Of a DNA stretch of 64,000 bases, positions 1-64,000 are shown one piece after another. The notes beneath the pieces are model-generated. The model had not been told where the DNA came from and did not search any database. It worked only from the letters and a program-made list of their open reading frames with translations. This stretch comes from Armatimonadota bacterium (GTDB lineage Bacteria > Armatimonadota > Chthonomonadetes > Chthonomonadales > CAJBBX01), in NCBI GenBank assembly GCA_026392115.1, contig JAPLCQ010000064.1:1-64000 (forward strand), written 5' to 3'. Each line of letters begins with the position of its first letter. Positions within the stretch are counted from its first letter, which is position 1. Both the position numbers and the translations under genes were made by a program.

Positions 1-302
1 GCCCGACCGCGGTTGCCGTCAAGCGGGGCCTCGGCCGCTATGCGGCGCGGAGCCTGGCTCCGACCGACGCCTGCGCGGCCATCCAGACGGGCCTGGCGAC
101 GGCCATCGGCGGCTTCCCCGGCGCGTGGCCGAAGCCGTATGTCATCGACGGCCCGGTGACCATCGAGGTCGAACTCGCCTCGCCCGACCGCGCCGAGGCC
201 CTGGCCGCGCAGCCCAACGTGGAGTTGAGCGGCGCCCGTGCGGTCCGCGCCCACGGCGACGCCTTCCTGGAGGCGTGGGGCAAGATCTGGCGCCCCACGT
301 AA
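1..302 (+). CDS. M55-family D-aminopeptidase (DppA-like), C-terminal fragment
   Basis: The reading frame is open from base 3 to the TAA at 300-302; the 5' part lies outside the window. The visible ~99 residues begin PTAVAVKRGLGRYAARSLAP and end in a DAFLEAWGKIW tail. This matches the end of M55 zinc D-aminopeptidases: the 'TVAVK...GR.AARSL' stretch follows the catalytic region, then a beta-strand of the form TIEVEL. Family members cut D-amino-acid peptides, usually in peptidoglycan recycling or peptide scavenging. The metal ligands are N-terminal and not visible. The gene converges on the heme operon. The family call rests on pattern memory of the C-terminal motifs only. Confidence 0.72.
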   Translation, partial: PTAVAVKRGLGRYAARSLAPTDACAAIQTGLATAIGGFPGAWPKPYVIDGPVTIEVELASPDRAEALAAQPNVELSGARAVRAHGDAFLEAWGKIWRPT

Positions 303-308
303 CCGCGA

Positions 309-340
309 CCTGACCGCCCGGCGCCGGGCCGGGCTGTCAG
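309..340. terminator. Hairpin between convergent genes, probable bidirectional terminator
   Basis: Perfect arms CCTGAC (309-314) and GTCAGG (335-340) enclose an inner GC-rich palindrome, GCCCGGCGCCGGGC (316-329). It sits between the M55 stop and the hemH stop and overlaps the last hemH codons. No T-tract is visible, so termination is inferred from position and stem strength. Confidence 0.5.
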
Positions 341-1269
341 GCTTCTTGCAGCGCCGCGATCACCTCGGAGCAGGCGGCCTCGACCAGGCCCGCGTCGGCG
401 TTCAGGGAGCGCGTGCGCCGGAAGCCCAGGCCCAGTTTGGCGGCCGCCTGCGAGGCCTCGATGTCGAGGTCGTAGAGGATTTCCAGGTGGTCCGCGGTGA
501 AGCCCGCCGGGCAGACCAGCACCTGGTCGCACTCGCCCGCTTCGGCGGCTTGCCGGATGGCGGCCGTGAGGTCCGGGCCGATCCAGGGCTCCGGCGTTGC
601 CCCCGCGCTCTGCCACGCCACGCCCCACTGCGGCAGCTTCAGGCGCCGGGCCACGGCTTCGGCGGTGGCGGCCACTTCGCGCTCGTAGGGGTCGCCCCAC
701 GTGCGGATGCGCTCGGGCAGGCTGTGGGCGGTGAAGAGCACGCGGGTACGCGCCGGGTCCCAGCCCACCAGCGCTTCCCGCACGCGGTCGGCCAGCGAAG
801 CCAGCAGGGCCTCGTTCATCCCCCACCGCTCCACGTACCGGACGTCCATGCCGGGCGCCGACGCCGTCCGCTCGGCCTCGGCGTAGTCGATGTACTGCCC
901 CACGCTCATGCGCGAGTAGTGGGGCGCCAGCACGAAGCCCACAGCCCGCTCGACGCCGTCGGCCGCCATGGCGCGCACCGCCTCGGCCACGTAGGGATGC
1001 CAGTGCTTCATGCCGACATAGATTGCTGCATCCACTCCCTTGGCCGCCAGCGCCTGCCCGATGGCCTCGGCCTGCGCGAAGGTGATCGCTCGCAGCGGCG
1101 TGATCCCGCCCACGCGCTCGTACCGCGCCAGCAGCGTGGCGAGCTGCTCCGGTGTGGGCTTGCGGCCCCGGCGGATGTGGGTGTAGTAGGCCTCCACGTC
1201 CTCCACGCGGTCGGGCGTGCCGTACGCCATGATGAGGACGCCCACGCGTCCGGGGCTGCCGATCTCCAA
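337..1269 (-). CDS. hemH: Coproporphyrin ferrochelatase (HemH/CpfC)
   Basis: Inserts ferrous iron into a porphyrin; beside HemQ and HemY the likely substrate is coproporphyrin III, giving Fe-coproporphyrin (coproheme). The 310-residue protein is of the short soluble type. It carries the ferrochelatase signature with catalytic His182 in TAHSLPERI and a conserved Glu near residue 263 in ADHLEILYDLD. The start is TTG at 1269, because hemY ends at 1274 and GGAG lies 7 bases upstream of the TTG; the next ATG would remove the first beta-strand (VGVLIMAYG). It is the last gene of the heme operon, 4 bases after hemY. Confidence 0.95.
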   Translation of the reverse strand: MEIGSPGRVGVLIMAYGTPDRVEDVEAYYTHIRRGRKPTPEQLATLLARYERVGGITPLRAITFAQAEAIGQALAAKGVDAAIYVGMKHWHPYVAEAVRAMAADGVERAVGFVLAPHYSRMSVGQYIDYAEAERTASAPGMDVRYVERWGMNEALLASLADRVREALVGWDPARTRVLFTAHSLPERIRTWGDPYEREVAATAEAVARRLKLPQWGVAWQSAGATPEPWIGPDLTAAIRQAAEAGECDQVLVCPAGFTADHLEILYDLDIEASQAAAKLGLGFRRTRSLNADAGLVEAACSEVIAALQEA

Positions 1270-1273
1270 TGCC

Positions 1274-2713
1274 TTACTCCTTCGCGCCGATACCGGCGGC
1301 GGCCAGGGCCGACCGGGCGGCCTCCTGCCCCTGCCGCACGCAGTCCGGGATGCCCACTCCGCGGTAGGCCGAGCCTGTCGCTACGATGCCCGGCGTGGCC
1401 GCCAGCTCTTGCTCAATCCGCGCGATCCGGCCCAGGTGCCCCACCTCGTACTGCGGCATGGCGCGGAGCCACCGGTAGACGCGGGCGGAGACCGGCGCGG
1501 CGCCGATCCGAAGCAATCCCGCCAGGGCTTCGTGCGCGGCCCGCGCCAGCTCATCTTCGCTCTTCGCGCGCACGTCGGCGTCGTGGTCGGCGTAGCCCAT
1601 GAAGGCCCGCATGAGGGCGATGCCCTCCGGCGCCCGCCCCGCCCACTTGTTGGAGGACCAGGTGCAGCCGGTGATGGCCGCCTCGGGCTCCCTGCTCGCC
1701 GGGTCGGGTCGGGGCGCCAGGAAGCCGGTACCCTCGAGCGGGTCGCCGATATCGGAGCGGCGGTAGGCCAGCGAGGCCACGGCCGTGGAGGCGTAGGGGA
1801 TGGAGCGCAGCAGCTCGGCCGCGCCGGGAGCGAAGGGCGCCACCAGATCGGCGGCCCCGAACGCCGGGAGGGTAATGATCGCCCCGGCGGCGGTCAGCTC
1901 GTCGCCGTCGTCCAGCCGCACGCGCACGCCGCCGCCGGTGGGTACGAGGGCATCGACGCTTCGCCGCTTGCGTACGTCAACGCCTTCCAGCGCCTGCTCC
2001 AGCCGGTCGATGAGGCTCCGCATGCCTCCGCGCAGGGCCACGAAGGGCGACGCCGGCGGGGCGCCGGGCTTCAGCATCGAGCGTGCGCGCAGGGACAGGA
2101 GGCCCTTGGTGACGCTCCCCTGCTCCTGCTCCATCTTCCAGTACATGGGGTAGATGCCGGCCATGCTCATCCGGTCCGGGTTGCCGGCGTGGACGCCCCC
2201 CATGAGCGGCTCCGCGAACCGCTGAGCGAACTCCGAGCCGAAGCGGCGCCGCATGAAGGCGGCCAGGCTCTCGTCGTCCTGGCCGCGCAGGGGCGGCTGC
2301 AGGCCCTCGGCGCTGGCGCGCGCCTTGGCGGCCACGGAGAGGAAGGAGGCCTTCCAGAGCGCCTCGGGCTTGGTAGGCACCAGGGATACCAGCTCGTGGG
2401 GCACCTCGTGCAGGCCGCCCTCCAGGAGCATGTAGAAGCGGCGTTGGAGGGGCCGGATGACCTCGCCCTCCATGCCCAGCTCGCGGACCAGTTGCAGCGC
2501 CCAGGGCTTCTGGCCCAGGAAGGCGTCGGGACCGGTGTCGACGAGGCAGCCGTCAACGACCTCGGTGCCCACCTTGCCGCCAAGCCGCGCATCGCGCTCG
2601 ACCAGCGTGATGCGGAGGTCGGCGCCGGCCTCGCGGGCCAGCTTGCGGGCGGTGTAGGCGGTGGCCATGCCGGTGATGCCGCCGCCTACCACGACCAGAT
2701 GCGGACGGCTCAT
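1274..2713 (-). CDS. hemY: Coproporphyrinogen III oxidase, HemY/CgoX type
   Basis: FAD enzyme removing six electrons from the porphyrinogen; in operons with HemQ this family makes coproporphyrin III rather than protoporphyrin IX. The 479-residue protein opens with a classic FAD Rossmann motif, VVVGGGITGMATAYTARKL. It ends with a typical amine-oxidase-fold C-terminus (GIVATGSAYRGVGIPDCVRQG). The start is the ATG at 2713, which overlaps the hemE stop as ATGA (2710-2713); the open frame continues upstream inside hemE, but that extension looks like out-of-frame sequence. Translational coupling to hemE is likely. A protoporphyrinogen oxidase role is the alternative, but HemQ argues against it. Confidence 0.93.
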   Translation of the reverse strand: MSRPHLVVVGGGITGMATAYTARKLAREAGADLRITLVERDARLGGKVGTEVVDGCLVDTGPDAFLGQKPWALQLVRELGMEGEVIRPLQRRFYMLLEGGLHEVPHELVSLVPTKPEALWKASFLSVAAKARASAEGLQPPLRGQDDESLAAFMRRRFGSEFAQRFAEPLMGGVHAGNPDRMSMAGIYPMYWKMEQEQGSVTKGLLSLRARSMLKPGAPPASPFVALRGGMRSLIDRLEQALEGVDVRKRRSVDALVPTGGGVRVRLDDGDELTAAGAIITLPAFGAADLVAPFAPGAAELLRSIPYASTAVASLAYRRSDIGDPLEGTGFLAPRPDPASREPEAAITGCTWSSNKWAGRAPEGIALMRAFMGYADHDADVRAKSEDELARAAHEALAGLLRIGAAPVSARVYRWLRAMPQYEVGHLGRIARIEQELAATPGIVATGSAYRGVGIPDCVRQGQEAARSALAAAGIGAKE

Positions 2714-3732
2714 GCGCCGTGTACCGTATCCACCAGGCGTGCGACGTTGTCCAGCGGCGTCTCGGGAAGGATGCCGTGGCCCAGGTTGAAGATGTGGCCC
2801 GGCGCGCTCCCCGCCTCGGCCAGCACGCGGAGGGCCTCGCGCTCCAGCACGTCGGGCGGGGCCAGTAGCGCGGTGGGGTCCAGGTTCCCCTGCACGGCCA
2901 CGCCGTCGCCCAGCCGCCGCCGCGCCTCGGAGAGGTCCATACGCCAATCCACGCCGATCACGTCGCCGCCGGCGTCGCGCATATCCTCCAGCAGCGAGCC
3001 CGTGCCCGTGCCGAAGTGGATGACGGGCACGCCCAACGCCTTGAGCCCATCGAAGAGGCGGCGCATGTGCGGCTGCACCCGGGCGCGGTAGACCGTCGGC
3101 GGCAGCACGCCCACCCAGCTGTCGAAGAGCTGCAGCGCCTGCGCCCCCGCGGCGGCCTGAGCCGTGAGGTATCGGAGGACGTTCTCGGCCAGCAGCGCCA
3201 TGAGCCGGTCCCAGGCTTCGGGCTGGGCGTACATGAAGGCGCGGGTGTGCCGGAAGTCCCGTGAGCCGCCTCCCTCGATCAGGTAGGCCGCCCAGGTGAA
3301 GGGCGCGCCGGTAAAGCCGATGAGCGGCACCGTCAGCTCGCCCCGGAGGGTTCGAATGGCCTCCAGCGTGAAGGGCAGGTCCTCCTCGGGCTCGATGAGG
3401 CGCAGGCGGTCCACGTCGGCCGCGGAGCGCACGGGCCGCTCGATGACCGGGCCCACGCTCTCCTTCAGCACGAAGGGCGCCCCCATGGGCGTGAAGGGGA
3501 TGGTGAGGTCGCTGAAGAGGATGGCCGCATCCAGCTCGAAGCGGCGCAGCGGCATCAGCGTCACCTCAGCCGCCAGCTCGGGCGTGGTGCAGCACTCCAT
3601 CATGCTATGGTGTCGGCGCAGGGCGCGGTACTCGGGCTGGTAGCGCCCCGCCTGCCGCATGATCCAGATGGGGGTGCGGTCCACCGGCTGACGGCGGCAG
3701 GCGCGCAGGAACCGATCTTGTGTTTCCGGCAT
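2710..3732 (-). CDS. hemE: Uroporphyrinogen decarboxylase
   Basis: Decarboxylates the four acetate side chains of uroporphyrinogen III to give coproporphyrinogen III. The 340-residue product has the N-terminal substrate loop (WIMRQAGRYQPEYRALR), the FSDLTIPFTPMG segment and the C-terminal GHIFNLGHGILPETPLDN motif. Length and motif order are normal for HemE. It starts at ATG 3732 after a 94-base spacer from hemL, the only sizeable gap inside the operon. Its stop overlaps the hemY start. Confidence 0.97.
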   Translation of the reverse strand: MPETQDRFLRACRRQPVDRTPIWIMRQAGRYQPEYRALRRHHSMMECCTTPELAAEVTLMPLRRFELDAAILFSDLTIPFTPMGAPFVLKESVGPVIERPVRSAADVDRLRLIEPEEDLPFTLEAIRTLRGELTVPLIGFTGAPFTWAAYLIEGGGSRDFRHTRAFMYAQPEAWDRLMALLAENVLRYLTAQAAAGAQALQLFDSWVGVLPPTVYRARVQPHMRRLFDGLKALGVPVIHFGTGTGSLLEDMRDAGGDVIGVDWRMDLSEARRRLGDGVAVQGNLDPTALLAPPDVLEREALRVLAEAGSAPGHIFNLGHGILPETPLDNVARLVDTVHGA

Positions 3733-3826
3733 GGCTAGGCTCCGCCCACACGGGCAGGGACGCCCGTGCCACCGACGTTGCCCGCGCCGCCGAGGAGGCC
3801 CGTCGCCTCCTCACCTCTCCACCCCC
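3733..3826 (-). other. Intra-operon spacer with two hairpins (hemL-hemE)
   Basis: Two GC stems lie in this spacer. One has arms CACGGGC and GCCCGTG (3749-3755 / 3762-3768, 6-base loop). The other has GAGGAGGC and GCCTCCTC (3792-3799 / 3805-3812, 5-base loop). On the transcribed minus strand they sit between hemL and hemE. No T-tract follows, so they could stabilise or process the mRNA or attenuate the distal genes; the sequence does not decide. Confidence 0.45.
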
Positions 3827-5134
3827 TCAACGCGTCACCGCCGCTTCCCGCAGCGCCTCGCCGAAGGCCCGCACCGTGGCCTCGATCTCGGCGTCGGTGT
3901 GCGAGGCGCTGACGAACCAGGTCTCCAGCGCCGACGGAGTGGTGTAGACGCCCCGCTCCAGCATGGCGTGGAATAGGCGGCCGTAGAGCTTGCGGTCGGT
4001 CTCCGCCGCGATGGCGGTGTCGGTGACCGGCCGGTCGGTGAAGAAGACGCTGAGCATGGAGCCGACCCGGTTGGTCTGCGCGGGCACGCCCGCAGCCGCG
4101 GCCGCCTGCTGGATGCCGGCCTCGAGGTCGGCCGCCATGCGCGCGATGCGCACATAGGCGGCTTCGTCAAGCTGCTGGAGCACCGCAAGGCCCGCCGCCA
4201 TGGCCACGGGGTTGCCGGAGAGCGTGCCGGCCTGGTACATCGGGCCCAGAGGCGCGACGAGCTGCATCAGCTCCCTGCGGCCGCCGTAGGCCCCCACGGG
4301 CAGGCCCCCGCCGATGATCTTGCCGATGCAGGTGAGATCCGGCTTGACGCCGTAGAGCCCCGACGCGCCGGAGCGGCCCACGCGGAAGCCGGTGATCACC
4401 TCGTCTAGGATCAGCAGCGCGCCGTGCTGCTCGGTGACGCGCTGGAGGCCCCGCAGGAAGCCATCGGCGGGCGGAACGCACCCAATGTTCCCGGCCACGG
4501 GCTCCACGATGACGGCCGCCACCTCGGCGCCGCTCTGGGCCATGATCTGCTCCACGGCGGCCAGGTCGTTGTAGGGCGCCACCAGCGTGTGGGCCGTCAT
4601 CTCCGGCGGCACCCCGGCGCTGTCGGGGAGGCCGAAGGTGGCCAGGCCCGAGCCCGCCTTGGCCAGCAGGGCGTCGGCGTGGCCGTGGTAGCAGCCGTCG
4701 AACTTGATGATCTTGGCGCGGCCTGTGGCCGCCCGCGCCAGCCGGATGGCCGACATGGTCGCCTCGGTGCCGGAGTTGACGAACCGGAGCATCTCCATGC
4801 CGGGCATCGCCGCGTTCACGGCCTCGGCCAGGAGCACCTCGCCCTCGTGCGGGGCGCCGTAGCTGGCTCCCCTCCGGGCGGCGGCGGCCACGGCGTCGCT
4901 GACGATGTCGTTGCTGTGGCCCAGAATCAGGGCGCCCCAGGAGCAGACGTAGTCGATGTACCGGTTCCCGTCGGCGTCGGTGATGAATGGGCCATGGGCG
5001 TCGGCGATGAACCGGGGAGTGCCCCCCACGGCGCGGAAGGCGCGCACGGGGCTGTTGACGCCCGCCGGAAGCAGGCGGCACGCGCGCTGGTAGAGCTCCT
5101 CGGAGCGGGCGATGGGCTTACTTGGTTGGTTCAT
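3827..5134 (-). CDS. hemL: Glutamate-1-semialdehyde 2,1-aminomutase
   Basis: PLP enzyme converting glutamate-1-semialdehyde to 5-aminolevulinate, the second step of the C5 route begun by HemA. The 435-residue protein has the N-terminal LLPAGVNSPVRAF motif, SGTEATMSAIRLAR, the LDEVITGFRVG segment and the PLP lysine in TCIGKIIGGGLPVG (Lys272). The start is taken at ATG 5134 (MNQPSKPIARSEELYQRA), which fits family N-termini; upstream in-frame residues belong to the overlapping radical SAM gene. The first 17 bases overlap that gene. Confidence 0.97.
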   Translation of the reverse strand: MNQPSKPIARSEELYQRACRLLPAGVNSPVRAFRAVGGTPRFIADAHGPFITDADGNRYIDYVCSWGALILGHSNDIVSDAVAAAARRGASYGAPHEGEVLLAEAVNAAMPGMEMLRFVNSGTEATMSAIRLARAATGRAKIIKFDGCYHGHADALLAKAGSGLATFGLPDSAGVPPEMTAHTLVAPYNDLAAVEQIMAQSGAEVAAVIVEPVAGNIGCVPPADGFLRGLQRVTEQHGALLILDEVITGFRVGRSGASGLYGVKPDLTCIGKIIGGGLPVGAYGGRRELMQLVAPLGPMYQAGTLSGNPVAMAAGLAVLQQLDEAAYVRIARMAADLEAGIQQAAAAAGVPAQTNRVGSMLSVFFTDRPVTDTAIAAETDRKLYGRLFHAMLERGVYTTPSALETWFVSASHTDAEIEATVRAFGEALREAAVTR

Positions 5135-6164
5135 AGGGGCAAAGGGGATCACTTTCCAGCGGGTCGCCGGTATAGGCGTAGGCTCGCGCCCGGGACCCGC
5201 CACAGGCCTGCTTGTAGTCGCACAGCGCGCACTTGCCCTTGAGGAGGCTCATGTCGCGGACGGTGGTGAACACCTCAGAGTTGCGGTAGATCTCGACGGG
5301 GCTCGTCTCGCGCACGGAGCCCGCGCACAGCGGCAGGAAGCCCGCCGGGTAGACCTCGCCAATATGCGAGACGAACATGACGCCGCTGCCGTCGCGGATG
5401 CCGAAGCCCCGCCGGGTGCCCTGCGCCACCTCTTCGCCGCCGCGCGCCTTGAGTTCGAGGGCGACGCGCCGGTAGTGCGGCGCCTCGGTGGTCTTGATGT
5501 CGACCTTCCCCTCGGCGGAGTAGGCCAGAAGCTGCTCCATGAGCTGCTCGCTACGCTCGGGCGTCACCTCCACCAGGCCCTTCCCGCGTCCCACCTGGAT
5601 GAGGAAGAAGAGGCTCCAGCGGGCGGCGCCGATGCGGGTGATCAGCTCATACACCTCGGCCAGGTCGTCGGCGGTCTGTTCGCAGATGAGCGTGTTCACC
5701 TGGAACGGGATGCCCGCGTCGCGCGCCCAGCCTGCCGCCCGGATGGTCTGCTCGAAGCTGCCGGGCACCATGCGCACACCATCGTGGCGCGGGGCGTCGG
5801 GGCCATCGATGCTCAGGCCCATCATCCAGATGCCTACCTCTTTGAAGCGCGCGACGATCTCGGGCGTCAGGGCGTAGGTGCCGCTGGGCGTGATGGCCAC
5901 CGTGAAGCCGCGCTGCTTGGCCGCCGCGATGAGGTCCCACAGGTCGGGCCGCTTCAGCGGGTCGCCGCCGGTGAGCACCAGGTGCGGCAACGGGTCGCCG
6001 AAGCCCTGCAGGTCGTCCAAGAGCTTCAGGCCCTCCTCGTGGGTCAGCTCGTCGGGATGGCGGTTGGGGTCGGCCTCGGCGCGGCAGTGGCGGCATGCCA
6101 GCTCGCAAGCGCGGGTCGTCTCCCAGTAGACCAGTAGCGGCCTGTTGTTCACGTCGAGATGCAT
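5118..6164 (-). CDS. Radical SAM/SPASM protein, AhbD-like (candidate coproheme decarboxylase)
   Basis: The 348-residue protein has the 4Fe-4S motif CxxxCxxC at Cys20, Cys24 and Cys27 (ACELACRHC), a GGDPLKRPDL SAM-binding turn and a C-terminal SPASM-type cysteine set (PLCAGS, KCALCDYKQACGG, PLCPYEP). This architecture matches the AhbD/PqqE-like proteins often encoded with heme genes. AhbD removes the propionate carboxyls of Fe-coproporphyrin III without oxygen to give heme b. No siroheme-branch genes (ahbA-C) are in the operon, so it may be an oxygen-independent stand-in for HemQ, encoded 4 bases upstream. Function is inferred from fold and context; a different heme-related radical reaction is possible. 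Confidence 0.82.
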   Translation of the reverse strand: MHLDVNNRPLLVYWETTRACELACRHCRAEADPNRHPDELTHEEGLKLLDDLQGFGDPLPHLVLTGGDPLKRPDLWDLIAAAKQRGFTVAITPSGTYALTPEIVARFKEVGIWMMGLSIDGPDAPRHDGVRMVPGSFEQTIRAAGWARDAGIPFQVNTLICEQTADDLAEVYELITRIGAARWSLFFLIQVGRGKGLVEVTPERSEQLMEQLLAYSAEGKVDIKTTEAPHYRRVALELKARGGEEVAQGTRRGFGIRDGSGVMFVSHIGEVYPAGFLPLCAGSVRETSPVEIYRNSEVFTTVRDMSLLKGKCALCDYKQACGGSRARAYAYTGDPLESDPLCPYEPTK

Positions 6165-6168
6165 GGGG

Positions 6169-6849
6169 TTACCTCCACTGGTCCAGGGCGTCCGGCAGCG
6201 GCCTCCAGACGGCGGTGTAGATGGGCGTGTCGCGGAGCGTGTAGGGCCGCCCGTCGGTGGACCGCAGAGCGGTCACCAGCTCCGAGAAGCGCGGCAGGTC
6301 ATCGGTCTCGTAGACGACCACGAACTCCTGGTCGGCCAGGCCGGTGCAGTAGAGCAGGAGCTGCGTGACGTCGGGGAACTCCTTGCCCACGCGGATATGC
6401 TCGTTCATCATCCCCTGGCGCGCTTCCAGGCCCTTCATGTACCAGTCGGCGGTCTTGCTGAAGGGGTAGACCACCAGGTAGCGCTTGCGCGCCGGTTCCA
6501 TGGGGTCGAGCACCTGCGGCGACTTGCCGGGGTGGTACTGCGACGGCCGGGTGAAGCCCCAGAGCATGTTCACGGGACGCACGAAGGCGCGCAGCGGCGC
6601 CAGCGCCTTGTTGAAGCGGGCGAAGAAATCGGCGGCGGCGTCTTCGTTCCGGACCGCCACGGCGCTCCAGAGGATCAGGTCCGCGTCGGCACGGGCGGGG
6701 CTCACCGCATGGATGTGCGCCGCCTCGGCCAGCCCATCCGTGGCCGCCCGCAGCGCCTCCAGGGTCTGGGCGCGGCCTTCGGGGCTCAGGCGGTGGAAGT
6801 CCGGCTCAAAGGCAAGGACGGCGAAATGGTTCAGGAACCGGTCAGCCAA
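6169..6849 (-). CDS. hemQ: Coproheme decarboxylase (HemQ/ChdC, chlorite dismutase-like)
   Basis: Converts Fe-coproporphyrin III to heme b by two peroxide-driven decarboxylations, the final step of the coproporphyrin pathway. The 226-residue product shows the family core: YLVVYPFSKTADWY (Tyr128 or its neighbour is the likely redox tyrosine), MMNEHIRVGKEFPDV with probable proximal His151, and the LRDTPIYT C-terminus. The start is a TTG at 6849, chosen because AAGGAGG precedes it with 6 bases spacing and no in-frame ATG lies nearby. It overlaps the hemB end by 19 bases and ends 4 bases before the radical SAM gene. Confidence 0.94.
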   Translation of the reverse strand: MADRFLNHFAVLAFEPDFHRLSPEGRAQTLEALRAATDGLAEAAHIHAVSPARADADLILWSAVAVRNEDAAADFFARFNKALAPLRAFVRPVNMLWGFTRPSQYHPGKSPQVLDPMEPARKRYLVVYPFSKTADWYMKGLEARQGMMNEHIRVGKEFPDVTQLLLYCTGLADQEFVVVYETDDLPRFSELVTALRSTDGRPYTLRDTPIYTAVWRPLPDALDQWR

Positions 6850-7826
6850 CGGGCGGCCTCCTTGGCGTGGTAAGTGATGATCAGGTCCGCGCCGGCGCGG
6901 CGGAACGAAGCGAGGGTCTCCAGCACCAGCGCGCGCTCGTCGATCCAGCCCCGCTCGGCCGCGGCCTTGACCATGGAGTACTCGCCGGAGACGTTGTAGG
7001 CGGCCACGGGCAGGTCGGTGACCTCCCGGGCGGCGCGGATCACGTCCATGTAGGCCAGCGCGGGCTTCACCATGACGATGTCGGCGCCCTGCTCCACGTC
7101 GGACTGGATCTCGCGGACCGCCTCGCGCAGGTTGCCCGGGTCCATCTGGTAGCTGCGGCGGTCGCCGAACTGCGGCGCCGATCCGGCGGCCTCGCGGAAG
7201 GGGCCGTAGAAGGCAGAGGCGTACTTGGCGGCGTAGGCCATGATGCCTGTGTCTGTGAGCCCGGCCTGGTCCAGCCCCTGACGCAGGGCGGCTATCTGCC
7301 CGTCCATCATGGCGCTGGGGGCCACCACATCGGCGCCGGCCTGGGCGTGGCTCACGGCCATGGCCGCCAGCAGCGGCAGCGTGGCGTCGTTGTCCACCGC
7401 GCCGTCGCGCAGGATGCCGCAGTGGCCGTGCTCCATGTAGGCGCAGAGGCAGACATCGGTCATCACCACCAGCTCGGGCGCGGCGGACTTGATCTCGCGG
7501 ATGGCGCGCTGCACGATGCCGTCCGGGTCCGCCGAGCCGCCGCCGTGCGCGTCCTTCTCGTCGGCGATACCGAAGAGGAGCACGGACTGCAGCCCCGCGT
7601 CGCGGATCTCACAAGCCTCGTCGGCCAGGAGGTCCACGCTCATGCGCGACTGGCCAGGCATGGCGCCGATGGGCTCGTTGATCCCCTGCCCCGAGCGCAC
7701 GAAGAGCGGGTAGATGAGGCCCTGCACACGCACCTCGGTCTCGCGGAGGAGGTTGCGGAGGCCGGGGCTCCGGCGCATTCGGCGCAGGCGATGGGATGGG
7801 TCGAAGGGCGGCGCTTGGCTAGGCAT
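6831..7826 (-). CDS. hemB: Delta-aminolevulinic acid dehydratase (porphobilinogen synthase)
   Basis: Condenses two 5-aminolevulinate molecules into porphobilinogen. The 331-residue protein contains the zinc-type metal site Cys126, Cys128 and Cys136 (DVCLCAYMEHGHCGI), the substrate lysine Lys201 (AYAAKYASAFYGPF) and the Schiff-base Lys254 (DIVMVKPALAYMD). It is therefore a zinc-dependent rather than a magnesium-only form. It starts at ATG 7826, overlapping hemD by 8 bases, and its end overlaps hemQ. Confidence 0.97.
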   Translation of the reverse strand: MPSQAPPFDPSHRLRRMRRSPGLRNLLRETEVRVQGLIYPLFVRSGQGINEPIGAMPGQSRMSVDLLADEACEIRDAGLQSVLLFGIADEKDAHGGGSADPDGIVQRAIREIKSAAPELVVMTDVCLCAYMEHGHCGILRDGAVDNDATLPLLAAMAVSHAQAGADVVAPSAMMDGQIAALRQGLDQAGLTDTGIMAYAAKYASAFYGPFREAAGSAPQFGDRRSYQMDPGNLREAVREIQSDVEQGADIVMVKPALAYMDVIRAAREVTDLPVAAYNVSGEYSMVKAAAERGWIDERALVLETLASFRRAGADLIITYHAKEAARWLTGS

Positions 7827-8604
7827 GTTTGCGGTGGTCCTCGAGGATGGCCGCGGCCAGTCCGGCCGCAGTCTGGTCAGGTGATACGCAGCGTGGCTCC
7901 AGCCCCATGGCCCGGACGGCCTCGGCGGTGACCGGGCCGATGCAGGCGAGCCGCGACCGGTCCCACCAGGCGTCCAGCGTCGCGCCGTGCAGCATGGCGT
8001 CGAGGCCGCGGGCGGCGGAGGGGCTGGCCAGGGCGATGTAGTCCGGCGCCGGCCCCGAGGCCCTGGCGGCCAGGTCGGCGGCTTCGGCGGTTGCCGTTCG
8101 TATCCGGTAGGCCGTGACGTCGGTCACGTCGGCGCCTCCGGCCCTCAGGGCCTCGGGCAGGTCGGCGGCTGCGATGTCGGCTCGCGCCAGCGCGATGCGC
8201 AGGCCCCGGACGTCGCCCAGCGCGGCGGCCAGCCCGGCTCCGGTAGCCGTGCCCGGCAACAGGTCCGGCGCGCGCCAGGCCTCCGACAGCGCGTCGGCGG
8301 TGGCAGAACCCACGGCGGCGAGCTTGGGCGGGGCGCAGGCGGGCAACGCGGCGCCGGTCTCGGCCGCGCGCCGGGCCACCGACCGCACGCCGTTGGCGCT
8401 GGTGAAGAGGAGCCAGTCGTACCCGGCAAGGCCGGCCAACAGCGCGTCGAGCGGACCCGGCTCCTCGGGCGGGGCCACCGCGATGGCGGGCGCGAGCCAG
8501 ACCTCGGCGCCCAGGTCCCCGAGCGCCTGCGCCAGGGCTCCGGCTCCCTCCTTCGGGCGGGTCACCAGCACGGTGACGCCCTGCAGCGGCCCGGCGGGAA
8601 TCAT
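7819..8604 (-). CDS. hemD: Uroporphyrinogen-III synthase
   Basis: Cyclises hydroxymethylbilane with inversion of ring D. The 261-residue product has the bilobal HemD pattern: VLVTRPKEGAGALAQAL at the N-terminus, DWLLFTSANGVRSV at the first lobe edge and YIALASPSAARGLDAML near the C-terminus. Sequence is divergent, as usual in this family. The ATG at 8604 overlaps the hemC stop as ATGA. There is no fused methyltransferase domain. Confidence 0.92.
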   Translation of the reverse strand: MIPAGPLQGVTVLVTRPKEGAGALAQALGDLGAEVWLAPAIAVAPPEEPGPLDALLAGLAGYDWLLFTSANGVRSVARRAAETGAALPACAPPKLAAVGSATADALSEAWRAPDLLPGTATGAGLAAALGDVRGLRIALARADIAAADLPEALRAGGADVTDVTAYRIRTATAEAADLAARASGPAPDYIALASPSAARGLDAMLHGATLDAWWDRSRLACIGPVTAEAVRAMGLEPRCVSPDQTAAGLAAAILEDHRKHA

Positions 8605-9533
8605 CGCCACTCCGCCGAGGCGTCCAGGCCGCGCTGCAGCTCCAGCGCCACGAGCGCGCCCAGCGCCTCGGGCTCGTCGGCCGGGCCCGTGGCCGAGGCC
8701 CGGGCGGTGCGGGAGCCGTCCTCGGAGGCGTAGAAGCCGCGGAGCGTCAGCGCGGCGCCCTCCACGGTGGCGTAGGCGCCCACGGGTGTGCGGCATCCTC
8801 CGCCCAACGCGGAGAGGAGGGCGCGCTCGCAGGTGGCGGCGATGCGCGATACGGCATCTTCGACTCGGCCCAGCATCTCGCGCACGTCGGCGCGGTCTTC
8901 GCGGCACTCGAGCGCCAGCACTCCCTGTCCGGGCGCGGGGAGCAGATCATCGGGGTTCAGCGCTTGCACGGCCAGCCGATGGCCTTCGCGCTCCAGCGAG
9001 CCCTGAGCGATGGCGCCGTCCAGTCCCAGGCGAGCCAGGGCGGCGGCTGCAAGGATGATGCCGTCGTACTGCCCGGCGGACAGCTTGGCCAGCCGCGTGT
9101 CCACATTGCCCACCAGCGGCTTGAAGGCGAGGTCGGGCCGGAGCAGGCGCATCTGGTGGCACCGGCGCAGGCTACCCGCGCCGATGACGGCCCCTGCCGG
9201 CAGGCTAGCCAGCGGACCGGCGGCGATGAGCAGGTCACGCGGGTCTTGCCGCCGCGGCATAGCGGCGATGACGAGGCCCGGCGCCGGCGCCGTGGGCAGG
9301 TCCTTGAGGCTGTGGACCCCGAAGTCCACCGTGCCCTCGAGGAGGGCGTGCTGAATCTCGCGGACGAAGGCGCCCAGTACCTCGCGCCGGTCCTGGTCGC
9401 CCGAGGTCCGGATCACCTGCTCGTCGAACGATATGCCGGGGTTGGCATCGGCCAGTGCGGCCAGCACCTGCCCGGTCTGGGTGCGGGCCAGCAGGCTGCC
9501 CCGCGTCCCAACGCGGAAGGTCCGGGCGCTCAA
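8601..9533 (-). CDS. hemC: Hydroxymethylbilane synthase (porphobilinogen deaminase)
   Basis: Polymerises four porphobilinogen units onto its dipyrromethane cofactor. The 310-residue product has RVGTRGSLLARTQT, the catalytic Asp in HSLKDLPTAP, and the cofactor Cys247 in ALGGGCRTPVGA. The start is TTG at 9533, overlapping the hemA TGA as TTGA (9530-9533), with GAGGG about 9 bases upstream. It is one of three TTG starts in this operon. Confidence 0.96.
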   Translation of the reverse strand: MSARTFRVGTRGSLLARTQTGQVLAALADANPGISFDEQVIRTSGDQDRREVLGAFVREIQHALLEGTVDFGVHSLKDLPTAPAPGLVIAAMPRRQDPRDLLIAAGPLASLPAGAVIGAGSLRRCHQMRLLRPDLAFKPLVGNVDTRLAKLSAGQYDGIILAAAALARLGLDGAIAQGSLEREGHRLAVQALNPDDLLPAPGQGVLALECREDRADVREMLGRVEDAVSRIAATCERALLSALGGGCRTPVGAYATVEGAALTLRGFYASEDGSRTARASATGPADEPEALGALVALELQRGLDASAEWR

Positions 9534-10822
9534 TGGCTGTCGCCCTCATCGACGCCGTGAACCGGCGGCTCGTCGCGGTCGAGCCCCAGCATCCGTGCCA
9601 CCACGGCCACGGCGTCTTCCTCGCCGGCCGCGCTGCGGAGCTCGGAGATGGGGAAGTGCATCAGATGCTTCACCAGCCGTCGGGTGAGTTCATCCACCAC
9701 GGCCTGCTGCTCGGCGCTCAGGCCCTGCAGCCGCGGGCGCGCCCAATCGAGCTGGTGCTTGCGGATCAGGTCCGCCCGGCCGCGCAGCTGCGAGATGAGA
9801 GGGGCCACGCCGCGCCGCGCACACCAGTCGAGGAAGCTTCCCAGCTCTTCGGCGATGATTCTCTCGGCGGCTGGTACGGCCAACTCGCGCGACTGGCGGT
9901 GCGACTCGGAGAGCGCCTTCAGGTCGTCCAGGTCGCAGAGGCGGACGAAGGGCAGGTCGCGCACCTCGGGTTCGGTGTTGCGCGGGACGCCCAAATCAAA
10001 TATGTAGAGCGGCCGGTCGCTGCGCCGCTCCTCCAACGGGGCCAGCGCCTGCTTCTCAACGATGGGGTGCGGGGCTGCGGTGACCGTGAAGACGACGTCG
10101 GCCTCGGCGAGCGCTTCGCCCATCTGCCCGATGGCCAGCGGCGCGCCCCCGCCCTCGGCAGCCAGCGCTTCGGCGTACTGGAGCGTGTGGCTGACGATGA
10201 GCAGCGAGCGGTGGGGATACTCCTTCAGCTCCTTCACGATGCGCGTGGCCATTTCGCCGGTGCCCAGCACCAGCACCACGGCGTCGGCGAAGTCGGGCTT
10301 CAGCTCCGCGGCCTGGCGCAGGGCCAGCGATCCGATGGAGACCACCTGCTTGCCCAGGTCGGTCTCGGTGCGAACCCGCTTACCGGCGATGACGGCGTGC
10401 TGGAACGCTGCGTCGAGGTGCGCCCCGGTGGCGCCCTCGCCCCGGGCGGCGGCCCAGGCCTTCTTCACCTGCCCCAGAATCTCGGACTCGCCCAGCACCT
10501 GCGAATCGAGCCCGGCCACCACGCGGAAGAGGTGCTCCGCGGCCCCGTGTCCCCGGCGCACGTAGACGTAGTCCGGCAGGCGGCCATGGTCGACGTCGCC
10601 GTCACGGACGAAGAAGCGCTCCACGCGGCACGGCTCGGGCGCCCAGCAGTAGACCTCGGTCCGGTTGCACGTCGAGACGAGCACGGCGTGCTCGGCCCCC
10701 AGCGCGCGCAACTCGGCCAGCGCATTGGGGACCTGATTGGCGTCGTAGGCGAACCGTTCGCGAACGGCCAGCGGGGCTGTGCGGTGGTTCAGACCGGCGA
10801 CGAGGAGCTGACGCAGGGGCAT
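9530..10822 (-). CDS. hemA: Glutamyl-tRNA reductase
   Basis: Reduces glutamyl-tRNA(Glu) to glutamate-1-semialdehyde, the committed and usually regulated step of C5 tetrapyrrole synthesis. Motifs: LLVAGLNHRTAPLAVRE at the N-terminus, catalytic Cys52 in VSTCNRTEVYC, TDLGKQVVSIGSLAL, and the NADPH-binding VLVLGTGEMA. The ATG at 10822 is chosen because AGGA lies 6 bases upstream; an ATG at 10837 would add five residues. It is the first gene of the operon, so the promoter should lie in 10838-11008. Confidence 0.96.
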   Translation of the reverse strand: MPLRQLLVAGLNHRTAPLAVRERFAYDANQVPNALAELRALGAEHAVLVSTCNRTEVYCWAPEPCRVERFFVRDGDVDHGRLPDYVYVRRGHGAAEHLFRVVAGLDSQVLGESEILGQVKKAWAAARGEGATGAHLDAAFQHAVIAGKRVRTETDLGKQVVSIGSLALRQAAELKPDFADAVVLVLGTGEMATRIVKELKEYPHRSLLIVSHTLQYAEALAAEGGGAPLAIGQMGEALAEADVVFTVTAAPHPIVEKQALAPLEERRSDRPLYIFDLGVPRNTEPEVRDLPFVRLCDLDDLKALSESHRQSRELAVPAAERIIAEELGSFLDWCARRGVAPLISQLRGRADLIRKHQLDWARPRLQGLSAEQQAVVDELTRRLVKHLMHFPISELRSAAGEEDAVAVVARMLGLDRDEPPVHGVDEGDSH

Positions 10823-10837
10823 GGCATATCCTGACAT

Positions 10838-10890
10838 CGATGTCGTATTATGGTCGGGCCATTGTACCGCCCGATGGGGGGATTCATCTA
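10838..10890 (-). promoter_or_regulatory. Candidate heme-operon promoter region
   Basis: On the minus strand a TACAAT hexamer occupies 10866-10861, about 39 bases upstream of the hemA start. A CATAAT-like sequence lies closer to the gene. No convincing TTGACA box sits 16-18 bases upstream, so this is a weak -10-only call. The rest of 10891-11008 shows only short GC inverted repeats. Confidence 0.3.
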
Positions 10891-11008
10891 CCCTGTACGT
10901 AGAAGCCCTATCGCTTGGTAGCCCGAAATCCCGAAGGCCGCCCCTGCCGTGTTGGGATCAGGACCGGCGCCGCCACGACGTCGACGGCGCTCGGCCCCGG
11001 GAGTCCGG

Positions 11009-12349
11009 TCACTTCGTGTCGGCGTACACGTTGTCCTTGATGATGATCCTGCCGCTCTTGCCCTTGCGGTTCACCACGCGCTTGGCCGTGTAGTGCTCGT
11101 TCTGGCAGTAGACCGTCGTGATGGCGCCCTTCTCGATGGCGAGCGGCGTCGGGTCCAGGAACGAGTTCACGATGTAGAGGCTGTTGTTCACGTTCAGCCT
11201 GCCGCCGACCTGCCGGATGAAGACGGGCGTGGCGGTCTTGCCGTTGATGGCGTAGAAGTGGCAGTTGTCGAACGAGACCCTGGCATGTCCGTCGATCCTC
11301 ACGACCTCCGGGCTCGGCGGCTCATGCACCTCGGCCGCGCCGAACAGCCCGCATGACGAGAAGCGGACAGGCCCGTTGTTTTTCTCGCCGACCAGGATGC
11401 GCCCGAAGATCTGCGAGTTGGAGAAGCTGACGCCGCTGTGCCCCTGGGTCTCCTCGACGTTCACCGCCACGTCGCAGCAGTCGGCCCCGCTCTGGCTCAG
11501 GAGGTAGTTTCCGGGTCCGTCCGGCGCCGAGGTCTTGAAGTGGAACCCCTGCTGGTAGGAGATGCAGAAGCAGTTCGAGACATACTCCCAATCGCTCCGG
11601 CTGAGGATGAACGCCGTCGAGTTCTTCATCATCCACTTGCCCAGCACGTCCAGACCCTCGGGCTCCGCGTGCAGCCAGAACGGCCAGAAGTGGATGTTCT
11701 CAAGCCGGCCCACGTCGTAGCACTTGTCCACGAAGAGGCCCTTGTAGATGGCGTGGGCGTAGAGGTTGCGGATCAGGTGCCGGCCGCACGGGTTCGTGCC
11801 GAAGTCCACCGCCATGTAGGGGTTCACCAACAGGCAGTCGAGGATGCTGATGTTGTCGCCGATGCCCGCGATGGTCCAGGGGTAGGGCTTGGGCTCCGGC
11901 GCGGCGACCTGGTTCGGGTAGTAGACGATGAGCCCCTTCAGCGTGGCGTTCCGCTCCATCTGGATGAACGGGGCGCCCTTGTCGCTGCCCTCGCCCTCCA
12001 CCGCCAGCAGGACGCTGCCCGCCAGGATGGCCGCCTTGGCGTTCACCGGAGGAGCCGGGATGCGGCTGCCGGGCTCGATCCGCGTGGCAACTGGAGGCGC
12101 CTCCCACTCGCCCACCAGCGACGCATTCGGCGGGATGCGCAGGTGTCCCAATACCAGGAACATGCCGGCCGGCACCCGCACCCGCCCGCCTCCGCCCTTC
12201 GATGCCTCGTCCAGCGCCTTCTGGATCGAGGCCGTGCAGTCGGTCTTCCCGTCGCCGACCGCGCCGAAGGCGGTGACGCTCAAATCGATCGCCTGCGCGC
12301 TTACGGCCAGTGCCGGCAGTAGCGCCGCGCAAAGGAGTCTCTTCATCAT
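11009..12349 (-). CDS. Secreted pectate-lyase-like right-handed beta-helix protein
   Basis: The 446-residue protein starts at ATG 12349, preceded by CGGAGG with 7 bases spacing. It has a signal peptide (MMKRLLCAALLPALAVSAQA, cleavage after AQA). The mature N-terminus carries the Pectate_lyase_3 / polygalacturonase-like motif VTAFGAVGDGKTDCTASIQK with a GGGGRVRVPAGMF strand. The rest is repetitive strand-turn sequence rich in Asn, Cys and Gly, as in parallel beta-helices. It probably binds or cuts a polysaccharide outside the cytoplasm, but I see no catalytic triad that fixes a reaction. It stands alone; an open frame upstream of this start has no protein-like character. Confidence 0.8.
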   Translation of the reverse strand: MMKRLLCAALLPALAVSAQAIDLSVTAFGAVGDGKTDCTASIQKALDEASKGGGGRVRVPAGMFLVLGHLRIPPNASLVGEWEAPPVATRIEPGSRIPAPPVNAKAAILAGSVLLAVEGEGSDKGAPFIQMERNATLKGLIVYYPNQVAAPEPKPYPWTIAGIGDNISILDCLLVNPYMAVDFGTNPCGRHLIRNLYAHAIYKGLFVDKCYDVGRLENIHFWPFWLHAEPEGLDVLGKWMMKNSTAFILSRSDWEYVSNCFCISYQQGFHFKTSAPDGPGNYLLSQSGADCCDVAVNVEETQGHSGVSFSNSQIFGRILVGEKNNGPVRFSSCGLFGAAEVHEPPSPEVVRIDGHARVSFDNCHFYAINGKTATPVFIRQVGGRLNVNNSLYIVNSFLDPTPLAIEKGAITTVYCQNEHYTAKRVVNRKGKSGRIIIKDNVYADTK

Positions 12350-12602
12350 CTGTATGCCTCCGGTTGTGACCGACTGGATGGACGGCCCGTAGCGTAGTTC
12401 GATGCCGGACCGCGTTGCACCTGCCGCCCGAACGCCTCGCGGAGCGCAGTCCGGCACGTTCACCTGCTTTCCCGGCGTGGGCTTTCCGGACTCGGCGCGG
12501 GTGGAGTAGTGGATGAATGGGAACAGAGAGACCGGGATCTGCGATTGAGCCCACAGGAATTGCGCGTCCGCGCGCGCAATCTCCATGCAGCGGAGGAACC
12601 CT

Positions 12603-13355
12603 ATGCCAGTAGTCGATGAGGCTGTCCGGAAGATACTGATGATGGTGCATGCCGACGGGAGCGAGCGCCGTGAGCGTCGCGGCGCCGGGCCAGGTGAGGG
12701 CGAAGATCCCTCGGGGCCGTTTGTCTTGGGCCCGGAGGTGGAGCAGCTCATCGGCATTTTGGGTCCGCATCCTGAGGTGATCCACGCGTCGGAGCGCGAT
12801 ATCCTAGGGTCGTACAGGCCCATGCAGAGCCCTGGTGTGATCACTCTCCACTGGAAGGTGATCGGCAGCCTCTTCTGGCACAGCGTCCTTGACATGCAGC
12901 GTGGCGGGCTCTACATAGAGCAGCGCGGCATCGAGGTCATGGCGTGGATGGCCGTCCAGAAGACCTATCTGCACGAGACGTTCCATCACTACACGGATGT
13001 GGCGCGTCATCTCTTTGGCGGCGCCTACAGCCAACTCGAAGAGGAGGCGCTCGCCGTAGCGTGCAGCTACCGCGATCTTGCGGACCTTCGGGGTGATCCG
13101 CGCGGCAAGTCGGCCAGGTTATCGGGTCTTCTGTTCCGCGAACTGATGCTACGGCTGTACCGGTACACGGCGCCGGGCTGCCGCGACTGGGTGATGTACC
13201 AAACGGCACAGGACTTCGACCAAGGACTGATCAACTATCTTGCACCACCCAGCGTGCAGTTCCTGCACCAGAGCGGCGTCGACATGGCGACCGTCCTGGG
13301 CGCCGTGAGGAGGTCGGTAGGGACGCAGGGGGCTGTGGAGAGAATCGAGGAGTGA
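12603..13355 (+). CDS. Uncharacterised zincin-like (HExxH) protein
   Basis: The 250-residue protein starts at ATG 12603, chosen over an in-frame ATG at 12585 because GGAGG precedes it by 6 bases. A gluzincin-like motif, LHETFHHYTD (His124, Glu125, His128), is followed about 20 residues later by LEEEALAVA, where Glu146-148 could be the third metal ligand. Flanking regions are mostly helical; there is no signal peptide or membrane segment, so it is probably cytoplasmic. It lies 69 bases upstream of a PD-(D/E)XK-like gene on the same strand, and the pair may act together. I do not recognise the family; a metallopeptidase is inferred from the motif only. Confidence 0.68.
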   Translation: MPVVDEAVRKILMMVHADGSERRERRGAGPGEGEDPSGPFVLGPEVEQLIGILGPHPEVIHASERDILGSYRPMQSPGVITLHWKVIGSLFWHSVLDMQRGGLYIEQRGIEVMAWMAVQKTYLHETFHHYTDVARHLFGGAYSQLEEEALAVACSYRDLADLRGDPRGKSARLSGLLFRELMLRLYRYTAPGCRDWVMYQTAQDFDQGLINYLAPPSVQFLHQSGVDMATVLGAVRRSVGTQGAVERIEE

Positions 13356-13424
13356 TTTGAGGCAGATGATCGGTGTTCGCAGGGCGGCGTCTGACCCTGC
13401 CCGTAATGTGAAGGGGAACCCTCC

Positions 13425-14177
13425 ATGCAGTTCGAACGTGACGTAGTCGAGGACTTGAAGGATCTGAACGGCGCAGTCTGCAGGCTGTTGTGGAATCTCG
13501 CTGATGTGGGCGAAGAGCCACCTGTGTTGGGGCCGCATGTTGTGGTGCCGAAGACACGCGCCGGTGCTGGCCGCATCAGCGAACAGGAGGCTAGGTTCGC
13601 GTTTGTAGAGGCGGTTTCCTCAAGTCCGTACTACTACGCCGTCGAAACGCCCACCAAGCAACGGTACAAGGGGCACGCGCTTGATGAAACCGGCAGGAGC
13701 GCCATGATCGACATGTCGCTCTATCTGCCGAACCCGAAGAATCTCACGTGCGCCGCGAACGTCGAGCTGAAGCACGGCACACCAGATGCGGATGCCATCG
13801 CGGGCGACCTCGGCAAGCTGATCGGCGAAGGGTCTCGCGCGGATGACGGCGTTCCGTGTGGCAACTGGTTCCTGGTGATGCAAGGTGCAGGCCGCGCCAC
13901 GGTCGCGTCTGTCGCTGATGAGTTCGCCGAGGCGGCGGCGATGCTTCCGTCCGTGAGCTTCGGTCCGGGGCATGTGCGAAGCGTGGTGTGCCTATGCGCT
14001 CTGGAGCGGCGGACGGCCCTAAAGTGGGCCAGGATTGGTGAGATTGCCTGGACCGGCAATGCGGCCGCCTTTGCGGGTGAAGCATCACGGCTGTTCAGCC
14101 TGACACCCACCGGATCTGGCGCAACGGAGCTGAGCGACGCATTCGAGCGAGCCGGTTGGACGGCAGTGCGCGCGTGA
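13425..14177 (+). CDS. Uncharacterised PD-(D/E)XK-like protein
   Basis: The 250-residue protein is not from a family I can name. A nuclease-like pattern is visible: RISEQEARFAF (Glu53/Glu56), then Asp96 in SAMIDMSLYLP, then NVELKHG with Glu114 and Lys116, followed by a strand (NWFLVMQG). The order E...D...ExK with these spacings suits the PD-(D/E)XK fold, so DNA or RNA cleavage is possible. AGGGG precedes the ATG by 9 bases. Base composition looks less GC-rich than the heme genes. It follows the zincin-like gene at 69 bases and precedes a promoter-bearing gap. Confidence 0.62.
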   Translation: MQFERDVVEDLKDLNGAVCRLLWNLADVGEEPPVLGPHVVVPKTRAGAGRISEQEARFAFVEAVSSSPYYYAVETPTKQRYKGHALDETGRSAMIDMSLYLPNPKNLTCAANVELKHGTPDADAIAGDLGKLIGEGSRADDGVPCGNWFLVMQGAGRATVASVADEFAEAAAMLPSVSFGPGHVRSVVCLCALERRTALKWARIGEIAWTGNAAAFAGEASRLFSLTPTGSGATELSDAFERAGWTAVRA

Positions 14178-14253
14178 CTCCTTGCGGGGCGCATCAGGGG
14201 TGGTCCCTCGTGCGTTGATGGCCCGTTCTTCAGCGTATGCGCCCATCTATGGT

Positions 14254-14317
14254 CATGGTGGCGGCCTCGGTCAGCAACTGCTGAACGGGGCCGTTGCCGC
14301 CACATGACACCGAGGCC
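14254..14317. repeat. Overlapping inverted repeats in a 308-base gap
   Basis: The gap 14178-14485 holds three overlapping inverted repeats. TGGCGGC and GCCGCCA, flanked by CATG, span 14254-14306. GGCCTCGGT and ACCGAGGCC occupy 14263-14271 and 14309-14317. TCAGCA and TGCTGA occupy 14271-14276 and 14279-14284. Their arms are partly mutually exclusive. They could end the upstream transcript or form a switchable structure; nothing else is visible in the gap apart from the promoter at its 3' end. Confidence 0.4.
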
Positions 14318-14415
14318 GTAGCATCCCGCCGTCGGGGCACGTGTCCGTCGGCCATCGGCCCGTATGGACCGGCCATGCTGCATTCTGCGGTGTGCTATCC
14401 CGCGATCAGCGAGCC

Positions 14416-14443
14416 TTGACCTTGCATCTAGCCGAGGTACAAT
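14416..14443 (+). promoter_or_regulatory. Sigma70-type promoter for the AAA/DUF4143 gene
   Basis: TTGACC (14416-14421) and TACAAT (14438-14443) are separated by 16 bases. Initiation near 14450 leaves about 36 bases of leader before the ATG at 14486. It is one of the two best promoter matches in the window. Confidence 0.7.
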
Positions 14444-14485
14444 CCTGCAGATAGCCGCCGTATGCCACCCGCAGGAGTGAGTCCC

Positions 14486-15730
14486 ATGGCGTCAGACACG
14501 CTGTACCCACGTTACTTGGCGGACCGGCTGAGTGCAGCGCTGAGCGATACTCCAGTCGTCGTCATTCACGGGCCGCGGCAGTGTGGTAAGACCACTCTGG
14601 CTCGATCGTTCGGCGACTCGGCCGGCTACTCATACGTCACGCTGGACGATCCTGTGGCGCTCTCCGCAGCTCAAGCAGATCCGGCTGGGTTCATCCTTGA
14701 CCTACCGGCACGGGCCATACTCGACGAAGTGCAGCGTGCCCCCGCGTTGTTCATGCCGATCAAGGCCTCGGTCGATCGTGATCGCCGGCCCGGCAGCCTG
14801 ATCCTGACCGGTTCCGCCAATATGCTGTTCGTGCCGCAGATTGCGGATGCGCTCGTCGGCCGGATGGAGGTGATGCGGCTCCACCCGCTCTCGCAGGGCG
14901 AACTGGCCGGCCTGCGTCCACGGTTCATCAGCGCGCTGCTTGCAGGGGAGTTCGGCCTTCAGAGGTGCGAGCGTCTCGGCCTTGGCCTGGTTGAGAGGAT
15001 AGTGGCGGGTGGGTATCCAGCTGCCATCAGGCGCGCATCGCCGTCGCGCCGTGCTGCCTGGTACAGGGACTACGTAGCCGCGCTCCTCGAGCGGGATGTC
15101 CGGGATCTGGTTCGAGTGGGTGCGCGCGAGGCGCTTGGCCGGTTGCTTCAGTTTGCCGCCGGGCGGAACGGCCAACTCCGGAACACTGCCGACATGGCAG
15201 CCGCATGTGGAGTGAGCAGGCCCACGGCAGGCGAGTACTTAAGCCTCCTTGAGCGGCTGTTCCTGGTCGACCAACTGCCGGCGTGGCACACCAATCGCCT
15301 GAGCCGGCTGGTCAAGGCGCCCAAGCTGTACCTGACCGATACCGGTATCGCGTGCGCCCTCGTCGGCCTCACAGCTGACGCCATGTGGCAGAACCGGTCC
15401 GAGATGGGTCCGCTGCTGGAGGCATTCGTGCTTCAGGAACTGCGCAGGCAGGCCAGCTGGCTCGAGGAGCCCGCCGTGTTATCCCACTTCCGCGACCGCG
15501 ACGGCGCCGAGGTGGACATCGTGGTGGAGCACGGACGTACTGTCGTCGGTCTCGAGGTCAAGGCCGGCGCTACCGTCACCAGTTCGGACTTCCGGGGCTT
15601 GCGCAAGCTCAGGGATGCGGCCGGCGAGGCGTTCATCGCCGGCGTCATCCTCTACGACGGCGAGATGTCGCTGGGGTTCGGCGACCGCCTGTTCGCCGTG
15701 CCTGTCCGTGCCATGTGGGAGACGGTATAG
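14486..15730 (+). CDS. AAA ATPase with DUF4143 domain
   Basis: The 414-residue protein has an AAA_14 domain with Walker A GPRQCGKTT (29-37), Walker B AILDEVQ (77-83) and sensor LTGSAN. A winged-helix-like part follows (ADMAAACGVSRPTAGEYLSL), then a DUF4143 C-terminus with GAEVDIVVE...GLEVKAG, a PD-(D/E)XK-like remnant. These proteins are widespread, mobile and poorly understood. The ATG at 14486 has AGGAG 8 bases upstream; an ATG at 14462 is too near the predicted transcription start. It follows the zincin/nuclease-like pair but has its own promoter. Confidence 0.9.
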   Translation: MASDTLYPRYLADRLSAALSDTPVVVIHGPRQCGKTTLARSFGDSAGYSYVTLDDPVALSAAQADPAGFILDLPARAILDEVQRAPALFMPIKASVDRDRRPGSLILTGSANMLFVPQIADALVGRMEVMRLHPLSQGELAGLRPRFISALLAGEFGLQRCERLGLGLVERIVAGGYPAAIRRASPSRRAAWYRDYVAALLERDVRDLVRVGAREALGRLLQFAAGRNGQLRNTADMAAACGVSRPTAGEYLSLLERLFLVDQLPAWHTNRLSRLVKAPKLYLTDTGIACALVGLTADAMWQNRSEMGPLLEAFVLQELRRQASWLEEPAVLSHFRDRDGAEVDIVVEHGRTVVGLEVKAGATVTSSDFRGLRKLRDAAGEAFIAGVILYDGEMSLGFGDRLFAVPVRAMWETV

Positions 15731-15813
15731 GCGCCGCCGGCGTGAGGCGCGGTCGCCCGTCCGATGCGCCCTCAAGGTATCGTAGACCATCGCCGCCAAC
15801 GAGGATGTGACCC

Positions 15814-16587
15814 ATGCAGATCATCATCGCCCATCGCGGGGAATCCGCCGACGCGCCTGAGAACACCATGGCCGCCTTCCGGCTGGCGTGGGAGCGCGGG
15901 GCCGAGGCCTTCGAGCTGGACGTGTACCTCACCGCCGACGGTCGGCTGGCCGTCTGCCACGACGCCTCCACGCTCCGAACCACCGGCGTCGACCTGCGCA
16001 TCGCGGAGAGCCGCATGGAGGATTCAGCCAGTCTGGACGCCGGGTCATGGCGCGGCGCGCAGTGGGCCGGCGAGCCGATCCCCTGCCTGGAGCAGGTCTT
16101 CGCCGAGATGCCCGACCGCTGCCTCTGCTTCGTGGAGGTCAAGTCCGGGCCCGAGGCCGTGCCGGCGCTGGCGCGGCTGCTGTCGGCCATGGCGCACGTG
16201 GAGCGGCGCGTCCATATCATCAGCTTCCGCCCTGACGTGCTCGACGCCTGTCGCAGCCTCCTGCCCGGCGTGCCCACCATGCTGCTCAGCGGCTTCCGGC
16301 GCGAGGGCGACGGATGGACGCCCACGCCGACCGAACTGGTGCGGCAGGCCGAGGCCGTCGACGCCGCGGCGCTCTCGGTGGCCTGCGACGGGCCGGTCGA
16401 CCGCGCCTGGGTCGCCGAGGCCAACGGGCAGGGCATGCCCGTGCTGATCTGGACCATCGACGATCTGGAGGCCGCCCGCCGCGCCGTCGAGGCGGGGGTC
16501 GAATGCATCACGTCCAACCGCGCGGCCTGGCTCCGCGAGCGACTGGGAGCGGCTCAAGCCGAACCGGGAGGGAGCGATCATGGGTGA
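15814..16587 (+). CDS. Glycerophosphodiester phosphodiesterase family protein
   Basis: Hydrolyses glycerophosphodiesters to glycerol-3-phosphate and an alcohol. The 257-residue protein starts IIIAHRGESADAPENTMAAF, the GDPD signature with catalytic His7 and Arg8. It continues AFELDVYLTADGRLAVCHD, holding the metal-binding Glu/Asp and second catalytic His. A late VLIWTIDDLEAARRAVEAGV strand completes the TIM barrel. It has no signal peptide, so it is a cytoplasmic UgpQ-type enzyme. Its last 8 bases overlap the HD-domain gene, suggesting a two-gene unit. Confidence 0.93.
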   Translation: MQIIIAHRGESADAPENTMAAFRLAWERGAEAFELDVYLTADGRLAVCHDASTLRTTGVDLRIAESRMEDSASLDAGSWRGAQWAGEPIPCLEQVFAEMPDRCLCFVEVKSGPEAVPALARLLSAMAHVERRVHIISFRPDVLDACRSLLPGVPTMLLSGFRREGDGWTPTPTELVRQAEAVDAAALSVACDGPVDRAWVAEANGQGMPVLIWTIDDLEAARRAVEAGVECITSNRAAWLRERLGAAQAEPGGSDHG

Positions 16588-17134
16588 GGACGTCATCTTC
16601 GTCATGCGGGCCGCGCACTTCGCCGCCGAGAGGCACACCGGCGCACGCCGCAAGGGGGAGCGCGCCGCGCCCTACGTGAACCACGTCATCGAGGTGGCCG
16701 AGCTGGTGGCCGGCGCCACCGGCGGCGACGACCCGGTGCTGGTGGCCGCGGCCCTGCTGCACGACGTGGTAGAGGACGGCTACGGCGCCTTCGAGGAGAT
16801 CGAGGCGCTCTTCGGGCCCGAGGTGGCGTCCGTGACCCGCGAGGTGACCGACGACAACTCGCTCCCCACCGCCGTGCGCCGCCGCCTGCAGGCCGAAGCC
16901 ATCCGAGGGCGCTCCGACCGCGCCAAGATCCTGCGCCTGGCCGACAAGACCAGCAACCTCCGCTCCCTGGCCGACGATCCGCCGCACAACTGGTCCGCCT
17001 CCCGCCGAGCCGAGTACCGAGCCTTCACCCAGGCCGTGGCCGACGGCTGCCGAGGCGTCTGCCCCGCCCTCGAAGCCCTCTTCGACGAAGCCCTCCGCCA
17101 GGCCGAGGCGGTGGAGGCGGATCGGGGGGAGTGA
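16580..17134 (+). CDS. HD-domain protein, MESH1/SpoT-hydrolase-like
   Basis: The 184-residue protein contains the HD phosphohydrolase pattern: Y(V)NHVIEVAELV, then LLHDVVEDGYGAFEEIEALFG, and ILRLADKTSNLRSLADDPP. This is the hydrolase half of RelA/SpoT enzymes without synthetase or TGS domains, as in small alarmone hydrolases. The likely activity is removal of the 3' pyrophosphate from (p)ppGpp, with manganese. GGGAG precedes the ATG and the gene overlaps the upstream phosphodiesterase by 8 bases. The exact nucleotide substrate is not shown by sequence. Confidence 0.88.
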   Translation: MGEDVIFVMRAAHFAAERHTGARRKGERAAPYVNHVIEVAELVAGATGGDDPVLVAAALLHDVVEDGYGAFEEIEALFGPEVASVTREVTDDNSLPTAVRRRLQAEAIRGRSDRAKILRLADKTSNLRSLADDPPHNWSASRRAEYRAFTQAVADGCRGVCPALEALFDEALRQAEAVEADRGE

Positions 17135-17149
17135 GGGTCGCGGGCCGTG

Positions 17150-17194
17150 TTGACATCTGACAGCATTGACAATGCTGTCACTGCGGTCATAGCC
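17150..17194 (+). promoter_or_regulatory. 10-bp-arm palindrome with embedded TTGACA boxes, candidate operator
   Basis: TGACAGCATT (17158-17167) and AATGCTGTCA (17171-17180) are perfect inverted arms around a 3-base centre. Two TTGACA hexamers lie at 17150-17155 and 17166-17171, the second within the palindrome; CATAGC at 17188-17193 could be a poor -10. There is no T-tract, so it looks more like an operator over a promoter than a terminator. It lies about 150 bases upstream of the DUF4175 gene and would suit control of the whole MoxR/Bat cluster. Confidence 0.5.
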
Positions 17195-17326
17195 CGAACC
17201 CGCACCTCGGCGCAGCTCTTGAAGCCCGACGCCTTGCCGGCTGCGAACCGGCGCGGATTGCAGCCGTCTACATGAGTCGGGTGCGTCGAGTCCGCTATAC
17301 GCCGCCCCTCCAGGAGGCACACTGGA

Positions 17327-20300
17327 TTGATCGACGCCCTGACGACCGGTCTCGACCGCGCTCGGAGCCGACAGAAGCTTGTGCGCGCCTGCGCGTGGGG
17401 GCTGGGGGCCTCCGCCGCCTGGTGCTTGCTCGTTCTGGTCGCGTTCCGCCTGGATCTGTTGCTGGCGTTCACCTCGTCGGGCCGGTCGGGCTGGCTTGCG
17501 GGCCTCGGCGCGGCCATGGCCGCCATTTTCGTCGCCCCGCTGGTTGCATGGCGCCTCTGCCGACCCTCCGATGAGCAACTGGCGCTGCTGGCCGAGCGGG
17601 CGCATCCCGCCTTCGGCGAGCGGCTCCTCACCTCCGTGGAGCTGGCCGCCGAGGGGCCGTCGCTGGTCTCGGCTCCCACAGTCCGGCTGGCGCTGGCGCA
17701 GCAGGCGGCCGACGCGGCGGCGGGTTTCGACTTCGGCGCCTCCATCGCCAACCGCCCGGCTGTCCGCTGGGCCTGGGCCTGCGCGGCGGCCATCCTCCTG
17801 CTGTTCCTGCAGGCGGCGCTCATGCCCGGCGCATTCGGCGTCTTCCTCCAGAGGATGCTCCACCCCGGCGCCGACATCCCCATCTTTGCCGCCACGCAGG
17901 TCTGGGCGCTGCCCGGCGACACGGTCATCCCACGCGGGTCAGACCTGCAGATCGGCGTCCTGACGGCCGGCGTTGAGCCCGATATCGCCACCCTGAAGTA
18001 CCGTTTCGAGGGCGGCGAGTGGCAGTCAGCCCGGCTCTCGTCTCCCGCCACCGTCCGCGAGTCCGTCTCCCAGGCGTCGGCCGCCGCCGGTCCAACGCCC
18101 GTGGCCACCCGCCGCTTCGGCTTCAGCCTGCCGCAGGTCCGACAGAGCGTCACCTTCATGGCCATGGCCAACGACGGCCGCTCCAACCCCCACACCGTGC
18201 GCGTGGAGGAGCGGCCCATGGTGCTGCAGGTGAAGATGCAGTTCACCTACCCGGCCTACCAACGCCGCGCTCCCGAGACCCTGCAAGCCGCCGCCGCCAA
18301 CGTGGCCGCCCCGCTGGGTACGCGCGTGGAGATCGAGGCCACGGCCAACAAGCCCATCGCCTCGGCGCGGGCCGTGGCGGAGGGCCGGCCGGACTGGACC
18401 TGGCAGGCGCAGGGCGCGACGCTGACCACCGACCTGCGCGTGGCCGGCGACCTGGCCTACGACCTGCAACTGCGCGACCGCAACGGCTTCGACGCCCGGC
18501 CGGCGCCGCGCTACTCGGTGAACGCCCTGCGCGACCAGCCGCCCACGGTGCAGATGCAGAAGCCCGGCGTCGACCTGGAGCGCGCGCCCGGCGGCTTCAT
18601 CGACGTCCGCGCCGCCTCGGCCGACGACTACGCCGTGGAGCGCATGGGGATCGCCTACCGCGTGGCCGGACGGCGCGGGGGCATCGCCCTACCGTCGGCG
18701 GCCGGTCCCGCCGGCGCGAGGCTGGGAGCCGGTCGGGTGAACCTGGGTCCGCTGCGCCTGAAGGCCGGCGACCTGCTCGCCTACGAGGCCACCGCCACCG
18801 ACGGCGACACCGTCTCGGGCCCGCACACGGGCAAGTCGGCCACCTTCAACGTGCGCATCGTGGCCGCGAACGAGATGCGGTCGCGGCTCGATGCCGAGAT
18901 TCTGCAGCAGCAGGACGAACTGAAGCGACTGACGCAGGCCCAGCGTGCCGTCCGCGCCGCCCTGGAGCGCGCCCGCCGCGACGCCAAGCCGCAGGCCGCC
19001 GCCCAGGCCGCCGCGAGCCAGCGGAGCATCGCCGCCCAGGCCGCCTCAGTGGCCGCGCGCATGGCCGATACGCGGCGGCAGTTGGAGGAAAACGGTCTCG
19101 CCCATCCCGCCGAGCTGTCGGCCCGCGCCGAGGCCGCACAGGCCCTGACGCAACTGGCGGCCGCCCCCATGCGCCAGGCCGCCGACGCCATGCAGCAGGC
19201 CGCCCGCAAGCCCGACGGCAAGCCCATGGACGCCGCGCAGCAGCGGGAGCAGTCCGTGCGCCAGGAACTGGAGCGGATCGCCGGCCTTCAGGCGCCGCCC
19301 GCGAGCGCCTCGGAGCTGGCGCGCGAGGCCCGGCGTCTGGCGGACGAGCAGCAGCGCCTGGCCGAGGCGTCGGCCAACCTCGCCGAGCGCAAGGCCGCCG
19401 GCGGGACCCCCGAAACCGCCGCCCAGCAGCGCGACCTGGCCCAGCAGCAGGGCGAGCTTCGCGCCGAGACCCAGGCCCTGCGCCAGCGGCTGAACGCGCC
19501 GGCCGCCGCCGCAACCCCCGCCGCCGAAGCCGCCCGCCAGGCGGCCCGGGAGATGGACGAGGGCGCCGTGACCCAGGCGCAGCAGCGCGCCCAGGCCCAG
19601 ATGCAGGCGGGTAGCCCGCAGCAGGCGGCCGAGGAGCAGAACCGCGCCGCCGAGGGCCTTCGCGCAGCCGCCGATGCGCTGGAGACCGGCGTGCCGCAGG
19701 ACCGCAACTCCCGCGCCCTGGCCTCCGCCGCCGCCAGGATGGAGTCGCTGGGCGACAAGCTGACCGACCTGGCCAACCAGCAGCGCGCCGCACAGAACAA
19801 GGTGCAGAGCGCGGCCACTCCCGAGGAGGCCCGAAAGGCCGGAGCCCAGGAGCGCGACATCCGCGCCGCCGTGGAGAACGTCAACTCCCAGATGTCCGCC
19901 GCGCCCGCCGCGCAGGAGGCCGCGTCGAAGGCGGAGCAGAACCTCGCCGCCGCCGCGCAGTCGCTGGAGAAGGGCGAGACGCGCCCCGCCGTGACACCCG
20001 CCAAGGAGGCCACGCGCAACCTGCTCCAGGCCGCCCAGGAGGCCCACGAGGCCGCGCGGCTCATGCGGAGCGAGGGCGAGATTCGAGCCGCCCAGGCCGC
20101 CGTGCAGCAGTTGGCGCGCGACCAGGCCTCCGTGCGGGAGCAGACCCGGCAGGCCGAGGCGCAAAAGGCCGGCTCACCGGAGAACGACGTGCGCGAACGG
20201 GCGCAGGCGCTCCGGCAGAAGGAGTCAGACCTGCAGAACCGCGCCTGGCGCATGGAGGCCCAGATGCCTTCGCAGATGGCCAAGACCGTGCTGGCGCAGG

Positions 20301-21112
20301 CCAACCAGCGCATGGACGAGGCCCGCCAGGGACTGGACAGGCAGGAGACCGGCGCCGACACGCAGCGGCAGCAGCAGCACGCCGAGCAGACGCTGGGCAG
20401 GCTCGCACGGTCGCTGGAGCGCGCGGCCCAGGCGTCGCTCTTCCAGCAGCAGACCGGCCAGAGCCAGACCCCCGAGGCGCAGCTCGCGGCGCAGCTGGGC
20501 GACATGGAAGCGGCCCGCGAGATGGAGGCGCAGATTCGGCAGGAGACCCAGGGCATCCAGAGCCGGCGCGAGACGCAGCCCAACCAGGAAATGACGCCCA
20601 GGCTCCGCCGCGAGACCGAGATGGCCGCGCAGTCGCAGGCCCAGAACCAGTGGCAGACCTACAGCATCGGCGACCGCCTCCGCGATATGCCCGACTACAC
20701 CCAGCCTCTCCGTCAGGCCAGCCGCCAGATGGAGGAGGTCCGCGCCCAGCTCGAGAAGCGCGAGACCGGGCAGCCCACCCAGGCCAACGAGGAGAAGATC
20801 GTCTCGCAACTCGATCAGCTGGTGGCCCGGGCGCGGCAGGAGATGGAGCAGCAGCGGTCGAAGATGATGCGGAGCGGCCAGCCGCAGAAGACCGCGCGCA
20901 AGGCCGACACGCCCTCGCCCAAGTCCAACGCTCCCCTGGTGCAGGCGGATACCGCCGCGCTGGGCGCCTTCCGGCCCGGCGGACGGGGTTTCGGGCCGCT
21001 CTCGCCCAAGGCGCAGCAGCTCATGCGGCAGGGGCGGCAGGAGCGCGTGCCCGCCGAGTACCGCGAGCTGGTCAACCAGTACTACAAAGCCCTATCGGAA
21101 AGAGGCCGGTAA
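17327..21112 (+). CDS. DUF4175-type membrane-anchored coiled-coil protein
   Basis: The 1261-residue protein begins at TTG 17327, 9 bases after AGGAGG. Three hydrophobic segments lie in the first ~170 residues (ACAWGLGASAAWCLLVLVAF; GLGAAMAAIFVAPLVAW; ACAAAILLLFLQAALM). A beta-rich, Ig-like region of about 330 residues follows. The C-terminal ~750 residues are Ala/Gln/Arg/Glu-rich with strong heptad character and no Pro-rich breaks: a very long coiled coil. Such proteins accompany MoxR/DUF58/Bat genes in planctomycete-like clusters; their function is unknown, perhaps an envelope scaffold. It is the first gene of the cluster, 6 bases before the next. Confidence 0.85.
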   Translation: MIDALTTGLDRARSRQKLVRACAWGLGASAAWCLLVLVAFRLDLLLAFTSSGRSGWLAGLGAAMAAIFVAPLVAWRLCRPSDEQLALLAERAHPAFGERLLTSVELAAEGPSLVSAPTVRLALAQQAADAAAGFDFGASIANRPAVRWAWACAAAILLLFLQAALMPGAFGVFLQRMLHPGADIPIFAATQVWALPGDTVIPRGSDLQIGVLTAGVEPDIATLKYRFEGGEWQSARLSSPATVRESVSQASAAAGPTPVATRRFGFSLPQVRQSVTFMAMANDGRSNPHTVRVEERPMVLQVKMQFTYPAYQRRAPETLQAAAANVAAPLGTRVEIEATANKPIASARAVAEGRPDWTWQAQGATLTTDLRVAGDLAYDLQLRDRNGFDARPAPRYSVNALRDQPPTVQMQKPGVDLERAPGGFIDVRAASADDYAVERMGIAYRVAGRRGGIALPSAAGPAGARLGAGRVNLGPLRLKAGDLLAYEATATDGDTVSGPHTGKSATFNVRIVAANEMRSRLDAEILQQQDELKRLTQAQRAVRAALERARRDAKPQAAAQAAASQRSIAAQAASVAARMADTRRQLEENGLAHPAELSARAEAAQALTQLAAAPMRQAADAMQQAARKPDGKPMDAAQQREQSVRQELERIAGLQAPPASASELAREARRLADEQQRLAEASANLAERKAAGGTPETAAQQRDLAQQQGELRAETQALRQRLNAPAAAATPAAEAARQAAREMDEGAVTQAQQRAQAQMQAGSPQQAAEEQNRAAEGLRAAADALETGVPQDRNSRALASAAARMESLGDKLTDLANQQRAAQNKVQSAATPEEARKAGAQERDIRAAVENVNSQMSAAPAAQEAASKAEQNLAAAAQSLEKGETRPAVTPAKEATRNLLQAAQEAHEAARLMRSEGEIRAAQAAVQQLARDQASVREQTRQAEAQKAGSPENDVRERAQALRQKESDLQNRAWRMEAQMPSQMAKTVLAQANQRMDEARQGLDRQETGADTQRQQQHAEQTLGRLARSLERAAQASLFQQQTGQSQTPEAQLAAQLGDMEAAREMEAQIRQETQGIQSRRETQPNQEMTPRLRRETEMAAQSQAQNQWQTYSIGDRLRDMPDYTQPLRQASRQMEEVRAQLEKRETGQPTQANEEKIVSQLDQLVARARQEMEQQRSKMMRSGQPQKTARKADTPSPKSNAPLVQADTAALGAFRPGGRGFGPLSPKAQQLMRQGRQERVPAEYRELVNQYYKALSERGR

Positions 21113-21118
21113 GACCCC

Positions 21119-22174
21119 ATGCATCGCCCATCCTCGCGCCTGACCCGCGTTGCCGCCTGCGTCGCGGCCCTGCTCGCCATGCAGCCCGCCGCCCTGCAGG
21201 CCCAGCGGCGCGACCCCTTCGACGTGGAGGCGCGCGAGTATCTGGGCACGCCCCGCTCCGAGGCGGCCGTGGTGCGCGCCCTCGACTTCCTGGCGTCCCG
21301 GGTGCAGGCCGACGGCCACTGGCTCAGCGGCAACTACGACCGCGACGCCGCGGTGACGGGCCTCTGCGTGCTCTCCTTTATGTCGGCGGGGCACCAGCCG
21401 GGGCGCGGCAAGTACGGCGCCTTTCTCAGCAGATCCGTGGACTGGCTGGCCGAGAGCGTGCAGCGGAGCGGCCTCGTCTTCCGAGGCGGCAACACGGGGC
21501 AGCCCATGTACGGCCACGGCTTCGCCACGCTGGCCCTGGCGGAGCTCTACGGCATGACCCACCGGTCCGACCTGCGCACCAAGGTGGAGGAGGCCGTGCG
21601 CCTCATCTGCCAGTCGCAGAACAAGGAGGGCGGCTGGCGCTACCAGCCCCAGCAGGCCGACGCCGACCTCTCGGTGACCGCCGTGCAGGTGGTGGCCCTG
21701 CGCGCCGCGGCCAACTCGGGCATCAAGGTCCCGGCCGACACCGTCAAGCGCGCCGTGGGTTACATCCGCAAGTGCCAATCGAAGCGCGACGGCGGCTTTA
21801 GCTACCAGGCAGGGCAGGACAGCTCGGGCCCCGCCCGCACCGGCGCCGCCATCCTCTGCCTCTGCCTCTGCGGCGAGAAGGAGAGCGACGAGGTGCGCGC
21901 AGGCATCAAGTGGCTCCAGACGCACTCCTTCGCCAAGAACGAGTGGACCTACCGCGAGTACTACTCCTACTGTATGTACTACTGCACGCAGGCCTTCTAC
22001 CAGATCGGCGGCGAGTCGTGGAAGAACTGGTTCGAGCCCACCCGCGACCGGCTCGTGGGCGAGCAGCAGAAGAGCGGATCGTGGAAGGACGGGCCCGGCG
22101 AGGAGTACGCCACGGCCATGACCGTGCTGGTGCTGCAGGTGCCGGCCGGGTTGCTGCCGATCTACCAGAAATAG
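21119..22174 (+). CDS. Secreted prenyltransferase/squalene-oxidase-repeat (alpha/alpha toroid) protein
   Basis: The 351-residue protein has an N-terminal signal peptide (basic start, AACVAALLAMQPAALQA). Repeated helices follow with QNKEGGWRYQP- and KRDGGFSYQAG-type motifs, the mark of terpenoid-cyclase-like alpha/alpha toroids. The DxDD motif of squalene-hopene cyclases is not seen, so cyclase activity is unlikely. Such proteins are regular partners of MoxR/DUF58 clusters, with unknown role outside the cytoplasm. It lies between the DUF4175 gene and moxR in one apparent operon. Confidence 0.85.
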   Translation: MHRPSSRLTRVAACVAALLAMQPAALQAQRRDPFDVEAREYLGTPRSEAAVVRALDFLASRVQADGHWLSGNYDRDAAVTGLCVLSFMSAGHQPGRGKYGAFLSRSVDWLAESVQRSGLVFRGGNTGQPMYGHGFATLALAELYGMTHRSDLRTKVEEAVRLICQSQNKEGGWRYQPQQADADLSVTAVQVVALRAAANSGIKVPADTVKRAVGYIRKCQSKRDGGFSYQAGQDSSGPARTGAAILCLCLCGEKESDEVRAGIKWLQTHSFAKNEWTYREYYSYCMYYCTQAFYQIGGESWKNWFEPTRDRLVGEQQKSGSWKDGPGEEYATAMTVLVLQVPAGLLPIYQK

Positions 22175-22202
22175 CGACGGACGCCAGGGGGAAGAGAGAC
22201 GC

Positions 22203-23237
<1,035 letters not shown>

Positions 23238-23265
23238 CGCTGACCCGCAGGCCGGAGCCCCGCCG

Positions 23266-24174
23266 ATGAGCGCCGAGCCCGCCGCCGCGCCGTCGCGCCT
23301 GGCCACGCCGGAGCTGCTCGCCCGCATCGCCGGGCTGGAGTTGCGGGCGCGCGCCGTGGTGGAGGGCGTCATCTCCGGCATGCACCGGAGCCCGCACCGG
23401 GGCTACAGCGTGGAGTTCGCGCAGCACCGCGACTACACGCCCGGCGACGAGATACGCCACATCGACTGGCGCGTCTACGGCCGCTCGGACCGCTACTACG
23501 TGAAGCAGTTCGAGGAGGAGACCAACCTCCGCGCCTACCTGGCGCTGGACGCCAGCAACAGCATGCGCTACGGCTCCGGCGCCATGACGAAGCTGGAATA
23601 CGCCTCCACCATCGCCGCCGCCCTGGCCGGCCTGCTCATGCGCCAGCGCGATTCAGTGGGGCTGGCCCTCTGCACCGACAGCGTCGCCGGCTTCCTGCCG
23701 CCCTCGGCCACGGCCCCGCACATGCGGGAGATCCTCCGGCGGCTGGAGCAGGTCGAGACGGCCCCGCGCACCGACACGGGGAAGACCTTCCACGACCTGG
23801 CCGAGCGCATCCGCCGCCGCGGGCTGGTCATCATCCTCAGCGACCTGCTGGACGACGCCGAGGCCATCGTCCGCGGTCTGCAGCACTTCCGGCACAACAA
23901 GCACGACGTCATCGTCTTCCACATCATCGACCGCTACGAGCTCACCTTCCCGTTCCGCGAGACGGTGGTCTTCGAGGGCATGGAGGAGGAGGGAATGCTG
24001 CCCGCCGATCCCAACGCCCTGCGCACCGACTACCTGCGGCTGATGGAGGAGCATATCACGGCCCTGCGGCGCGGCTGCCGCGAGATGGCCATCGACTACG
24101 TGCAGATGCCCACCGACGCTCCGCTGGACTCCGCGCTGGCCCACTACCTGGCGGATCGGTCGCGGACGGCATGA
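23266..24174 (+). CDS. DUF58 (VWA-like) protein
   Basis: The 302-residue protein carries the DUF58 hallmark segment (EFAQHRDYTPGDEIRHIDWR, then KQFEEETNLRAYLALDASNSM). DASNS gives a MIDAS-type DxSxS metal site, and LVIILSDLLDD forms the second VWA strand. No membrane segment is visible, so it is probably cytoplasmic. It is encoded 28 bases after moxR and 7 bases before the batA-like gene. Its role is unknown but the gene pair is conserved widely. Confidence 0.92.
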   Translation: MSAEPAAAPSRLATPELLARIAGLELRARAVVEGVISGMHRSPHRGYSVEFAQHRDYTPGDEIRHIDWRVYGRSDRYYVKQFEEETNLRAYLALDASNSMRYGSGAMTKLEYASTIAAALAGLLMRQRDSVGLALCTDSVAGFLPPSATAPHMREILRRLEQVETAPRTDTGKTFHDLAERIRRRGLVIILSDLLDDAEAIVRGLQHFRHNKHDVIVFHIIDRYELTFPFRETVVFEGMEEEGMLPADPNALRTDYLRLMEEHITALRRGCREMAIDYVQMPTDAPLDSALAHYLADRSRTA

Positions 24175-24181
24175 TGCGACC

Positions 24182-25381
24182 ATGAACGGCCTCAGCTTCG
24201 CCAACCCGGCCTTCCTGGGGGCCCTGGCTATCGGCGCGCTGCCGATCCTCATCCACCTGGTGCGCAAGCGGCGCATCCGGGTGGTGCCCTGGGCGGCCTA
24301 CGAGTTCCTGCTCCGGTCGCGGAAGCGGAACCGGAAGCGCATCCGGCTCGAGCAGCTGCTCCTGTTGACCCTCCGCATCCTGATCCTCTGCCTCATGGCC
24401 CTTGCCTTCGCGCGGCCGCTGATCCGCAACCTCAACTCGCCCATGATGCCGCGCGACGCCCGGGTCCACGCCATCATCGTGCTGGACAACTCCATGAGCA
24501 TGGGGAGCCGCCGCCAGGGCGTCTCGGACTTCGACCGCGCCCGCAAGGCGGCCGACGCCATCCTGGGCCGGGTGCTGCGGCAGGGCGACGCGGCCTCCAT
24601 CGTGCTGGCCTCCGCGCGGCCCGCGGCGCTCTTGCGCGACCCCTGCTTCGACCTGCAGACGGCGCGGCAACGGCTGGGCGCGGCCCGCCTCAGCGACCTG
24701 GGCACCGACTTCGCCGCCTCCGCCGACTTCTGCGCCTCGCTGCCCAGCCGCGAGGGCCTGCGCTTGGAGACCTACTGGATCACCGACAGCCAGCAGGCGG
24801 GCTTCGCCGGCCTGCCGCCGGAGCGGGCCGAGAGGGTCTGGCGGCGCCTGACCGATCGCGGGCCGCTCTTCTGGGTGAGCACCGCCGAGGGCGAGCGCGA
24901 GAACCTGAGCCTCGACGCGCCGCGCTTCAGCCGCGAGATGGTGACGCCCGGCGCGCCCGTGGGCATTGAGGCCCTCGTCCGCAACCGGACCCGGCAGGCG
25001 CGGACGGGCCTCTCGGTGGCTCTTCGTATCGACGGCAAGCCCGTGGCCTCGACGCTGGTGGACGTTCCGGCCCAGGGCTCGGCGCCCGCGCGGTTCGTCT
25101 TCCCCTTCGACCGGAGCGGCGTCCACACCGGCTCCGTCGAACTGGGCGAGTACGACGGCCTCGAGCGCGACAACAGCGCCTGGATGGCCGTGCGCGTCCG
25201 CGACGCCCTGCGCGTGCTGGTGGTGAACCCGACGCCCTCCAGCGATCCCGCCCGCGACGAAGCCTTCACGCGGCACGGCTCAACGCGGGGCTGGGCGGCG
25301 TGGGTCTGCTGCCGGCCGCCTACGGGCGCCGCCACGCCGCCGCCCTGGACGAGGCCCCGGCCATCAACCCCGCCTCGGTGA
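24182..25381 (+). CDS. BatA-like membrane VWA protein, N-terminal part (frameshifted gene)
   Basis: The N-terminal BatA motif is present: FANPAFLGALAIGALPILIHL as first membrane segment, RKRRIRVVPWAAYEFLL, then a second membrane segment LLTLRILILCLMALAFA. A VWA domain with HAIIVLDNSMSMG (DxSxS) follows. Protein-like sequence runs to about residue 360 (VRVLVVNPTPSSDPARDEAF), then turns into Arg/Pro/Trp-rich out-of-frame sequence. The natural continuation is in the frame of the next entry (from 25279, LNAGLGGVGLLPAAYG). A single lost base near 25265-25280 explains this. No slippery heptamer is visible, so a mutation or an assembly error is more likely than programmed frameshifting. Confidence 0.85.
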   Translation: MNGLSFANPAFLGALAIGALPILIHLVRKRRIRVVPWAAYEFLLRSRKRNRKRIRLEQLLLLTLRILILCLMALAFARPLIRNLNSPMMPRDARVHAIIVLDNSMSMGSRRQGVSDFDRARKAADAILGRVLRQGDAASIVLASARPAALLRDPCFDLQTARQRLGAARLSDLGTDFAASADFCASLPSREGLRLETYWITDSQQAGFAGLPPERAERVWRRLTDRGPLFWVSTAEGERENLSLDAPRFSREMVTPGAPVGIEALVRNRTRQARTGLSVALRIDGKPVASTLVDVPAQGSAPARFVFPFDRSGVHTGSVELGEYDGLERDNSAWMAVRVRDALRVLVVNPTPSSDPARDEAFTRHGSTRGWAAWVCCRPPTGAATPPPWTRPRPSTPPR

Positions 25382-26115
25382 CCCATCCGGCGCTCCGGGC
25401 CTTCCGCAGCGCGGACGAGGTGGACCTGGGCAGCGCCCGCTACACCGTGAGTTACGACCTGACGCCGCGCCCCAACGACCCCGACGTCTCCGTGGCGTGT
25501 CGCCTCACCGACGGCCGCGCCGCCGTGGTTGAGGGCCGCGTGGGCCAGGGCAAGGTGATCCAGATGGCCGGGCCGCTCAGCGCCGCGGGCGGCAACCTGC
25601 CCTACAAGCCCGCCTACGTGCCCTTCGTGCATCAGCTGGCCGCCTACCTTGCGGCCGACGCCTCGGCGCAGCGCATCGTGTCGGTGGGCAAGCCGCTGGC
25701 GGCCCGCTTCGACGTGAGCCGCGCAGGCGCAAGGGCCCTGCTCACCGACCCGGCGGGCGTCGCCAGGGACCTTCCCACCACCACCGGCGCCGACGGCGTC
25801 CTCTTCAGCTATCCCGCCGCCGAGCGCGCGGGCATCTACAAGCTGAAGGTGGGCGCGGGTCCGTCGGCCGGCGCCGAGGCCTTCGCCGCCAACACCGTCC
25901 CGTCGGAGTCCGACCTGCGGTCGCTGGATCGCTCCGGCGTGCAGTCTGCGCTGGGCGCCGTGCCCCTGCGCTTCGCATCGGTCGATGACGACATGCCCAC
26001 CGTTGCCCGCACCGCTCGGCGCGGAGTGGAGGCGTGGCGCGTGCCGGTGTTGCTGGCCCTGTTCCTGCTGTTCCTGGAGGCCCTCCTGGCGCGGCGATTC
26101 GGGAGGCGCGGATGA
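25300..26115 (+). CDS. BatA-like membrane protein, C-terminal part (frameshifted gene)
   Basis: This frame carries the rest of the preceding BatA-like protein. It includes the extracytoplasmic domain (VVEGRVGQGKVIQMAGPLS) and a C-terminal membrane anchor (WRVPVLLALFLLFLEALLARR). The GTG at 25300 is only the first start-like codon; the homologous frame is open from about 25279. Its TGA overlaps the next ATG as ATGA (26112-26115), which implies translation normally reached this end. If the frameshift is real, the protein loses its C-terminal anchor and coupling to the next gene is weakened. Confidence 0.8.
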   Translation: MGLLPAAYGRRHAAALDEAPAINPASVTHPALRAFRSADEVDLGSARYTVSYDLTPRPNDPDVSVACRLTDGRAAVVEGRVGQGKVIQMAGPLSAAGGNLPYKPAYVPFVHQLAAYLAADASAQRIVSVGKPLAARFDVSRAGARALLTDPAGVARDLPTTTGADGVLFSYPAAERAGIYKLKVGAGPSAGAEAFAANTVPSESDLRSLDRSGVQSALGAVPLRFASVDDDMPTVARTARRGVEAWRVPVLLALFLLFLEALLARRFGRRG

Positions 26116-28484
26116 GCGGCACCTTCGAGACGTGGCGGAACTGGCTGCTCGGGCTCGAGGCGCCCTTCGTCGGTCGAATCTCGCAGGCGAAGCTCTCCTT
26201 CGCCGGCGGCTGGCCGTCCTGGGCCGCCGGAGCGCTGCTGCTCGCGGGTCTCATCTGGTTCGGCTATCAGTACTGGCGCGACGGCAAGAGCCCCTCGCTC
26301 TGGGTGAAGACGCCTCTGCTGTTCCTGCGGATGCTGGCGCTGGCGGCGGCGGCCCTCATGCTCGCGCAGCCCGTGCTGCGCCTGACGCGGCAGGAGAAGC
26401 AGCGCGCCGCGGCCATCGTGCTGGTGGATGTCTCGGACAGCATGGGTTTCCGTGATCCCCGCCTGCCGGCGTCGCGCGCCGCCGCGGTGGAGCGCGCCAC
26501 GGGGCTCCGGGCCCGGTCCGTATCCAGGTCGGAAGTGGCCGCCCAACTGCTGACCGGACGCACCGCGTTGCTCCGGACGCTCGCCGGCCGGTTCGAACCC
26601 CGTGTCTACGCCTTCGCGGCGGGCTCGCAGCCCGTGAGCCTGAAGCCCGGAGCCGACCCCGCCGCCGTCGCCCGCGCGCTGGCGGCGGCGCCGCTGGGCC
26701 GGACGTCAACGCAGATCGGCCCCGCCCTCAAGCAGGCGCTGGACGACGTGGCCGGACGGCCCGTGGCGGGCGCGCTCCTCCTGACCGACGGCGGCAGCAA
26801 CCAGGGCGACGACCCCGTGGCGTGGGCGCGGCAGGCTGCCAAGCAGGGCGTGGTCGTCTCGGCCACGGCGCTTGGCGACCCGACCCCCACGCGCAACCTG
26901 ACGCTCACCGAGGCCCTGGCCGACCAGGTGGTGCGCAAGGACAACACCGTACAGGTCTTCGCGGGCCTGCAGCATCGCGGGTACGAAGGGCGCACCGTCA
27001 CCGTGAGCCTGCGGCGCAACGGCGCGCCGTTCCAGAGCCAACCGCTCCGGCTGGGTCCCGCCGGCCGCAAGCAGACCGTCACCTTCACCTACACGCCCAA
27101 GGAGCCGGGCACGTTCGCCTACTCGGTGCAGGCCTCCGTCCTGGAGGGTGAGACCACCTCGCAAGACAACGGCCGCCGCTTCATGCAGCAGGTGGTGACC
27201 AAGCGGCTCCGCGTCCTCTACGTCGAGGGCGAGCCGCGCTGGGAGTACCGCTACCTGCGCAACGCCATCCTGCGCGACACGCAGCTCGACTTCGCCTGCC
27301 TGCTGACCGAGGCGGAGGACCCCGGCGCCGGCGAGGGCAACGTGGCCGTCACCGCCTTCCCTGCCGACGAGCAGGCCCTCTTCGCCTACGATATCATCAT
27401 CCTGGGCGACGTGCCCGTCTCCCGGTTCAACGACCTGCAGCTCCGGAGCCTCCGCCGCTTCGTAGAGGACAAGGGCGGGAGCCTCATCGTCATCGCCGGC
27501 GAGAAGCACATGCCCCACGAGTACGCGGGCACGCTGCTGGAGGCCGTGCTCCCGGTGAGCATTCGTTCAACCCCCGAGCAGGTGATCACCGACGAACCCT
27601 TCTTCTGGGAAGTGACACCCGCCGGCCGGCAGGACGCCCTGCTCCGCATGTCGGACGATCCCGCCGAGAACGCGCGCATCTGGCGCGAGCTGCCGGGCAT
27701 GTTCTGGCAGGCGGGCGTGGAGCGGGCCAAGCCGGGCGCCACCGTGCTGGTGGCCAACTCGGCGCGCTCCAACGCGTCCGGCAAGCGCGTGGTGCTGGCC
27801 ATCCAGCCCTTCGGCGCGGGCCGGTGCCTCATGGGCCTGGCCGACAGCACCTGGCGTTGGCGCTGGCGCGTGGGCGACCGGTACTTCTACCGCTACTGGG
27901 GCCAGGCCATCCGCGCCATGACGCCCCACGAGAACCCGGGCGGCAATCGCTACGCCCAGGTGAACGCCGACAAGAGCGAGTACAACCTGGGCGACCGCGT
28001 GGTCCTCACCGCGCGGCTGCTGGACCGCTTCTACCGTCCCGTCACGTCGGCGACCGTCACGGCCTCCATCACCGGCTCGTCGGGCGTCTCTCTGCAACTG
28101 CCCATGCGGCCGGCGCCCGGCTCGCCGGGCCTCTTCTCCGCCGAGGCGCCCGCCGACCGCGTGGGCGACTACAAGGTGAGCGCCGCCTCGCCGGCCGCAC
28201 CCGGCTCCGCAGCCACCGCCCGCTACCTGGTCCAGAGCCAGGCCCTCGAGCAGCAGCAGCCCGAGATGGACGAGGCGCTGCTCCGGAAGCTGACCGCGGC
28301 CTCCGGCGGGGCCTTGCCCGCGCCCGACCAGGTCGTCGACTGGGCCAAGGGCCTCCGAGGCCGCGAACTGACGGTCCGCTCCGAGATCGAGTCCGAGGTC
28401 TGGGACTCGCCGCTCCTGCTGATCCTCTTCGTGGCGCCGCTCCTGCTGGAGTGGCTCATCCGCAAGCGTTCCGGCCTGGCCTGA
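26112..28484 (+). CDS. Membrane protein with VWA and glutamine-amidotransferase-like domains
   Basis: The 790-residue product starts at ATG 26112 (ATGA overlap); an in-frame start at 26034 lies inside the upstream gene and is rejected. Two N-terminal membrane segments (WAAGALLLAGLIWFGYQYW; FLRMLALAAAALMLAQPVL) are followed by a VWA-type domain (IVLVDVSDSMGFRD). Next comes a class I GATase-like fold (YDIIILGDVPVSRFNDLQLR, SLIVIAGEKHMPHEYAG) without an obvious Cys-His pair. A C-terminal segment (LLILFVAPLLLEWLIRKR) ends it. Such proteins close the MoxR/DUF58/Bat clusters; a sensing or scaffold role is possible. Confidence 0.87.
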   Translation: MSGTFETWRNWLLGLEAPFVGRISQAKLSFAGGWPSWAAGALLLAGLIWFGYQYWRDGKSPSLWVKTPLLFLRMLALAAAALMLAQPVLRLTRQEKQRAAAIVLVDVSDSMGFRDPRLPASRAAAVERATGLRARSVSRSEVAAQLLTGRTALLRTLAGRFEPRVYAFAAGSQPVSLKPGADPAAVARALAAAPLGRTSTQIGPALKQALDDVAGRPVAGALLLTDGGSNQGDDPVAWARQAAKQGVVVSATALGDPTPTRNLTLTEALADQVVRKDNTVQVFAGLQHRGYEGRTVTVSLRRNGAPFQSQPLRLGPAGRKQTVTFTYTPKEPGTFAYSVQASVLEGETTSQDNGRRFMQQVVTKRLRVLYVEGEPRWEYRYLRNAILRDTQLDFACLLTEAEDPGAGEGNVAVTAFPADEQALFAYDIIILGDVPVSRFNDLQLRSLRRFVEDKGGSLIVIAGEKHMPHEYAGTLLEAVLPVSIRSTPEQVITDEPFFWEVTPAGRQDALLRMSDDPAENARIWRELPGMFWQAGVERAKPGATVLVANSARSNASGKRVVLAIQPFGAGRCLMGLADSTWRWRWRVGDRYFYRYWGQAIRAMTPHENPGGNRYAQVNADKSEYNLGDRVVLTARLLDRFYRPVTSATVTASITGSSGVSLQLPMRPAPGSPGLFSAEAPADRVGDYKVSAASPAAPGSAATARYLVQSQALEQQQPEMDEALLRKLTAASGGALPAPDQVVDWAKGLRGRELTVRSEIESEVWDSPLLLILFVAPLLLEWLIRKRSGLA

Positions 28485-28548
28485 GCCGGGCTGGTCGGCT
28501 GCCTCCCGCAGATTCCCGCGAGAATCGGCCCCGCACGCCCATGGCGAC

Positions 28549-28577
28549 TTGACGATATAGCGATCTAGCGATATAAT
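28549..28577 (+). promoter_or_regulatory. Consensus promoter overlapped by three 8-bp repeats (ArsR operator candidate)
   Basis: TTGACG (28549-28554) and TATAAT (28572-28577) are spaced by exactly 17 bases. The spacer is filled by three tandem octamers: CGATATAG (28553-28560), CGATCTAG (28561-28568) and CGATATAA (28569-28576). The repeats cover the spacer and most of the -10, where a bound repressor would block RNA polymerase. The first gene downstream is an ArsR-type repressor, so autoregulation of the efflux operon is the simplest reading. Confidence 0.75.
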
Positions 28578-28596
28578 GTAGTCGGAGGATGGGCCA

Positions 28597-28962
28597 ATGA
28601 GCGCATCGACGACCACCGGACTGATCGATATGGAGACCCTGGAGCGCGTGGCGCCGGTGATCCGGCTGACCGCGCACCCGCTGCGCCTGCGGATCATCGA
28701 CTACCTTCGCCGCGAGGGCGAACCGCGCTGCGTGACCGACATCGGCGAGGCGCTGGGCTCCGACCAGAGCGTCACCAGCCAGCAGCTGCGCATCCTGCGC
28801 GACCAGGGAGTGCTGGCGGGCCGACGCGCCGGCTGCCACATGCTCTACAACATAACGGACCCGAGCGTCTTGCTCCTGCTCGACTGCATTCGAGAGCACC
28901 ACTGCCGCAGGAGCAGCGACGGTCCGACAGCCGCACAAAGCGCCGCCCAGACGGCGCACTGA
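28597..28962 (+). CDS. ArsR-family transcriptional regulator
   Basis: The 121-residue winged-helix protein has the ArsR core: LTAHPLRLRIIDYLRR, SVTSQQLRILRDQGVLAGRRAG and a short wing. Cysteines occur at 45, 80, 97 and 103, the last two in LDCIREHHC beside two histidines, so a C-terminal metal or thiol-sensing site is possible. It starts at ATG 28597 with GGAGG upstream and leads an MFP-RND-DUF2892-TolC operon. It probably represses that operon until an inducer (metal or reactive sulfur/organic compound) binds. The inducer is unknown. Confidence 0.9.
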   Translation: MSASTTTGLIDMETLERVAPVIRLTAHPLRLRIIDYLRREGEPRCVTDIGEALGSDQSVTSQQLRILRDQGVLAGRRAGCHMLYNITDPSVLLLLDCIREHHCRRSSDGPTAAQSAAQTAH

Positions 28963-28985
28963 GCCACCTGACCAGGAGGAATGCC

Positions 28986-30464
28986 ATGACCAAGAGAATG
29001 ATCGGAACCGCCGCGGGGATCGCCGGAGTGGCGTTGGCGGCCATTTGGATGATCGCAAGGCCTGGCGAGGCGCCGGCCACGGCCCAGGGCGGCGGCGAGA
29101 GGGCCGCCGCCTTCACCGCCGAGGTGGCCACGGTGGGCCTGACAGCCGAGCCGCGCATCCTGGAGGTCACGGGAACCGTGCGGCCGGAGTTCGAGGCGCA
29201 GATCGCCGCAAAGGTGATGGGCCGCGTCCTGGCCGTGAACGCCCGCGAAGGCGACGCCGTGCGGCGTGGGCAGGCGCTCGTGAGCCTGGACGCCAACGAC
29301 CTTGACGCCGCGGTGCGGCAGGCCGGGGCCGGCGTGAACGCCGCCGTGGTCGGCGTGGCCAACGCCCGTGTGGCCGCCCAGATGGAGCAGGCGGCCAGCG
29401 ACGCCCGCATCGCCGCGGCGCAGGCGCTGGTGAGCCAGGGCGAGGCCGCCGTCAAGGCCGCCCGCGCCCGGTACGACCTTGTGGTTGCCGGGCCGCGCAA
29501 GCAGGAGCGGAGCCAGGCTTCGCTGGTCGTGACGCAGGCCCGGGCCAACCTGAACCTGGCGGAACTGAGCCTGAAGCGGTTCGAGACGCTGGTGAAGCAG
29601 GGCGCCATCTCCCGGCAGCACTACGACCAGGCCCGCACGCAGTATGAGGTGGCCCAGGCCCAGTTGGAGACCGCCCAGCAGTCGCAGAGCATGGCCGACG
29701 AGGGGAGCCGATCCGAGGACGTGCGCGCCGCACAGGAGGGTCTGCAGCAGGCCGAGGGAGCGCTGGCCCAGGCCCGCGCCGGGCTTCGGCAGACCGAGGC
29801 GGCGGCCCTGCAGGTGAACGTGCGCAAGCAGGAGATCCGGGGCGCCGGCGCGCAGGTCAGCCAGTCGCAAGCGGCTTTGAGCATGGCCCGCGTGACACGC
29901 GGCTACGCCGTGATCGCCGCGCCCTTCGACGGCGTGGTGAGCGGCCGGATGGCCGACCCCGGCACCATGGCCGCGCCCGGCGTGCCCCTCCTCCGCGTGC
30001 AGGGCGGCGCCATGCGCCTGGAGGCCGCGGTTCCCGAGAGCGCGCTTCGGCGCCTGCGCCAGGGCGGCCGCATCGAGGTGGCGCTGGACGCCACGGGCGG
30101 CAAGCCGGTGATGGGAACGGTGGCCGAAATCGCGCCCCAGGGCGACGCGGCCAGCCATACCTTCAACGTCAAGATCGACCTTCCGCGGGGCGCTGGAGCC
30201 CGGTCCGGGATGTTCGGCCGAGCGCGCATCGTCCTGGGAACGGAGGCGCGGATGCTGGTGGCCTCCCGCTCGGTGGCCGAGCGCGAGGGCCTCAGCTACG
30301 TCACCGTCGTCGGCGAGGACGGCATCGCCCGGACGCGGCTCATCTCCGTGGGCGAGGCCGACGGCGACCGCCTGCCGGTGCTCTCCGGCCTGAGCCGGGG
30401 CGAGAAGATCATAGCGGACGCGGCCCGGTGCATCGCCGATGGGGCGAGGGTGAACGCTCAGTAG
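28986..30464 (+). CDS. RND efflux periplasmic adaptor (membrane fusion protein)
   Basis: The 492-residue HlyD/AcrA-type adaptor has an N-terminal membrane anchor or signal ([19 protein letters not shown]). A lipoyl half follows ([30 protein letters not shown]), then an unusually long Ala/Gln-rich hairpin (about residues 95-300). The second lipoyl half is [20 protein letters not shown], and beta-barrel and membrane-proximal domains end the protein. It links the RND pump to the TolC-type channel encoded downstream. AGGAGG precedes the ATG by 6 bases. The long coiled hairpin is roughly twice that of AcrA. Confidence 0.93.
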
Positions 30465-30510
30465 GCCGTCCGCAGGATGTGACTTCGCTCGTGTCGGAAG
30501 GAGATGCCCC

Positions 30511-33500
30511 ATGCGCGTAGGAATAGCAGGCCGTCTAGCGGCCGCCTTTGTGAACTCGAAGCTCACCCCGCTGGTCATCATCGCGTCGTTGGCGCTCGGC
30601 GCCTTCGCGGTGATGAAGACCCCGCGGGAGGAGGAGCCCCAGATCATCGTGCCCATGGCCGATGTGCTGGTGCAGATGCCCGGCGCCACGGCCAAGGACG
30701 TGGAGCAGCGCGTCACCTCCCCCATGGAGAAGCTGATCTGGGAGGTGCCCGGCGTCGAGTACGTCTACTCAACCACCAGCCCCGGCATGGCCATGACGGT
30801 GGTGCGCTTCCTGGTGGGTCAGAACCAGGAGGCGGCGTTCGTGCGGCTTCGCGAGAAGCTCCAGTCGCACTTCGACATCATCCCGCCCGGCGCGTCGCCG
30901 CCCATCATCAAACCCCGCTCCATCGATGATGTGCCGATCCTGGCCCTGACGCTCCACTCGAGGCGCTACGACAGCTTCCACCTGCGCCAGATCGCCTCCC
31001 GTGTGGAGACCGCCATCAAGCAGGTCGATGATGTCTCCGAGACCAGCATCATCGGCGGCCGCCGCCGCGAGGTGCGCGTGACGCTGGACCGCACGAAGCT
31101 CACCGGCTTCGGCCTGACGCCGGACGGCGTGGCCATGGCCCTGGGCGCCTCCAACGCGCGCTCCGATATCGGCAGCTTCAGCCGCGCCGATGCCGAGATT
31201 GCCGTGAAGACCGGCGAGTTCCTCCGGTCGGCCCGCGATGTGGCGTCCGTAGTGGTTGGCGCCGCAGGCGGCCGGCCCATCTATGCTCGCGACGTGGCGA
31301 CGGTCACCGACGGCCCCGAGGAGCCCACCAACTACGTGCTCTACGGCGCCGGCCCGGCGGCGGGCTCGGGCACAGAGGCCCGAGGCGCCGGGGGCGTTGC
31401 CGAGGGCGGCGCGGGGCGCGAACTGGAGCCCGCCGTCACCATCTCCGTGGCGAAGCGGCAGGGCCGGAACGCCATCATCGTCGCGCACCAGGCGCTGGCC
31501 AAGATCGAGTCGCTGAAGGGCCGGATCATCCCCTCCGACGTCACCGTGACGGAGACGCGCAACTACGGCGAGACCGCCGGCGAGAAGTCGGGCGAACTGC
31601 TCTTCCACATGGGCATCGCCGTGCTCTCCGTAACGCTGCTCATCGCCATCGCCCTGGGCCGCAAGGAGTCCGTGGTGGTCCTCGTGGCCATCCCGGTTGC
31701 GCTGGCGCTGACGCTGCTGGTCTTCTACCTCTATGGCTACACGCTGAACCGCATCACGCTCTTCGCGCTCATCTTCTCCATCGGCATCCTGGTGGACGAC
31801 GCCATCGTGGTGGTGGAGAACATCGTCCGGCACTACCGGATGCCGATCCACGAGCGCCAGGCGCCACTGGCGGCGGCGATCCACGCCGTGGACGAGGTGG
31901 GCAATCCCACCATCCTGGCGACCTTCGCCGTCATCGCGGCCATCCTGCCGCTCGCCTTCGTGGGCGGGCTCATGGGCCCCTACATGCGGCCGATCCCGGT
32001 GGGCGCCTCGGCCGCCATGCTCTTCTCGCTGGTCATCGCCTTCGTGGTGACGCCCTGGGCCGCCGTCCGCCTGCTGCGGAGTGAGCACGGCGCCGAGCAT
32101 GGCGGCAAGCACAAGGGCGGCGAGGGCGACGACGGCCTGACCCGCATGTACCGGGCGATCATGACGCCGATGCTCCGCAAGCCCGCCGTGCGCTGGTCCT
32201 TCTTCGCCGCCGTACTCGTCATGTTGGCCGGCGCCATGGCGCTTGTCGGCATGAAGGCCGTCACCGTGAAGATGCTCCCGTTCGACAACCGGAACGAGTT
32301 CCAGATCATGGTGGACATGCCCACCGGCACCAGCCTGGAGCGGACCGCGGCCGCCACCCGCGCCCTGGCCGACTACGTGGCCACCGTGCCCGAAGTGCGC
32401 AACTACCAGCTCTACGTCGGCGCCGCCAGCCCCTTCAACTTCAACGGCCTCGTGCGCCACTACTTCATGCGGCGCAGCACCTACCAGGCCGACATCCAGG
32501 TGAACCTGGTGGGCAAGGGCGAGCGCAAGGCCCAGAGCCACGCCATCGTCAAGCGCATCCGGCCCGAGATCGCCCGCATCGCCGAGAAGTGGGGCGTGCG
32601 GGTGAAGGTGGCGGAGGTGCCGCCGGGGCCGCCCGTGCTGCAGACGCTGGTGGCCGAGGTGTACGGCCCCACCGACGAGGGCCGCGCCCGCGTCGCCAAG
32701 CAGGTGCTGGGTATCTTCCGGAGCACCGAAGGGGTCACTGACGCCGACTGGTACATGGACGACGACCAGACCACCTACGGCTACGTGGTGGACAAGGAGA
32801 AGGCGGCCATTAGCGGCGTCGATACCGCGTCGATCAACCGCACGCTGGCCATGGGCCTCGCCGGCGCCCAGGTGGGGCTGGCGCTCGACCCCTCGTCCCG
32901 TGAGGATGTGCCGCTGAAGGTCCGGCTTCCGCGCTCGCAGCGTAGCGGCCTGGCCGATCTGACGCAACTCAGCGTCGCGTCGCGAAGCGGCCGTCTGACG
33001 CCGCTGACCGAGCTGGTCACGGCCACGCCCATCGCCTCGGATAAATCGATCTACCACAAGAACCTGCTGCCCGTGGTCTACGTCACCGGCGACGTCACCG
33101 GCAGTCAGGAGAGCCCCGTCTACGCCATCCTGGCCATGAACAAGGCCATCGACAAGCTGCAGCTGCCCGAGGGCTACAAGCTCAACGTGCTGACGACGCA
33201 CGTGCCCACCACCACCGATAAGCTGCAGATGAAGTGGGACGGCGAGTGGCACATCACCTACGAGGTCTTCCGAGACCTGGGCATCGCCTTCGCCGCGGTC
33301 CTCGTGCTCATATACATCCTCGTGGTGGCCTGGTTCCAGAACTTCAAGACGCCGCTGGTCATCATGGCGCCCATCCCGCTGACGCTCATCGGCATCCTGC
33401 CCGCGCACGCCATGCTGGGAGCGTTCTTCACCGCTACCTCTATGATCGGCTTCATCGCCGGCGCGGGCATCATCGTGCGGAACTCCATCATCCTGGTGGA

Positions 33501-33870
33501 CTTCATCGAGCTGCGCCTGAAGCAGGGCATGACGCTGGAGGCCGCGGTCATCGATGCCGGAGCCACTCGGTTCCGGCCCATGCTCCTCACCGCCGCGGCG
33601 GTCATCGTGGGGTCGTTCGTCATCCTGTTCGACCCGATCTTCCAGGGCCTCGCCATCGCGCTCATGGCCGGGGAAGTGGCCTCCACGCTCCTCTCCCGCC
33701 TGGCCGTGCCGATCCTCTACTTCATGCAGCGCTCCGGCGAGCGCGACCTGCACGAGTGCGCCCCCAACGGCCGGGACGCCCAGGGGCGCCCGCTATCCGA
33801 CGGCGCCCGCGACACCTCGGAAGACGACGATGTCGTGACCTGCGACATGCCCGCCCCGGCCGCGCCGTAA
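30511..33870 (+). CDS. RND efflux transporter, inner-membrane permease (AcrB family)
   Basis: The 1119-residue proton-driven pump has the usual duplicated layout: TM1, a large periplasmic porter loop, TM2-6, TM7, a second loop, TM8-12. The TM4 proton-relay pair Asp-Asp is visible in [20 protein letters not shown]. The N-terminus carries the family's [19 protein letters not shown] stretch. A linker rich in His/Glu/Lys ([17 protein letters not shown]) lies in the cytoplasmic loop after TM6. It appears to be a drug/solvent-type rather than a heavy-metal-type RND pump, but substrate cannot be read from sequence. AAGGAG precedes the ATG. Confidence 0.95.
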
Positions 33871-33897
33871 GGCCCGCGACCCAAGGAGACCCAAGCC

Positions 33898-34113
33898 ATG
33901 ACCATTGATCGATACCTTCGCCTGATCGCCGGCGCCATCGTGATGGCCACCGTGGCCCTCGGCCACTTCGTGAACCCCTGGTGGTTCGCCTTCACGGCGT
34001 TCGTGGGGCTGAACCTCTTCCAGTCGGCCTTCACCAACTGGTGCCCCATGATGACGATGCTGGCGAGGATGGGCGTGCCGGCCACCGCACCCACGTCCTG
34101 CGACAAGCCGTAG
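33898..34113 (+). CDS. DUF2892 small membrane protein
   Basis: The 71-residue protein fits DUF2892 end to end: TIDRYLRLIAGAIVMATVALGHF as first membrane helix, NPWWFAFTAFVGLNLFQSAFTNWCP as second, then a short Cys-containing tail. This domain is the membrane half of YgaP-type sulfurtransferases and often lies beside ArsR regulators and rhodaneses. Here it sits between the pump and the outer-membrane channel with AAGGAG upstream. It may bring in sulfur-related stress or help pump assembly; both are inference. Confidence 0.9.
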   Translation: MTIDRYLRLIAGAIVMATVALGHFVNPWWFAFTAFVGLNLFQSAFTNWCPMMTMLARMGVPATAPTSCDKP

Positions 34114-34139
34114 GCGCCCAGAGGCAAGGAGGCCGCACC

Positions 34140-35522
34140 ATGAAGATCATCACGTTCGCCGGCGCCCTGCTGGCCGCCGCCGCCGTCCTGGCCCAGGCAA
34201 TCGGCGCCGCAGCCGACACGGGTGGCACGGGCGTCTCTGCCCGTGACCTCGGCCCAACCACCCAGCCGCGCTCCAAGCCCGCCGCGTTGAAGGTGACCTT
34301 GGCCGAGGCCGCGACGCTGGCATTGAAGAACAGCCGGGCGCTGAAGGTCGCCGCGCAGGCCGTGGAGGGCGCGCTTGCCGGTGTCGATGAGGCCCGCGCC
34401 TCGGCCAAGCCCTCCGTGGGCGCCATCGGAACGTTGGCGCGCATGGACAAGGAGCTCTCGGCCACGCTGCCCGGCGCGGGCGACATCGCGCTGAACCGGG
34501 AGAACCAGGGGAGCGTGGCTCTGCAGGCCATGCTGCCCATCGACATCACCGGGCTGATTCGCACGGCCGTCAAGGCATCGGACCTGCAGGTCGCCATGGC
34601 CCGGCTCGGGGTGGAGCAGACCCGCCTGGGCGTGGTCCTCGGCGTCCGGACCGCCTACTACGACGTGCTCCGCGCCCGGGCCTTCGCCGAGGTCGCCGAG
34701 GCCGCGCTGAAGAACGCCCGTGAGCGGGCCACCATGGCCGACGCCTACGAGAAGGCCGGCACCGGCACCAAGTTCGACGTGTTGCGCGCCGAGACCGAGG
34801 TTGCCAATGTCGCCCAGTCCGCGCTCATGGCGTCCAACGGCGTGAAGCTGGCCACCGCGGCGCTGAACCACGCGCTCGGCATCGACCAGAACACGCCCAC
34901 CGAGATCGCCGATGCACCGGATGCCGCCGCCGCGCCTGAGCTGCCCGCCGCGCTGGAGCTGGCCTACGCCCGGCGGCCCGAGGTGGCCCAGGCGGAGGCC
35001 GGTGTCCGCGCCGCCGAATTGGGCATCCGCCTGGCCCAGCGTAGCTCCCTGCCGACCCTGGGCGTGAGCTGGACCGGCCGCTACACGCCCGACGACGCCG
35101 GGCTTGCGCCGCAGAAGACCAGCTGGATGGCCGCCGCGCAGGCCAATCTGCCGCTCTTCGACCAGGGGATGGCGAAGGCCCGAGTCCGCAAGGCCCGCGC
35201 CGACGTGGAAGCCGCCGCCAACGGCAAGCAGGTCCTGCTCGACGGCATTGCGCTGCAGGTCCGGCAGGCCCACCTGGACCTGGCCAACGCCACCGAGCGC
35301 CTGACCGTCACGGCCGCGGCGCTGCAGCAGGCCGAGGAGCAGTATCGCCTGTCGCAGGTGCGGTTCGAGACCGGCGTCACGCAGGCGCCCGGCGCCTCGC
35401 CGCTACTCGAGGCGAGCGACGCGCAGACCGCCCTGACCCAGGCCCGCATCAATCACCTGACCGCCCGCTATGACATCCTCTCCGCGCGTGCAAGGCTCGA
35501 CGCGGCCATGGGCGCGATGTAA
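34140..35522 (+). CDS. TolC-family outer-membrane efflux channel
   Basis: The 460-residue protein starts at ATG 34140 with AAGGAGG 7 bases upstream; the open frame continuing upstream into the DUF2892 gene is rejected. A signal peptide (MKIITFAGALLAAAAVLAQA) is followed by two structural repeats of long alpha-helices. Repeat landmarks are LRARAFAEVAEAALKNARER and LPLFDQGMAKARVRKARADV. It forms the outer-membrane and periplasmic tunnel for the pump encoded upstream and is the last gene of the operon. Confidence 0.93.
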   Translation: MKIITFAGALLAAAAVLAQAIGAAADTGGTGVSARDLGPTTQPRSKPAALKVTLAEAATLALKNSRALKVAAQAVEGALAGVDEARASAKPSVGAIGTLARMDKELSATLPGAGDIALNRENQGSVALQAMLPIDITGLIRTAVKASDLQVAMARLGVEQTRLGVVLGVRTAYYDVLRARAFAEVAEAALKNARERATMADAYEKAGTGTKFDVLRAETEVANVAQSALMASNGVKLATAALNHALGIDQNTPTEIADAPDAAAAPELPAALELAYARRPEVAQAEAGVRAAELGIRLAQRSSLPTLGVSWTGRYTPDDAGLAPQKTSWMAAAQANLPLFDQGMAKARVRKARADVEAAANGKQVLLDGIALQVRQAHLDLANATERLTVTAAALQQAEEQYRLSQVRFETGVTQAPGASPLLEASDAQTALTQARINHLTARYDILSARARLDAAMGAM

Positions 35523-35541
35523 GACCCGTCGCACGAGACCG

Positions 35542-35586
35542 GCACGGACGCCTTCCACCCGCTATCGGGTCTGGCCGTCCGTGCCC
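35542..35586. terminator. Long hairpin between convergent tolC-like and Rpn-like genes
   Basis: Outer arms GGCACGGACG (35542-35551) and CGTCCGTGCC (35577-35586) are perfect. Inner arms ACCCG (35558-35562) and CGGGT (35567-35571) close on a 4-base loop. It sits 20 bases after the tolC-like stop and ahead of the opposing gene's end. It lacks a T-tract, so a bidirectional terminator is inferred. Confidence 0.55.
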
Positions 35587-35606
35587 GTATTCGGCCTGTC
35601 CCGCGC

Positions 35607-35942
35607 CTACAGCCCGAGGTCAGCCAGTGATCGGGCCTCGAGCAGATCGACGCCCATGGTTGCGGCGGCGTCATCGCTGAGCGCGGCGACGGCGGCCCGC
35701 TGGCTGTCGGTCAGCGGACCGAACCGCCGCTCCAGCTGCCTGCCGAGCAGCGCCACGAAGGCCGCCTGCCGGCCCTCCTGCCTGCCCTCTTGCCTTCCTT
35801 CCAGGCGGCCCTCTTGCCGGCCCTCCTCGATCCCTTCCTGCCGACCAAGGTGTCGGCCCCGGTCCATCAAGACCTGGGCATCCGTCATTGCCATCTCGGA
35901 TATCTCCTCTCTCCGCTCCGGGCCGGTCGTTTCGCTCAGCAC
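35607..35942 (-). CDS. Rpn-family nuclease, C-terminal part after an in-frame stop
   Basis: This 111-residue segment is in the same frame as the entry at 35946-36686, separated from it by TAA and one CGT codon. It contains the family's C-terminal tract EEISEMAMTDAQVLMDRG, an EGRQEGR-type repeat (six or seven tetrapeptide units) and an LERRFGPLTDSQRAAV tail. The GTG at 35942 could start translation, but the segment is clearly the end of one interrupted gene. Without the N-terminal nuclease part it is not expected to act alone. Confidence 0.7.
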   Translation of the reverse strand: MLSETTGPERREEISEMAMTDAQVLMDRGRHLGRQEGIEEGRQEGRLEGRQEGRQEGRQAAFVALLGRQLERRFGPLTDSQRAAVAALSDDAAATMGVDLLEARSLADLGL

Positions 35943-35945
35943 ACG

Positions 35946-36686
35946 TTATAGCTCGGACCGCTCGTGCGGCTGACAGGTATGCCGCACCAGCAGAAGCAGG
36001 TAATGCACGGCGCGGCTCCATTCGGCCTGGGCCTCGGGCGGAAGCGCTTCCAGGCCCTGTATGGCGGCAACCAGCGCCGTCTCCAGCTCCTCTGGCCCGC
36101 CGTCTGCCGCTTGCAGGGCCCTCAGGACGCAACCCAGCGGGGAGCCGGTCAGCGCTTCGTCGGGTATGCCGCTCAGGCTCACAAACAGCGACTCAAACCG
36201 AGGCACGAAGCGTTGCAGCGCTGCCGGCCCATCCATGGCGGCGGCGAGGCCCGGCACGCCCGACCATCGCCGCCGGCCGGTGTAGAAGACCAACGGGATG
36301 ATGGGCGAGAGGCGCCGTGCCTGGGACGGAGTCTTCTCCTGCTCCCAACGCTGCCGCTGGAGGTCCCACACCTGTACCATATACGAGAGGAGACGGTGTC
36401 CCATGAGCCGGTCGGGCCGCGATTGGTGCTCCACCAACAGGAAGACCCAGACCTCCGACGAACCTGACCGGTGCGGCACGCGGTACAGCAGGTCGGCCTC
36501 GTGCTTGTGCAGGCTTGCGGGCACAAATGAGCGGTTCACCCGTTCAGCCCGGCTGAACTCCAGGCTGTCGGCGATCTCCCGCGCCGCCATGGCGACGAGG
36601 TCGCGCAGGTTGGCGGTCGACTCCAGCAGCCAGATCGTTCCTCGGTCTGCGAACTCCCGTACCGGTGCGTCGTCTGTTTCCACCAT
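35946..36686 (-). CDS. Rpn-family recombination-promoting nuclease, N-terminal catalytic part
   Basis: The 246-residue segment has the PDDEXK_2 transposase-like core: LHKHEADLLYRVP (metal Asp), EVWVFLLVEHQSRPD (the E-x-Q form used by the family) and RLSPIIPLVFYTG. Rpn nucleases make DNA breaks and promote RecA-independent recombination; recent work links them to phage defence. The frame meets a TAA at 35946-35948 where family members continue, and the expected C-terminus follows in the same frame. One nonsense change (a Tyr codon to TAA is enough) has therefore split the gene. Confidence 0.8.
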   Translation of the reverse strand: MVETDDAPVREFADRGTIWLLESTANLRDLVAMAAREIADSLEFSRAERVNRSFVPASLHKHEADLLYRVPHRSGSSEVWVFLLVEHQSRPDRLMGHRLLSYMVQVWDLQRQRWEQEKTPSQARRLSPIIPLVFYTGRRRWSGVPGLAAAMDGPAALQRFVPRFESLFVSLSGIPDEALTGSPLGCVLRALQAADGGPEELETALVAAIQGLEALPPEAQAEWSRAVHYLLLLVRHTCQPHERSEL

Positions 36687-36751
36687 GTCCCGACCCTCCG
36701 TCTGACATGATAGCCGACGAGGCCCGGCGACGCAAGGCTCAACACTGCCGC

Positions 36752-37202
36752 GGGCGCGCGCAGGGGCGGCAGGTGATTCTTCAGCGATGCGGTCCTCAGG
36801 TTCGTCATCACGCGGACCAGGTTCGGGTAGGCCTTGATGGCGATGATCAGCCGGTCGTACATCGCCACGTTGGCCTGCTCCTCGTCGACGCCTGCCTGGG
36901 CGGCCTCGAGCACCGTGCCCGGCGCGGTGATCTTGCCGAGGTAGTGGTTGGCCGGGTAGGCCACGCCGTGGGTCTTCAGCGCGTTCTGCATCGCGGCGAC
37001 GTGGTTGGCCTCGGCCGCCATGATGTTCGAGTAGGGCTGCACCGGCCCGAACCTGGCGACGATGGCGTTGTAGCCGGCATAGGCGTTGTACTCGCCACCG
37101 GGCCGGAGCGGTTCCCTGCCATTCTGTCGGCCAGCGGGGTGTATTGGGCGGGAACGCCGTTGCGCTTCCGTCGTCCTGAGGTGGGAGCGTGGAGCATCAT
37201 GA
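36752..37202 (-). pseudogene. Remnant of a ferritin-like (DUF2202-type) gene
   Basis: In one frame the minus strand reads EYNAYAGYNAIVARFGPV, then PYSNIMAAEANHVAAMQNAL and VDEEQANVAMYDRLIIAI, ending NLRTASLKNHLPP: the two-helix-pair pattern of DUF2202 ferritin-like proteins. The expected N-terminus (MMLHAP...QYTPLADRMAGNRSGP, ATG at 37202) is in another frame, so a frameshift near 37095-37110 separates them. The frame then runs on without its own stop into the Rpn gene. No intact start and stop serve this ORF. It looks like decayed sequence between two intact-looking neighbours. Confidence 0.6.
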
Positions 37203-37215
37203 GCGCGGGAACCCC

Positions 37216-37818
37216 ATGTCGGTGATGACTGGCGAGCAGGACACCGATGCCCGCCTGGTGGCCGCGGCGGCTCGCGGCGACCAGGAGGCGTTCGGATCGC
37301 TGTTCCGTGCGCACTACAGGCGCGTCTACAACCTCGCGTACCGACTGACGGACAGCCGCGACTCGTCGGAGGATGTCACCCAGACGGCGTTCGTCCGGGC
37401 CTATGAGTCGATCGGCAGGCTGCGGGACGGCCAGGCGTTCCTGAAGTTCATGTTCCGCATCGTGGTGAACCTGGTGCGCGACCGCGCCAAGTCGGCGCGG
37501 CGCAAGCCGTGGGTCTCCTTCGACGATGTGACCGTGGCCGGGGCAGGCGCGGAGCCCGTGGAGTTCGCCGACCCATCGCTGGACCCGCACAAGATCACGG
37601 CGGGCGCCGAGATGCACCGGGCGCTGCTGGAGCAGTTGCGGGCCCTGGCGCCGGAGTTCCGCGAGGTGGTCGTGCTGCACCATATGGAAGAGATGGACGT
37701 GCGCGAGATATCGAGGACGCTGGGAGTGCCCGAGGGCACCGTGCAGTCGAGGCTGGGCCGGGCAAGAGCCAAGCTGCGTGAGGCGCTGGCCGGCTGGTTG
37801 GACCAGGATTGGGAGTGA
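37216..37818 (+). CDS. ECF sigma factor (RpoE-like)
   Basis: The 200-residue protein shows sigma region 2 (LFRAHYRRVYNLAYRLTD, EDVTQTAFVRAYESIGRL) and region 4 (LAPEFREVVVLHHMEEMDVREISRTLGVPEGTVQSRLGRARAKL). It lacks regions 1 and 3, as ECF sigmas do. It redirects RNA polymerase to stress promoters. A zinc-binding anti-sigma gene follows 5 bases later and an RseB-like gene after that, forming a sensing module. The ATG at 37216 is preferred; 37225 is an alternative. Confidence 0.93.
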   Translation: MSVMTGEQDTDARLVAAAARGDQEAFGSLFRAHYRRVYNLAYRLTDSRDSSEDVTQTAFVRAYESIGRLRDGQAFLKFMFRIVVNLVRDRAKSARRKPWVSFDDVTVAGAGAEPVEFADPSLDPHKITAGAEMHRALLEQLRALAPEFREVVVLHHMEEMDVREISRTLGVPEGTVQSRLGRARAKLREALAGWLDQDWE

Positions 37819-37823
37819 CCGCT

Positions 37824-38312
37824 ATGCCTGAACCGTTCGTCTGCCGCTTGATCCAAGACGACCTGACCGCCTACCACGGCGGCTGGCTGAAGGCCGCCCG
37901 CGCCGAAGCCGTGCGCAGGCACCTTGCGGCATGCCCGGCCTGCGCCGCCGAGGCCGCGCGCGACAGGGCGCTGGTGCGCTCGCTGTCCGAGGCGCCGGCC
38001 GAGACGCCGGTGATCCCCGAGTGGAGCCGCGTGCTGGCCGAGCGCGGGCGCCTGCGCCGTAACTGGAGCCCCTTCGCCCGCCCGGCATTGGGCTTCTCCG
38101 GAGCGCTGGCCGCCGGTGTCCTGGCGCTGGTCGTCTGGACGCGGCTGCCCGGTCCGGTCGGACAGGAGACGGGGTCCGAGCCGGCCGACGCCTCGGTGGT
38201 CTCGCAGGTGGCGGTCCACAACATGGTGGCGGCCGGCTCCTTCTCCGGAGACCCGAACCGCGACGTCCTCCTCATGTACAGCAGCCCTGCCGACGGAGCC
38301 GGCCCAAGATGA
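37824..38312 (+). CDS. Anti-sigma factor with zinc-finger (ZAS) domain
   Basis: The 162-residue protein begins with a ZAS-type domain: CRLIQDDLTAYHGGWL, then RRHLAACPACAAEAAR giving the H-x3-C-x2-C ligands. A single membrane helix (FSGALAAGVLALVVWTRL) follows, then a ~60-residue outer part. It should hold the upstream ECF sigma at the membrane until an envelope signal releases it. GGGAG precedes the ATG at 37824. Its stop overlaps the next start as ATGA. Confidence 0.9.
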   Translation: MPEPFVCRLIQDDLTAYHGGWLKAARAEAVRRHLAACPACAAEAARDRALVRSLSEAPAETPVIPEWSRVLAERGRLRRNWSPFARPALGFSGALAAGVLALVVWTRLPGPVGQETGSEPADASVVSQVAVHNMVAAGSFSGDPNRDVLLMYSSPADGAGPR

Positions 38313-39358
38313 TCGGGGTCCGCGGCCTCCTGTGCTCTGTGTCCCTCGCGGCCAGCCTCGCCGCCATGCCGGTCCAGGCGGCTCCCACCGCGCGCCGACT
38401 GCTGGCGGCGGCGTATGCCGGCCCGTCGGTGGCCTACTCGGGCGTGCAGCGCGCGGATGTGAGCCTGGAGACGGGCAAGGCGAGCGCCTCGGTCCGGGTC
38501 TGGTGCAACGGCAAAGGGGCCATCCGGCGCGAGTACGGCGGCGGTGCGGCGGCGGGCGTGGTCTCGTTGCAGGTGGGCCGGAGCGTCTGGCAACGGAGCC
38601 CCGACGGAACGTGGATGAAGCTCCCAGCCGAGGCCGGATGGGCGTCCGGCGCCGAGGCGGCGGAAGCGGCGCTGCGCAACTACGACGTTCGGCAGTCTCC
38701 TCCGGTCAAGCTCCTGGGCCGTACCGCGGCGCCGCTCACCCTCGCGCCGCGGGCCGCGTACAACCCTTCCCGCAAGCTCTGGGTGGAGCCCGGGACCGGT
38801 ATCGTACTTCGCGACGAGTTGTACGCGCCCGACGGCCGGCTTCGGTCGTCGTCGGTCTACACGTCGCTGAAGGTCGGCCCCCAGGCGGCGGGCCAGTTCG
38901 CGCCTCCGACTGGGGCGTCGTCGCCTGACCTCACCGGCCCCTCGTCCTTCGCCGCGCGCGCTTCGGCCGCGGAGGTGCGGGCCGACACTGGTTCGCCCGC
39001 GCCGCAGCCCGGCTATGTCCCGCCAGGCTACCGCCCCGTGCTCTACGGCGTCGTGAAGACCGGTAGCGGAAGGCTGATGCCCGCCGTGCGGTACTCCGAC
39101 GGCTTGGCTGCATTCACCCTGTTCCGGCGCGGCTTCGGGGCGGGGCGCGGCGCCGGCGGGCGCGGCTTCGGGCGCGGGCGCGGCAGGGGGCAGGGCGGCC
39201 CGCCATGGGCGCGGCAGACGAACCAGGGCCCCGGGTGCGTGGCCGAAAGCGACCTGCAGCGCGCTACCGTGACGGTTGCGACCTCCCGGGCGAACTACCT
39301 GCTGGTGGGCGACCTGGCCGAGTCCGAACTGCTTCGCGTGGGGCGCTCGCTGCCGTAG
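38309..39358 (+). CDS. MucB/RseB-like exported sigma-factor regulator
   Basis: The 349-residue protein has a signal peptide (LLCSVSLAASLAAMPVQA). A beta-rich domain follows, resembling RseB/LolA-type lipoprotein-sensing folds (AYSGVQRADVSLETG, GAIRREYGGG, KLWVEPGTGIVLRDELYAPDG). A Gly/Arg-rich low-complexity tract (about residues 275-295) lies in the second half. In RseB systems this protein binds the anti-sigma factor and detects mislocalised lipids or lipoproteins. ATGA coupling to the anti-sigma gene supports the role. Similarity is at fold level, so the family call is moderate. Confidence 0.75.
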   Translation: MIGVRGLLCSVSLAASLAAMPVQAAPTARRLLAAAYAGPSVAYSGVQRADVSLETGKASASVRVWCNGKGAIRREYGGGAAAGVVSLQVGRSVWQRSPDGTWMKLPAEAGWASGAEAAEAALRNYDVRQSPPVKLLGRTAAPLTLAPRAAYNPSRKLWVEPGTGIVLRDELYAPDGRLRSSSVYTSLKVGPQAAGQFAPPTGASSPDLTGPSSFAARASAAEVRADTGSPAPQPGYVPPGYRPVLYGVVKTGSGRLMPAVRYSDGLAAFTLFRRGFGAGRGAGGRGFGRGRGRGQGGPPWARQTNQGPGCVAESDLQRATVTVATSRANYLLVGDLAESELLRVGRSLP

Positions 39359-39425
39359 CGCCTCGTGGGGCTACAATGCTCCCGAGAACCGCGCGTCGGC
39401 CCCGGAGCCGGCAGAGGAGTAGCCC

Positions 39426-39845
39426 ATGACCTCGCTTCGACAAGCGGCCGTCGCCGCTCTGCTGGTGGCCGGCTGCGCACCCATGGCCGGTTGCACGCCT
39501 CCGGCCGGGCCGGGCGCCACGAAGCCGCCGGCGATAGCCGTCAAACCCCTGCCTGACCTGACGCCGGCTGAGCTCCGCAAGCGGCTCGCCGCGCCGAAGC
39601 CTCCTCTGCTCCTCGACGTGCGCGAGGCCGGGGAGCGCGAAGAGGCCAAGATCAGCCCCAGCAAGCATATCCCGCTGGGCGATCTGCCCGCCCGCCTCAA
39701 GGAGCTCGACAAGAAAGCCGAGATCGTGGTCTACTGCCACTCCGGCCGCCGCTCCGCCCACGCGGCGCAGATCCTGCGCGACGCCGGCTTCAGCAAGGTC
39801 CGCAACCTGGCAGGCGGGATGAGCGCGTGGCAGTCTGGTCTGTGA
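39426..39845 (+). CDS. Rhodanese-domain lipoprotein
   Basis: The 139-residue protein has a lipoprotein signal with lipobox LVAGC (Cys17; a second possible site is MAGC, Cys23). A single rhodanese domain follows: LLLDVREAGEREEAKI, HIPLGDLPARL, and the active-site loop VVYCHSGRRSAHAA with Cys104. It should carry persulfide sulfur on Cys104 outside the cytoplasm. It is 67 bases after the RseB-like gene, with GAGGAG upstream of the ATG. A DUF2892 partner domain occurs at 33898, but not adjacent. Confidence 0.92.
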   Translation: MTSLRQAAVAALLVAGCAPMAGCTPPAGPGATKPPAIAVKPLPDLTPAELRKRLAAPKPPLLLDVREAGEREEAKISPSKHIPLGDLPARLKELDKKAEIVVYCHSGRRSAHAAQILRDAGFSKVRNLAGGMSAWQSGL

Positions 39846-39918
39846 TGGTGAGAAGGGGAGCGGGCGTCGGGGCGCCGGTTGCCCGGAGTGCGCAGTGCGC
39901 CCAGCCGTCGGTTGAGTA

Positions 39919-39943
39919 GGTCCGCGCAGCCGTTGCGCGGACC
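39919..39943 (+). terminator. Strong hairpin after the rhodanese gene
   Basis: GGTCCGCGCA (39919-39928) and TGCGCGGACC (39934-39943) form a perfect 10-bp stem with a 5-base loop. It lies 74 bases after the rhodanese stop and before the riboswitch promoter. There is no T-tract, so termination is likely but not proven. Confidence 0.5.
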
Positions 39944-40021
39944 GTATCGAAACCACGCCGCGGGCCTTTTCCCCAGATAACCTCCCTAACCGACGCGGCG
40001 TGCTGCAACCGGACCGCTTTG

Positions 40022-40030
40022 TGGTACTAT
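40022..40030 (+). promoter_or_regulatory. Extended -10 promoter for the tandem leader RNA
   Basis: TG (40022-40023), one base, then TACTAT (40025-40030) is an extended -10 element. No good -35 box is visible upstream, which extended -10 promoters do not need. Transcription would start near 40036-40038, exactly at the 5' side of the first structured element. Confidence 0.5.
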
Positions 40031-40032
40031 AT

Positions 40033-40111
40033 GGGTGCATCCAGAGAGGCCCGCAAGGGTCCAGCAACCGGGTTGGAGACACCACGGTGCTACGAGGCGC
40101 AGCCTCGATGC
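40033..40111 (+). promoter_or_regulatory. S-box-like (SAM-I/SAM-IV clan) leader element
   Basis: P1 pairs GCATC (40037-40041) with GATGC (40107-40111). Just inside lie ATCCAGAGAGG, AGCAACC (40063-40069) and GGTGCTA (40086-40092), the conserved core words of SAM-I RNAs, and a 6-bp hairpin CGAGGC/GCCTCG (40093-40107) takes the P4 position. The P2 arm is short and lacks the kink-turn and pseudoknot of a full S-box, so this could be a SAM-I/IV variant or a degenerate copy. An intrinsic terminator follows at 40146, giving a transcriptional OFF-switch layout. Ligand identity is inferred. Confidence 0.55.
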
Positions 40112-40145
40112 GGGGAGCTTGGCCTCCCAAACCCAAAGTCTCCAT

Positions 40146-40178
40146 GCCACGGTCGCGGGTGCGACGGTGGCTTTTTTT
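40146..40178 (+). terminator. Intrinsic terminator within the leader RNA
   Basis: GCCACGGTCGC (40146-40156), a 4-base loop, and GCGACGGTGGC (40161-40171) form an 11-position stem with one central mismatch. Seven consecutive T residues follow (40172-40178). It lies after the first S-box-like element and before the second, so transcripts that reach the YbjN gene from the upstream promoter must read through it. Confidence 0.88.
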
Positions 40179-40187
40179 GTGTCGGAA

Positions 40188-40292
40188 CCTATCCAGAGTG
40201 GCGCGAGGGCACGGCCCGATGACCGCCCGGCAACCAGGCTCCCCGTGGGCCACGGTGCCAAGTCCGTCCCCCTGATGAGGGGGATAGATAGG
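40188..40292 (+). promoter_or_regulatory. SAM-I (S-box) riboswitch
   Basis: P1 is CCTATC (40188-40193) with GATAGG (40287-40292). The core shows CCAGAGTGG, GAGGGCACGGCCC (pseudoknot region), GATGA kink-turn, CCGGCAACC, and GGTGCCAAGTCC; P4 is CCCCC/GGGGG (40268-40272 / 40279-40283). All main SAM-I features are present. The 3' strand of P1 overlaps the AGGAG ribosome site (40290-40294) of the 37-codon ORF starting at 40301. Bound S-adenosylmethionine should therefore lock P1 and hide the ribosome site: translational OFF control. Confidence 0.93.
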
Positions 40293-40300
40293 AGAGAACG

Positions 40301-40414
40301 ATGCATCACGCAACGGTGTACCCGGCCCGCCGAGGCCTTGCCGCTCCCGGTCCGACGCGCCACCGGCGCCGTCTTGGTCTGGCGCGAACCATCCACGAAG
40401 GCGGCCCACGATGA
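40301..40414 (+). CDS. 37-codon leader ORF coupled to the YbjN gene
   Basis: ATG 40301 lies 6 bases after AGGAG and directly follows the SAM-I riboswitch. The 37-residue product starts MHHATVYPARR, is rich in Arg/Pro/Gly and resembles no domain. Its TGA (40412-40414) overlaps the YbjN start as ATGA. The riboswitch controls this ribosome site, and coupling would pass control on to the YbjN gene, which has no good site of its own. Whether the peptide itself has a function is unknown. Confidence 0.6.
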   Translation: MHHATVYPARRGLAAPGPTRHRRRLGLARTIHEGGPR

Positions 40415-40965
40415 GCACGACCCTCAAGAAGGTCGTCCGCCTGCTGTCCGAAGCCGGGTGGCACGCCTACACTTCCGGCGACGACACGGCGGTCATCATG
40501 ACGGTGTGCGGCGACAGGACGCAGCCGGTCGTGGCCGAGCTCCACGAGGATGGCAGGTACCTCCGCTTCATCGCCCGGTGGTTCATGGTCCTGCCTGAGG
40601 GCGACAAGCGGGAGGCGCTGCTGGCCAAGCTGCTGCAGCGGAACTGCCAGCTGAAGCTCCTGAAGTTCGGCCTGGACCCCAGAGACGGCGAGGTCACGGC
40701 CGAGGTCTCGCTGCCCCTCATGGGAGGCAAACTGCGACCGGACCAGCTGAACCGCGTCCTCTGGACCATGAACGAGGTCCTGCCCGAGCAGCGCGCCACG
40801 CTGCTGGAGTTCCTCGAGACCGGCGTCGACCGGCGCGAGGAGCAGAAGAGCATGGACGACACGGTGCGCAAGCTGCTCGAGGCCGGCCCGGCCGGCGACG
40901 AGGACGCCGGCGCCGACGAGTTGATCGACCTGTCGGCGCTGCCCGACCAGCCGGCCGACGACTAG
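40411..40965 (+). CDS. YbjN-domain protein under SAM-riboswitch control
   Basis: The 184-residue protein shows the YbjN-like fold pattern: LKKVVRLLSEAGWHAYTSGDD, then YLRFIARWFMVLPEGDKREALLAKLLQRNCQLKLLKFGLD, then EVTAEVSLPLMGGKLRPDQLNRVLWTMNEV. An acidic tail ends it (about residues 160-184). YbjN domains resemble type III secretion chaperones and are linked to stress responses in E. coli; their action is unknown. The start is the ATG in the ATGA overlap with the leader ORF. The next gene, a SNF2 helicase, has its own S-box, so the two are probably made under the same S-adenosylmethionine condition. Confidence 0.82.
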   Translation: MSTTLKKVVRLLSEAGWHAYTSGDDTAVIMTVCGDRTQPVVAELHEDGRYLRFIARWFMVLPEGDKREALLAKLLQRNCQLKLLKFGLDPRDGEVTAEVSLPLMGGKLRPDQLNRVLWTMNEVLPEQRATLLEFLETGVDRREEQKSMDDTVRKLLEAGPAGDEDAGADELIDLSALPDQPADD

Positions 40966-41046
40966 ACCGAAAGGAGCGACCTGGCAGTCGGACCCCGGCA
41001 TCGCCCGCCGTGCCCGGCGAACCGGGCCCAACCCAAACGAGACGCG

Positions 41047-41149
41047 CCTATCACGAGTGGCGGTAGGGATCCGGCCCTGTGACCGCCCGGCATCCGGGCT
41101 CCCGAGCGAGCCGCGGTGCCCCGTCCGGCCCCGCTGGAGGGGAGATAGG
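41047..41149 (+). promoter_or_regulatory. SAM-I (S-box) riboswitch-like RNA before the helicase gene
   Basis: P1 CCTATC (41047-41052) pairs with GATAGG (41144-41149), identical to the P1 of the element at 40188. P2 closes with GGCGG/CCGCC around GTAGGGATCCGGCCC, and P4 is CCCC/GGGG (41129-41132 / 41139-41142). Two core words differ from consensus: GGCATCC instead of GGCAACC, and GGTGCCCCGTCC instead of GGTGCYAAxTCC. P1 overlaps the AGGGAG ribosome site of the helicase, so translational control is built in. The core changes could alter affinity or ligand. A 6-bp hairpin (41012-41027) lies just upstream. Confidence 0.82.
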
Positions 41150-41158
41150 GAGAGACTG

Positions 41159-42955
41159 ATGCCGAACCACGAGTCCGCCTCCGACCAGGCGTTCGAGCGC
41201 GCCAACCGCATCGCCGCGGGGCTGTTCCCCCACCAGGTCGACGGCGTGGCCTTCCTCATCGGCCGACGCCGCGCCATCCTGGCCGACGACATGGGCCTGG
41301 GCAAGACCCGCCAGGCCATCGTGGCGCTCCGCGAGGCCGCGCCGACGGGGCCCTACCTGGTGGTCTGCCCCGCCTCCGTCAAACGCAACTGGGAGCGGGA
41401 GATCCTGGCCATCGACGCGAAGGCCGACGTCCGCGTGGTGAGCGGCTCCGCCGACGCGGCCACCGGGCCCTGGACCGTCATCAACTACGACATCCTCCAG
41501 GCGCACATCGAGGCTCTGACCCGCGTGCCATGGTCCGGGATCATCTTCGACGAGGCCCACTACCTGCGGAACCACACCAGCCGGCGGAGCCAGATGGGGC
41601 GCCGCCTCGTCTCCGGCGACCGCGCCGGCGGGCCCATGGTGCTCGCGCTCACCGGCACCCCGCTCACCAACCGCCCGCGCGACCTCTTCCCGCTCCTGCA
41701 GCTGATGGACCACCCCATGGGCAAGTCGTTCCTCAGCTTCGCCCGCCGCTACTGCGCGGCATACCAGAACGACTACGGCTGGGTGACCGACGGCGCCTCG
41801 AACCTCGAGGAGCTCTCGGTACAGCTGCACGGCGTCATGCTCCGCCGCACCAAGTCGGAGGTGCTCTTCCTGCCGCCCAAGATCCGCACATGGCTCCCCG
41901 TGGACGTGCCGGACGGCACCGCCACGCAGGAGATGGTCTCGGTGGTGAGCCACCTGATGCAGAGCCAGGCCGGAGGGCAGCGAACCTCGGCGCGGGGCGC
42001 GGGCGGCGATCGCGTGAAGCTCCTCTCGCTGCTCACCAAGGCGCGGCACAAGCTGGCGGCCGCCAAGGTGAAGAGCACGCTGGACCTGGTGGACGGCGCC
42101 GTGGAGCAGGGCGAGAAGGTGATCGTCTTCTCCTGCTTCGACGAGCCGATCCGCAAGATCGCGGAGCACTACAAGGAGGGGGCCGTGCTGCTGACCGGCG
42201 CCACGCCCAGCGGCAAGCGGCAGGAGCTGGTGGACCGGTTCCAGAACGACCCCGCGGTGCGGGTTTTTGCCGCCAACCTCATCGCCGGAGGCATCGGCCT
42301 GAACCTCACGGCGGCGCGGCAGGTGGTCTTCAACGACCTGGACTGGGTGCCGGCCAACCACTGGCAGGCCGAGGACCGCGCCTACCGCATCGGGCAGACC
42401 GGCGCCGTCAACGTCAGCTACCTGGTGGCAGACGGCACGGTGGACCAGTTCGTCCGCAACCTGCTGGAGGTCAAGGCGAAGCTGGTCGACGCGGTGGTGG
42501 AGGGTCAGGCCGGGCAGATCGACGCGGGCAGCGACATCCTGACCGAGCTGGAGCGGCTCATCGGCCTCATGTCGCCCCGGATGGCCGACCTCTCGTCGAA
42601 GGAGATCGACGCCGAGGTGGCGTCGCGGCTTCTGCGCGAGGCGTCGGAGCGGTACCGGCAGGAGCACCCCGAGAGCCCGGCCACGGCGGCCGCCGGAGGC
42701 CCGCGGGAGGGTGCGATCGCCGACGCGCTGGCGGCGCTGGCCCGCGCCCTGGGCGGCCCGCGGCAGTCGCGCTACCGCGTGGTCAGCCGCTCAAAGCCGG
42801 GCAGCTTCTACCAGCTGACGGTGGACGCCGGCGGCGACGTGGACTGCACCTGCCCCGGCTTCGAGTACCGCGGCATGTGCGCCCACTCCCGCGATCTGAA
42901 GACGGCCGTCGCGCGCGGCGGAGCGGTTCCGGCCGCGTACCAGCCGGTGGCGTAG
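41159..42955 (+). CDS. SNF2-family helicase/translocase with C-terminal SWIM zinc finger
   Basis: The 598-residue protein has Walker A LADDMGLGKTRQA (43-50), DEAH box (131-134), a LTGTPLTNRPRDLF motif III region, and a second RecA lobe ending QAEDRAYRIGQTGAVNVSYL. A SWIM finger lies at Cys563, Cys565, Cys574 and His576 (CTCPGFEYRGMCAH). It resembles short SMARCAL1/HepA-like translocases, which remodel DNA, stalled forks or protein-DNA complexes. The start is ATG 41159, 9 bases after the S-box P1. Control by an S-adenosylmethionine riboswitch is highly unusual for this family. The partner YbjN gene lies directly upstream. Confidence 0.92.
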   Translation: MPNHESASDQAFERANRIAAGLFPHQVDGVAFLIGRRRAILADDMGLGKTRQAIVALREAAPTGPYLVVCPASVKRNWEREILAIDAKADVRVVSGSADAATGPWTVINYDILQAHIEALTRVPWSGIIFDEAHYLRNHTSRRSQMGRRLVSGDRAGGPMVLALTGTPLTNRPRDLFPLLQLMDHPMGKSFLSFARRYCAAYQNDYGWVTDGASNLEELSVQLHGVMLRRTKSEVLFLPPKIRTWLPVDVPDGTATQEMVSVVSHLMQSQAGGQRTSARGAGGDRVKLLSLLTKARHKLAAAKVKSTLDLVDGAVEQGEKVIVFSCFDEPIRKIAEHYKEGAVLLTGATPSGKRQELVDRFQNDPAVRVFAANLIAGGIGLNLTAARQVVFNDLDWVPANHWQAEDRAYRIGQTGAVNVSYLVADGTVDQFVRNLLEVKAKLVDAVVEGQAGQIDAGSDILTELERLIGLMSPRMADLSSKEIDAEVASRLLREASERYRQEHPESPATAAAGGPREGAIADALAALARALGGPRQSRYRVVSRSKPGSFYQLTVDAGGDVDCTCPGFEYRGMCAHSRDLKTAVARGGAVPAAYQPVA

Positions 42956-43044
42956 GCGGGTCCGTCCACTGACCCTGCGCTGGTACCATCTGCTCTATAC
43001 CGAGCGGCGTCCCGGCCTCGCCGGGTCCGCGATGGTTGGGACAT

Positions 43045-43160
43045 CGTGGTCGGGGCGGGTTTGAAACCCGCCCCTACGGTGGTGAACGACGCCAATGGCC
43101 CGGTCCGCGATGATTGCGTCCGTCGTGGTAGGGGCGGGTTTCAAACCCGCCCCTACGAAC
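43045..43160. repeat. REPIN A: two REP palindromes in inverted pair
   Basis: REP 1 is a 23-base palindrome (43052-43074) with 11-base arms (GGGGCGGGTTT / AAACCCGCCCC). REP 2 (43128-43156) has perfect 14-base arms ending GTAGGGG and CCCCTAC. They are joined by a ~50-base spacer containing GCCAATGGCCCGGTCCGCGATG. When translated these repeats give the familiar GFKPAPT-type peptide. The gap 42956-43181 holds nothing else. Confidence 0.9.
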
Positions 43161-43181
43161 GGCATCCGGAAGGGGGACACT

Positions 43182-43781
43182 GTGATCCGCCGTGGGGACG
43201 AACACCGTCGCCGGTCGATCCGCCTGAGCGGCTACGACTACACGCAGGCCGGGGCGTACTTTGTCACGATCTGTGCACAGGCTCGCACATGCCTGTTCGG
43301 CGAGGTGGTCGATGGCGTGATGCAGCCAACCGCGGCAGGCGCAACCGTGGAGACGACGTGGCGTTGCCTGTCAGAGCACTATCCGCATGTGGAGTTGGAT
43401 GCGTTTACTGTGATGCCTAATCATGTGCATGGGATCATTATAACTAGGGCGGGTTTGAAACCCGCCCCTACGGTGGTCGGCGGCGCCAACGGCCCGGCCT
43501 GCGATGATTGGGTCGAGACGGGTCTCAAACCCGCCCGGCCCGTCGGCGACCCGACCCGGCATGGGCTACCTGAGATCGTTCGCGCGTTCAAGACATATTC
43601 ATCGCGCAGCATCAACCTGCACAGGAACAGCCCCGGTACGCCGGTGTGGCAACGCAACTACTACGAACACATAATTCGCGACGAGGACTCGCTCAATCGC
43701 GTTCGCGAGTATATCATGGGTAATCCTATGCGATGGCAGTTTGACAATGATAACCCCATCAACTGGGCATCATCCTCGTAG
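43182..43781 (+). CDS. REP-associated tyrosine transposase (RAYT, Y1/IS200-like)
   Basis: The 199-residue protein shows SGYDYTQAGAYFVTICAQ at the N-terminus, the HUH motif in FTVMPNHVHGIII (His81, His83), AFKTYSSRSIN and the tyrosine motif WQRNYYEHIIRDEDSLNRVREYI (Tyr160/161). RAYTs cut single-stranded REP DNA and are thought to spread REPINs. The GTG at 43182 is chosen because AGGGGG precedes it by 5 bases and upstream residues come from REP 2. Residues about 88-120 are encoded by an inserted REPIN, expanding a loop between the HUH strand and the next helix; the frame stays open. REPs flank both ends. Confidence 0.9.
   Translation: MIRRGDEHRRRSIRLSGYDYTQAGAYFVTICAQARTCLFGEVVDGVMQPTAAGATVETTWRCLSEHYPHVELDAFTVMPNHVHGIIITRAGLKPAPTVVGGANGPACDDWVETGLKPARPVGDPTRHGLPEIVRAFKTYSSRSINLHRNSPGTPVWQRNYYEHIIRDEDSLNRVREYIMGNPMRWQFDNDNPINWASSS
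43444..43540. repeat. REPIN B inserted in frame inside the RAYT gene
   Basis: REP 3 (43447-43467) has arms GGGCGGGTTT and AAACCCGCCC; REP 4 (about 43513-43536) is a degenerate GAGACGGGTCTCAAACCCGC copy. The spacer (GGCGCCAACGGCCCGGCCTG and GATGATTG) is clearly homologous to the REPIN A spacer. Together they encode residues about 88-120 of the transposase (AGLKPAPTVVGG and ETGLKPARP). Confidence 0.88.
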
Positions 43782-43803
43782 GGACGGGTCACCATCCCGC
43801 CCC
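43777..43803. repeat. Degenerate REP overlapping the RAYT stop codon
   Basis: GTAGGGACGGGT (43778-43789) and the imperfect partner ATCCCGCCCC form a decayed REP. The TAG stop of the transposase (43779-43781) is part of it. The following 43804-43982 shows no supported gene. Confidence 0.65.
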
Positions 43804-43982
43804 ATGCGCCCGATCCGACTATGACGGTCGAGCGAGGGGACCCATGACCACCCAGTCCGGCTTTGCCCTCCGCGGGCGCAAGCCGGCCGGTCGCACGAAC
43901 CTGCCGGCGCGAGGCCCAACGGTCAGCATGCCGCTCCCGGCGGGGCGTCGACAAGGGGCCTGGGCGGGACGTGCAGGCCCCG

Positions 43983-44447
43983 TCACCCCTTCAGCGCCTC
44001 CCAGACGAACCGCTCGATGGCCGCCGCGGGCTGGGCGCCCACCGTGCGCGTCACCTCGGCGGCGCCGGAGTAGACCGACAGCGCCGGGATGGAGCTGATG
44101 CCGCACTCCGCCGCCACGGCCTGCAGCTCGTCGGTGTTCACCTTGGCCACGATCAGCTTGCCCGCGTTGGCCGCGGCCACCTTGGCCAGTTCGGGAGCCA
44201 CCATGCGGCAGGGTCCGCACCAGGGCGCCCAGAAATCCACCAGCACGGGCAGCGGCGACTCGCGGACCATGTTGCGGAACGCCTCGTCGGAGCCGACCGC
44301 GACCGGGCCGTCGGGCACCGGCAGGGCCGCCTCGCAGGTGCCGCAGGACGGGGTCCGGCCCAGCTTTGCGAAGGGCACGCGGTTGAACTGCCCGCAGGAC
44401 GGGCATGACTGGATGACGCCGGTCTCCCGGCCGATGAAGTCGCTCAT
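43983..44447 (-). CDS. Thioredoxin with N-terminal zinc ribbon (TrxC-like)
   Basis: The 154-residue protein starts at ATG 44447 with AAGGAGG upstream; a longer open frame is rejected. Four cysteines form a zinc ribbon (CPSC at 15-18, CGTC at 35-38), as in thioredoxin 2. A standard thioredoxin fold follows, with DFWAPWCGPCRMVAPEL (active Cys77, Cys80) and the cis-proline segment ISSIPALSVY. It reduces protein disulfides in the cytoplasm and the ribbon may tune it to oxidative stress. It is a single gene divergent from lipA, with a TATAGT -10-like box at 44493-44488. Confidence 0.93.
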   Translation of the reverse strand: MSDFIGRETGVIQSCPSCGQFNRVPFAKLGRTPSCGTCEAALPVPDGPVAVGSDEAFRNMVRESPLPVLVDFWAPWCGPCRMVAPELAKVAAANAGKLIVAKVNTDELQAVAAECGISSIPALSVYSGAAEVTRTVGAQPAAAIERFVWEALKG

Positions 44448-44559
44448 GGTGGGCGCCTCCTTGGATGTATGGCGATATGTCGATGTCACTATACCATATC
44501 CCGCACACCGCGGCGCGGCGTAGCAGGTAGACTCCAACATCGATCGACTGAGAGGGCCC

Positions 44560-45471
44560 ATGTCCAACCGCACGCTGCCGGACTGGATTCGCAAGACCAT
44601 CCCCGACCCGGGCGCCGTCCGCCGCCTGGAGGGGATGATGCGCACCGCCTCGCTCAACACCGTCTGCGAGAGCGCCCGATGCCCGAACCTGGGCGAGTGC
44701 TGGTCGCACAAGACGGCCACCTTCATGATTCTGGGCGACACCTGCACGCGCAACTGCGGCTTCTGCGCCATCAAGGTGGGCAAGCCGCCCGCGGCCGACC
44801 CCGAGGAGCCCGCCCGCGTGGCCGAGGCGGCGTGGGAGATGGGCCTGCGGCACGTGGTGGTCACTTCGGTCACACGCGACGATATGCCGGACCAGGGCGC
44901 GGGACAGTTCGCCGAGACGATCGAAGCCCTGCGCCAGGCGATCCCCGGCGTCATCGTGGAGGTGCTCACGCCCGACTTCCAGGGCAAGCGGTGGCTCATC
45001 AAGATCGTCACCGACGCCCGGCCGGAGATCTTCAACCACAACATCGAGACCGTTGAGCGGCTTTCGCCCGAGGTGCGGCCCCAGGCGCGCTACCATCGGA
45101 GCCTGGAGGTGCTGCGGGACGCCCGGCGGCTGGGCGCGGGCATCTACACCAAGTCCGGCATCATGCTGGGGCTGGGCGAGACGCCCGACGAGGTGCTGAC
45201 CGCGCTGCGGGACCTGCGGCAGGCCGGCGTCGACGCCGTGACCATCGGCCAGTACCTGCGGCCCACGGCGCACCACCTGCCCGTCCGCGAGTATGTCCGC
45301 CCCGAGGCCTTCGCGGAGTACAAGCGCCTGGGCGAGGAGATGGGTTTCCTCTTCGTGGCGTCCGGGCCTTTCGTCCGGAGCAGCCACAACGCCATCGAGT
45401 TCTCCCGCAAGGTGATGGCCGACCGCCTGGCCGCCATGGAGGCCGCGCCCTCCCGTGCGGAGGCGCCCTGA
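44560..45471 (+). CDS. lipA: Lipoyl synthase
   Basis: Radical SAM enzyme inserting two sulfurs into protein-bound octanoyl chains. The 303-residue protein has the auxiliary cluster ligands Cys36, Cys41 and Cys47 (NTVCESARCPNLGECW) and the radical SAM CxxxCxxC at Cys62, Cys66 and Cys69 (TCTRNCGFC). The C-terminal GPFVRSSHNA holds the conserved serine that binds the auxiliary cluster; the usual Tyr after RSS is His here. It is divergent from thioredoxin and 63 bases before the TamB-like gene. Confidence 0.97.
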   Translation: MSNRTLPDWIRKTIPDPGAVRRLEGMMRTASLNTVCESARCPNLGECWSHKTATFMILGDTCTRNCGFCAIKVGKPPAADPEEPARVAEAAWEMGLRHVVVTSVTRDDMPDQGAGQFAETIEALRQAIPGVIVEVLTPDFQGKRWLIKIVTDARPEIFNHNIETVERLSPEVRPQARYHRSLEVLRDARRLGAGIYTKSGIMLGLGETPDEVLTALRDLRQAGVDAVTIGQYLRPTAHHLPVREYVRPEAFAEYKRLGEEMGFLFVASGPFVRSSHNAIEFSRKVMADRLAAMEAAPSRAEAP

Positions 45472-45534
45472 CGGGCGAGGCGCCATGATGGATCGGCGCG
45501 CCATGCCTGTTCCCGCCGGCCGGGGGCGCTGACG

Positions 45535-48500
45535 GTGCGCGCCCTGCGGCGGAGCCTCGTGGCGGCCCTCTTCATCGCGCCCCAGCTGATGCTGGCCTTC
45601 GTCGCCTGGCGCGTCGCGGGCAAGGCCGTACGGCGCATGGAATCGCAGCTTCCGGCGGTCCTTTCCACCGAGGCCACGCGCCTTCTGAAGCGGGAGGTCC
45701 GCATCGGCACGATCCGGATCGCCTCCGGCTCTATCGTCGCCACCGACGTCTCCGTGGGCGGACGCATGGGCGTCGGCGAGGGCGACCTGGCCCGGGCGCC
45801 GCGCGTGGAGGCCACGCTCAACACCGCCGTCCTTACGGGCCGGAAGCCCGGAGATCCGCCCGTCCTCACGCGGCTGAAGGTCTACCGGCCGGTGGGACGG
45901 ATCACCCGCGACGCCCGGGGCCAGTGGTCGATCGCCGACCTGATCCACCCGCGCAAGCCGGGCCAGCCCTCGCAGGCCTTCGGTGTGATCGAGGTCGTGG
46001 ACGGCCGGGCGCACTACTCCGACGAGGTCCTGCGCGGTCGATCCAGCGCCTCGCCGGGACGCTTCTCGGCCACCGTGGAGCACGTGACCGGCAGCCTCGC
46101 CATGGACCCCGACGGCGGCCTCACGTGGTCTTGCACCGCCGACGAATCCGCCGGGCGCGTTCGCGGGCTGCGCGTCACCGGAACCTACGAGCGCGAGACG
46201 CGGACCCTGGGCCTCGCCGTCGGCGTCGAGCGCGCCCGGCCCGGCGCGCTGGTCGCACCATGGATACCCGCGCGGTATCGCCTGGTAGAGCCGACCGCCG
46301 ACGGGACGGTCTCCATCGTCTGGCGGTTCGGGAAGGGCGGCGGCGCCACCTGGGACGCCGCAGGCGACGTGGCGGCTCCGTCCGTCACCGTGCCGCAGTT
46401 GGCTGAGCCGGTCCGCTCCGTCCGCGGCCATGTGGCGTGGCGCCGCGGCCGGGTGGACGCCGACCTGACGGGGAGCGCCGCGGGCAGTCCCGTGCGCTTC
46501 GCGGGCGCCCTGGTCCGCGGCGATGCGTGGCTCATCGACGGTACGCTCTCCGGGCGCGGCCTGCGGCCCGATCGGGTGTGGCGCGCCCTGCGCCGCGGGG
46601 AGGTCCCGCCGCTGCTGAGGCGGATCGACGCCGCCGCCGACGGCGCCATGCGCCTGCGGGGTCGGCTCTCCGCGCCGTATGTGCAGGCGGCCGGCAGGGC
46701 CGAGCTGAGCGCCGCCCCCTCCGAGGCCGGAGCTCCAGCGGGCCGCGCCGGCGTGCGGTACCGGGTATGGGGTCTGTGGGGCAACCCGTCCGCGGCCCTG
46801 CGCGCCTACGCTCCGACGGCCACGCTCAGCGGCGTGGAGGTGCGCGGGCTGCACGGTTCCGCCGACCTGGCCGACGGCCTGGCCACCGTGCGGCTGGAGG
46901 GCCGGGCGGCCGGCGGAGCCGTGACCGTCGAGGCCCAGGGGCGGCCCTTCGCGCCGCGCAGGCCCTACCGCGCCGTGGCCCGCGTACGCCATCTGCGGCT
47001 GGCTTCGGCGCCCTGGAAGCGGCTGGGAGCGCCGCGGGCGGACCAGGCGGACGGCTCGCTGGACCTGGACGTGTCGGCGTGGACCGACCGCGGCGACAGG
47101 CGGCCCGACGCCCGCGTGGCCCTCCGGCTCAGCGAACCCCGCTGGGGCGGCAGGTCCGCGGATCGGGTGCAGATCGACGCCGTGCTTCGTGGCGACGCGC
47201 TCAACCTGCGGCGTGCGGAACTGAAGTCGCCCGCGGGCGCCGTCCGCCTCTGGGGCTCCGCCGACCTGCACGACCGAAGCCTGAATCTGAGCGCCGAGGC
47301 CGACGGCGTCAGCCTCCCGCGCCTGCGCGACCTGATCGCCGAGACGCCCGCCGCGCCTGCCGACGCCGCGCCGGAGGATGGCCTCCGCGGCCGCCTCACC
47401 GTACGCGACGCCCAGATCACCGGAAGCGTGGACGATCCGCGGATCGTCGCCACCGTGCGCGGGTTCGGCGTGGGCTGGGGGCAGCAGACCGGACGGCTCA
47501 CGGCGTCCCTCTCCGGCGGGCTGGACCGCATCGACATCGACGGCGTCGCCACGCGGCAGACCGCCGAGGCGGCCGTCAGCGGCGCCATCCTGCGGCCGCT
47601 CTCCGGTGAGCCGCTGGTCAAGATGATCGCCACCGTCCGGGATCTGGAGCTGGATGACCTGATGCCCGCCGGCTCCGACTCCGCGGAGATCACCGGGGCC
47701 GCCGACGCCCTCCTTTCGCTCACGGGCCCGCTGAAGCGCCCAACCCTCACGGTCGAAGAGGCCACCATGGAGCGCCTCGCCGTCGGCGAAGTGGACCTGA
47801 CGCAGCTGCGGGCCGGAGGCATCGTGTGCTGGACCGACCACGGGCCGACGCTCGAAGTGACCGACGCGCGCGCTCACCTCGCCGGCGGCCTTGTGGCGGG
47901 TGATGCGCGCCTGGACGCCGACGGGAACGCGGCGATGCGGCTATCGGCGTCCGACCTCTCGCTGGCTTCGCTGGGCCGCTCGTTCGAGGCCATGGTGGCG
48001 CTCACGGGGCGCGGCGACGTGACGGTCAGCGGGTCCGCCCGGCTCGCGGACGGGCGGCTGCAGGACCTGGCCGGCCGGGCGGACCTGGGCACCCGGGGCC
48101 TCACGGTGAACGGGCACGTCTTCGGCGAGGCCTCGGCCAACCTCGCGCTGCAGCGGGGCAGGATCGTGGCCGTGCCCGGCGCCGACGGCTCCGCGCCGGT
48201 GCAGATCGGCGAGCCCGGTCGCGAGGTGGCGCTGCAGAGCCTGATCTACGACACCGCCGCCGGCTCGCTCCTGGCCGTGGGCGAGGCCCGGGGCCTGCCC
48301 GCCGAGCTGCTGCAGGGCGCCGCCCTGGAGAGCCCGTGGGTGGCGGAGCGGCTCGGTTCGAGCCTCGAGGCCATTTCGCCCGGCAACGCCCGGCTGGAGG
48401 GGGGACTCAGCGGCTCCTTCAGCCTGTCCGGCGCGCTGGACGGCCTCAGCGGGCAGCTCACCATCGCCTCGCGCGATCTGCGGCTCAACGGCAAGCCCAT

Positions 48501-50547
48501 CGACCTCTTTGAGACCTCGGCCGAATGGAGCGCCGGCCGCGTGGCCCTGCGCAAGGCCGGGCTGGAGGTCGGGTCCATGCGGTTCCGGGCGACCGGCGCC
48601 TATGCGCCGGGGCAGCGGCCCACCGGCGAGGTCTCGCTGCGCAACCTGTCGGCCGAGATGGTGCAGGGCTACTTCCCGGAGATGGAGGGCCTGAAGGGGC
48701 TGCGCGGCTCCGTCGACAGCCTCCTCGTGACGTCGCGGCAGACGATCCCCGGTGCGCCGGCCCGCGTCTCCGGGGCGGCCCTGCTCACCGGGCTGGGGGC
48801 GCAGGGCTCCGACGCGGCGATCCCGCGCATCGAGATAACGGGAGTGGAGCTGACGCAGACCAAGCTCAACGTGGGCGACGTGGCGATACACCTGCTCGAA
48901 CCGAAGCGCGGACCCATGGCCGCCGCTCCCGTGGTACACGCCACCGGCGGCGTCGCCTTCCGGGCCCAGACGCCCTTCATCGACGAGACGTCGCTGGTCC
49001 GCGCCGATGTGAGCCTCTCGGAGCAGAGCCTGGAGACGCTGCAGGGCCTCATGCCCAACGCGGGGCTGGACATGAAGGGCTCCATCGGCGGTTCGTTGGC
49101 CTTTTCGGGCGCATTGGGCGACCTGCTGGACCTGCCTCGGGCGGTGCGGCAGGGCGGTGCGCCGGACCTGACGGGCTCCATCACCCTCCGCGCCGAGAGG
49201 CTGGGCGCCGGCCTGGCCCGGACCCGGCTCGAGGATGTGGCAGCCCGCATCCAGCTCACCGGCGGCTCCCTCTGGGTGGCTCCGGCAGACGGCAAAGCGG
49301 TCGCCGCGAACCTGGTTGATGCCGTCCGCGGTCGCAAGGAGCCGCTGATCGTGGCCGGCGAACTGCCGCTGAGCCTGGGGCGCAAGGTGCGGACGCCGCT
49401 GCGCATCACGTCGCAGCGCCCCTCCTTCGTCGAGTCGCCGTTGCCGATCCTGAAGTCCGGCCGGGCCGAGGGCTGGCTGGCCGGTTCCGACCCGAACAAA
49501 CCGATCGCCTCGGCGCCGCCCGGTCTCGACATCGTGGTGAGCGGGTCGCTCTTCGATCCGCGCGTCTCCGGCGACATCCGCTTGCGGCGGACCGCGGTGC
49601 GCTTGCCGGACGCGCTGCCCGAGTTCAGGACCGACCGGCCCGTACCGGCCATCAACCCGATCTTCGACGTGCGCATCCATGCGGAGGAGCGGGTGGCCGT
49701 GGCCGCCTCGACGCTTGCCGCCTCCGTGCGCACCGCGCCCAGCCGGCCCATCCGCATCGGCGGCGACCTGGGAGCGCCGAAGGTCATCGGCGACCTCGTC
49801 GTCGAGGGCGGGTCGCTGACATTCCCCACCGCCCGATTCGCCCTGCAGCCCGGCGGATTGGTGAGCATGCGGTATCCCAACTACACGGGCACGGCCACCG
49901 GCGACGGCTCGTTTGGGCTGACGGTGGCGGCCACCGCCACGTCGCGGATTACCGCGGTTTCCGTCACCGGAAACACCACTCGGTATACTATCACGGTGGA
50001 CGCCCGCGGCTCCCTGTTCGGCGACACGCCGCTGACGGTGGGCGGGGCGGACGCCGCCGCCGGGGTCGACAAGGGGCTGCGGCTGACCTTCCGGTCGGAG
50101 CCCGCGGACCTCGCGCTCAGCCAGGCCGGCCTGCAGAAGCGGGTCCTGGGCCTCGTGGGCGGTCAGAGCGCCCTGGAGGGTCTGTTTGCCGGCGGCGGCG
50201 GCGTGGGGCGCGTGCTCGGCAGGCAGTTCACCGACTTCGTCTCGTCCAGCGTGCTGCCGGACCTGCTGGAGCGTTCCGGGCTGATGTCGGCCCTGGGTTT
50301 CTATGACCTTTCGCTGGACTACGGCAAGACCGAGGCGCTGGCGGTGCGCGTCTCACGCAATCTTTCAGGGCCATATGACCTGACCTACTGGCAGCGGCTC
50401 TCCGATGCGGCCGCGGAATCGACGGCGGCCAGCGGCGCGTGGGAACTGAAGCTGAGCCGGCGATTCGGGCGCGATCTGCGGCTATCATGGACCACGAACG
50501 AGCAGCGGACGAACGAGTACCTGCTGGAGGGCGTCTTCAGGTTCTAG
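45535..50547 (+). CDS. tamB: TamB-like (DUF490) AsmA-family envelope protein
   Basis: The 1670-residue protein starts at GTG 45535 and has one N-terminal membrane anchor (SLVAALFIAPQLMLAFVAWRV). A very long series of beta-repeats of AsmA/TamB type follows (recurring LxGxLSGR, VxGxAxL patterns). It ends with the DUF490/TamB signature: GLMSALGFYDLSLDYGKTEALAV and LLEGVFRF. Such proteins bridge inner and outer membranes and are thought to move phospholipids or help outer-membrane protein assembly. It lies upstream of an ECF sigma and bamA in the same direction. Half-length homologues exist; this one is of full TamB size. Confidence 0.88.
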   Translation: MRALRRSLVAALFIAPQLMLAFVAWRVAGKAVRRMESQLPAVLSTEATRLLKREVRIGTIRIASGSIVATDVSVGGRMGVGEGDLARAPRVEATLNTAVLTGRKPGDPPVLTRLKVYRPVGRITRDARGQWSIADLIHPRKPGQPSQAFGVIEVVDGRAHYSDEVLRGRSSASPGRFSATVEHVTGSLAMDPDGGLTWSCTADESAGRVRGLRVTGTYERETRTLGLAVGVERARPGALVAPWIPARYRLVEPTADGTVSIVWRFGKGGGATWDAAGDVAAPSVTVPQLAEPVRSVRGHVAWRRGRVDADLTGSAAGSPVRFAGALVRGDAWLIDGTLSGRGLRPDRVWRALRRGEVPPLLRRIDAAADGAMRLRGRLSAPYVQAAGRAELSAAPSEAGAPAGRAGVRYRVWGLWGNPSAALRAYAPTATLSGVEVRGLHGSADLADGLATVRLEGRAAGGAVTVEAQGRPFAPRRPYRAVARVRHLRLASAPWKRLGAPRADQADGSLDLDVSAWTDRGDRRPDARVALRLSEPRWGGRSADRVQIDAVLRGDALNLRRAELKSPAGAVRLWGSADLHDRSLNLSAEADGVSLPRLRDLIAETPAAPADAAPEDGLRGRLTVRDAQITGSVDDPRIVATVRGFGVGWGQQTGRLTASLSGGLDRIDIDGVATRQTAEAAVSGAILRPLSGEPLVKMIATVRDLELDDLMPAGSDSAEITGAADALLSLTGPLKRPTLTVEEATMERLAVGEVDLTQLRAGGIVCWTDHGPTLEVTDARAHLAGGLVAGDARLDADGNAAMRLSASDLSLASLGRSFEAMVALTGRGDVTVSGSARLADGRLQDLAGRADLGTRGLTVNGHVFGEASANLALQRGRIVAVPGADGSAPVQIGEPGREVALQSLIYDTAAGSLLAVGEARGLPAELLQGAALESPWVAERLGSSLEAISPGNARLEGGLSGSFSLSGALDGLSGQLTIASRDLRLNGKPIDLFETSAEWSAGRVALRKAGLEVGSMRFRATGAYAPGQRPTGEVSLRNLSAEMVQGYFPEMEGLKGLRGSVDSLLVTSRQTIPGAPARVSGAALLTGLGAQGSDAAIPRIEITGVELTQTKLNVGDVAIHLLEPKRGPMAAAPVVHATGGVAFRAQTPFIDETSLVRADVSLSEQSLETLQGLMPNAGLDMKGSIGGSLAFSGALGDLLDLPRAVRQGGAPDLTGSITLRAERLGAGLARTRLEDVAARIQLTGGSLWVAPADGKAVAANLVDAVRGRKEPLIVAGELPLSLGRKVRTPLRITSQRPSFVESPLPILKSGRAEGWLAGSDPNKPIASAPPGLDIVVSGSLFDPRVSGDIRLRRTAVRLPDALPEFRTDRPVPAINPIFDVRIHAEERVAVAASTLAASVRTAPSRPIRIGGDLGAPKVIGDLVVEGGSLTFPTARFALQPGGLVSMRYPNYTGTATGDGSFGLTVAATATSRITAVSVTGNTTRYTITVDARGSLFGDTPLTVGGADAAAGVDKGLRLTFRSEPADLALSQAGLQKRVLGLVGGQSALEGLFAGGGGVGRVLGRQFTDFVSSSVLPDLLERSGLMSALGFYDLSLDYGKTEALAVRVSRNLSGPYDLTYWQRLSDAAAESTAASGAWELKLSRRFGRDLRLSWTTNEQRTNEYLLEGVFRF

Positions 50548-50616
50548 AATAGGCCGAGAGCCCCGCGTGCGGCGCAGTCCATGCTGCAGCTGGTTGGGAT
50601 TGGCAAGGGATGGCAC

Positions 50617-51195
50617 ATGCGCGAGGGACAGCAAGGCGAGCCGACCAGCCATGCCGCCTTCGACGCGATTGTGGCCGAGTACGACCGGAAGGTGTTCAAC
50701 GTCGCGTATCGCGTACTCGGCGACTACGACGAAGCCGCGGACGTGACGCAGGAGACCTTCATCAGCGCGTACAAGAGCTACCACCGCTTCCGGGGCGACT
50801 CGGCGGTCTACACGTGGCTCTACCAGATCGCGATGAACAACTGCCGGAACCGCCTGCGCTCGAGGCAGCGCACGCAGGACCATTCCGGCGGTTCGCTGGA
50901 CGCGGGTTGGGCCGACGAGACGACCGGCGAGGCGACGACCCGCGAGATCGCCGACATGACGCACGCGCCGCACAAACTGCTCGAGCAGCAGGAGATGCGG
51001 GAGAAGCTGATGGAGGCCGTGCAGTCGCTGCCGCAGGAGTATCGCGAGGTCGTGATACTGCGGGAAGTGACCGGCCTGTCGTACAATGAGATCGCCGATG
51101 CCGCGGGCATCTCGTTGGACAATGTGAAGACACGGCTGTCCCGGGCGCGGGCCATGCTGCGCCGCAAGCTGGAGTGGTACTACTCCGCCGACTGA
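50617..51195 (+). CDS. ECF sigma factor (RpoE-like) upstream of bamA
   Basis: The 192-residue protein shows region 2 (FDAIVAEYDRKVFNVAYRVLGD, AADVTQETFISAYKSYHRF) and region 4 (LPQEYREVVILREVTGLSYNEIADAAGISLDNVKTRLSRARAML). ATG 50617 is chosen over 50581 for better fit to family N-termini. No anti-sigma gene adjoins it; it lies 69 bases after the TamB-like gene and 45 bases before bamA. It may control outer-membrane assembly genes. This is the second ECF sigma in the window. Confidence 0.93.
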   Translation: MREGQQGEPTSHAAFDAIVAEYDRKVFNVAYRVLGDYDEAADVTQETFISAYKSYHRFRGDSAVYTWLYQIAMNNCRNRLRSRQRTQDHSGGSLDAGWADETTGEATTREIADMTHAPHKLLEQQEMREKLMEAVQSLPQEYREVVILREVTGLSYNEIADAAGISLDNVKTRLSRARAMLRRKLEWYYSAD

Positions 51196-51240
51196 CCGAG
51201 GCGCCCGCCTAACGGTCCGGCAGGGGAAGGAGCGAGGGCT

Positions 51241-53073
51241 TTGACACTAGATCGCCGATTGCGGAACTGGGCCGCCTCTGCCGCGTGCGTCGTCGCCATA
51301 CTGGCGGCCGCCGGCGTACCGGCATGGGCACAGGGACCGACGATCTCCAAGATCGACGTGGTGGGCAACAAGAACATGAGCCGCGAGGCCGTGGTGGCTG
51401 TTTCCGGCCTCAAGATCGGGGACGCGGTGAGCCAGAAGGCGCTGGACGAAGCCAAGCGGAAGCTGCTGCTCACCCAGCTCTACGGCGCCAACCGCGTGGA
51501 CGACCCCGAAGAGGCCGTCCGCATCCGCGCCGAGCTCACCGGCGACGCCGCCACCGTGATCATCGAGGTCGAAGAGAACGACCTCGTGAAGGGCATCAAC
51601 ATCAGCGGCACCGGGCCGGTGCCCGCGGCCACCATCCGTTCGCTCATGCAGACCAAAGAGGGCACCATCCTCAACATGGGCGTGCTGAAGCGCGACGCCG
51701 ACGCCATTCAGGCCTACTACAGCGACCGCAAGTACCAGGCCGTGGTGGGCGACGTCTCGCTGAAGGACGGCATCCTCGAGGTGCCCGTCATCGTGGCCAA
51801 GGTCGACAAGGTCCGCGTTACCGGCCTCAAGAAGACCATGCAGCACGTCGTGACCCGCGAGATGAAGATGAAGCCCGGCCAGTACTTCAACGCCGAGGAG
51901 TTCCGGAAGGACTACTTCCGCATCATCAGCCTGGACTTCTTCCAGGACGTCTCGCCCACGATCCAGACGCCCACGCCCGGCACCATCGACATCAACCTGA
52001 ACGTGGAGGAGAAGCGCACCGGCAACATCTCCATGTTCGTGGGCTACAACAGCCGCAACAGCCTGGTGGGTGGAGCCGAAGTCGCCGAGACCAACTTCCG
52101 CGGCAACGGCCAATCGGTGGGCCTCCGCTGGGATACCGGCGGCCTGGCCAACCGCAACAGCCTGGAGCTGAACTTCATGGAGCCGTGGATGGACAGCAAG
52201 CACACCTCGCTCTCCGTCTCCGGCTATGACAAGACCGTCTACCGCTTCGCCCGCGACCTGACGAGCACCACCGGCGGCGTGGTGGGCAGCAACTCGGACT
52301 ACTACGAGATTCATACCGGCGGCCAGGTGACCATGAGCCGTCCGCTGTCGGATACCTTCCGCGGCTCCGTGGGCCTCCGGTACGACAACGTCCGCGTCCC
52401 CAAGCTGGACATCTCAGCCGCCGACGCGGCGGCGCTGCAGAACGGCCCCGTTCTGGCGACCACGCTGCGCGCCACGCACAACACCCGCGACATCGACCAG
52501 GACCCCACGTCCGGCGGCTATGAGATCTACACGCTGGACATCGGCCGGGCCGATCTGAAGCCGGTCATCACGACCACGGGCGTCGGCACGGGTGTCAGCG
52601 GCGTGGTCAACTACCAGAAGCTGCAGTTCGACGCGCGGCGCTACCTGAGCCCCGGCGGTCCGCGCAAGAACGCCAAGCAGCGGAAGAGCACCATCGCCAT
52701 TCGGCTGGCCGGAGGCATGATCACCGGTACGTCGCCTTTCTTCGAGCAGTACTTCGTGGGCGGCGCCGAGACCCTCCGCGGCTACTACGAGGATCGGTTC
52801 TGGGGCAGGAACATGCTGCTCTCCTCGGTCGAGTACCGCGCCCCGCTGGCCAGCAGCCTCACCGGCGTGCTGTTCATGGACGCGGGCGACGCCTGGGGCG
52901 GCCGCTACAGCGGCGTGAAGTTCCAGGGCTTCGACCAGCACACGAAGTTCAGCCCCGCGGTCGGCATCGGCCTCGGGTTGCGCGTGGTGACGCCCATCGG
53001 GCCGATCCGTATAGACGAGGGCTTCGGACGGAATGGAGCCAGGACCCACTTCAGCATCGGGCACGTATTCTAG
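51241..53073 (+). CDS. bamA: Outer-membrane protein assembly factor BamA
   Basis: Central Omp85 insertase of the BAM complex. The 610-residue protein starts at TTG 51241 with AAGGAG 8 bases upstream and has a signal peptide (AACVVAILAAAGVPAWA). About three POTRA domains (ISKIDVVGNKNMSREAVV; LVKGINISGTGPVPAATI; VDKVRVTGLKKTMQHVV) are visible, fewer than the five of E. coli. The barrel begins near residue 260 and contains ETLRGYYEDRFWG in place of VRGF in loop 6. It ends in an aromatic residue (IGHVF), the outer-membrane signal. OmpH follows 28 bases later. Confidence 0.95.
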   Translation: MTLDRRLRNWAASAACVVAILAAAGVPAWAQGPTISKIDVVGNKNMSREAVVAVSGLKIGDAVSQKALDEAKRKLLLTQLYGANRVDDPEEAVRIRAELTGDAATVIIEVEENDLVKGINISGTGPVPAATIRSLMQTKEGTILNMGVLKRDADAIQAYYSDRKYQAVVGDVSLKDGILEVPVIVAKVDKVRVTGLKKTMQHVVTREMKMKPGQYFNAEEFRKDYFRIISLDFFQDVSPTIQTPTPGTIDINLNVEEKRTGNISMFVGYNSRNSLVGGAEVAETNFRGNGQSVGLRWDTGGLANRNSLELNFMEPWMDSKHTSLSVSGYDKTVYRFARDLTSTTGGVVGSNSDYYEIHTGGQVTMSRPLSDTFRGSVGLRYDNVRVPKLDISAADAAALQNGPVLATTLRATHNTRDIDQDPTSGGYEIYTLDIGRADLKPVITTTGVGTGVSGVVNYQKLQFDARRYLSPGGPRKNAKQRKSTIAIRLAGGMITGTSPFFEQYFVGGAETLRGYYEDRFWGRNMLLSSVEYRAPLASSLTGVLFMDAGDAWGGRYSGVKFQGFDQHTKFSPAVGIGLGLRVVTPIGPIRIDEGFGRNGARTHFSIGHVF

Positions 53074-53101
53074 GCCCGCACTGCGATCAGGAGCGTATTG
53101 A

Positions 53102-53761
53102 ATGGATAGATCTATCGTGTGGTGGCGCGCGCTGGTCCTTACCGCCGTCGCCACGTGCCTGGTCCTGGCCCTGAGCGCCTCGGGACAGGGCGGCAAGTCC
53201 GGGGCCGTGTTCGCCACGCTGGACATCCGCAAGGTGACCTCGGACAGCAAGAGCTGGCAGGCCGCCCAGACCGACTTCGCCGCCAAGCGCGGTCGCTACG
53301 ACGCCCGCATCTCCCGCCGGCGCTCCATGCCCTTCATGGCCGACGCCGAGCAGGAAGAGCTGGACAAGCTGACCGAGAAGGATCCGGCCCAGGCCACCGC
53401 GACCGAGAAGGCCCGCGTCGACGAACTGACCAAGAAGGGCCAGGCGCAGGTGCAGGACTTCCAGACGCGGCAGATGAAGCCCGAGAAGGACCTCTCCGAC
53501 GCCGACAAGGCGAAGCTGCAGCAGGACGCCGCCACGGCCAGCCAGTCGGAGCAGAAGGCCGCCGCCCTGGGCGACAAGCTGGCCAACGAGCTCCGCGAGG
53601 CCGATTCGCAGGCCACGGCGGACTTCACGAAGAAGATCCGCACCGCGACGCAGAAGGTGGCCGAGGGCAAGGGCATCAGCATCGTTTTCGATATGCAGGT
53701 GGCCTGGTATGCCGGCACCGACATCACCACGGCGGTCGTCAACGAGCTCAACAAGCAGTAG
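53102..53761 (+). CDS. OmpH/Skp-family periplasmic chaperone
   Basis: The 219-residue protein has a signal peptide (ALVLTAVATCLVLALSASGQ). Next comes the OmpH opening strand (VFATLDIRKVTSDSKSWQAAQ), a Lys/Ala/Gln-rich coiled coil (residues ~60-165), and the closing strand ISIVFDMQVAWYAGTDIT. Skp-type trimers hold unfolded outer-membrane proteins in their tentacles on the way to BamA. Position between bamA and lpxD is the classic one. Longer than E. coli Skp by about 60 residues in the coil. Confidence 0.9.
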   Translation: MDRSIVWWRALVLTAVATCLVLALSASGQGGKSGAVFATLDIRKVTSDSKSWQAAQTDFAAKRGRYDARISRRRSMPFMADAEQEELDKLTEKDPAQATATEKARVDELTKKGQAQVQDFQTRQMKPEKDLSDADKAKLQQDAATASQSEQKAAALGDKLANELREADSQATADFTKKIRTATQKVAEGKGISIVFDMQVAWYAGTDITTAVVNELNKQ

Positions 53762-54794
53762 TGCCCGCGGGGCGGTCGTGGCCTTCGCCGCGGCCGCCCT
53801 CGCGCTCTCCGGCTGTGCGCCGCGCCGGTCGCTTGGTCCGGCCCCGCAGCCCGTCAGCGTCCGCATGGACGCCGTTTGGCCGCGCCATCCCATCCTCGCC
53901 GGACGCCCGTCCGGCGCTCCTTCGCCGCGGGCCGCCGTGACGTACTCCGCATGGGCCGGGGCCCCCCGCCCGCCCACCCCCCTCGATCTGTCCGAGCCGG
54001 AGCCCGGCGCCTTCGCTGAACGCGCCCCCGCCGCCGCGGACGCCGGACGCCGCCGCGCCGACTTCGAGGCGCAGCTCCTTCGGCGGACCGCCCGCAGGCT
54101 TGCCGGCGACGAGCGCTCCCACCAGGCCGACCTGGCCGCCGAGATCGCCGCCGCCGCCGCCGCCATCCGCAAGAGGCGCTCCGAGGCGCTATCCGCCATC
54201 GACAACCGCTGGCGCGGCCGGCTGACCAATGTGAAGCTCCTGGTGCTGAGCCGCACGCAACAGCTCACCGGCCTGGCGGGGGGGCCGCCGGACGAGGTCC
54301 GCGCCCGCCTCCGCGAGGCCCAGGAGCTGCAGACGGCCATGGAGGCCGCGTGGAGCCGCGAGCGCACCCAGGCCGCCGGCAGGTTCGCGCAGGGCGTCGC
54401 CGACGCGCGGGAGGCCGCCCAGACCGTCGAGGATCAGCGCCGGTCCCTCACCGTGGCCAGGCTCATGGCGGAGGATCAGCGCCGCCTGGCCCGCTTCGGT
54501 CGCGACGGCAGGCCCTCGCGCGAGGCCGCCGCCGCCGCATCCGCCGCCCCCGCCAGCTGGCCGGCGCCCATCCCCGGCCTGGCCATCCGCGGGCCCCGCG
54601 GACCCTCGGCGCCGATCCCTCCGGCGGTCGTGCCGGGGCCGCAGGAGGCCGTGGCGGGCTTCGCCATGCGCGACGCGGAGCGCTGGGTGCGGCGCATCGC
54701 CCGCGAGAGCGGATGGCGTCTGGAGCCCCCCGGGCCAGGCGTGCGCGACGCCACGGACGAGGCCCTGAAGAAGCTGCATACGGTCTGGAGGTAG
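53709..54794 (+). CDS. Putative coiled-coil lipoprotein, unknown function
   Basis: The protein is about 361 residues from ATG 53709, which overlaps ompH by 53 bases. This start supplies a basic n-region before AVVAFAAAALALSGC (lipobox LSGC). A GTG at 53778 would give a 338-residue form with little n-region. The mature part is Pro/Arg-rich, then a long Ala/Arg/Glu helical coil (about residues 110-260), then a Pro-rich linker and a small C-terminal helix. I do not recognise the family. The location suggests an envelope role, perhaps with OmpH or peptidoglycan. Confidence 0.65.
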   Translation: MPAPTSPRRSSTSSTSSSARGAVVAFAAAALALSGCAPRRSLGPAPQPVSVRMDAVWPRHPILAGRPSGAPSPRAAVTYSAWAGAPRPPTPLDLSEPEPGAFAERAPAAADAGRRRADFEAQLLRRTARRLAGDERSHQADLAAEIAAAAAAIRKRRSEALSAIDNRWRGRLTNVKLLVLSRTQQLTGLAGGPPDEVRARLREAQELQTAMEAAWSRERTQAAGRFAQGVADAREAAQTVEDQRRSLTVARLMAEDQRRLARFGRDGRPSREAAAAASAAPASWPAPIPGLAIRGPRGPSAPIPPAVVPGPQEAVAGFAMRDAERWVRRIARESGWRLEPPGPGVRDATDEALKKLHTVWR

Positions 54795-54876
54795 AATGGC
54801 GGGGGTCCGAGCCCTTCCTGCGCCGGCAGGTCGCGGTGCGCGGGCTCCTGAACCAAGGGAGGCATATCCGCCAGCC

Positions 54877-55998
54877 ATGCTCAACGACGGCGCCTACAGA
54901 GGACTAGCCACCTCGGCCGCGCAGGATGGCCTCTCGCTGGAATCATTGGCCCGGTACGTCGAGGGCCGGGTGGTGGGCGATGCCTCCGCCATCGTACGGG
55001 GGATCGCCGGGGTCGACGACGCCGAACCTGGCGACATCGTCTTTGCCGAGAACGCCCGCTATCTGGCGCTGGCTGCCGCCACCCGTGCGGCGGCGATCGT
55101 CACATACTCCGACGCCGAGGAGACCGCGACGCCGCAGATTCGCGTCGCCAACCCCAGGTTGGCCTTCACGCAGGTTCTCGAGTTGTTCACGCCCAGGCTC
55201 AACGCGCCCGTGGGCGTCCATCCCACGGCCGTGCTGGGCGAGGATGCCAGCCTGGCCGACGGCGTCTCCGTCGGGGCGGGGGTCGTGCTGGGCGACCGCG
55301 TCGCGCTGGGCGCGAACACCGTGGTGTTGGCAGGCGCCGTGGTTGGGGACGACGCCGTCGTGGGGCGCGACTGCGTGATCCACGCGAACGTCACGGTCCA
55401 GTATGGATGCCGCCTGGGCGACCGGGTCGTCATCCACAGCGGGACCGTGGTGGGGAGCGACGGGTTCGGGTACCTGCCCATCGGCGACCGTGTGCACAAG
55501 GTGCCCCAGATCGGCATCGTGGTGATCGAGGACGATGTCGAGATCGGCTGCTGCACCACGGTCGACCGGGCCAAGACCGGCGCCACCGTCATCGGCGCGC
55601 GCACGAAGATCGACAACCTGGTTCAGATCGCCCACAACTGCAAGATCGGGCCGGATTGCATCATCGTGGCGCAGGTGGGCATCGCCGGCAGCACGGTGCT
55701 GGGCCGCGGCGTGCGGATGGCCGGGCAGTCCGGCGCCCGCGACAACGTGACGCTGGGCGACGGCGCCACCGTGCTCGGGCGCGGCGGCGTGACGAACAAC
55801 GTGGCGGCCGGCGAGATCGTCGGCGGCTACCCGGCGCGTCCGCAGAGGATACGGTCCCGGTGCGACGCCGCCATCCTGAAGCTGCCGGAATCGCTGCAGC
55901 GTATCCGGCGCCTGGAGAATGAGCTGGAGGCCATGAGCCGGCGCACGGCGGAGCTTGAAGCGCTGGTGCAGGGCCTCAGCCAGGGGCGGACCGAGTAG
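54877..55998 (+). CDS. lpxD: UDP-3-O-(3-hydroxyacyl)glucosamine N-acyltransferase
   Basis: Adds the amide-linked hydroxyacyl chain in lipid A synthesis, third step. The 373-residue protein has an N-terminal uridine-binding region, a left-handed beta-helix of hexapeptide repeats, and catalytic His253 in NLVQIAHNCKIGPD. The GFGYLPIGDRVHKVPQIG segment is diagnostic. It ends in a C-terminal helix extension. ATG 54877 fits the family N-terminus, though the AGGGAGG upstream lies 14 bases away, so the start is only probable. Confidence 0.95.
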   Translation: MLNDGAYRGLATSAAQDGLSLESLARYVEGRVVGDASAIVRGIAGVDDAEPGDIVFAENARYLALAAATRAAAIVTYSDAEETATPQIRVANPRLAFTQVLELFTPRLNAPVGVHPTAVLGEDASLADGVSVGAGVVLGDRVALGANTVVLAGAVVGDDAVVGRDCVIHANVTVQYGCRLGDRVVIHSGTVVGSDGFGYLPIGDRVHKVPQIGIVVIEDDVEIGCCTTVDRAKTGATVIGARTKIDNLVQIAHNCKIGPDCIIVAQVGIAGSTVLGRGVRMAGQSGARDNVTLGDGATVLGRGGVTNNVAAGEIVGGYPARPQRIRSRCDAAILKLPESLQRIRRLENELEAMSRRTAELEALVQGLSQGRTE

Positions 55999-56062
55999 AT
56001 CCGCGCCTCCGGCGCTGCCGAGAGGGCACGGGCGAAGCGCCCGTGAGAACGGGGAGTCAGCC

Positions 56063-56875
56063 GTGTTGACGCAGAAGACGATCGCGGCGCAGGCCCGCGC
56101 GGAGGGCGTGGGCATCCACTCCGGCAGCCGGTCGCACGTCCGGCTCTGCCCGGCCGGGGCCGGAACCGGCATCCGGTTCCGTGTGTCGGGTGTCGACATA
56201 CCCGCCGACCTGGACCACGTTGTCGATACGCGCCGCTGCACCAGCCTCGGGACAGGCGCCGCGCGGCTGGACACTCCCGAGCACCTTCTCGCCGCCCTCT
56301 TCTGCCTACAGGTGGACAACCTGATCGTGGAGGTCGACGCGCCGGAGCTTCCCATCCTGGACGGCAGCGCATGGCCCTGGGTGGAGTTGGTTCGCGGCGC
56401 CGGCGTCGTCGATACGGGCGCGGACGCGCCGGTCCGGCGCCTCCAGCGTGAGGTGAGGCTGGAGCAGGGCGGCTCGATCTACGAGGCGCGGCCGGCCGAC
56501 GATCTCAGCATCGCGTGCGAAGTTCGCTACGACCACCCGCTGCTGGGCGTCCAGAGCGGCTCGTGGCGCCGGGAGGCCTTCGCGGACGCGCTGGCCCCTG
56601 CCCGTACGTACGGACTCATCGAGGAAGTCGAGGCGTTGCTGGCCCGGGGGCTTGCCCTGGGCGGTTCGCTGGACAACGCCCTCGTCATCTATCAAGACCA
56701 CTACTCGTCGGAACTCAGGATGCCGCAGGAGCCCTTGTGCCACAAGGCGCTGGACCTGGTCGGCGACCTGTCCCTCGTCGGCGGGAGGCTTACGGCCGCG
56801 ATCACGGCCGTGCGGCCCGGCCATGCCGGCAACGTCGCGTTTGGCCGCCTGCTCGCGCAGGCGCTGGAGCCCTGA
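56063..56875 (+). CDS. lpxC: UDP-3-O-acyl-N-acetylglucosamine deacetylase
   Basis: Zinc deacetylase, the committed lipid A step. The 270-residue protein carries GVGIHSGSRSHVRLCPA, zinc ligand His74 in RLDTPEHLLAALF, His227 and Asp231 in CHKALDLVGDLSLVGG, and catalytic His254 in RPGHAGNVAFG. It starts at GTG 56063 with GGGGAG 6 bases upstream. It is about 35 residues shorter than E. coli LpxC and is not fused to FabZ. Gene order lpxD-lpxC-fabZ-lpxA is conserved here. Confidence 0.95.
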   Translation: MLTQKTIAAQARAEGVGIHSGSRSHVRLCPAGAGTGIRFRVSGVDIPADLDHVVDTRRCTSLGTGAARLDTPEHLLAALFCLQVDNLIVEVDAPELPILDGSAWPWVELVRGAGVVDTGADAPVRRLQREVRLEQGGSIYEARPADDLSIACEVRYDHPLLGVQSGSWRREAFADALAPARTYGLIEEVEALLARGLALGGSLDNALVIYQDHYSSELRMPQEPLCHKALDLVGDLSLVGGRLTAAITAVRPGHAGNVAFGRLLAQALEP

Positions 56876-56919
56876 CACAGGGCCGCCGGAGCGGACGGCC
56901 CAATCCCATGGAGGAAACC

Positions 56920-57378
56920 ATGCTTGACATTGAAGCCATACGAGCCGCACTGCCGCACCGCTATCCCATGCTCCTCGTCGACCGCATCCTCGAGCTTGAG
57001 ACCGGTAAGCGGGCCGTGGGCCTGAAGAACGTCAGCATCAACGAGGACTTCTTCAACGGCCACTTCCCCGGCTGCGCGGTGATGCCGGGCGTGCTGATCC
57101 TTGAGGCCATGGCCCAGGTGGGCGGCGTCCTTATGCTCTCGCAACCCGAGCTGAACCACAAGCTGCCCGTCATCGGCGCGGTGGAGAACGTCCGTTTCCG
57201 CAAGCCGGTGGTGCCCGGCGACACGCTCATCACCGAGGTGGAAGTGCTCCGCTTCCGCAAGACGTTCGGCCGCGTGCAGCTCACCGGCAGGGTCAACGGC
57301 GAGGAGGTCGCGTCGGCCGTCATGACGTTCGGCCTGGTCGATCGGACCGCCCTGATTTCGACCGCCGCGGAGGCGTAG
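56920..57378 (+). CDS. fabZ: 3-hydroxyacyl-ACP dehydratase FabZ
   Basis: Dehydrates 3-hydroxyacyl-ACP in fatty-acid synthesis and competes with LpxA for substrate. The 152-residue hotdog-fold protein has ALPHRYPMLLVDRI, catalytic His48 in NGHFPGCAVMPGVL and Glu62 in LILEAMAQ. ATG 56920 has GAGG 5 bases upstream; an ATG at 56908 would add four residues. It is separated from lpxA by 4 bases. Confidence 0.96.
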   Translation: MLDIEAIRAALPHRYPMLLVDRILELETGKRAVGLKNVSINEDFFNGHFPGCAVMPGVLILEAMAQVGGVLMLSQPELNHKLPVIGAVENVRFRKPVVPGDTLITEVEVLRFRKTFGRVQLTGRVNGEEVASAVMTFGLVDRTALISTAAEA

Positions 57379-57382
57379 TTTC

Positions 57383-58180
57383 ATGGCGCAGAGCATTCAC
57401 TCGACGGCCGTCGTCCATCCGGGAGCCTACCTGGCGGACAACGTGACCGTCGGCCCCTACTGCGTAATCGACAACGAGGTTCAGATCGGCGAAGGCACGA
57501 CGCTGGAGAGCCATGTCACGGTCATGCCGTGTACGCACATCGGCAAGCACTGCAGCGTCTGGCCCGGCGCCGTGCTGGGCGGGGCTCCGCAGGACCACAA
57601 GGACAAGGGGCATCGCAGCTTCCTCGTGCTCGGGGACCACAACATCGTGCGGGAGTGCGTCACGCTCCACCGCGCCGTGGGCGACGGCAACTACACGCGC
57701 ATCGGCAACGACAACATGTTCATGGCCTATGCGCACGTGGGCCACAACTGCGAGATTGGCAACGGCAACACCCTCTCCAGCTACGTGGGCCTCTCCGGCC
57801 ATGTGCTGGTGGAGGACAACACCGTCTTCGGCGGCATGACGGGCGTACACCAGTTCTGCCGCATCGGCAAGCTGGCCATGCTCGGCGGGCTGAGCAAGGT
57901 GAACCAGGACGTCCCGCCGTTCATGCTCTCCGACGGCGTGCCGGCGCGCGTGATCGACCTCAACAAGATTGGCATGCGCCGCGCGGGCGTCCCGCCGGAC
58001 GTCCGAACCACCCTCCGGATGGCCTATAAGCTCATCTATCGCTCGGACCTGAACCTCTCCCAGGCCATCGCCCGGATCGAGGAGGAGCTGGAGAAGAGCG
58101 AGGAGCTGGACCATCTGATCGCCTTCATGCGCGGCACACAGGCCGGGTTTGCGGGCAGGGGCGGCCAGCGCCGCTCCTGA
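57383..58180 (+). CDS. lpxA: UDP-N-acetylglucosamine acyltransferase
   Basis: First lipid A enzyme, transferring a hydroxyacyl chain to UDP-GlcNAc. The 265-residue beta-helix protein has hexapeptide repeats, the conserved GGAPQDHKDKG loop, catalytic His121 in AYAHVGHNCEIG, and a C-terminal helical domain ending in SEELDHLIAFMRG. Length is normal. It sits 4 bases after fabZ and 5 before lpxB. Confidence 0.97.
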   Translation: MAQSIHSTAVVHPGAYLADNVTVGPYCVIDNEVQIGEGTTLESHVTVMPCTHIGKHCSVWPGAVLGGAPQDHKDKGHRSFLVLGDHNIVRECVTLHRAVGDGNYTRIGNDNMFMAYAHVGHNCEIGNGNTLSSYVGLSGHVLVEDNTVFGGMTGVHQFCRIGKLAMLGGLSKVNQDVPPFMLSDGVPARVIDLNKIGMRRAGVPPDVRTTLRMAYKLIYRSDLNLSQAIARIEEELEKSEELDHLIAFMRGTQAGFAGRGGQRRS

Positions 58181-58185
58181 GCAAG

Positions 58186-59544
58186 ATGCGCGTCGAAACC
58201 GCGGGGGCGCCCACCGGGAGCGTGGTCATCGTGGCCGGAGAGCCGTCCGGCGACGCGGTGGCCGCGGAGCTTGTGCGCGCCTTGCGGCGTCGGCGGCCGG
58301 AGCTGACGTTCTGGGGCATCGGCGGGCCGAAGATGGCCGAGGCGGGCGTGGAGCTCCTGTTCAACTGCAAGGAGTGGGCTTCCATCGGCGTCGTGGATGC
58401 CCTGCGCCTTGTGCCGCGGCTCGCGTGGCAGGTGATGCCGGCGCTGGTGGGCGAGATTCGCCGCCGCCGCCCCTCCGTGGTGGTGCCCATCGACTTCGGC
58501 GCCTTCAACATGGGCTTGGCGCGGAGGCTGGCGGGCTGGGGTCCGCCCGTGGTCTATTACTTCCCGCCCGGGTCCTGGCGGAAGACGGGAACGGTCCCGG
58601 CGGAGATAGGCCGGCTCTGCAAGGCCGTCATCACCCCCTTCCCGTGGTCCGAGGAGCGCCTCCGGACCGCGGGGGCCAACGCGCACTTCGTGGGCCACCC
58701 GCTGGTCGATCTGGCCCGGCCCGCTCGGAGCCGCACGCAGTTCGCCCGCGACCACGGCATGGAGGTCGACCACCCGGTGGTGGGCCTGCTGCCCGGTAGC
58801 CGCGGCTTCGAGATCCGCTACAACCTGCCCGCCATGCTGGCGGCCGCGTGGCTCATCTGCGACGAGATGTCGGAGGCGCGCTTCGTGATCGGGCTGGCCC
58901 CATCCGCCGACCCCGCCCGTGTCGAGGCCATGATCCGCCTGGCCAACGCCGAGCATGGCGGGCCCAGGCTTCCCCGGTTGCCCGCCGAAAGGTCGGGACC
59001 CAAGGCCGTGCGCGCTCCGCGGGCGGCTCTGGCGGCCGCCTCCGGGGGCTCGCTGCCCAACGATGTCATCACCGATGCCCGCTCCCTGGGCGAGCCGCGG
59101 TTCCGGGTCGCCGTCCCGAGCCCCGACGCCCTCCCGGTGGTGATCGCCCAGGGGAAGACCTACGACGTCATGGCCTCTTCCGACGCGCTGCTCGTCTGCT
59201 CGGGCACCGCCACGCTGGAGGCCGCCATCATGGGGACGCCCATGGCCGTCCTCTACAAGCTCTCGCCCATCATGGAGGTGGAGGGCCGGCTGCGCGGGCT
59301 GCACAAGCGCTTGAAGCACATCGCCATGCCCAACGTGGCGGCCGACAGGACCATCGTGCAGGAGTACCTGCAGGGGGCCGCCACTCCGGAGGCGCTGTCC
59401 CAGGAGATGCTGCGGCTTCTGAAGAGCGGCGAGGCGCGCTCCCGGATGCGCGCCGAACTGGCGCAGGTGCGCGACATGATGGGCGCTCCGGGCGCCTCGG
59501 ACAGGGCAGCGGGTATCGTATTGGAGTGCGCCGAGCCGGCCTGA
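58186..59544 (+). CDS. lpxB: Lipid-A-disaccharide synthase
   Basis: GT19 glycosyltransferase joining UDP-diacylglucosamine and lipid X. The 452-residue protein begins VVIVAGEPSGDAVAAELV and includes FWGIGGPKMAEAGVE, VVGLLPGSRGFEIRYN and CSGTATLEAAIMGTPMAVLYKL. Two oddities: the usual PQVWAW segment is YYFPPGSWRKTG, and an Ala/Pro/Arg-rich insertion of about 50 residues (around 250-300) precedes the second half. The core is intact, so activity is expected; some homologues in deep diderms are similarly divergent. Confidence 0.9.
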   Translation: MRVETAGAPTGSVVIVAGEPSGDAVAAELVRALRRRRPELTFWGIGGPKMAEAGVELLFNCKEWASIGVVDALRLVPRLAWQVMPALVGEIRRRRPSVVVPIDFGAFNMGLARRLAGWGPPVVYYFPPGSWRKTGTVPAEIGRLCKAVITPFPWSEERLRTAGANAHFVGHPLVDLARPARSRTQFARDHGMEVDHPVVGLLPGSRGFEIRYNLPAMLAAAWLICDEMSEARFVIGLAPSADPARVEAMIRLANAEHGGPRLPRLPAERSGPKAVRAPRAALAAASGGSLPNDVITDARSLGEPRFRVAVPSPDALPVVIAQGKTYDVMASSDALLVCSGTATLEAAIMGTPMAVLYKLSPIMEVEGRLRGLHKRLKHIAMPNVAADRTIVQEYLQGAATPEALSQEMLRLLKSGEARSRMRAELAQVRDMMGAPGASDRAAGIVLECAEPA

Positions 59545-59569
59545 CCGGCGGCGCAATGAACGGAGCAGC

Positions 59570-61378
59570 ATGGGCGAAGATCAGACCGGCGCCGCGCCGC
59601 AGCAGCCTAACGACGAACGCGAGATACAGGCCAGGCTGCTGGCCTATTTGCAGCCCCACAGGCGCGTGCTGCTCATCGGGCTCGTGTGCGCCGCCTTCGT
59701 GGCCGGTCTCACTGCCCTCATCGCCGCGGCCGCCAAGCCCACCATCAACGCCATGGCGGGCGACAACGTTGGGCGGCTGAACTTCATCTGCATCATCGTG
59801 GTCGGCGTCTTTGTGCTCAAGGGCATCTTCTCCTACGGGCAGACCTACTACCTTTCGATGGTGGCGCAGAGGGTCACCACGCAGCTCCGCGACGACATTT
59901 TCGGGCACCTGCACAGCCTGTCGCTCTCGTTCTTCAACCAGCGGCGCACGGGCGCCATCATGTCGGCTCTGACGAACGACATCCCCGTCATCCAGAACGC
60001 CACGATGAGCATTCGGGACATCGTCTCGGCTCCGCTCTCGGTGGTCTTCGCGCTGGGCCTGCTCTTCTACCAGAGCTGGCGGCTCACGCTGGCGGCCCTC
60101 ATCGTGGTGCCTGTCATGGGCTTCGTCATCTCGCGGATCGGCAAGAAGATTCGGCGCATCTCGGATGTCGTCCAGCTCCGCCTTGCCGACGTCTCCACCA
60201 TCGCGGAGGAGACGATCGCGGGAATCCGCATCATCAAGTCCTTCGCCACGGAGTCGCACGAGATCACTCGGTTCGCCGAGGAGAACGCGCGGACCTACGA
60301 GGCCGTGCTTCGCGGCGTACGTCAGAGCGCGCGGCTGCGGCCCATCATCGAGTTCCTGGGCGCCTTCGGCATCGCGCTGGTGCTCTTCCTGGGCGGCAAC
60401 GAGGTGGTGCAAAACGCCCGCGCCGTGAGCCTGCACAAGACCCCCTTGACGCGGCTCGATCTGGGTGGCCTGACGCTCTTCGTCCTGGCCCTGCAGCAGT
60501 TGGCCCGCGCCGTCAGCGATATCGGCAGCATCAACACCACGCGGCAGCAGGCCTTCGCGGCGGCCGGGCGAATCTTCCGGGAGATTCTGGACCAGGAGAC
60601 CGAGGTCAAAGAGGTACCCGACGCCCCTCTGATGCCGCGCATCGTCGGCGCCATCGAGTTCAGCAACGTGGGCTTCGCCTACAACGACGATGCGGCCGTC
60701 CTCGCCGATATCTCGCTGCGGGTGAACCCCGGCGAGGTGGTGGCGCTGGTGGGCCACAGCGGCGCCGGCAAGAGCACCCTGGTGGACCTGATCCCGCGCT
60801 TCTACGACGTCACGCAGGGCTCCATAAGCGTCGACGGCCGCGACATCCGCTCCGTGCAGTTGGAGAGCCTCCGCAAGCAGATCGGCATTGTGCCGCAGGA
60901 GACGTGGCTCTTCGCCGGGACGCTGCGCGACAACATCGCCTACGGCCGACGCGACGCCACCGATGCCGACGTGCGCGCCGCCGCGAAGGCGGCTAACGCC
61001 AACTTCATCGACAACATGCCGGACGGCTTCGAGACCGTGGTGGGTGAGCGCGGAGTCCGGCTCTCCGGCGGCGAACGGCAGCGCATCGCCATCGCCAGGG
61101 CCATCCTCATGGACCCGCGCATCCTCATCCTGGACGAGGCCACCTCGTCGCTGGATGCCTCGTCCGAGTCGCTGGTGCAGGCCGCGCTGGAAGACCTGAT
61201 GAAGAACCGCACCACGCTCGTCATCGCGCACCGGCTCTCCACCATCTTGGGCGCCGACCGGATCGTGGTGCTCGACCGCGGGCGCATCGTGGAGACCGGC
61301 ACCCATGCCGAACTCCTGGCCCGGGGCGGCATCTACTCGCAGCTCTACGAGAAGCAGTTCCGGGCCGAGACCGCATGA
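59570..61378 (+). CDS. msbA: MsbA-like ABC exporter (lipid A flippase type)
   Basis: The 602-residue half-transporter fuses a six-helix membrane domain (starting RVLLIGLVCAAFVAGLTALI) to an ATPase. The ATPase has Walker A LVGHSGAGKSTLVDL, signature GVRLSGGERQRIAIARA, Walker B RILILDEATSSLD and an HRLSTILGAD switch. Placement directly after lpxB and before an acyltransferase supports lipid A core flipping to the outer leaflet. It works as a homodimer in the inner membrane. Its TGA overlaps the next start as ATGA. Confidence 0.92.
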   Translation: MGEDQTGAAPQQPNDEREIQARLLAYLQPHRRVLLIGLVCAAFVAGLTALIAAAAKPTINAMAGDNVGRLNFICIIVVGVFVLKGIFSYGQTYYLSMVAQRVTTQLRDDIFGHLHSLSLSFFNQRRTGAIMSALTNDIPVIQNATMSIRDIVSAPLSVVFALGLLFYQSWRLTLAALIVVPVMGFVISRIGKKIRRISDVVQLRLADVSTIAEETIAGIRIIKSFATESHEITRFAEENARTYEAVLRGVRQSARLRPIIEFLGAFGIALVLFLGGNEVVQNARAVSLHKTPLTRLDLGGLTLFVLALQQLARAVSDIGSINTTRQQAFAAAGRIFREILDQETEVKEVPDAPLMPRIVGAIEFSNVGFAYNDDAAVLADISLRVNPGEVVALVGHSGAGKSTLVDLIPRFYDVTQGSISVDGRDIRSVQLESLRKQIGIVPQETWLFAGTLRDNIAYGRRDATDADVRAAAKAANANFIDNMPDGFETVVGERGVRLSGGERQRIAIARAILMDPRILILDEATSSLDASSESLVQAALEDLMKNRTTLVIAHRLSTILGADRIVVLDRGRIVETGTHAELLARGGIYSQLYEKQFRAETA

Positions 61379-62109
61379 GCGACGAGGCCGCCCGACGTGC
61401 CGACGGCGGCGTCGACCGCGGCCGGAAGCAGGCCTTCCGCGCCGAGGCCCTGAGCCTGCTCCTCTACTGCGTGGCGCGGCTCATCGGCCTGACCGCCCGG
61501 GTGCGCTTCGAGGGCTTCGAGCGGATCGCGGAGCTTCAGGCCAGGGGCAAGGGCCTCATCCTGGTGACCTGGCACGGGCGCACGCTGATCGCCGCCAATG
61601 TCCTGCGCAACCGGGGCTACTGGGCGCTCATCTCCCTCTCCCGCGACGGCGACATGCAGAACCGCATCTTCCAGCGCTTCGGCTTCCGCACCGTGCGGGG
61701 TTCCACCAGCCGCGGCGGCGTGCGGGCCACGCTGCAACTGGCGCGCAACATACGCGAGGGGGGCGTGCTGGCCTTCACGCCCGACGGGCCCAAGGGCCCC
61801 ACGCACAAGGTTCAACCCGGCACCATCTTCCTGGCGCAGCGGAGTGGCTGCCCCATCCTGCCGGTGGGGATCGCCGCGTGGCCCCGGACGCTGGTGAAGA
61901 GCTGGGACCGCTACATGGCGCCCGGCCTCTTTGCCCGGGCGCCCTTCGTGGTGGGCGATCCCATCTCCGTGCCCGAGGACGCCGACGAGGAGGCGAAGGC
62001 GGCCATCGCCGAGGAGCTGGAGCTGGCCATGAACCGCATGGAGAAGCGCGCCGAGGAGATGCTGGGCTTCACCTATCCGGCGGAGTTCCGCCTCGCCGCG
62101 GGCGAGTAG
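61375..62109 (+). CDS. DUF374 lysophospholipid-acyltransferase-like protein
   Basis: The 244-residue protein has a hydrophobic N-terminal stretch (ALSLLLYCVARLIGLTAR), the acyltransferase-like block GLILVTWHGRTLI with catalytic-type His, and FTPDGPKGPTHKVQPGTIFLAQRSGCPILPVGI, which is diagnostic for DUF374. Members are predicted membrane-surface acyltransferases of lipid A or phospholipids. The gene is ATGA-coupled to msbA. The substrate is unknown; a late lipid A acylation step is the best contextual guess. Confidence 0.88.
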   Translation: MSDEAARRADGGVDRGRKQAFRAEALSLLLYCVARLIGLTARVRFEGFERIAELQARGKGLILVTWHGRTLIAANVLRNRGYWALISLSRDGDMQNRIFQRFGFRTVRGSTSRGGVRATLQLARNIREGGVLAFTPDGPKGPTHKVQPGTIFLAQRSGCPILPVGIAAWPRTLVKSWDRYMAPGLFARAPFVVGDPISVPEDADEEAKAAIAEELELAMNRMEKRAEEMLGFTYPAEFRLAAGE

Positions 62110-62118
62110 CGCGCCGCC

Positions 62119-63021
62119 GTGTCCGCCGCGCACTGGCTGGCCCTCCGATCGGAGCGCGGCCTGGGCATGGGCGCGGCGCGGAGGCTGATCGCCCGGTTCG
62201 GATCGCTGGAGGCGGCGTATGGCGCCCCCGAGGCCGACGTGATGGCGCTGCACCGCGTGCGGCCGGAGGCGGTCATGCGGTGGCGCGGGGTGGACCTGGC
62301 CGAGATGCGCGCTCGGCTCTGCTCGCTGGCCATCGCGGGCGTCGCCTTCATCACGCCCGAGGACGCCACCTACCCAGCCGCCCTGCTCGACCTGGCGCAG
62401 GCCCCGGCGGGCCTCTTCATGCGGGGGCAGATCACCGAGGCCGACCGGAACCGCGTCACCATCGTCGGCACCCGCGAACCCTCGGCGGCCGGTTTCACCG
62501 TGGCGCGTCGGCTCAGCATGGAACTGGCGGCGGCGGGCTTTACGGTGGTCAGCGGCCTGGCCGTGGGCATCGATACCGCCGCCCACGCCGGAGCGCTGGT
62601 GGCCCCGGGCGGGCGCACGCTGGTGGTGCTGGGTTGCGGCCTGGAGCGTATCCACCCGCGGGGCAACCGGTCGCTGGCCGCCGAAGCCGCTTCGCGGGGC
62701 GCCCTGCTGACGGAGTACGCCCCGGACCAGGTCGTCGATGCCGGCCGCCTGCTGGCGCGTGACCGCCTACTGGCGGCGCTGGGCGGGGCTGTGGTGGTGA
62801 TCGAGGCGCGGGCGCGCGGCGGGAGCCTCGTCACGGCCGCCCACGCCGCACGGATGCGCAGGCCCGTCTTCGCCATGCCCGGCACTCCGGGCTGCGATGC
62901 GCTGCTGGCCGAGGGCACCCTGCCGCTGGGGCAGGGCCAGGATGCCGTGGCGGCCATTGTGAGGGCCGCCACCCGCGAGTCTGTGCCGGTCCCGGCGCCG
63001 GCTCAGCCATCGCTCTTCTGA
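62119..63021 (+). CDS. dprA: DNA-processing protein DprA
   Basis: Loads RecA on incoming single-stranded DNA in natural transformation. The 300-residue protein starts at GTG 62119 with a small helical N-domain (RGLGMGAARRLIARFGSLEAA). The Rossmann-like core has VTIVGTREPSAAGFTVARR, VVSGLAVGIDTAAHAGAL and ALGGAVVVIEARARGGSL. The optional C-terminal winged helix is absent; the protein ends soon after the core. It closes the lipid A gene run but is functionally unrelated. Confidence 0.95.
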   Translation: MSAAHWLALRSERGLGMGAARRLIARFGSLEAAYGAPEADVMALHRVRPEAVMRWRGVDLAEMRARLCSLAIAGVAFITPEDATYPAALLDLAQAPAGLFMRGQITEADRNRVTIVGTREPSAAGFTVARRLSMELAAAGFTVVSGLAVGIDTAAHAGALVAPGGRTLVVLGCGLERIHPRGNRSLAAEAASRGALLTEYAPDQVVDAGRLLARDRLLAALGGAVVVIEARARGGSLVTAAHAARMRRPVFAMPGTPGCDALLAEGTLPLGQGQDAVAAIVRAATRESVPVPAPAQPSLF

Positions 63022-63036
63022 GGCGTCCTCAAAGCG

Positions 63037-63068
63037 ACGGGAGGCGCCCCGTGCGGAGCGCCTCCCGT
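63037..63068. terminator. Bidirectional terminator hairpin (dprA / cytochrome)
   Basis: ACGGGAGGCGC (63037-63047) and GCGCCTCCCGT (63058-63068) form a perfect 11-bp stem with a 10-base loop between two convergent genes. No T-tract follows on either strand. Its position and strength make termination likely. Confidence 0.65.
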
Positions 63069-63097
63069 GTGCGTCGAGCTGGTCCGCCGGTCGTCGG

Positions 63098-64000
63098 CTA
63101 GAGCTCGTTGGACCCCGAGTCGCGGCCTTTCTTCGCGTCGAACTGCAGCACCGACTTGATCTGCGCGGGGCTGAGCTTCACGCCGCTCATCTTGGCCGCG
63201 CCGATGTTGTCCAGGTTCAGGTTGGCCTGGGTCAGCAGGTAGCGGGTGTAGACCGAGTTGTGAACGCCGAAGCTGCCGTCGCGCAGGACGAAGTAGTAGT
63301 TGTGCCGTGCGCGCTTTACTTCGATGGGCACCAGGGTCTGGTTCGGTGCCGTCTTGCCGACCGGTACCAGGGAGGTGTAGTCCCAGAGGTCGGGATCGCC
63401 GAACTTGGTGCGCGACCAGTTCTGCAGCCGAGTCCGCAGGGTGACCAACTGGGCCTCGATGGCGCCGCGGATGGCGTACCGTGCGGCCGCGTCGCCGGGC
63501 GTGTGGCACGGGGCGCAGCTGACGTCGAAGGCGGTCGTCATCGTGTGCTTGCTGTTGGGCATGTGGCAGTGGGCGCACTGGCCGGCGGCCGAGGCGTGGG
63601 CCGTCTGGCGCACGACCGGGGCGTTGGGCAGCTCGGACCCCGCGAAGCCCATGAGCATGTTGTACTGGTTGCTGTCGTGGTAGGTCGGCCGGGCCGTGCT
63701 GGAGTTGAGGACGGCGTCGGTGTTGTTGCCGCCGCGCCCGTTGTGGCACATGGCGCAGGTCTGGTTGAAGGTCGTGTAGGCCTTGACCAGAGCGCCGGGC
63801 GCCACCTGCGTCGTGTCCGCGTTGGTCTCGGCGTAGCGGAGGTGGGCCTGCTTGCCGGTCGCCCACATCATGTTGGTCGTGGCCTTCATGGGGTTGTGGC
63901 AGTTGGCGCAGGTGGCCGTCTCTTCGCAGGCCTCGGTGGCCTCCTTGAACTCGGTCATCTCGTCCGCGGTGAGGGCGGTGATGGCCGTGTCGATCTCATC
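63098..64000 (-). CDS. Multiheme cytochrome c, C-terminal part
   Basis: The frame is open through the window edge at 64000, so the N-terminus is missing. The visible ~300 residues contain four CxxCH heme sites: TCANCHNPM, TCAMCHNGR, QCAHCHMPN and SCAPCHTPG. Spaced histidines (HMPNSKHTM) could be distal ligands. The C-terminal 120 residues have no heme site and form a helical tail (VHNSVYTRYLLTQANLNLDN). Exported electron-transfer protein, perhaps in respiration of nitrogen, sulfur or metal compounds; the precise class (cytochrome c554/octaheme-like) cannot be decided from this part. Confidence 0.85.
   Translation of the reverse strand, partial: DEIDTAITALTADEMTEFKEATEACEETATCANCHNPMKATTNMMWATGKQAHLRYAETNADTTQVAPGALVKAYTTFNQTCAMCHNGRGGNNTDAVLNSSTARPTYHDSNQYNMLMGFAGSELPNAPVVRQTAHASAAGQCAHCHMPNSKHTMTTAFDVSCAPCHTPGDAAARYAIRGAIEAQLVTLRTRLQNWSRTKFGDPDLWDYTSLVPVGKTAPNQTLVPIEVKRARHNYYFVLRDGSFGVHNSVYTRYLLTQANLNLDNIGAAKMSGVKLSPAQIKSVLQFDAKKGRDSGSNEL

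Follow-up and report, generated by a model that had tools for sequence, protein, structure and literature searches.

Three predicted S-adenosylmethionine (SAM)-sensing RNAs precede a YbjN gene and a SNF2-SWIM gene in an uncultured Armatimonadota bacterium (Table 1), and neither gene product makes or imports SAM. We think it probable, from the sequence features described below, that these elements form a single transcription unit that SAM represses through three sensors from two classes, and that low SAM would lead to production of YbjN and SNF2-SWIM as an accessory response. SAM riboswitches are regarded as housekeeping devices that sense the supply of sulfur amino acids. In this locus, three such elements appear to guard a protein with a predicted chaperone fold and a DNA translocase.

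Table 1. Features of the locus. The window is the whole 64,000-nucleotide stretch of DNA analysed. Riboswitches were identified by Rfam covariance search (gathering scores: RF00162, 44.4 bits; RF01725, 41.1 bits).
Feature	Coordinates	Strand	Match or basis
Putative promoter, extended -10-like element TGGTACTAT	40015..40036	+	sequence reading; directly 5' of the SAM-I/IV aptamer
SAM-I/IV riboswitch aptamer (RF01725)	40032..40145	+	53.3 bits
Intrinsic terminator hairpin and U tract	40146..40178 (about)	+	stem GTCGC/GCGAC, flanking pairs, then T7
SAM-I riboswitch no. 1 (RF00162)	40186..40294	+	71.5 bits; E 9.7e-15 over the window
Leader ORF, 37 codons	40301..40414	+	stop overlaps ybjN start (ATGA)
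YbjN-family protein, 184 aa	40411..40965	+	PF10722 E 2.2e-11
SAM-I riboswitch no. 2, divergent RF00162, intercistronic	41045..41151	+	41.3 bits (sub-threshold); E 1.2e-7, region searched alone
SNF2-family ATPase, C-terminal SWIM zinc finger, 598 aa	41159..42955	+	PF00176 E 2e-31; PF00271 E 4e-12

Three aptamers and the genes behind them

The 5' end of the unit has a SAM-I/IV aptamer followed by a terminator. A first-pass annotation made from the sequence alone had described two S-boxes, at 40188-40292 and 41047-41149, and had proposed a covariance search of the region. RF00162 matched both boxes, but the total is three, as RF01725 matched a further aptamer, the first of the series, that had been overlooked together with its terminator. 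This SAM-I/IV aptamer contains a P3-loop/tail pseudoknot (TGGAGAC/GTCTCCA), and a pseudoknot of this kind covaries over 20 copies from the phylum (6.85 versus 5.90 +/- 0.26; maximum of 500 shuffles, 6.63). The hairpin that follows is likely its expression platform. Identity to the corresponding sequences in two related species, G001 and G002, is 96% and 93% for the aptamer and 98% and 92% for the hairpin. The promoter is putative because a promoter scan gave no sigma-70 consensus site; the stretch TTTGTGGTACTATAT is kept in G001 and G002.

The two SAM-I boxes have identical P1 strands (CCTATC/GATAGG) that overlap Shine-Dalgarno sequences, in agreement with the first-pass claim that each sequesters the ribosome site of the next ORF. 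In the first box, AGGAG (40290-40294) is inside or directly at the 3' strand of P1, ahead of the leader ORF. In the second (the SNF2 box), the 3' strand of P1 overlaps GGGAGAG of the SNF2 gene. This pairing is not due to chance: P1 was 100% paired in the SAM-I alignment, and P1 and the pseudoknot together had 13 doubly changed cells versus 2.6 in shuffles. In P1, a compensated change from U-A to C-G sets the ybjN and snf2 boxes apart from metK boxes (21 UA and 5 CG distinct rows) and yields GATAGG(AG), building the Shine-Dalgarno sequence into P1 of both SAM-I boxes. They are unlikely to be copies of the metK S-box, as both P1 and P3 (GCCCGGCAACC vs GCCACAACAACC) differ. When RNAs were folded without ligand, P1 was already formed in most sequences, so folding energies cannot predict switching.

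The overlap of the leader ORF with ybjN suggests translational coupling. In G001 (26 aa) and G002 (37 aa), the leader is likewise in frame and overlaps ybjN at ATGA, despite a 33-nt length difference. The YbjN assignment held (PF10722, 44.5 bits, cut-off 22), and an AlphaFold model built from a three-sequence input (pLDDT 72) resembles ExsC, E. coli YbjN, AmyR, and T3S chaperones in Foldseek (ExsC 3kxy and YbjN 6vu7, E about 2e-4 to 5e-4). Based on this model, the protein is predicted to have a peptide-binding-chaperone fold.

The SNF2 and SWIM identities were likewise upheld. Walker A, DExH, motif VI, and the SWIM Cys/His residues (CxCx8CxH) are invariant in 72 SNF2 homologues; the SWIM motif was assigned from the sequence and the homologue alignment, with no Pfam SWIM match at 0.001. 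The gene is flanked by ybjN upstream and by genes for a Y1 transposase and lipoyl synthase downstream.

We class the SNF2 box as divergent SAM-I-like because the kink-turn base G19 and the J3/4 bases A61 and A62 are changed. Compared with the conserved SAM-I bases given in PMC3764141, its changes are A10C, G19U, A46U, A61C, and A62C; G19U, A61C, and A62C are present in both the host genome (G000) and G001. The bases lining SAM (A6, U7, G11, C44, A45, C47, U57, G58, and U88) are unchanged, and the SAM-contact bases are kept in both SAM-I boxes. The boxes also have 4-bp P2-loop/J3-4 pseudoknots (ACGG/CCGU and CCGG/CCGG), that of the SNF2 box being perfect.

Conservation within the genus and targets across the phylum

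The three-sensor layout is kept in G001. In G002, the leader and ybjN are kept, the SNF2 gene is absent, and the SNF2 box is reduced to a remnant. Across the three species, conservation is 90-98% for the aptamers and terminator, against 52-77% identity for the intervening ybjN coding sequence.

Outside the genus, the homologous loci examined lacked any S-box, an outcome that the first-pass annotation had named as refuting its proposal and that restricts the finding to wiring at the level of the genus. None was present at the YbjN relatives examined, and a local S-box model detected none near SNF2 genes of other species where upstream sequence was available, a few of these loci being uninformative with <200 bases upstream; only 2 of the 39 genomes carrying these SNF2 loci had any S-box. 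No YbjN relative was found in the 79 SNF2 loci of other species, and when the neighbours of SNF2 homologues were clustered, only lineage-specific ones emerged. Because the homologues examined outside the genus are without an S-box, we conclude that the wiring is genus-specific, that the two genes do not form a widespread system, and that no broader regulon backs a shared role of the two genes. The earlier proposal of a module made at low SAM therefore stands in part: a conserved YbjN-SNF2 module is rejected, but the low-SAM reading is reasonable, because the sole other S-box of the host genome precedes metK and has a conventional terminator as its expression platform.

A phage or plasmid origin was also rejected, as searches of phages and plasmids gave no match to YbjN. 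The SNF2 relatives from viral contigs were mostly 23-27% identical (best 34%), and those on plasmids were at most 39% identical among the matches listed.

The two riboswitch classes precede different genes across the phylum. In a census of 291 Armatimonadota genomes, the SAM-I sites that were examined lie before metK or related genes, and SAM-I/IV is found largely before accessory genes, notably a MoxR/vWA(/MetK-like) operon. Some genomes provide this operon with a SAM-synthetase-like gene of its own. SAM-I/IV in relatives is also tied to DUF3293 genes and, in one genome (G107), to a YbjN-like TY-Chap1 protein, and it precedes MoxR in Gemmatimonadota as well. The first-pass statement that the targets are not methionine genes was borne out at both SAM-I boxes, and the occurrence of SAM-I/IV before MoxR/vWA, MetK-like, and YbjN-like genes elsewhere indirectly supports the idea of accessory genes expressed at low SAM. 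In the literature searched, we found no paper linking SAM riboswitches with YbjN, MoxR, or SNF2.

Proposed low-SAM response and alternative explanations

The aptamers, pairing, ribosome-site positions, terminator, gene identities, and conservation were computed, and from them we infer the ligand, the OFF direction, the action of three sensors on one transcript, and the physiological role. When SAM is plentiful, the SAM-I/IV riboswitch would halt transcription at the terminator. After read-through, SAM-stabilised P1 of the first SAM-I box would hide the Shine-Dalgarno sequence of the leader ORF, and ybjN, if coupled to the leader, would be gated along with it. The intercistronic box would do the same to the SNF2-SWIM gene. 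As SAM falls, the three gates would open and two proteins would be made, a peptide-binding chaperone of the YbjN type and a translocase of double-stranded DNA, an output that would be an accessory low-SAM response and not SAM biosynthesis. This response could be tied to failing methylation and DNA transactions.

The SNF2 box may bind weakly or be decaying because its fold-supporting bases are changed. It is possible, although we consider it unlikely, that only the SAM-I/IV aptamer and the first SAM-I box are functional and control YbjN, with the SNF2 box a decaying copy from a duplication around the ybjN cassette and SNF2 expressed through coupling to ybjN. A 32-nt stretch recurs in both SAM-I boxes at 88%, with a spacing of 860 nt, and the lost bases, the sub-threshold score, the remnant in G002 without an SNF2 gene, and a ybjN stop codon that falls inside the SNF2 box in G001 would all fit such decay. 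However, G000 and G001, the two species keeping the SNF2 box, show 94% conservation across it. Its G001 orthologue scores 50.6 bits (above the gathering score), and the box retains all listed SAM-contact bases, the pseudoknot, and the Shine-Dalgarno overlap. The retained SAM-site bases also make it very unlikely that the SNF2 box is a specificity variant for another ligand, such as S-adenosylhomocysteine or another adenosyl compound. The A10C, A46U, A61C, and A62C changes are concerted in two species at bases near-invariant in the phylum's other SAM-I boxes, and C10 also occurs, together with CCCC in J3/4, in a SAM-I/IV copy of G022, but the changes are in peripheral tertiary contacts. Lastly, mis-assembly or genome-bin contamination could have put methionine riboswitches beside unrelated genes, and all three genomes are drafts with many contigs. 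We find this hardly credible: the same arrangement is on separately assembled contigs of G001 and, partly, G002, and the aptamers are 90-97% identical yet the flanks and cargo have clearly diverged, indicating that a single error has not been copied from contig to contig.

We return to SAM-repressed control by all three sensors. If SAM binding is true, it would give a testable handle on the roles of YbjN-family, SNF2-SWIM, and MoxR-vWA proteins as functions wanted when SAM runs out. A broader speculation, which we regard as a long shot, is that SAM-I/IV and SAM-I riboswitches of Armatimonadota, and of some Gemmatimonadota, make up an alarm regulon for low SAM. It would turn on accessory protein-remodelling and DNA-translocating modules (YbjN/TY-Chap, SNF2-SWIM, and MoxR-vWA with a MetK-like enzyme) and not methionine synthesis, possibly since an abrupt drop in SAM would be a sign of attack, such as by SAM-consuming phage enzymes.

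Comparison with known systems

The locus does not correspond to a known defence system, as there was no whole-protein match and the SNF2 neighbours are those described above. SNF2 matches the Zorya ZorD, DISARM DrmD, and Dpd DpdE helicases in the shared ATPase core only, far below NCBIfam cut-offs (111 bits for ZorD, cut-off 1500). A MoxR-like ATPase and a vWA/DUF2201 protein are encoded at some of the phylum's SAM-I/IV loci, as in MoxR-vWA conflict systems (PMC7159879, the text of which mentions neither riboswitches nor YbjN), but the window has no MoxR or vWA, and no effector domain was identified.

The SAM-I boxes share the aptamer fold, SAM-contact bases, and pseudoknot with the S-box (RF00162) regulon. 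Unlike that regulon, they directly occlude the Shine-Dalgarno sequence in P1, in contrast to the terminator at the host's metK, and their targets are YbjN and SNF2 rather than methionine or SAM genes. The first aptamer resembles SAM-I/IV variants (RF01725; Weinberg et al. 2010, PMC2864571) in its covariance match and its P3-loop/tail pseudoknot, which recurs across the phylum. The main text of that paper describes SAM-I/IV as typical of metagenomes and does not give gene context; at this locus it is associated with YbjN, and relatives have it with MoxR/vWA, MetK-like, and DUF3293 genes.

In the available excerpts of a review of tandem riboswitches, the described tandems include SAM-II/SAM-I/IV, SAM-I/IV/SAM-II, and SAM-I doublets, and not SAM-I/IV then SAM-I. 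Compared with the SAM-II/SAM-V tandems (PMC9481103, PMC11508383), the classes here are SAM-I/IV and SAM-I, there is an extra SAM-I box between genes, and sulfur or methionine genes are absent. The bi-mechanism order, terminator first and ribosome site second, is established for SAM-II/SAM-V (PMC9481103). The leader here shares it at the sequence level: two classes in one leader, the first before a terminator and the second masking the ribosome site of the same ORF.

Three SAM aptamers and their expression platforms

The locus, on contig C116 (Armatimonadota genome G000, 5.7 Mb), contains three SAM aptamers within 1.1 kb, all on the same strand (Table). The first-pass annotation had described two S-boxes (SAM-I) here, one upstream of ybjN and one upstream of an SNF2/SWIM gene. 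Both were matched by Rfam, the second below the gathering score of 44.4 bits (E about 1e-7); a SAM-I/IV aptamer further upstream had been overlooked. The orthologue of the SNF2 box in the second species of the genus (G001) scored 50.6 bits. We conclude that the RNA observation is sound.

Table. Coordinates of SAM aptamers and associated features.
Feature	Genome or locus	Position	Strand	Rfam score
SAM-I/IV (RF01725)	window	40032-40145	+	53.3 bits
SAM-I (RF00162), ybjN box	window	40186-40294	+	71.5 bits
Leader ORF	window	40301-40414	+	
Divergent ybjN stretch	window, compared with L007	40325-41012		
Divergent SAM-I, SNF2 box	window	41045-41151	+	41.3 bits
REP-like repeats beside Y1 transposase gene	window	43044-43157 and 43095-43781		
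Another SAM-I/IV of G000	C12, L156	14020-14144		
SAM-I/IV before MoxR/vWA	L154, L226, L229, L227, L219, L155 (G041, G146, G198, G200, G187, G001)			
SAM-I/IV operon with MetK/DUF3293 fusion	G025, L159	11761-14255		
Tandem SAM-I/IV before MoxR	G386:C5, L230/L232	24660-24979		

The three aptamers differ in their expression platforms. A GC-rich hairpin and seven T directly follow the SAM-I/IV aptamer. Neither the ybjN box nor the SNF2 box has a terminator; in these two, the Shine-Dalgarno sequence is part of the 3' strand of P1 or overlaps it, in agreement with the ribosome-site sequestration proposed earlier. The only other SAM-I box in the genome, upstream of metK, has the conventional arrangement, with a terminator 5' arm complementary to the P1 3' strand. 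The leader ORF behind the ybjN box overlaps ybjN by ATGA in all three species of the genus. This layout (terminator after SAM-I/IV, Shine-Dalgarno sequence in P1 of both SAM-I boxes, leader ORF overlapping ybjN) suggests a bi-mechanism tandem of SAM-I/IV and SAM-I plus a third, intercistronic switch, in which the ybjN box would control the leader ORF. The SAM-II/SAM-V tandem (PMC9481103) is an established precedent for a bi-mechanism tandem; the unit described here resembles it in that respect and would add the intercistronic switch.

Expression of the genes at low SAM, as first proposed, is the natural reading. Phage attack is only a possibility as the occasion for such expression. In RNA folding, P1 was already favoured without ligand in most of the sequences folded, and switching is therefore something that we infer.

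Base pairing was conserved by compensatory change. P1 was paired in all cells of an alignment of 27 SAM-I boxes (26 distinct), and double-sided changes affected four pairs and 13 cells in P1 and the P2-loop/J3-4 pseudoknot, versus 1.6 pairs and 2.6 cells in shuffles. P1 pair 4 was U-A in metK boxes versus C-G in the ybjN and SNF2 boxes, and the compensated P1 change in the latter, from GATAAG to GATAGG(AG), thus places the Shine-Dalgarno sequence within P1. The first pseudoknot pair was A-U in the ybjN box and C-G in most other SAM-I boxes. The P3 loop of the SAM-I/IV aptamer pairs with its 3' tail (TGGAGAC/GTCTCCA); across 20 copies from the phylum, matched loops and tails scored 6.85 versus 5.90 when mismatched (sd 0.26), exceeding all 500 shuffles.

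The adenine and sulfonium contacts among the SAM-I bases are in part those of the 2GIS structure. The SNF2 box kept the SAM contacts and, compared with the conserved SAM-I bases (PMC3764141), carried A10C, G19U, A46U, A61C, and A62C; because of these changes it may be a weaker sensor.

Conservation and reach of the YbjN/SNF2 arrangement

The entire layout was kept in G001. The third species (G002) keeps the SAM-I/IV aptamer, terminator, first SAM-I box, leader ORF, and ybjN. Behind these lie a shortened remnant of the third aptamer and, in place of SNF2, a sodium/solute-symporter-like gene (identified by eye); no SNF2 relative was found in that genome at E 1e-60. Identity between species was 90-98% for the SAM-I/IV aptamer, terminator, and first SAM-I box, and 85-91% for the upstream rhodanese gene; between G000 and G001 it was 94% for the SNF2 box and 96% for the SNF2 gene.

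Although the flanks are most alike between G000 and G001, the YbjN proteins of these two are further apart (36% amino-acid identity; gene, 55-56%) than those of G000 and G002 (59%; gene, 75-77%). In G001, therefore, the YbjN allele lying between the SAM-I boxes has either been exchanged or evolved fast. The ybjN stretch is replaced or hyper-divergent there, with both flanks more than 90% identical. The two boxes have a 32-nt stretch in common at 88%, which, we conjecture, could aid allele exchange.

The arrangement was not found beyond the genus in the loci examined. A search of 40 relatives placed this type of SNF2 in G000 and G001 only. At 79 SNF2 loci outside the genus there was no YbjN relative and, in the flanks examined (a few very short), no S-box; only two of the 39 SNF2-bearing genomes outside the genus had any SAM-I box. 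Nor was there an S-box at YbjN loci of other Armatimonadota in the sequence stretches examined. Outside the genus, the homologous loci examined lack an S-box, and the undescribed system suggested earlier is not a conserved two-gene system.

YbjN matched PF10722, and its AlphaFold model (three sequences, pLDDT 72, C-terminal tail disordered) matched ExsC, a chaperone-fold protein, as well as Escherichia coli YbjN and Erwinia AmyR. The SNF2 protein has complete ATPase motifs and a SWIM finger, invariant in 72 homologues from records named Poribacteria, Gemmatimonadetes, Planctomycetes, Verrucomicrobia-type, and others. Its nearest solved sequence is 1z63, an SNF2/Rad54-family helicase. The known activity of the superfamily is translocation on double-stranded DNA, a putative activity here by analogy. 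Just 3' of the gene, two 35-nt palindromic REP-like repeats (GGGGCGGGTTTGAAACCCGCCCC) lie beside a Y1 (IS200-like) transposase gene. At seven Poribacteria loci (L026, L027, L041, L045, L056, L063, L064), a D12-type adenine methyltransferase-like gene (by eye) is near SNF2-SWIM; at L063 the two genes are on opposite strands, 15 bp apart.

SAM-I/IV aptamers upstream of accessory genes

We surveyed 291 draft Armatimonadota genomes, with stricter filters applied in the large censuses and downstream genes classified by hand. SAM-I was present at 58 sites in 52 genomes, one each except in the window genus and G058. The inspected sites preceded metK (most), metY-like genes, archaeal-type metK, and once a glycine C-acetyltransferase-like gene (by eye, from translations). 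This last box (L122, G058:C300) has an unusual S-box target.

SAM-I/IV gave 24 matches in 18 genomes. One (G122) is also the SAM-I site upstream of an archaeal-type metK; behind the other 23 there were no standard methionine-pathway genes where a gene could be read. Adjacent SAM-I/IV and SAM-I occurred only in the window genus among the Armatimonadota searched. On sequence grounds, what is new is the regulatory architecture of the ybjN/SNF2 unit and the phylum-level pattern of SAM-I/IV governing accessory genes.

In six genomes, SAM-I/IV preceded a MoxR-like AAA_5 ATPase and a DUF2201/vWA-type protein (the DUF2201/vWA matches being weak); the two are usually separated by a short protein. A MetK-like protein (SAM-synthetase paralogue) followed in three of the six (G041, G146, G198); in G146 the MoxR reading frame is interrupted. 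The C12 copy of SAM-I/IV in G000 has no MoxR frame behind it, and its G001 orthologue still precedes the operon. A literature search covering papers outside subscription found no description of SAM-I/IV before a MoxR-vWA operon. G386, sampled from the phylum of Roseisolibacter (Gemmatimonadota), has two tandem SAM-I/IV upstream of a MoxR-like ATPase, which is, as read from sequence, the same association in another phylum.

The SAM-I/IV operon of G025 encodes a fusion of a MetK C-terminal domain with DUF3293, with a copy of an unknown protein of 127-128 aa on either side, and G022 has a DUF3293 protein behind SAM-I/IV. Two tandem SAM-I/IV in G107 are followed by short ORFs and, about 1 kb downstream, a TY-Chap1 (YbjN-like) protein. 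The remaining matches were upstream of unknown proteins or a contig end.

Matches in Planctomycetota, the phylum of G070, were weaker and mostly upstream of short unknown ORFs. At L238, L240, L242, and L246 they preceded a protein of about 100 aa that recurs among these loci (HHLWxNGRLWWIAFT...LGTxDxxLARxRRD) and is similar to an integrase Arm-type DNA-binding domain; at L246 a metY-like gene comes next.
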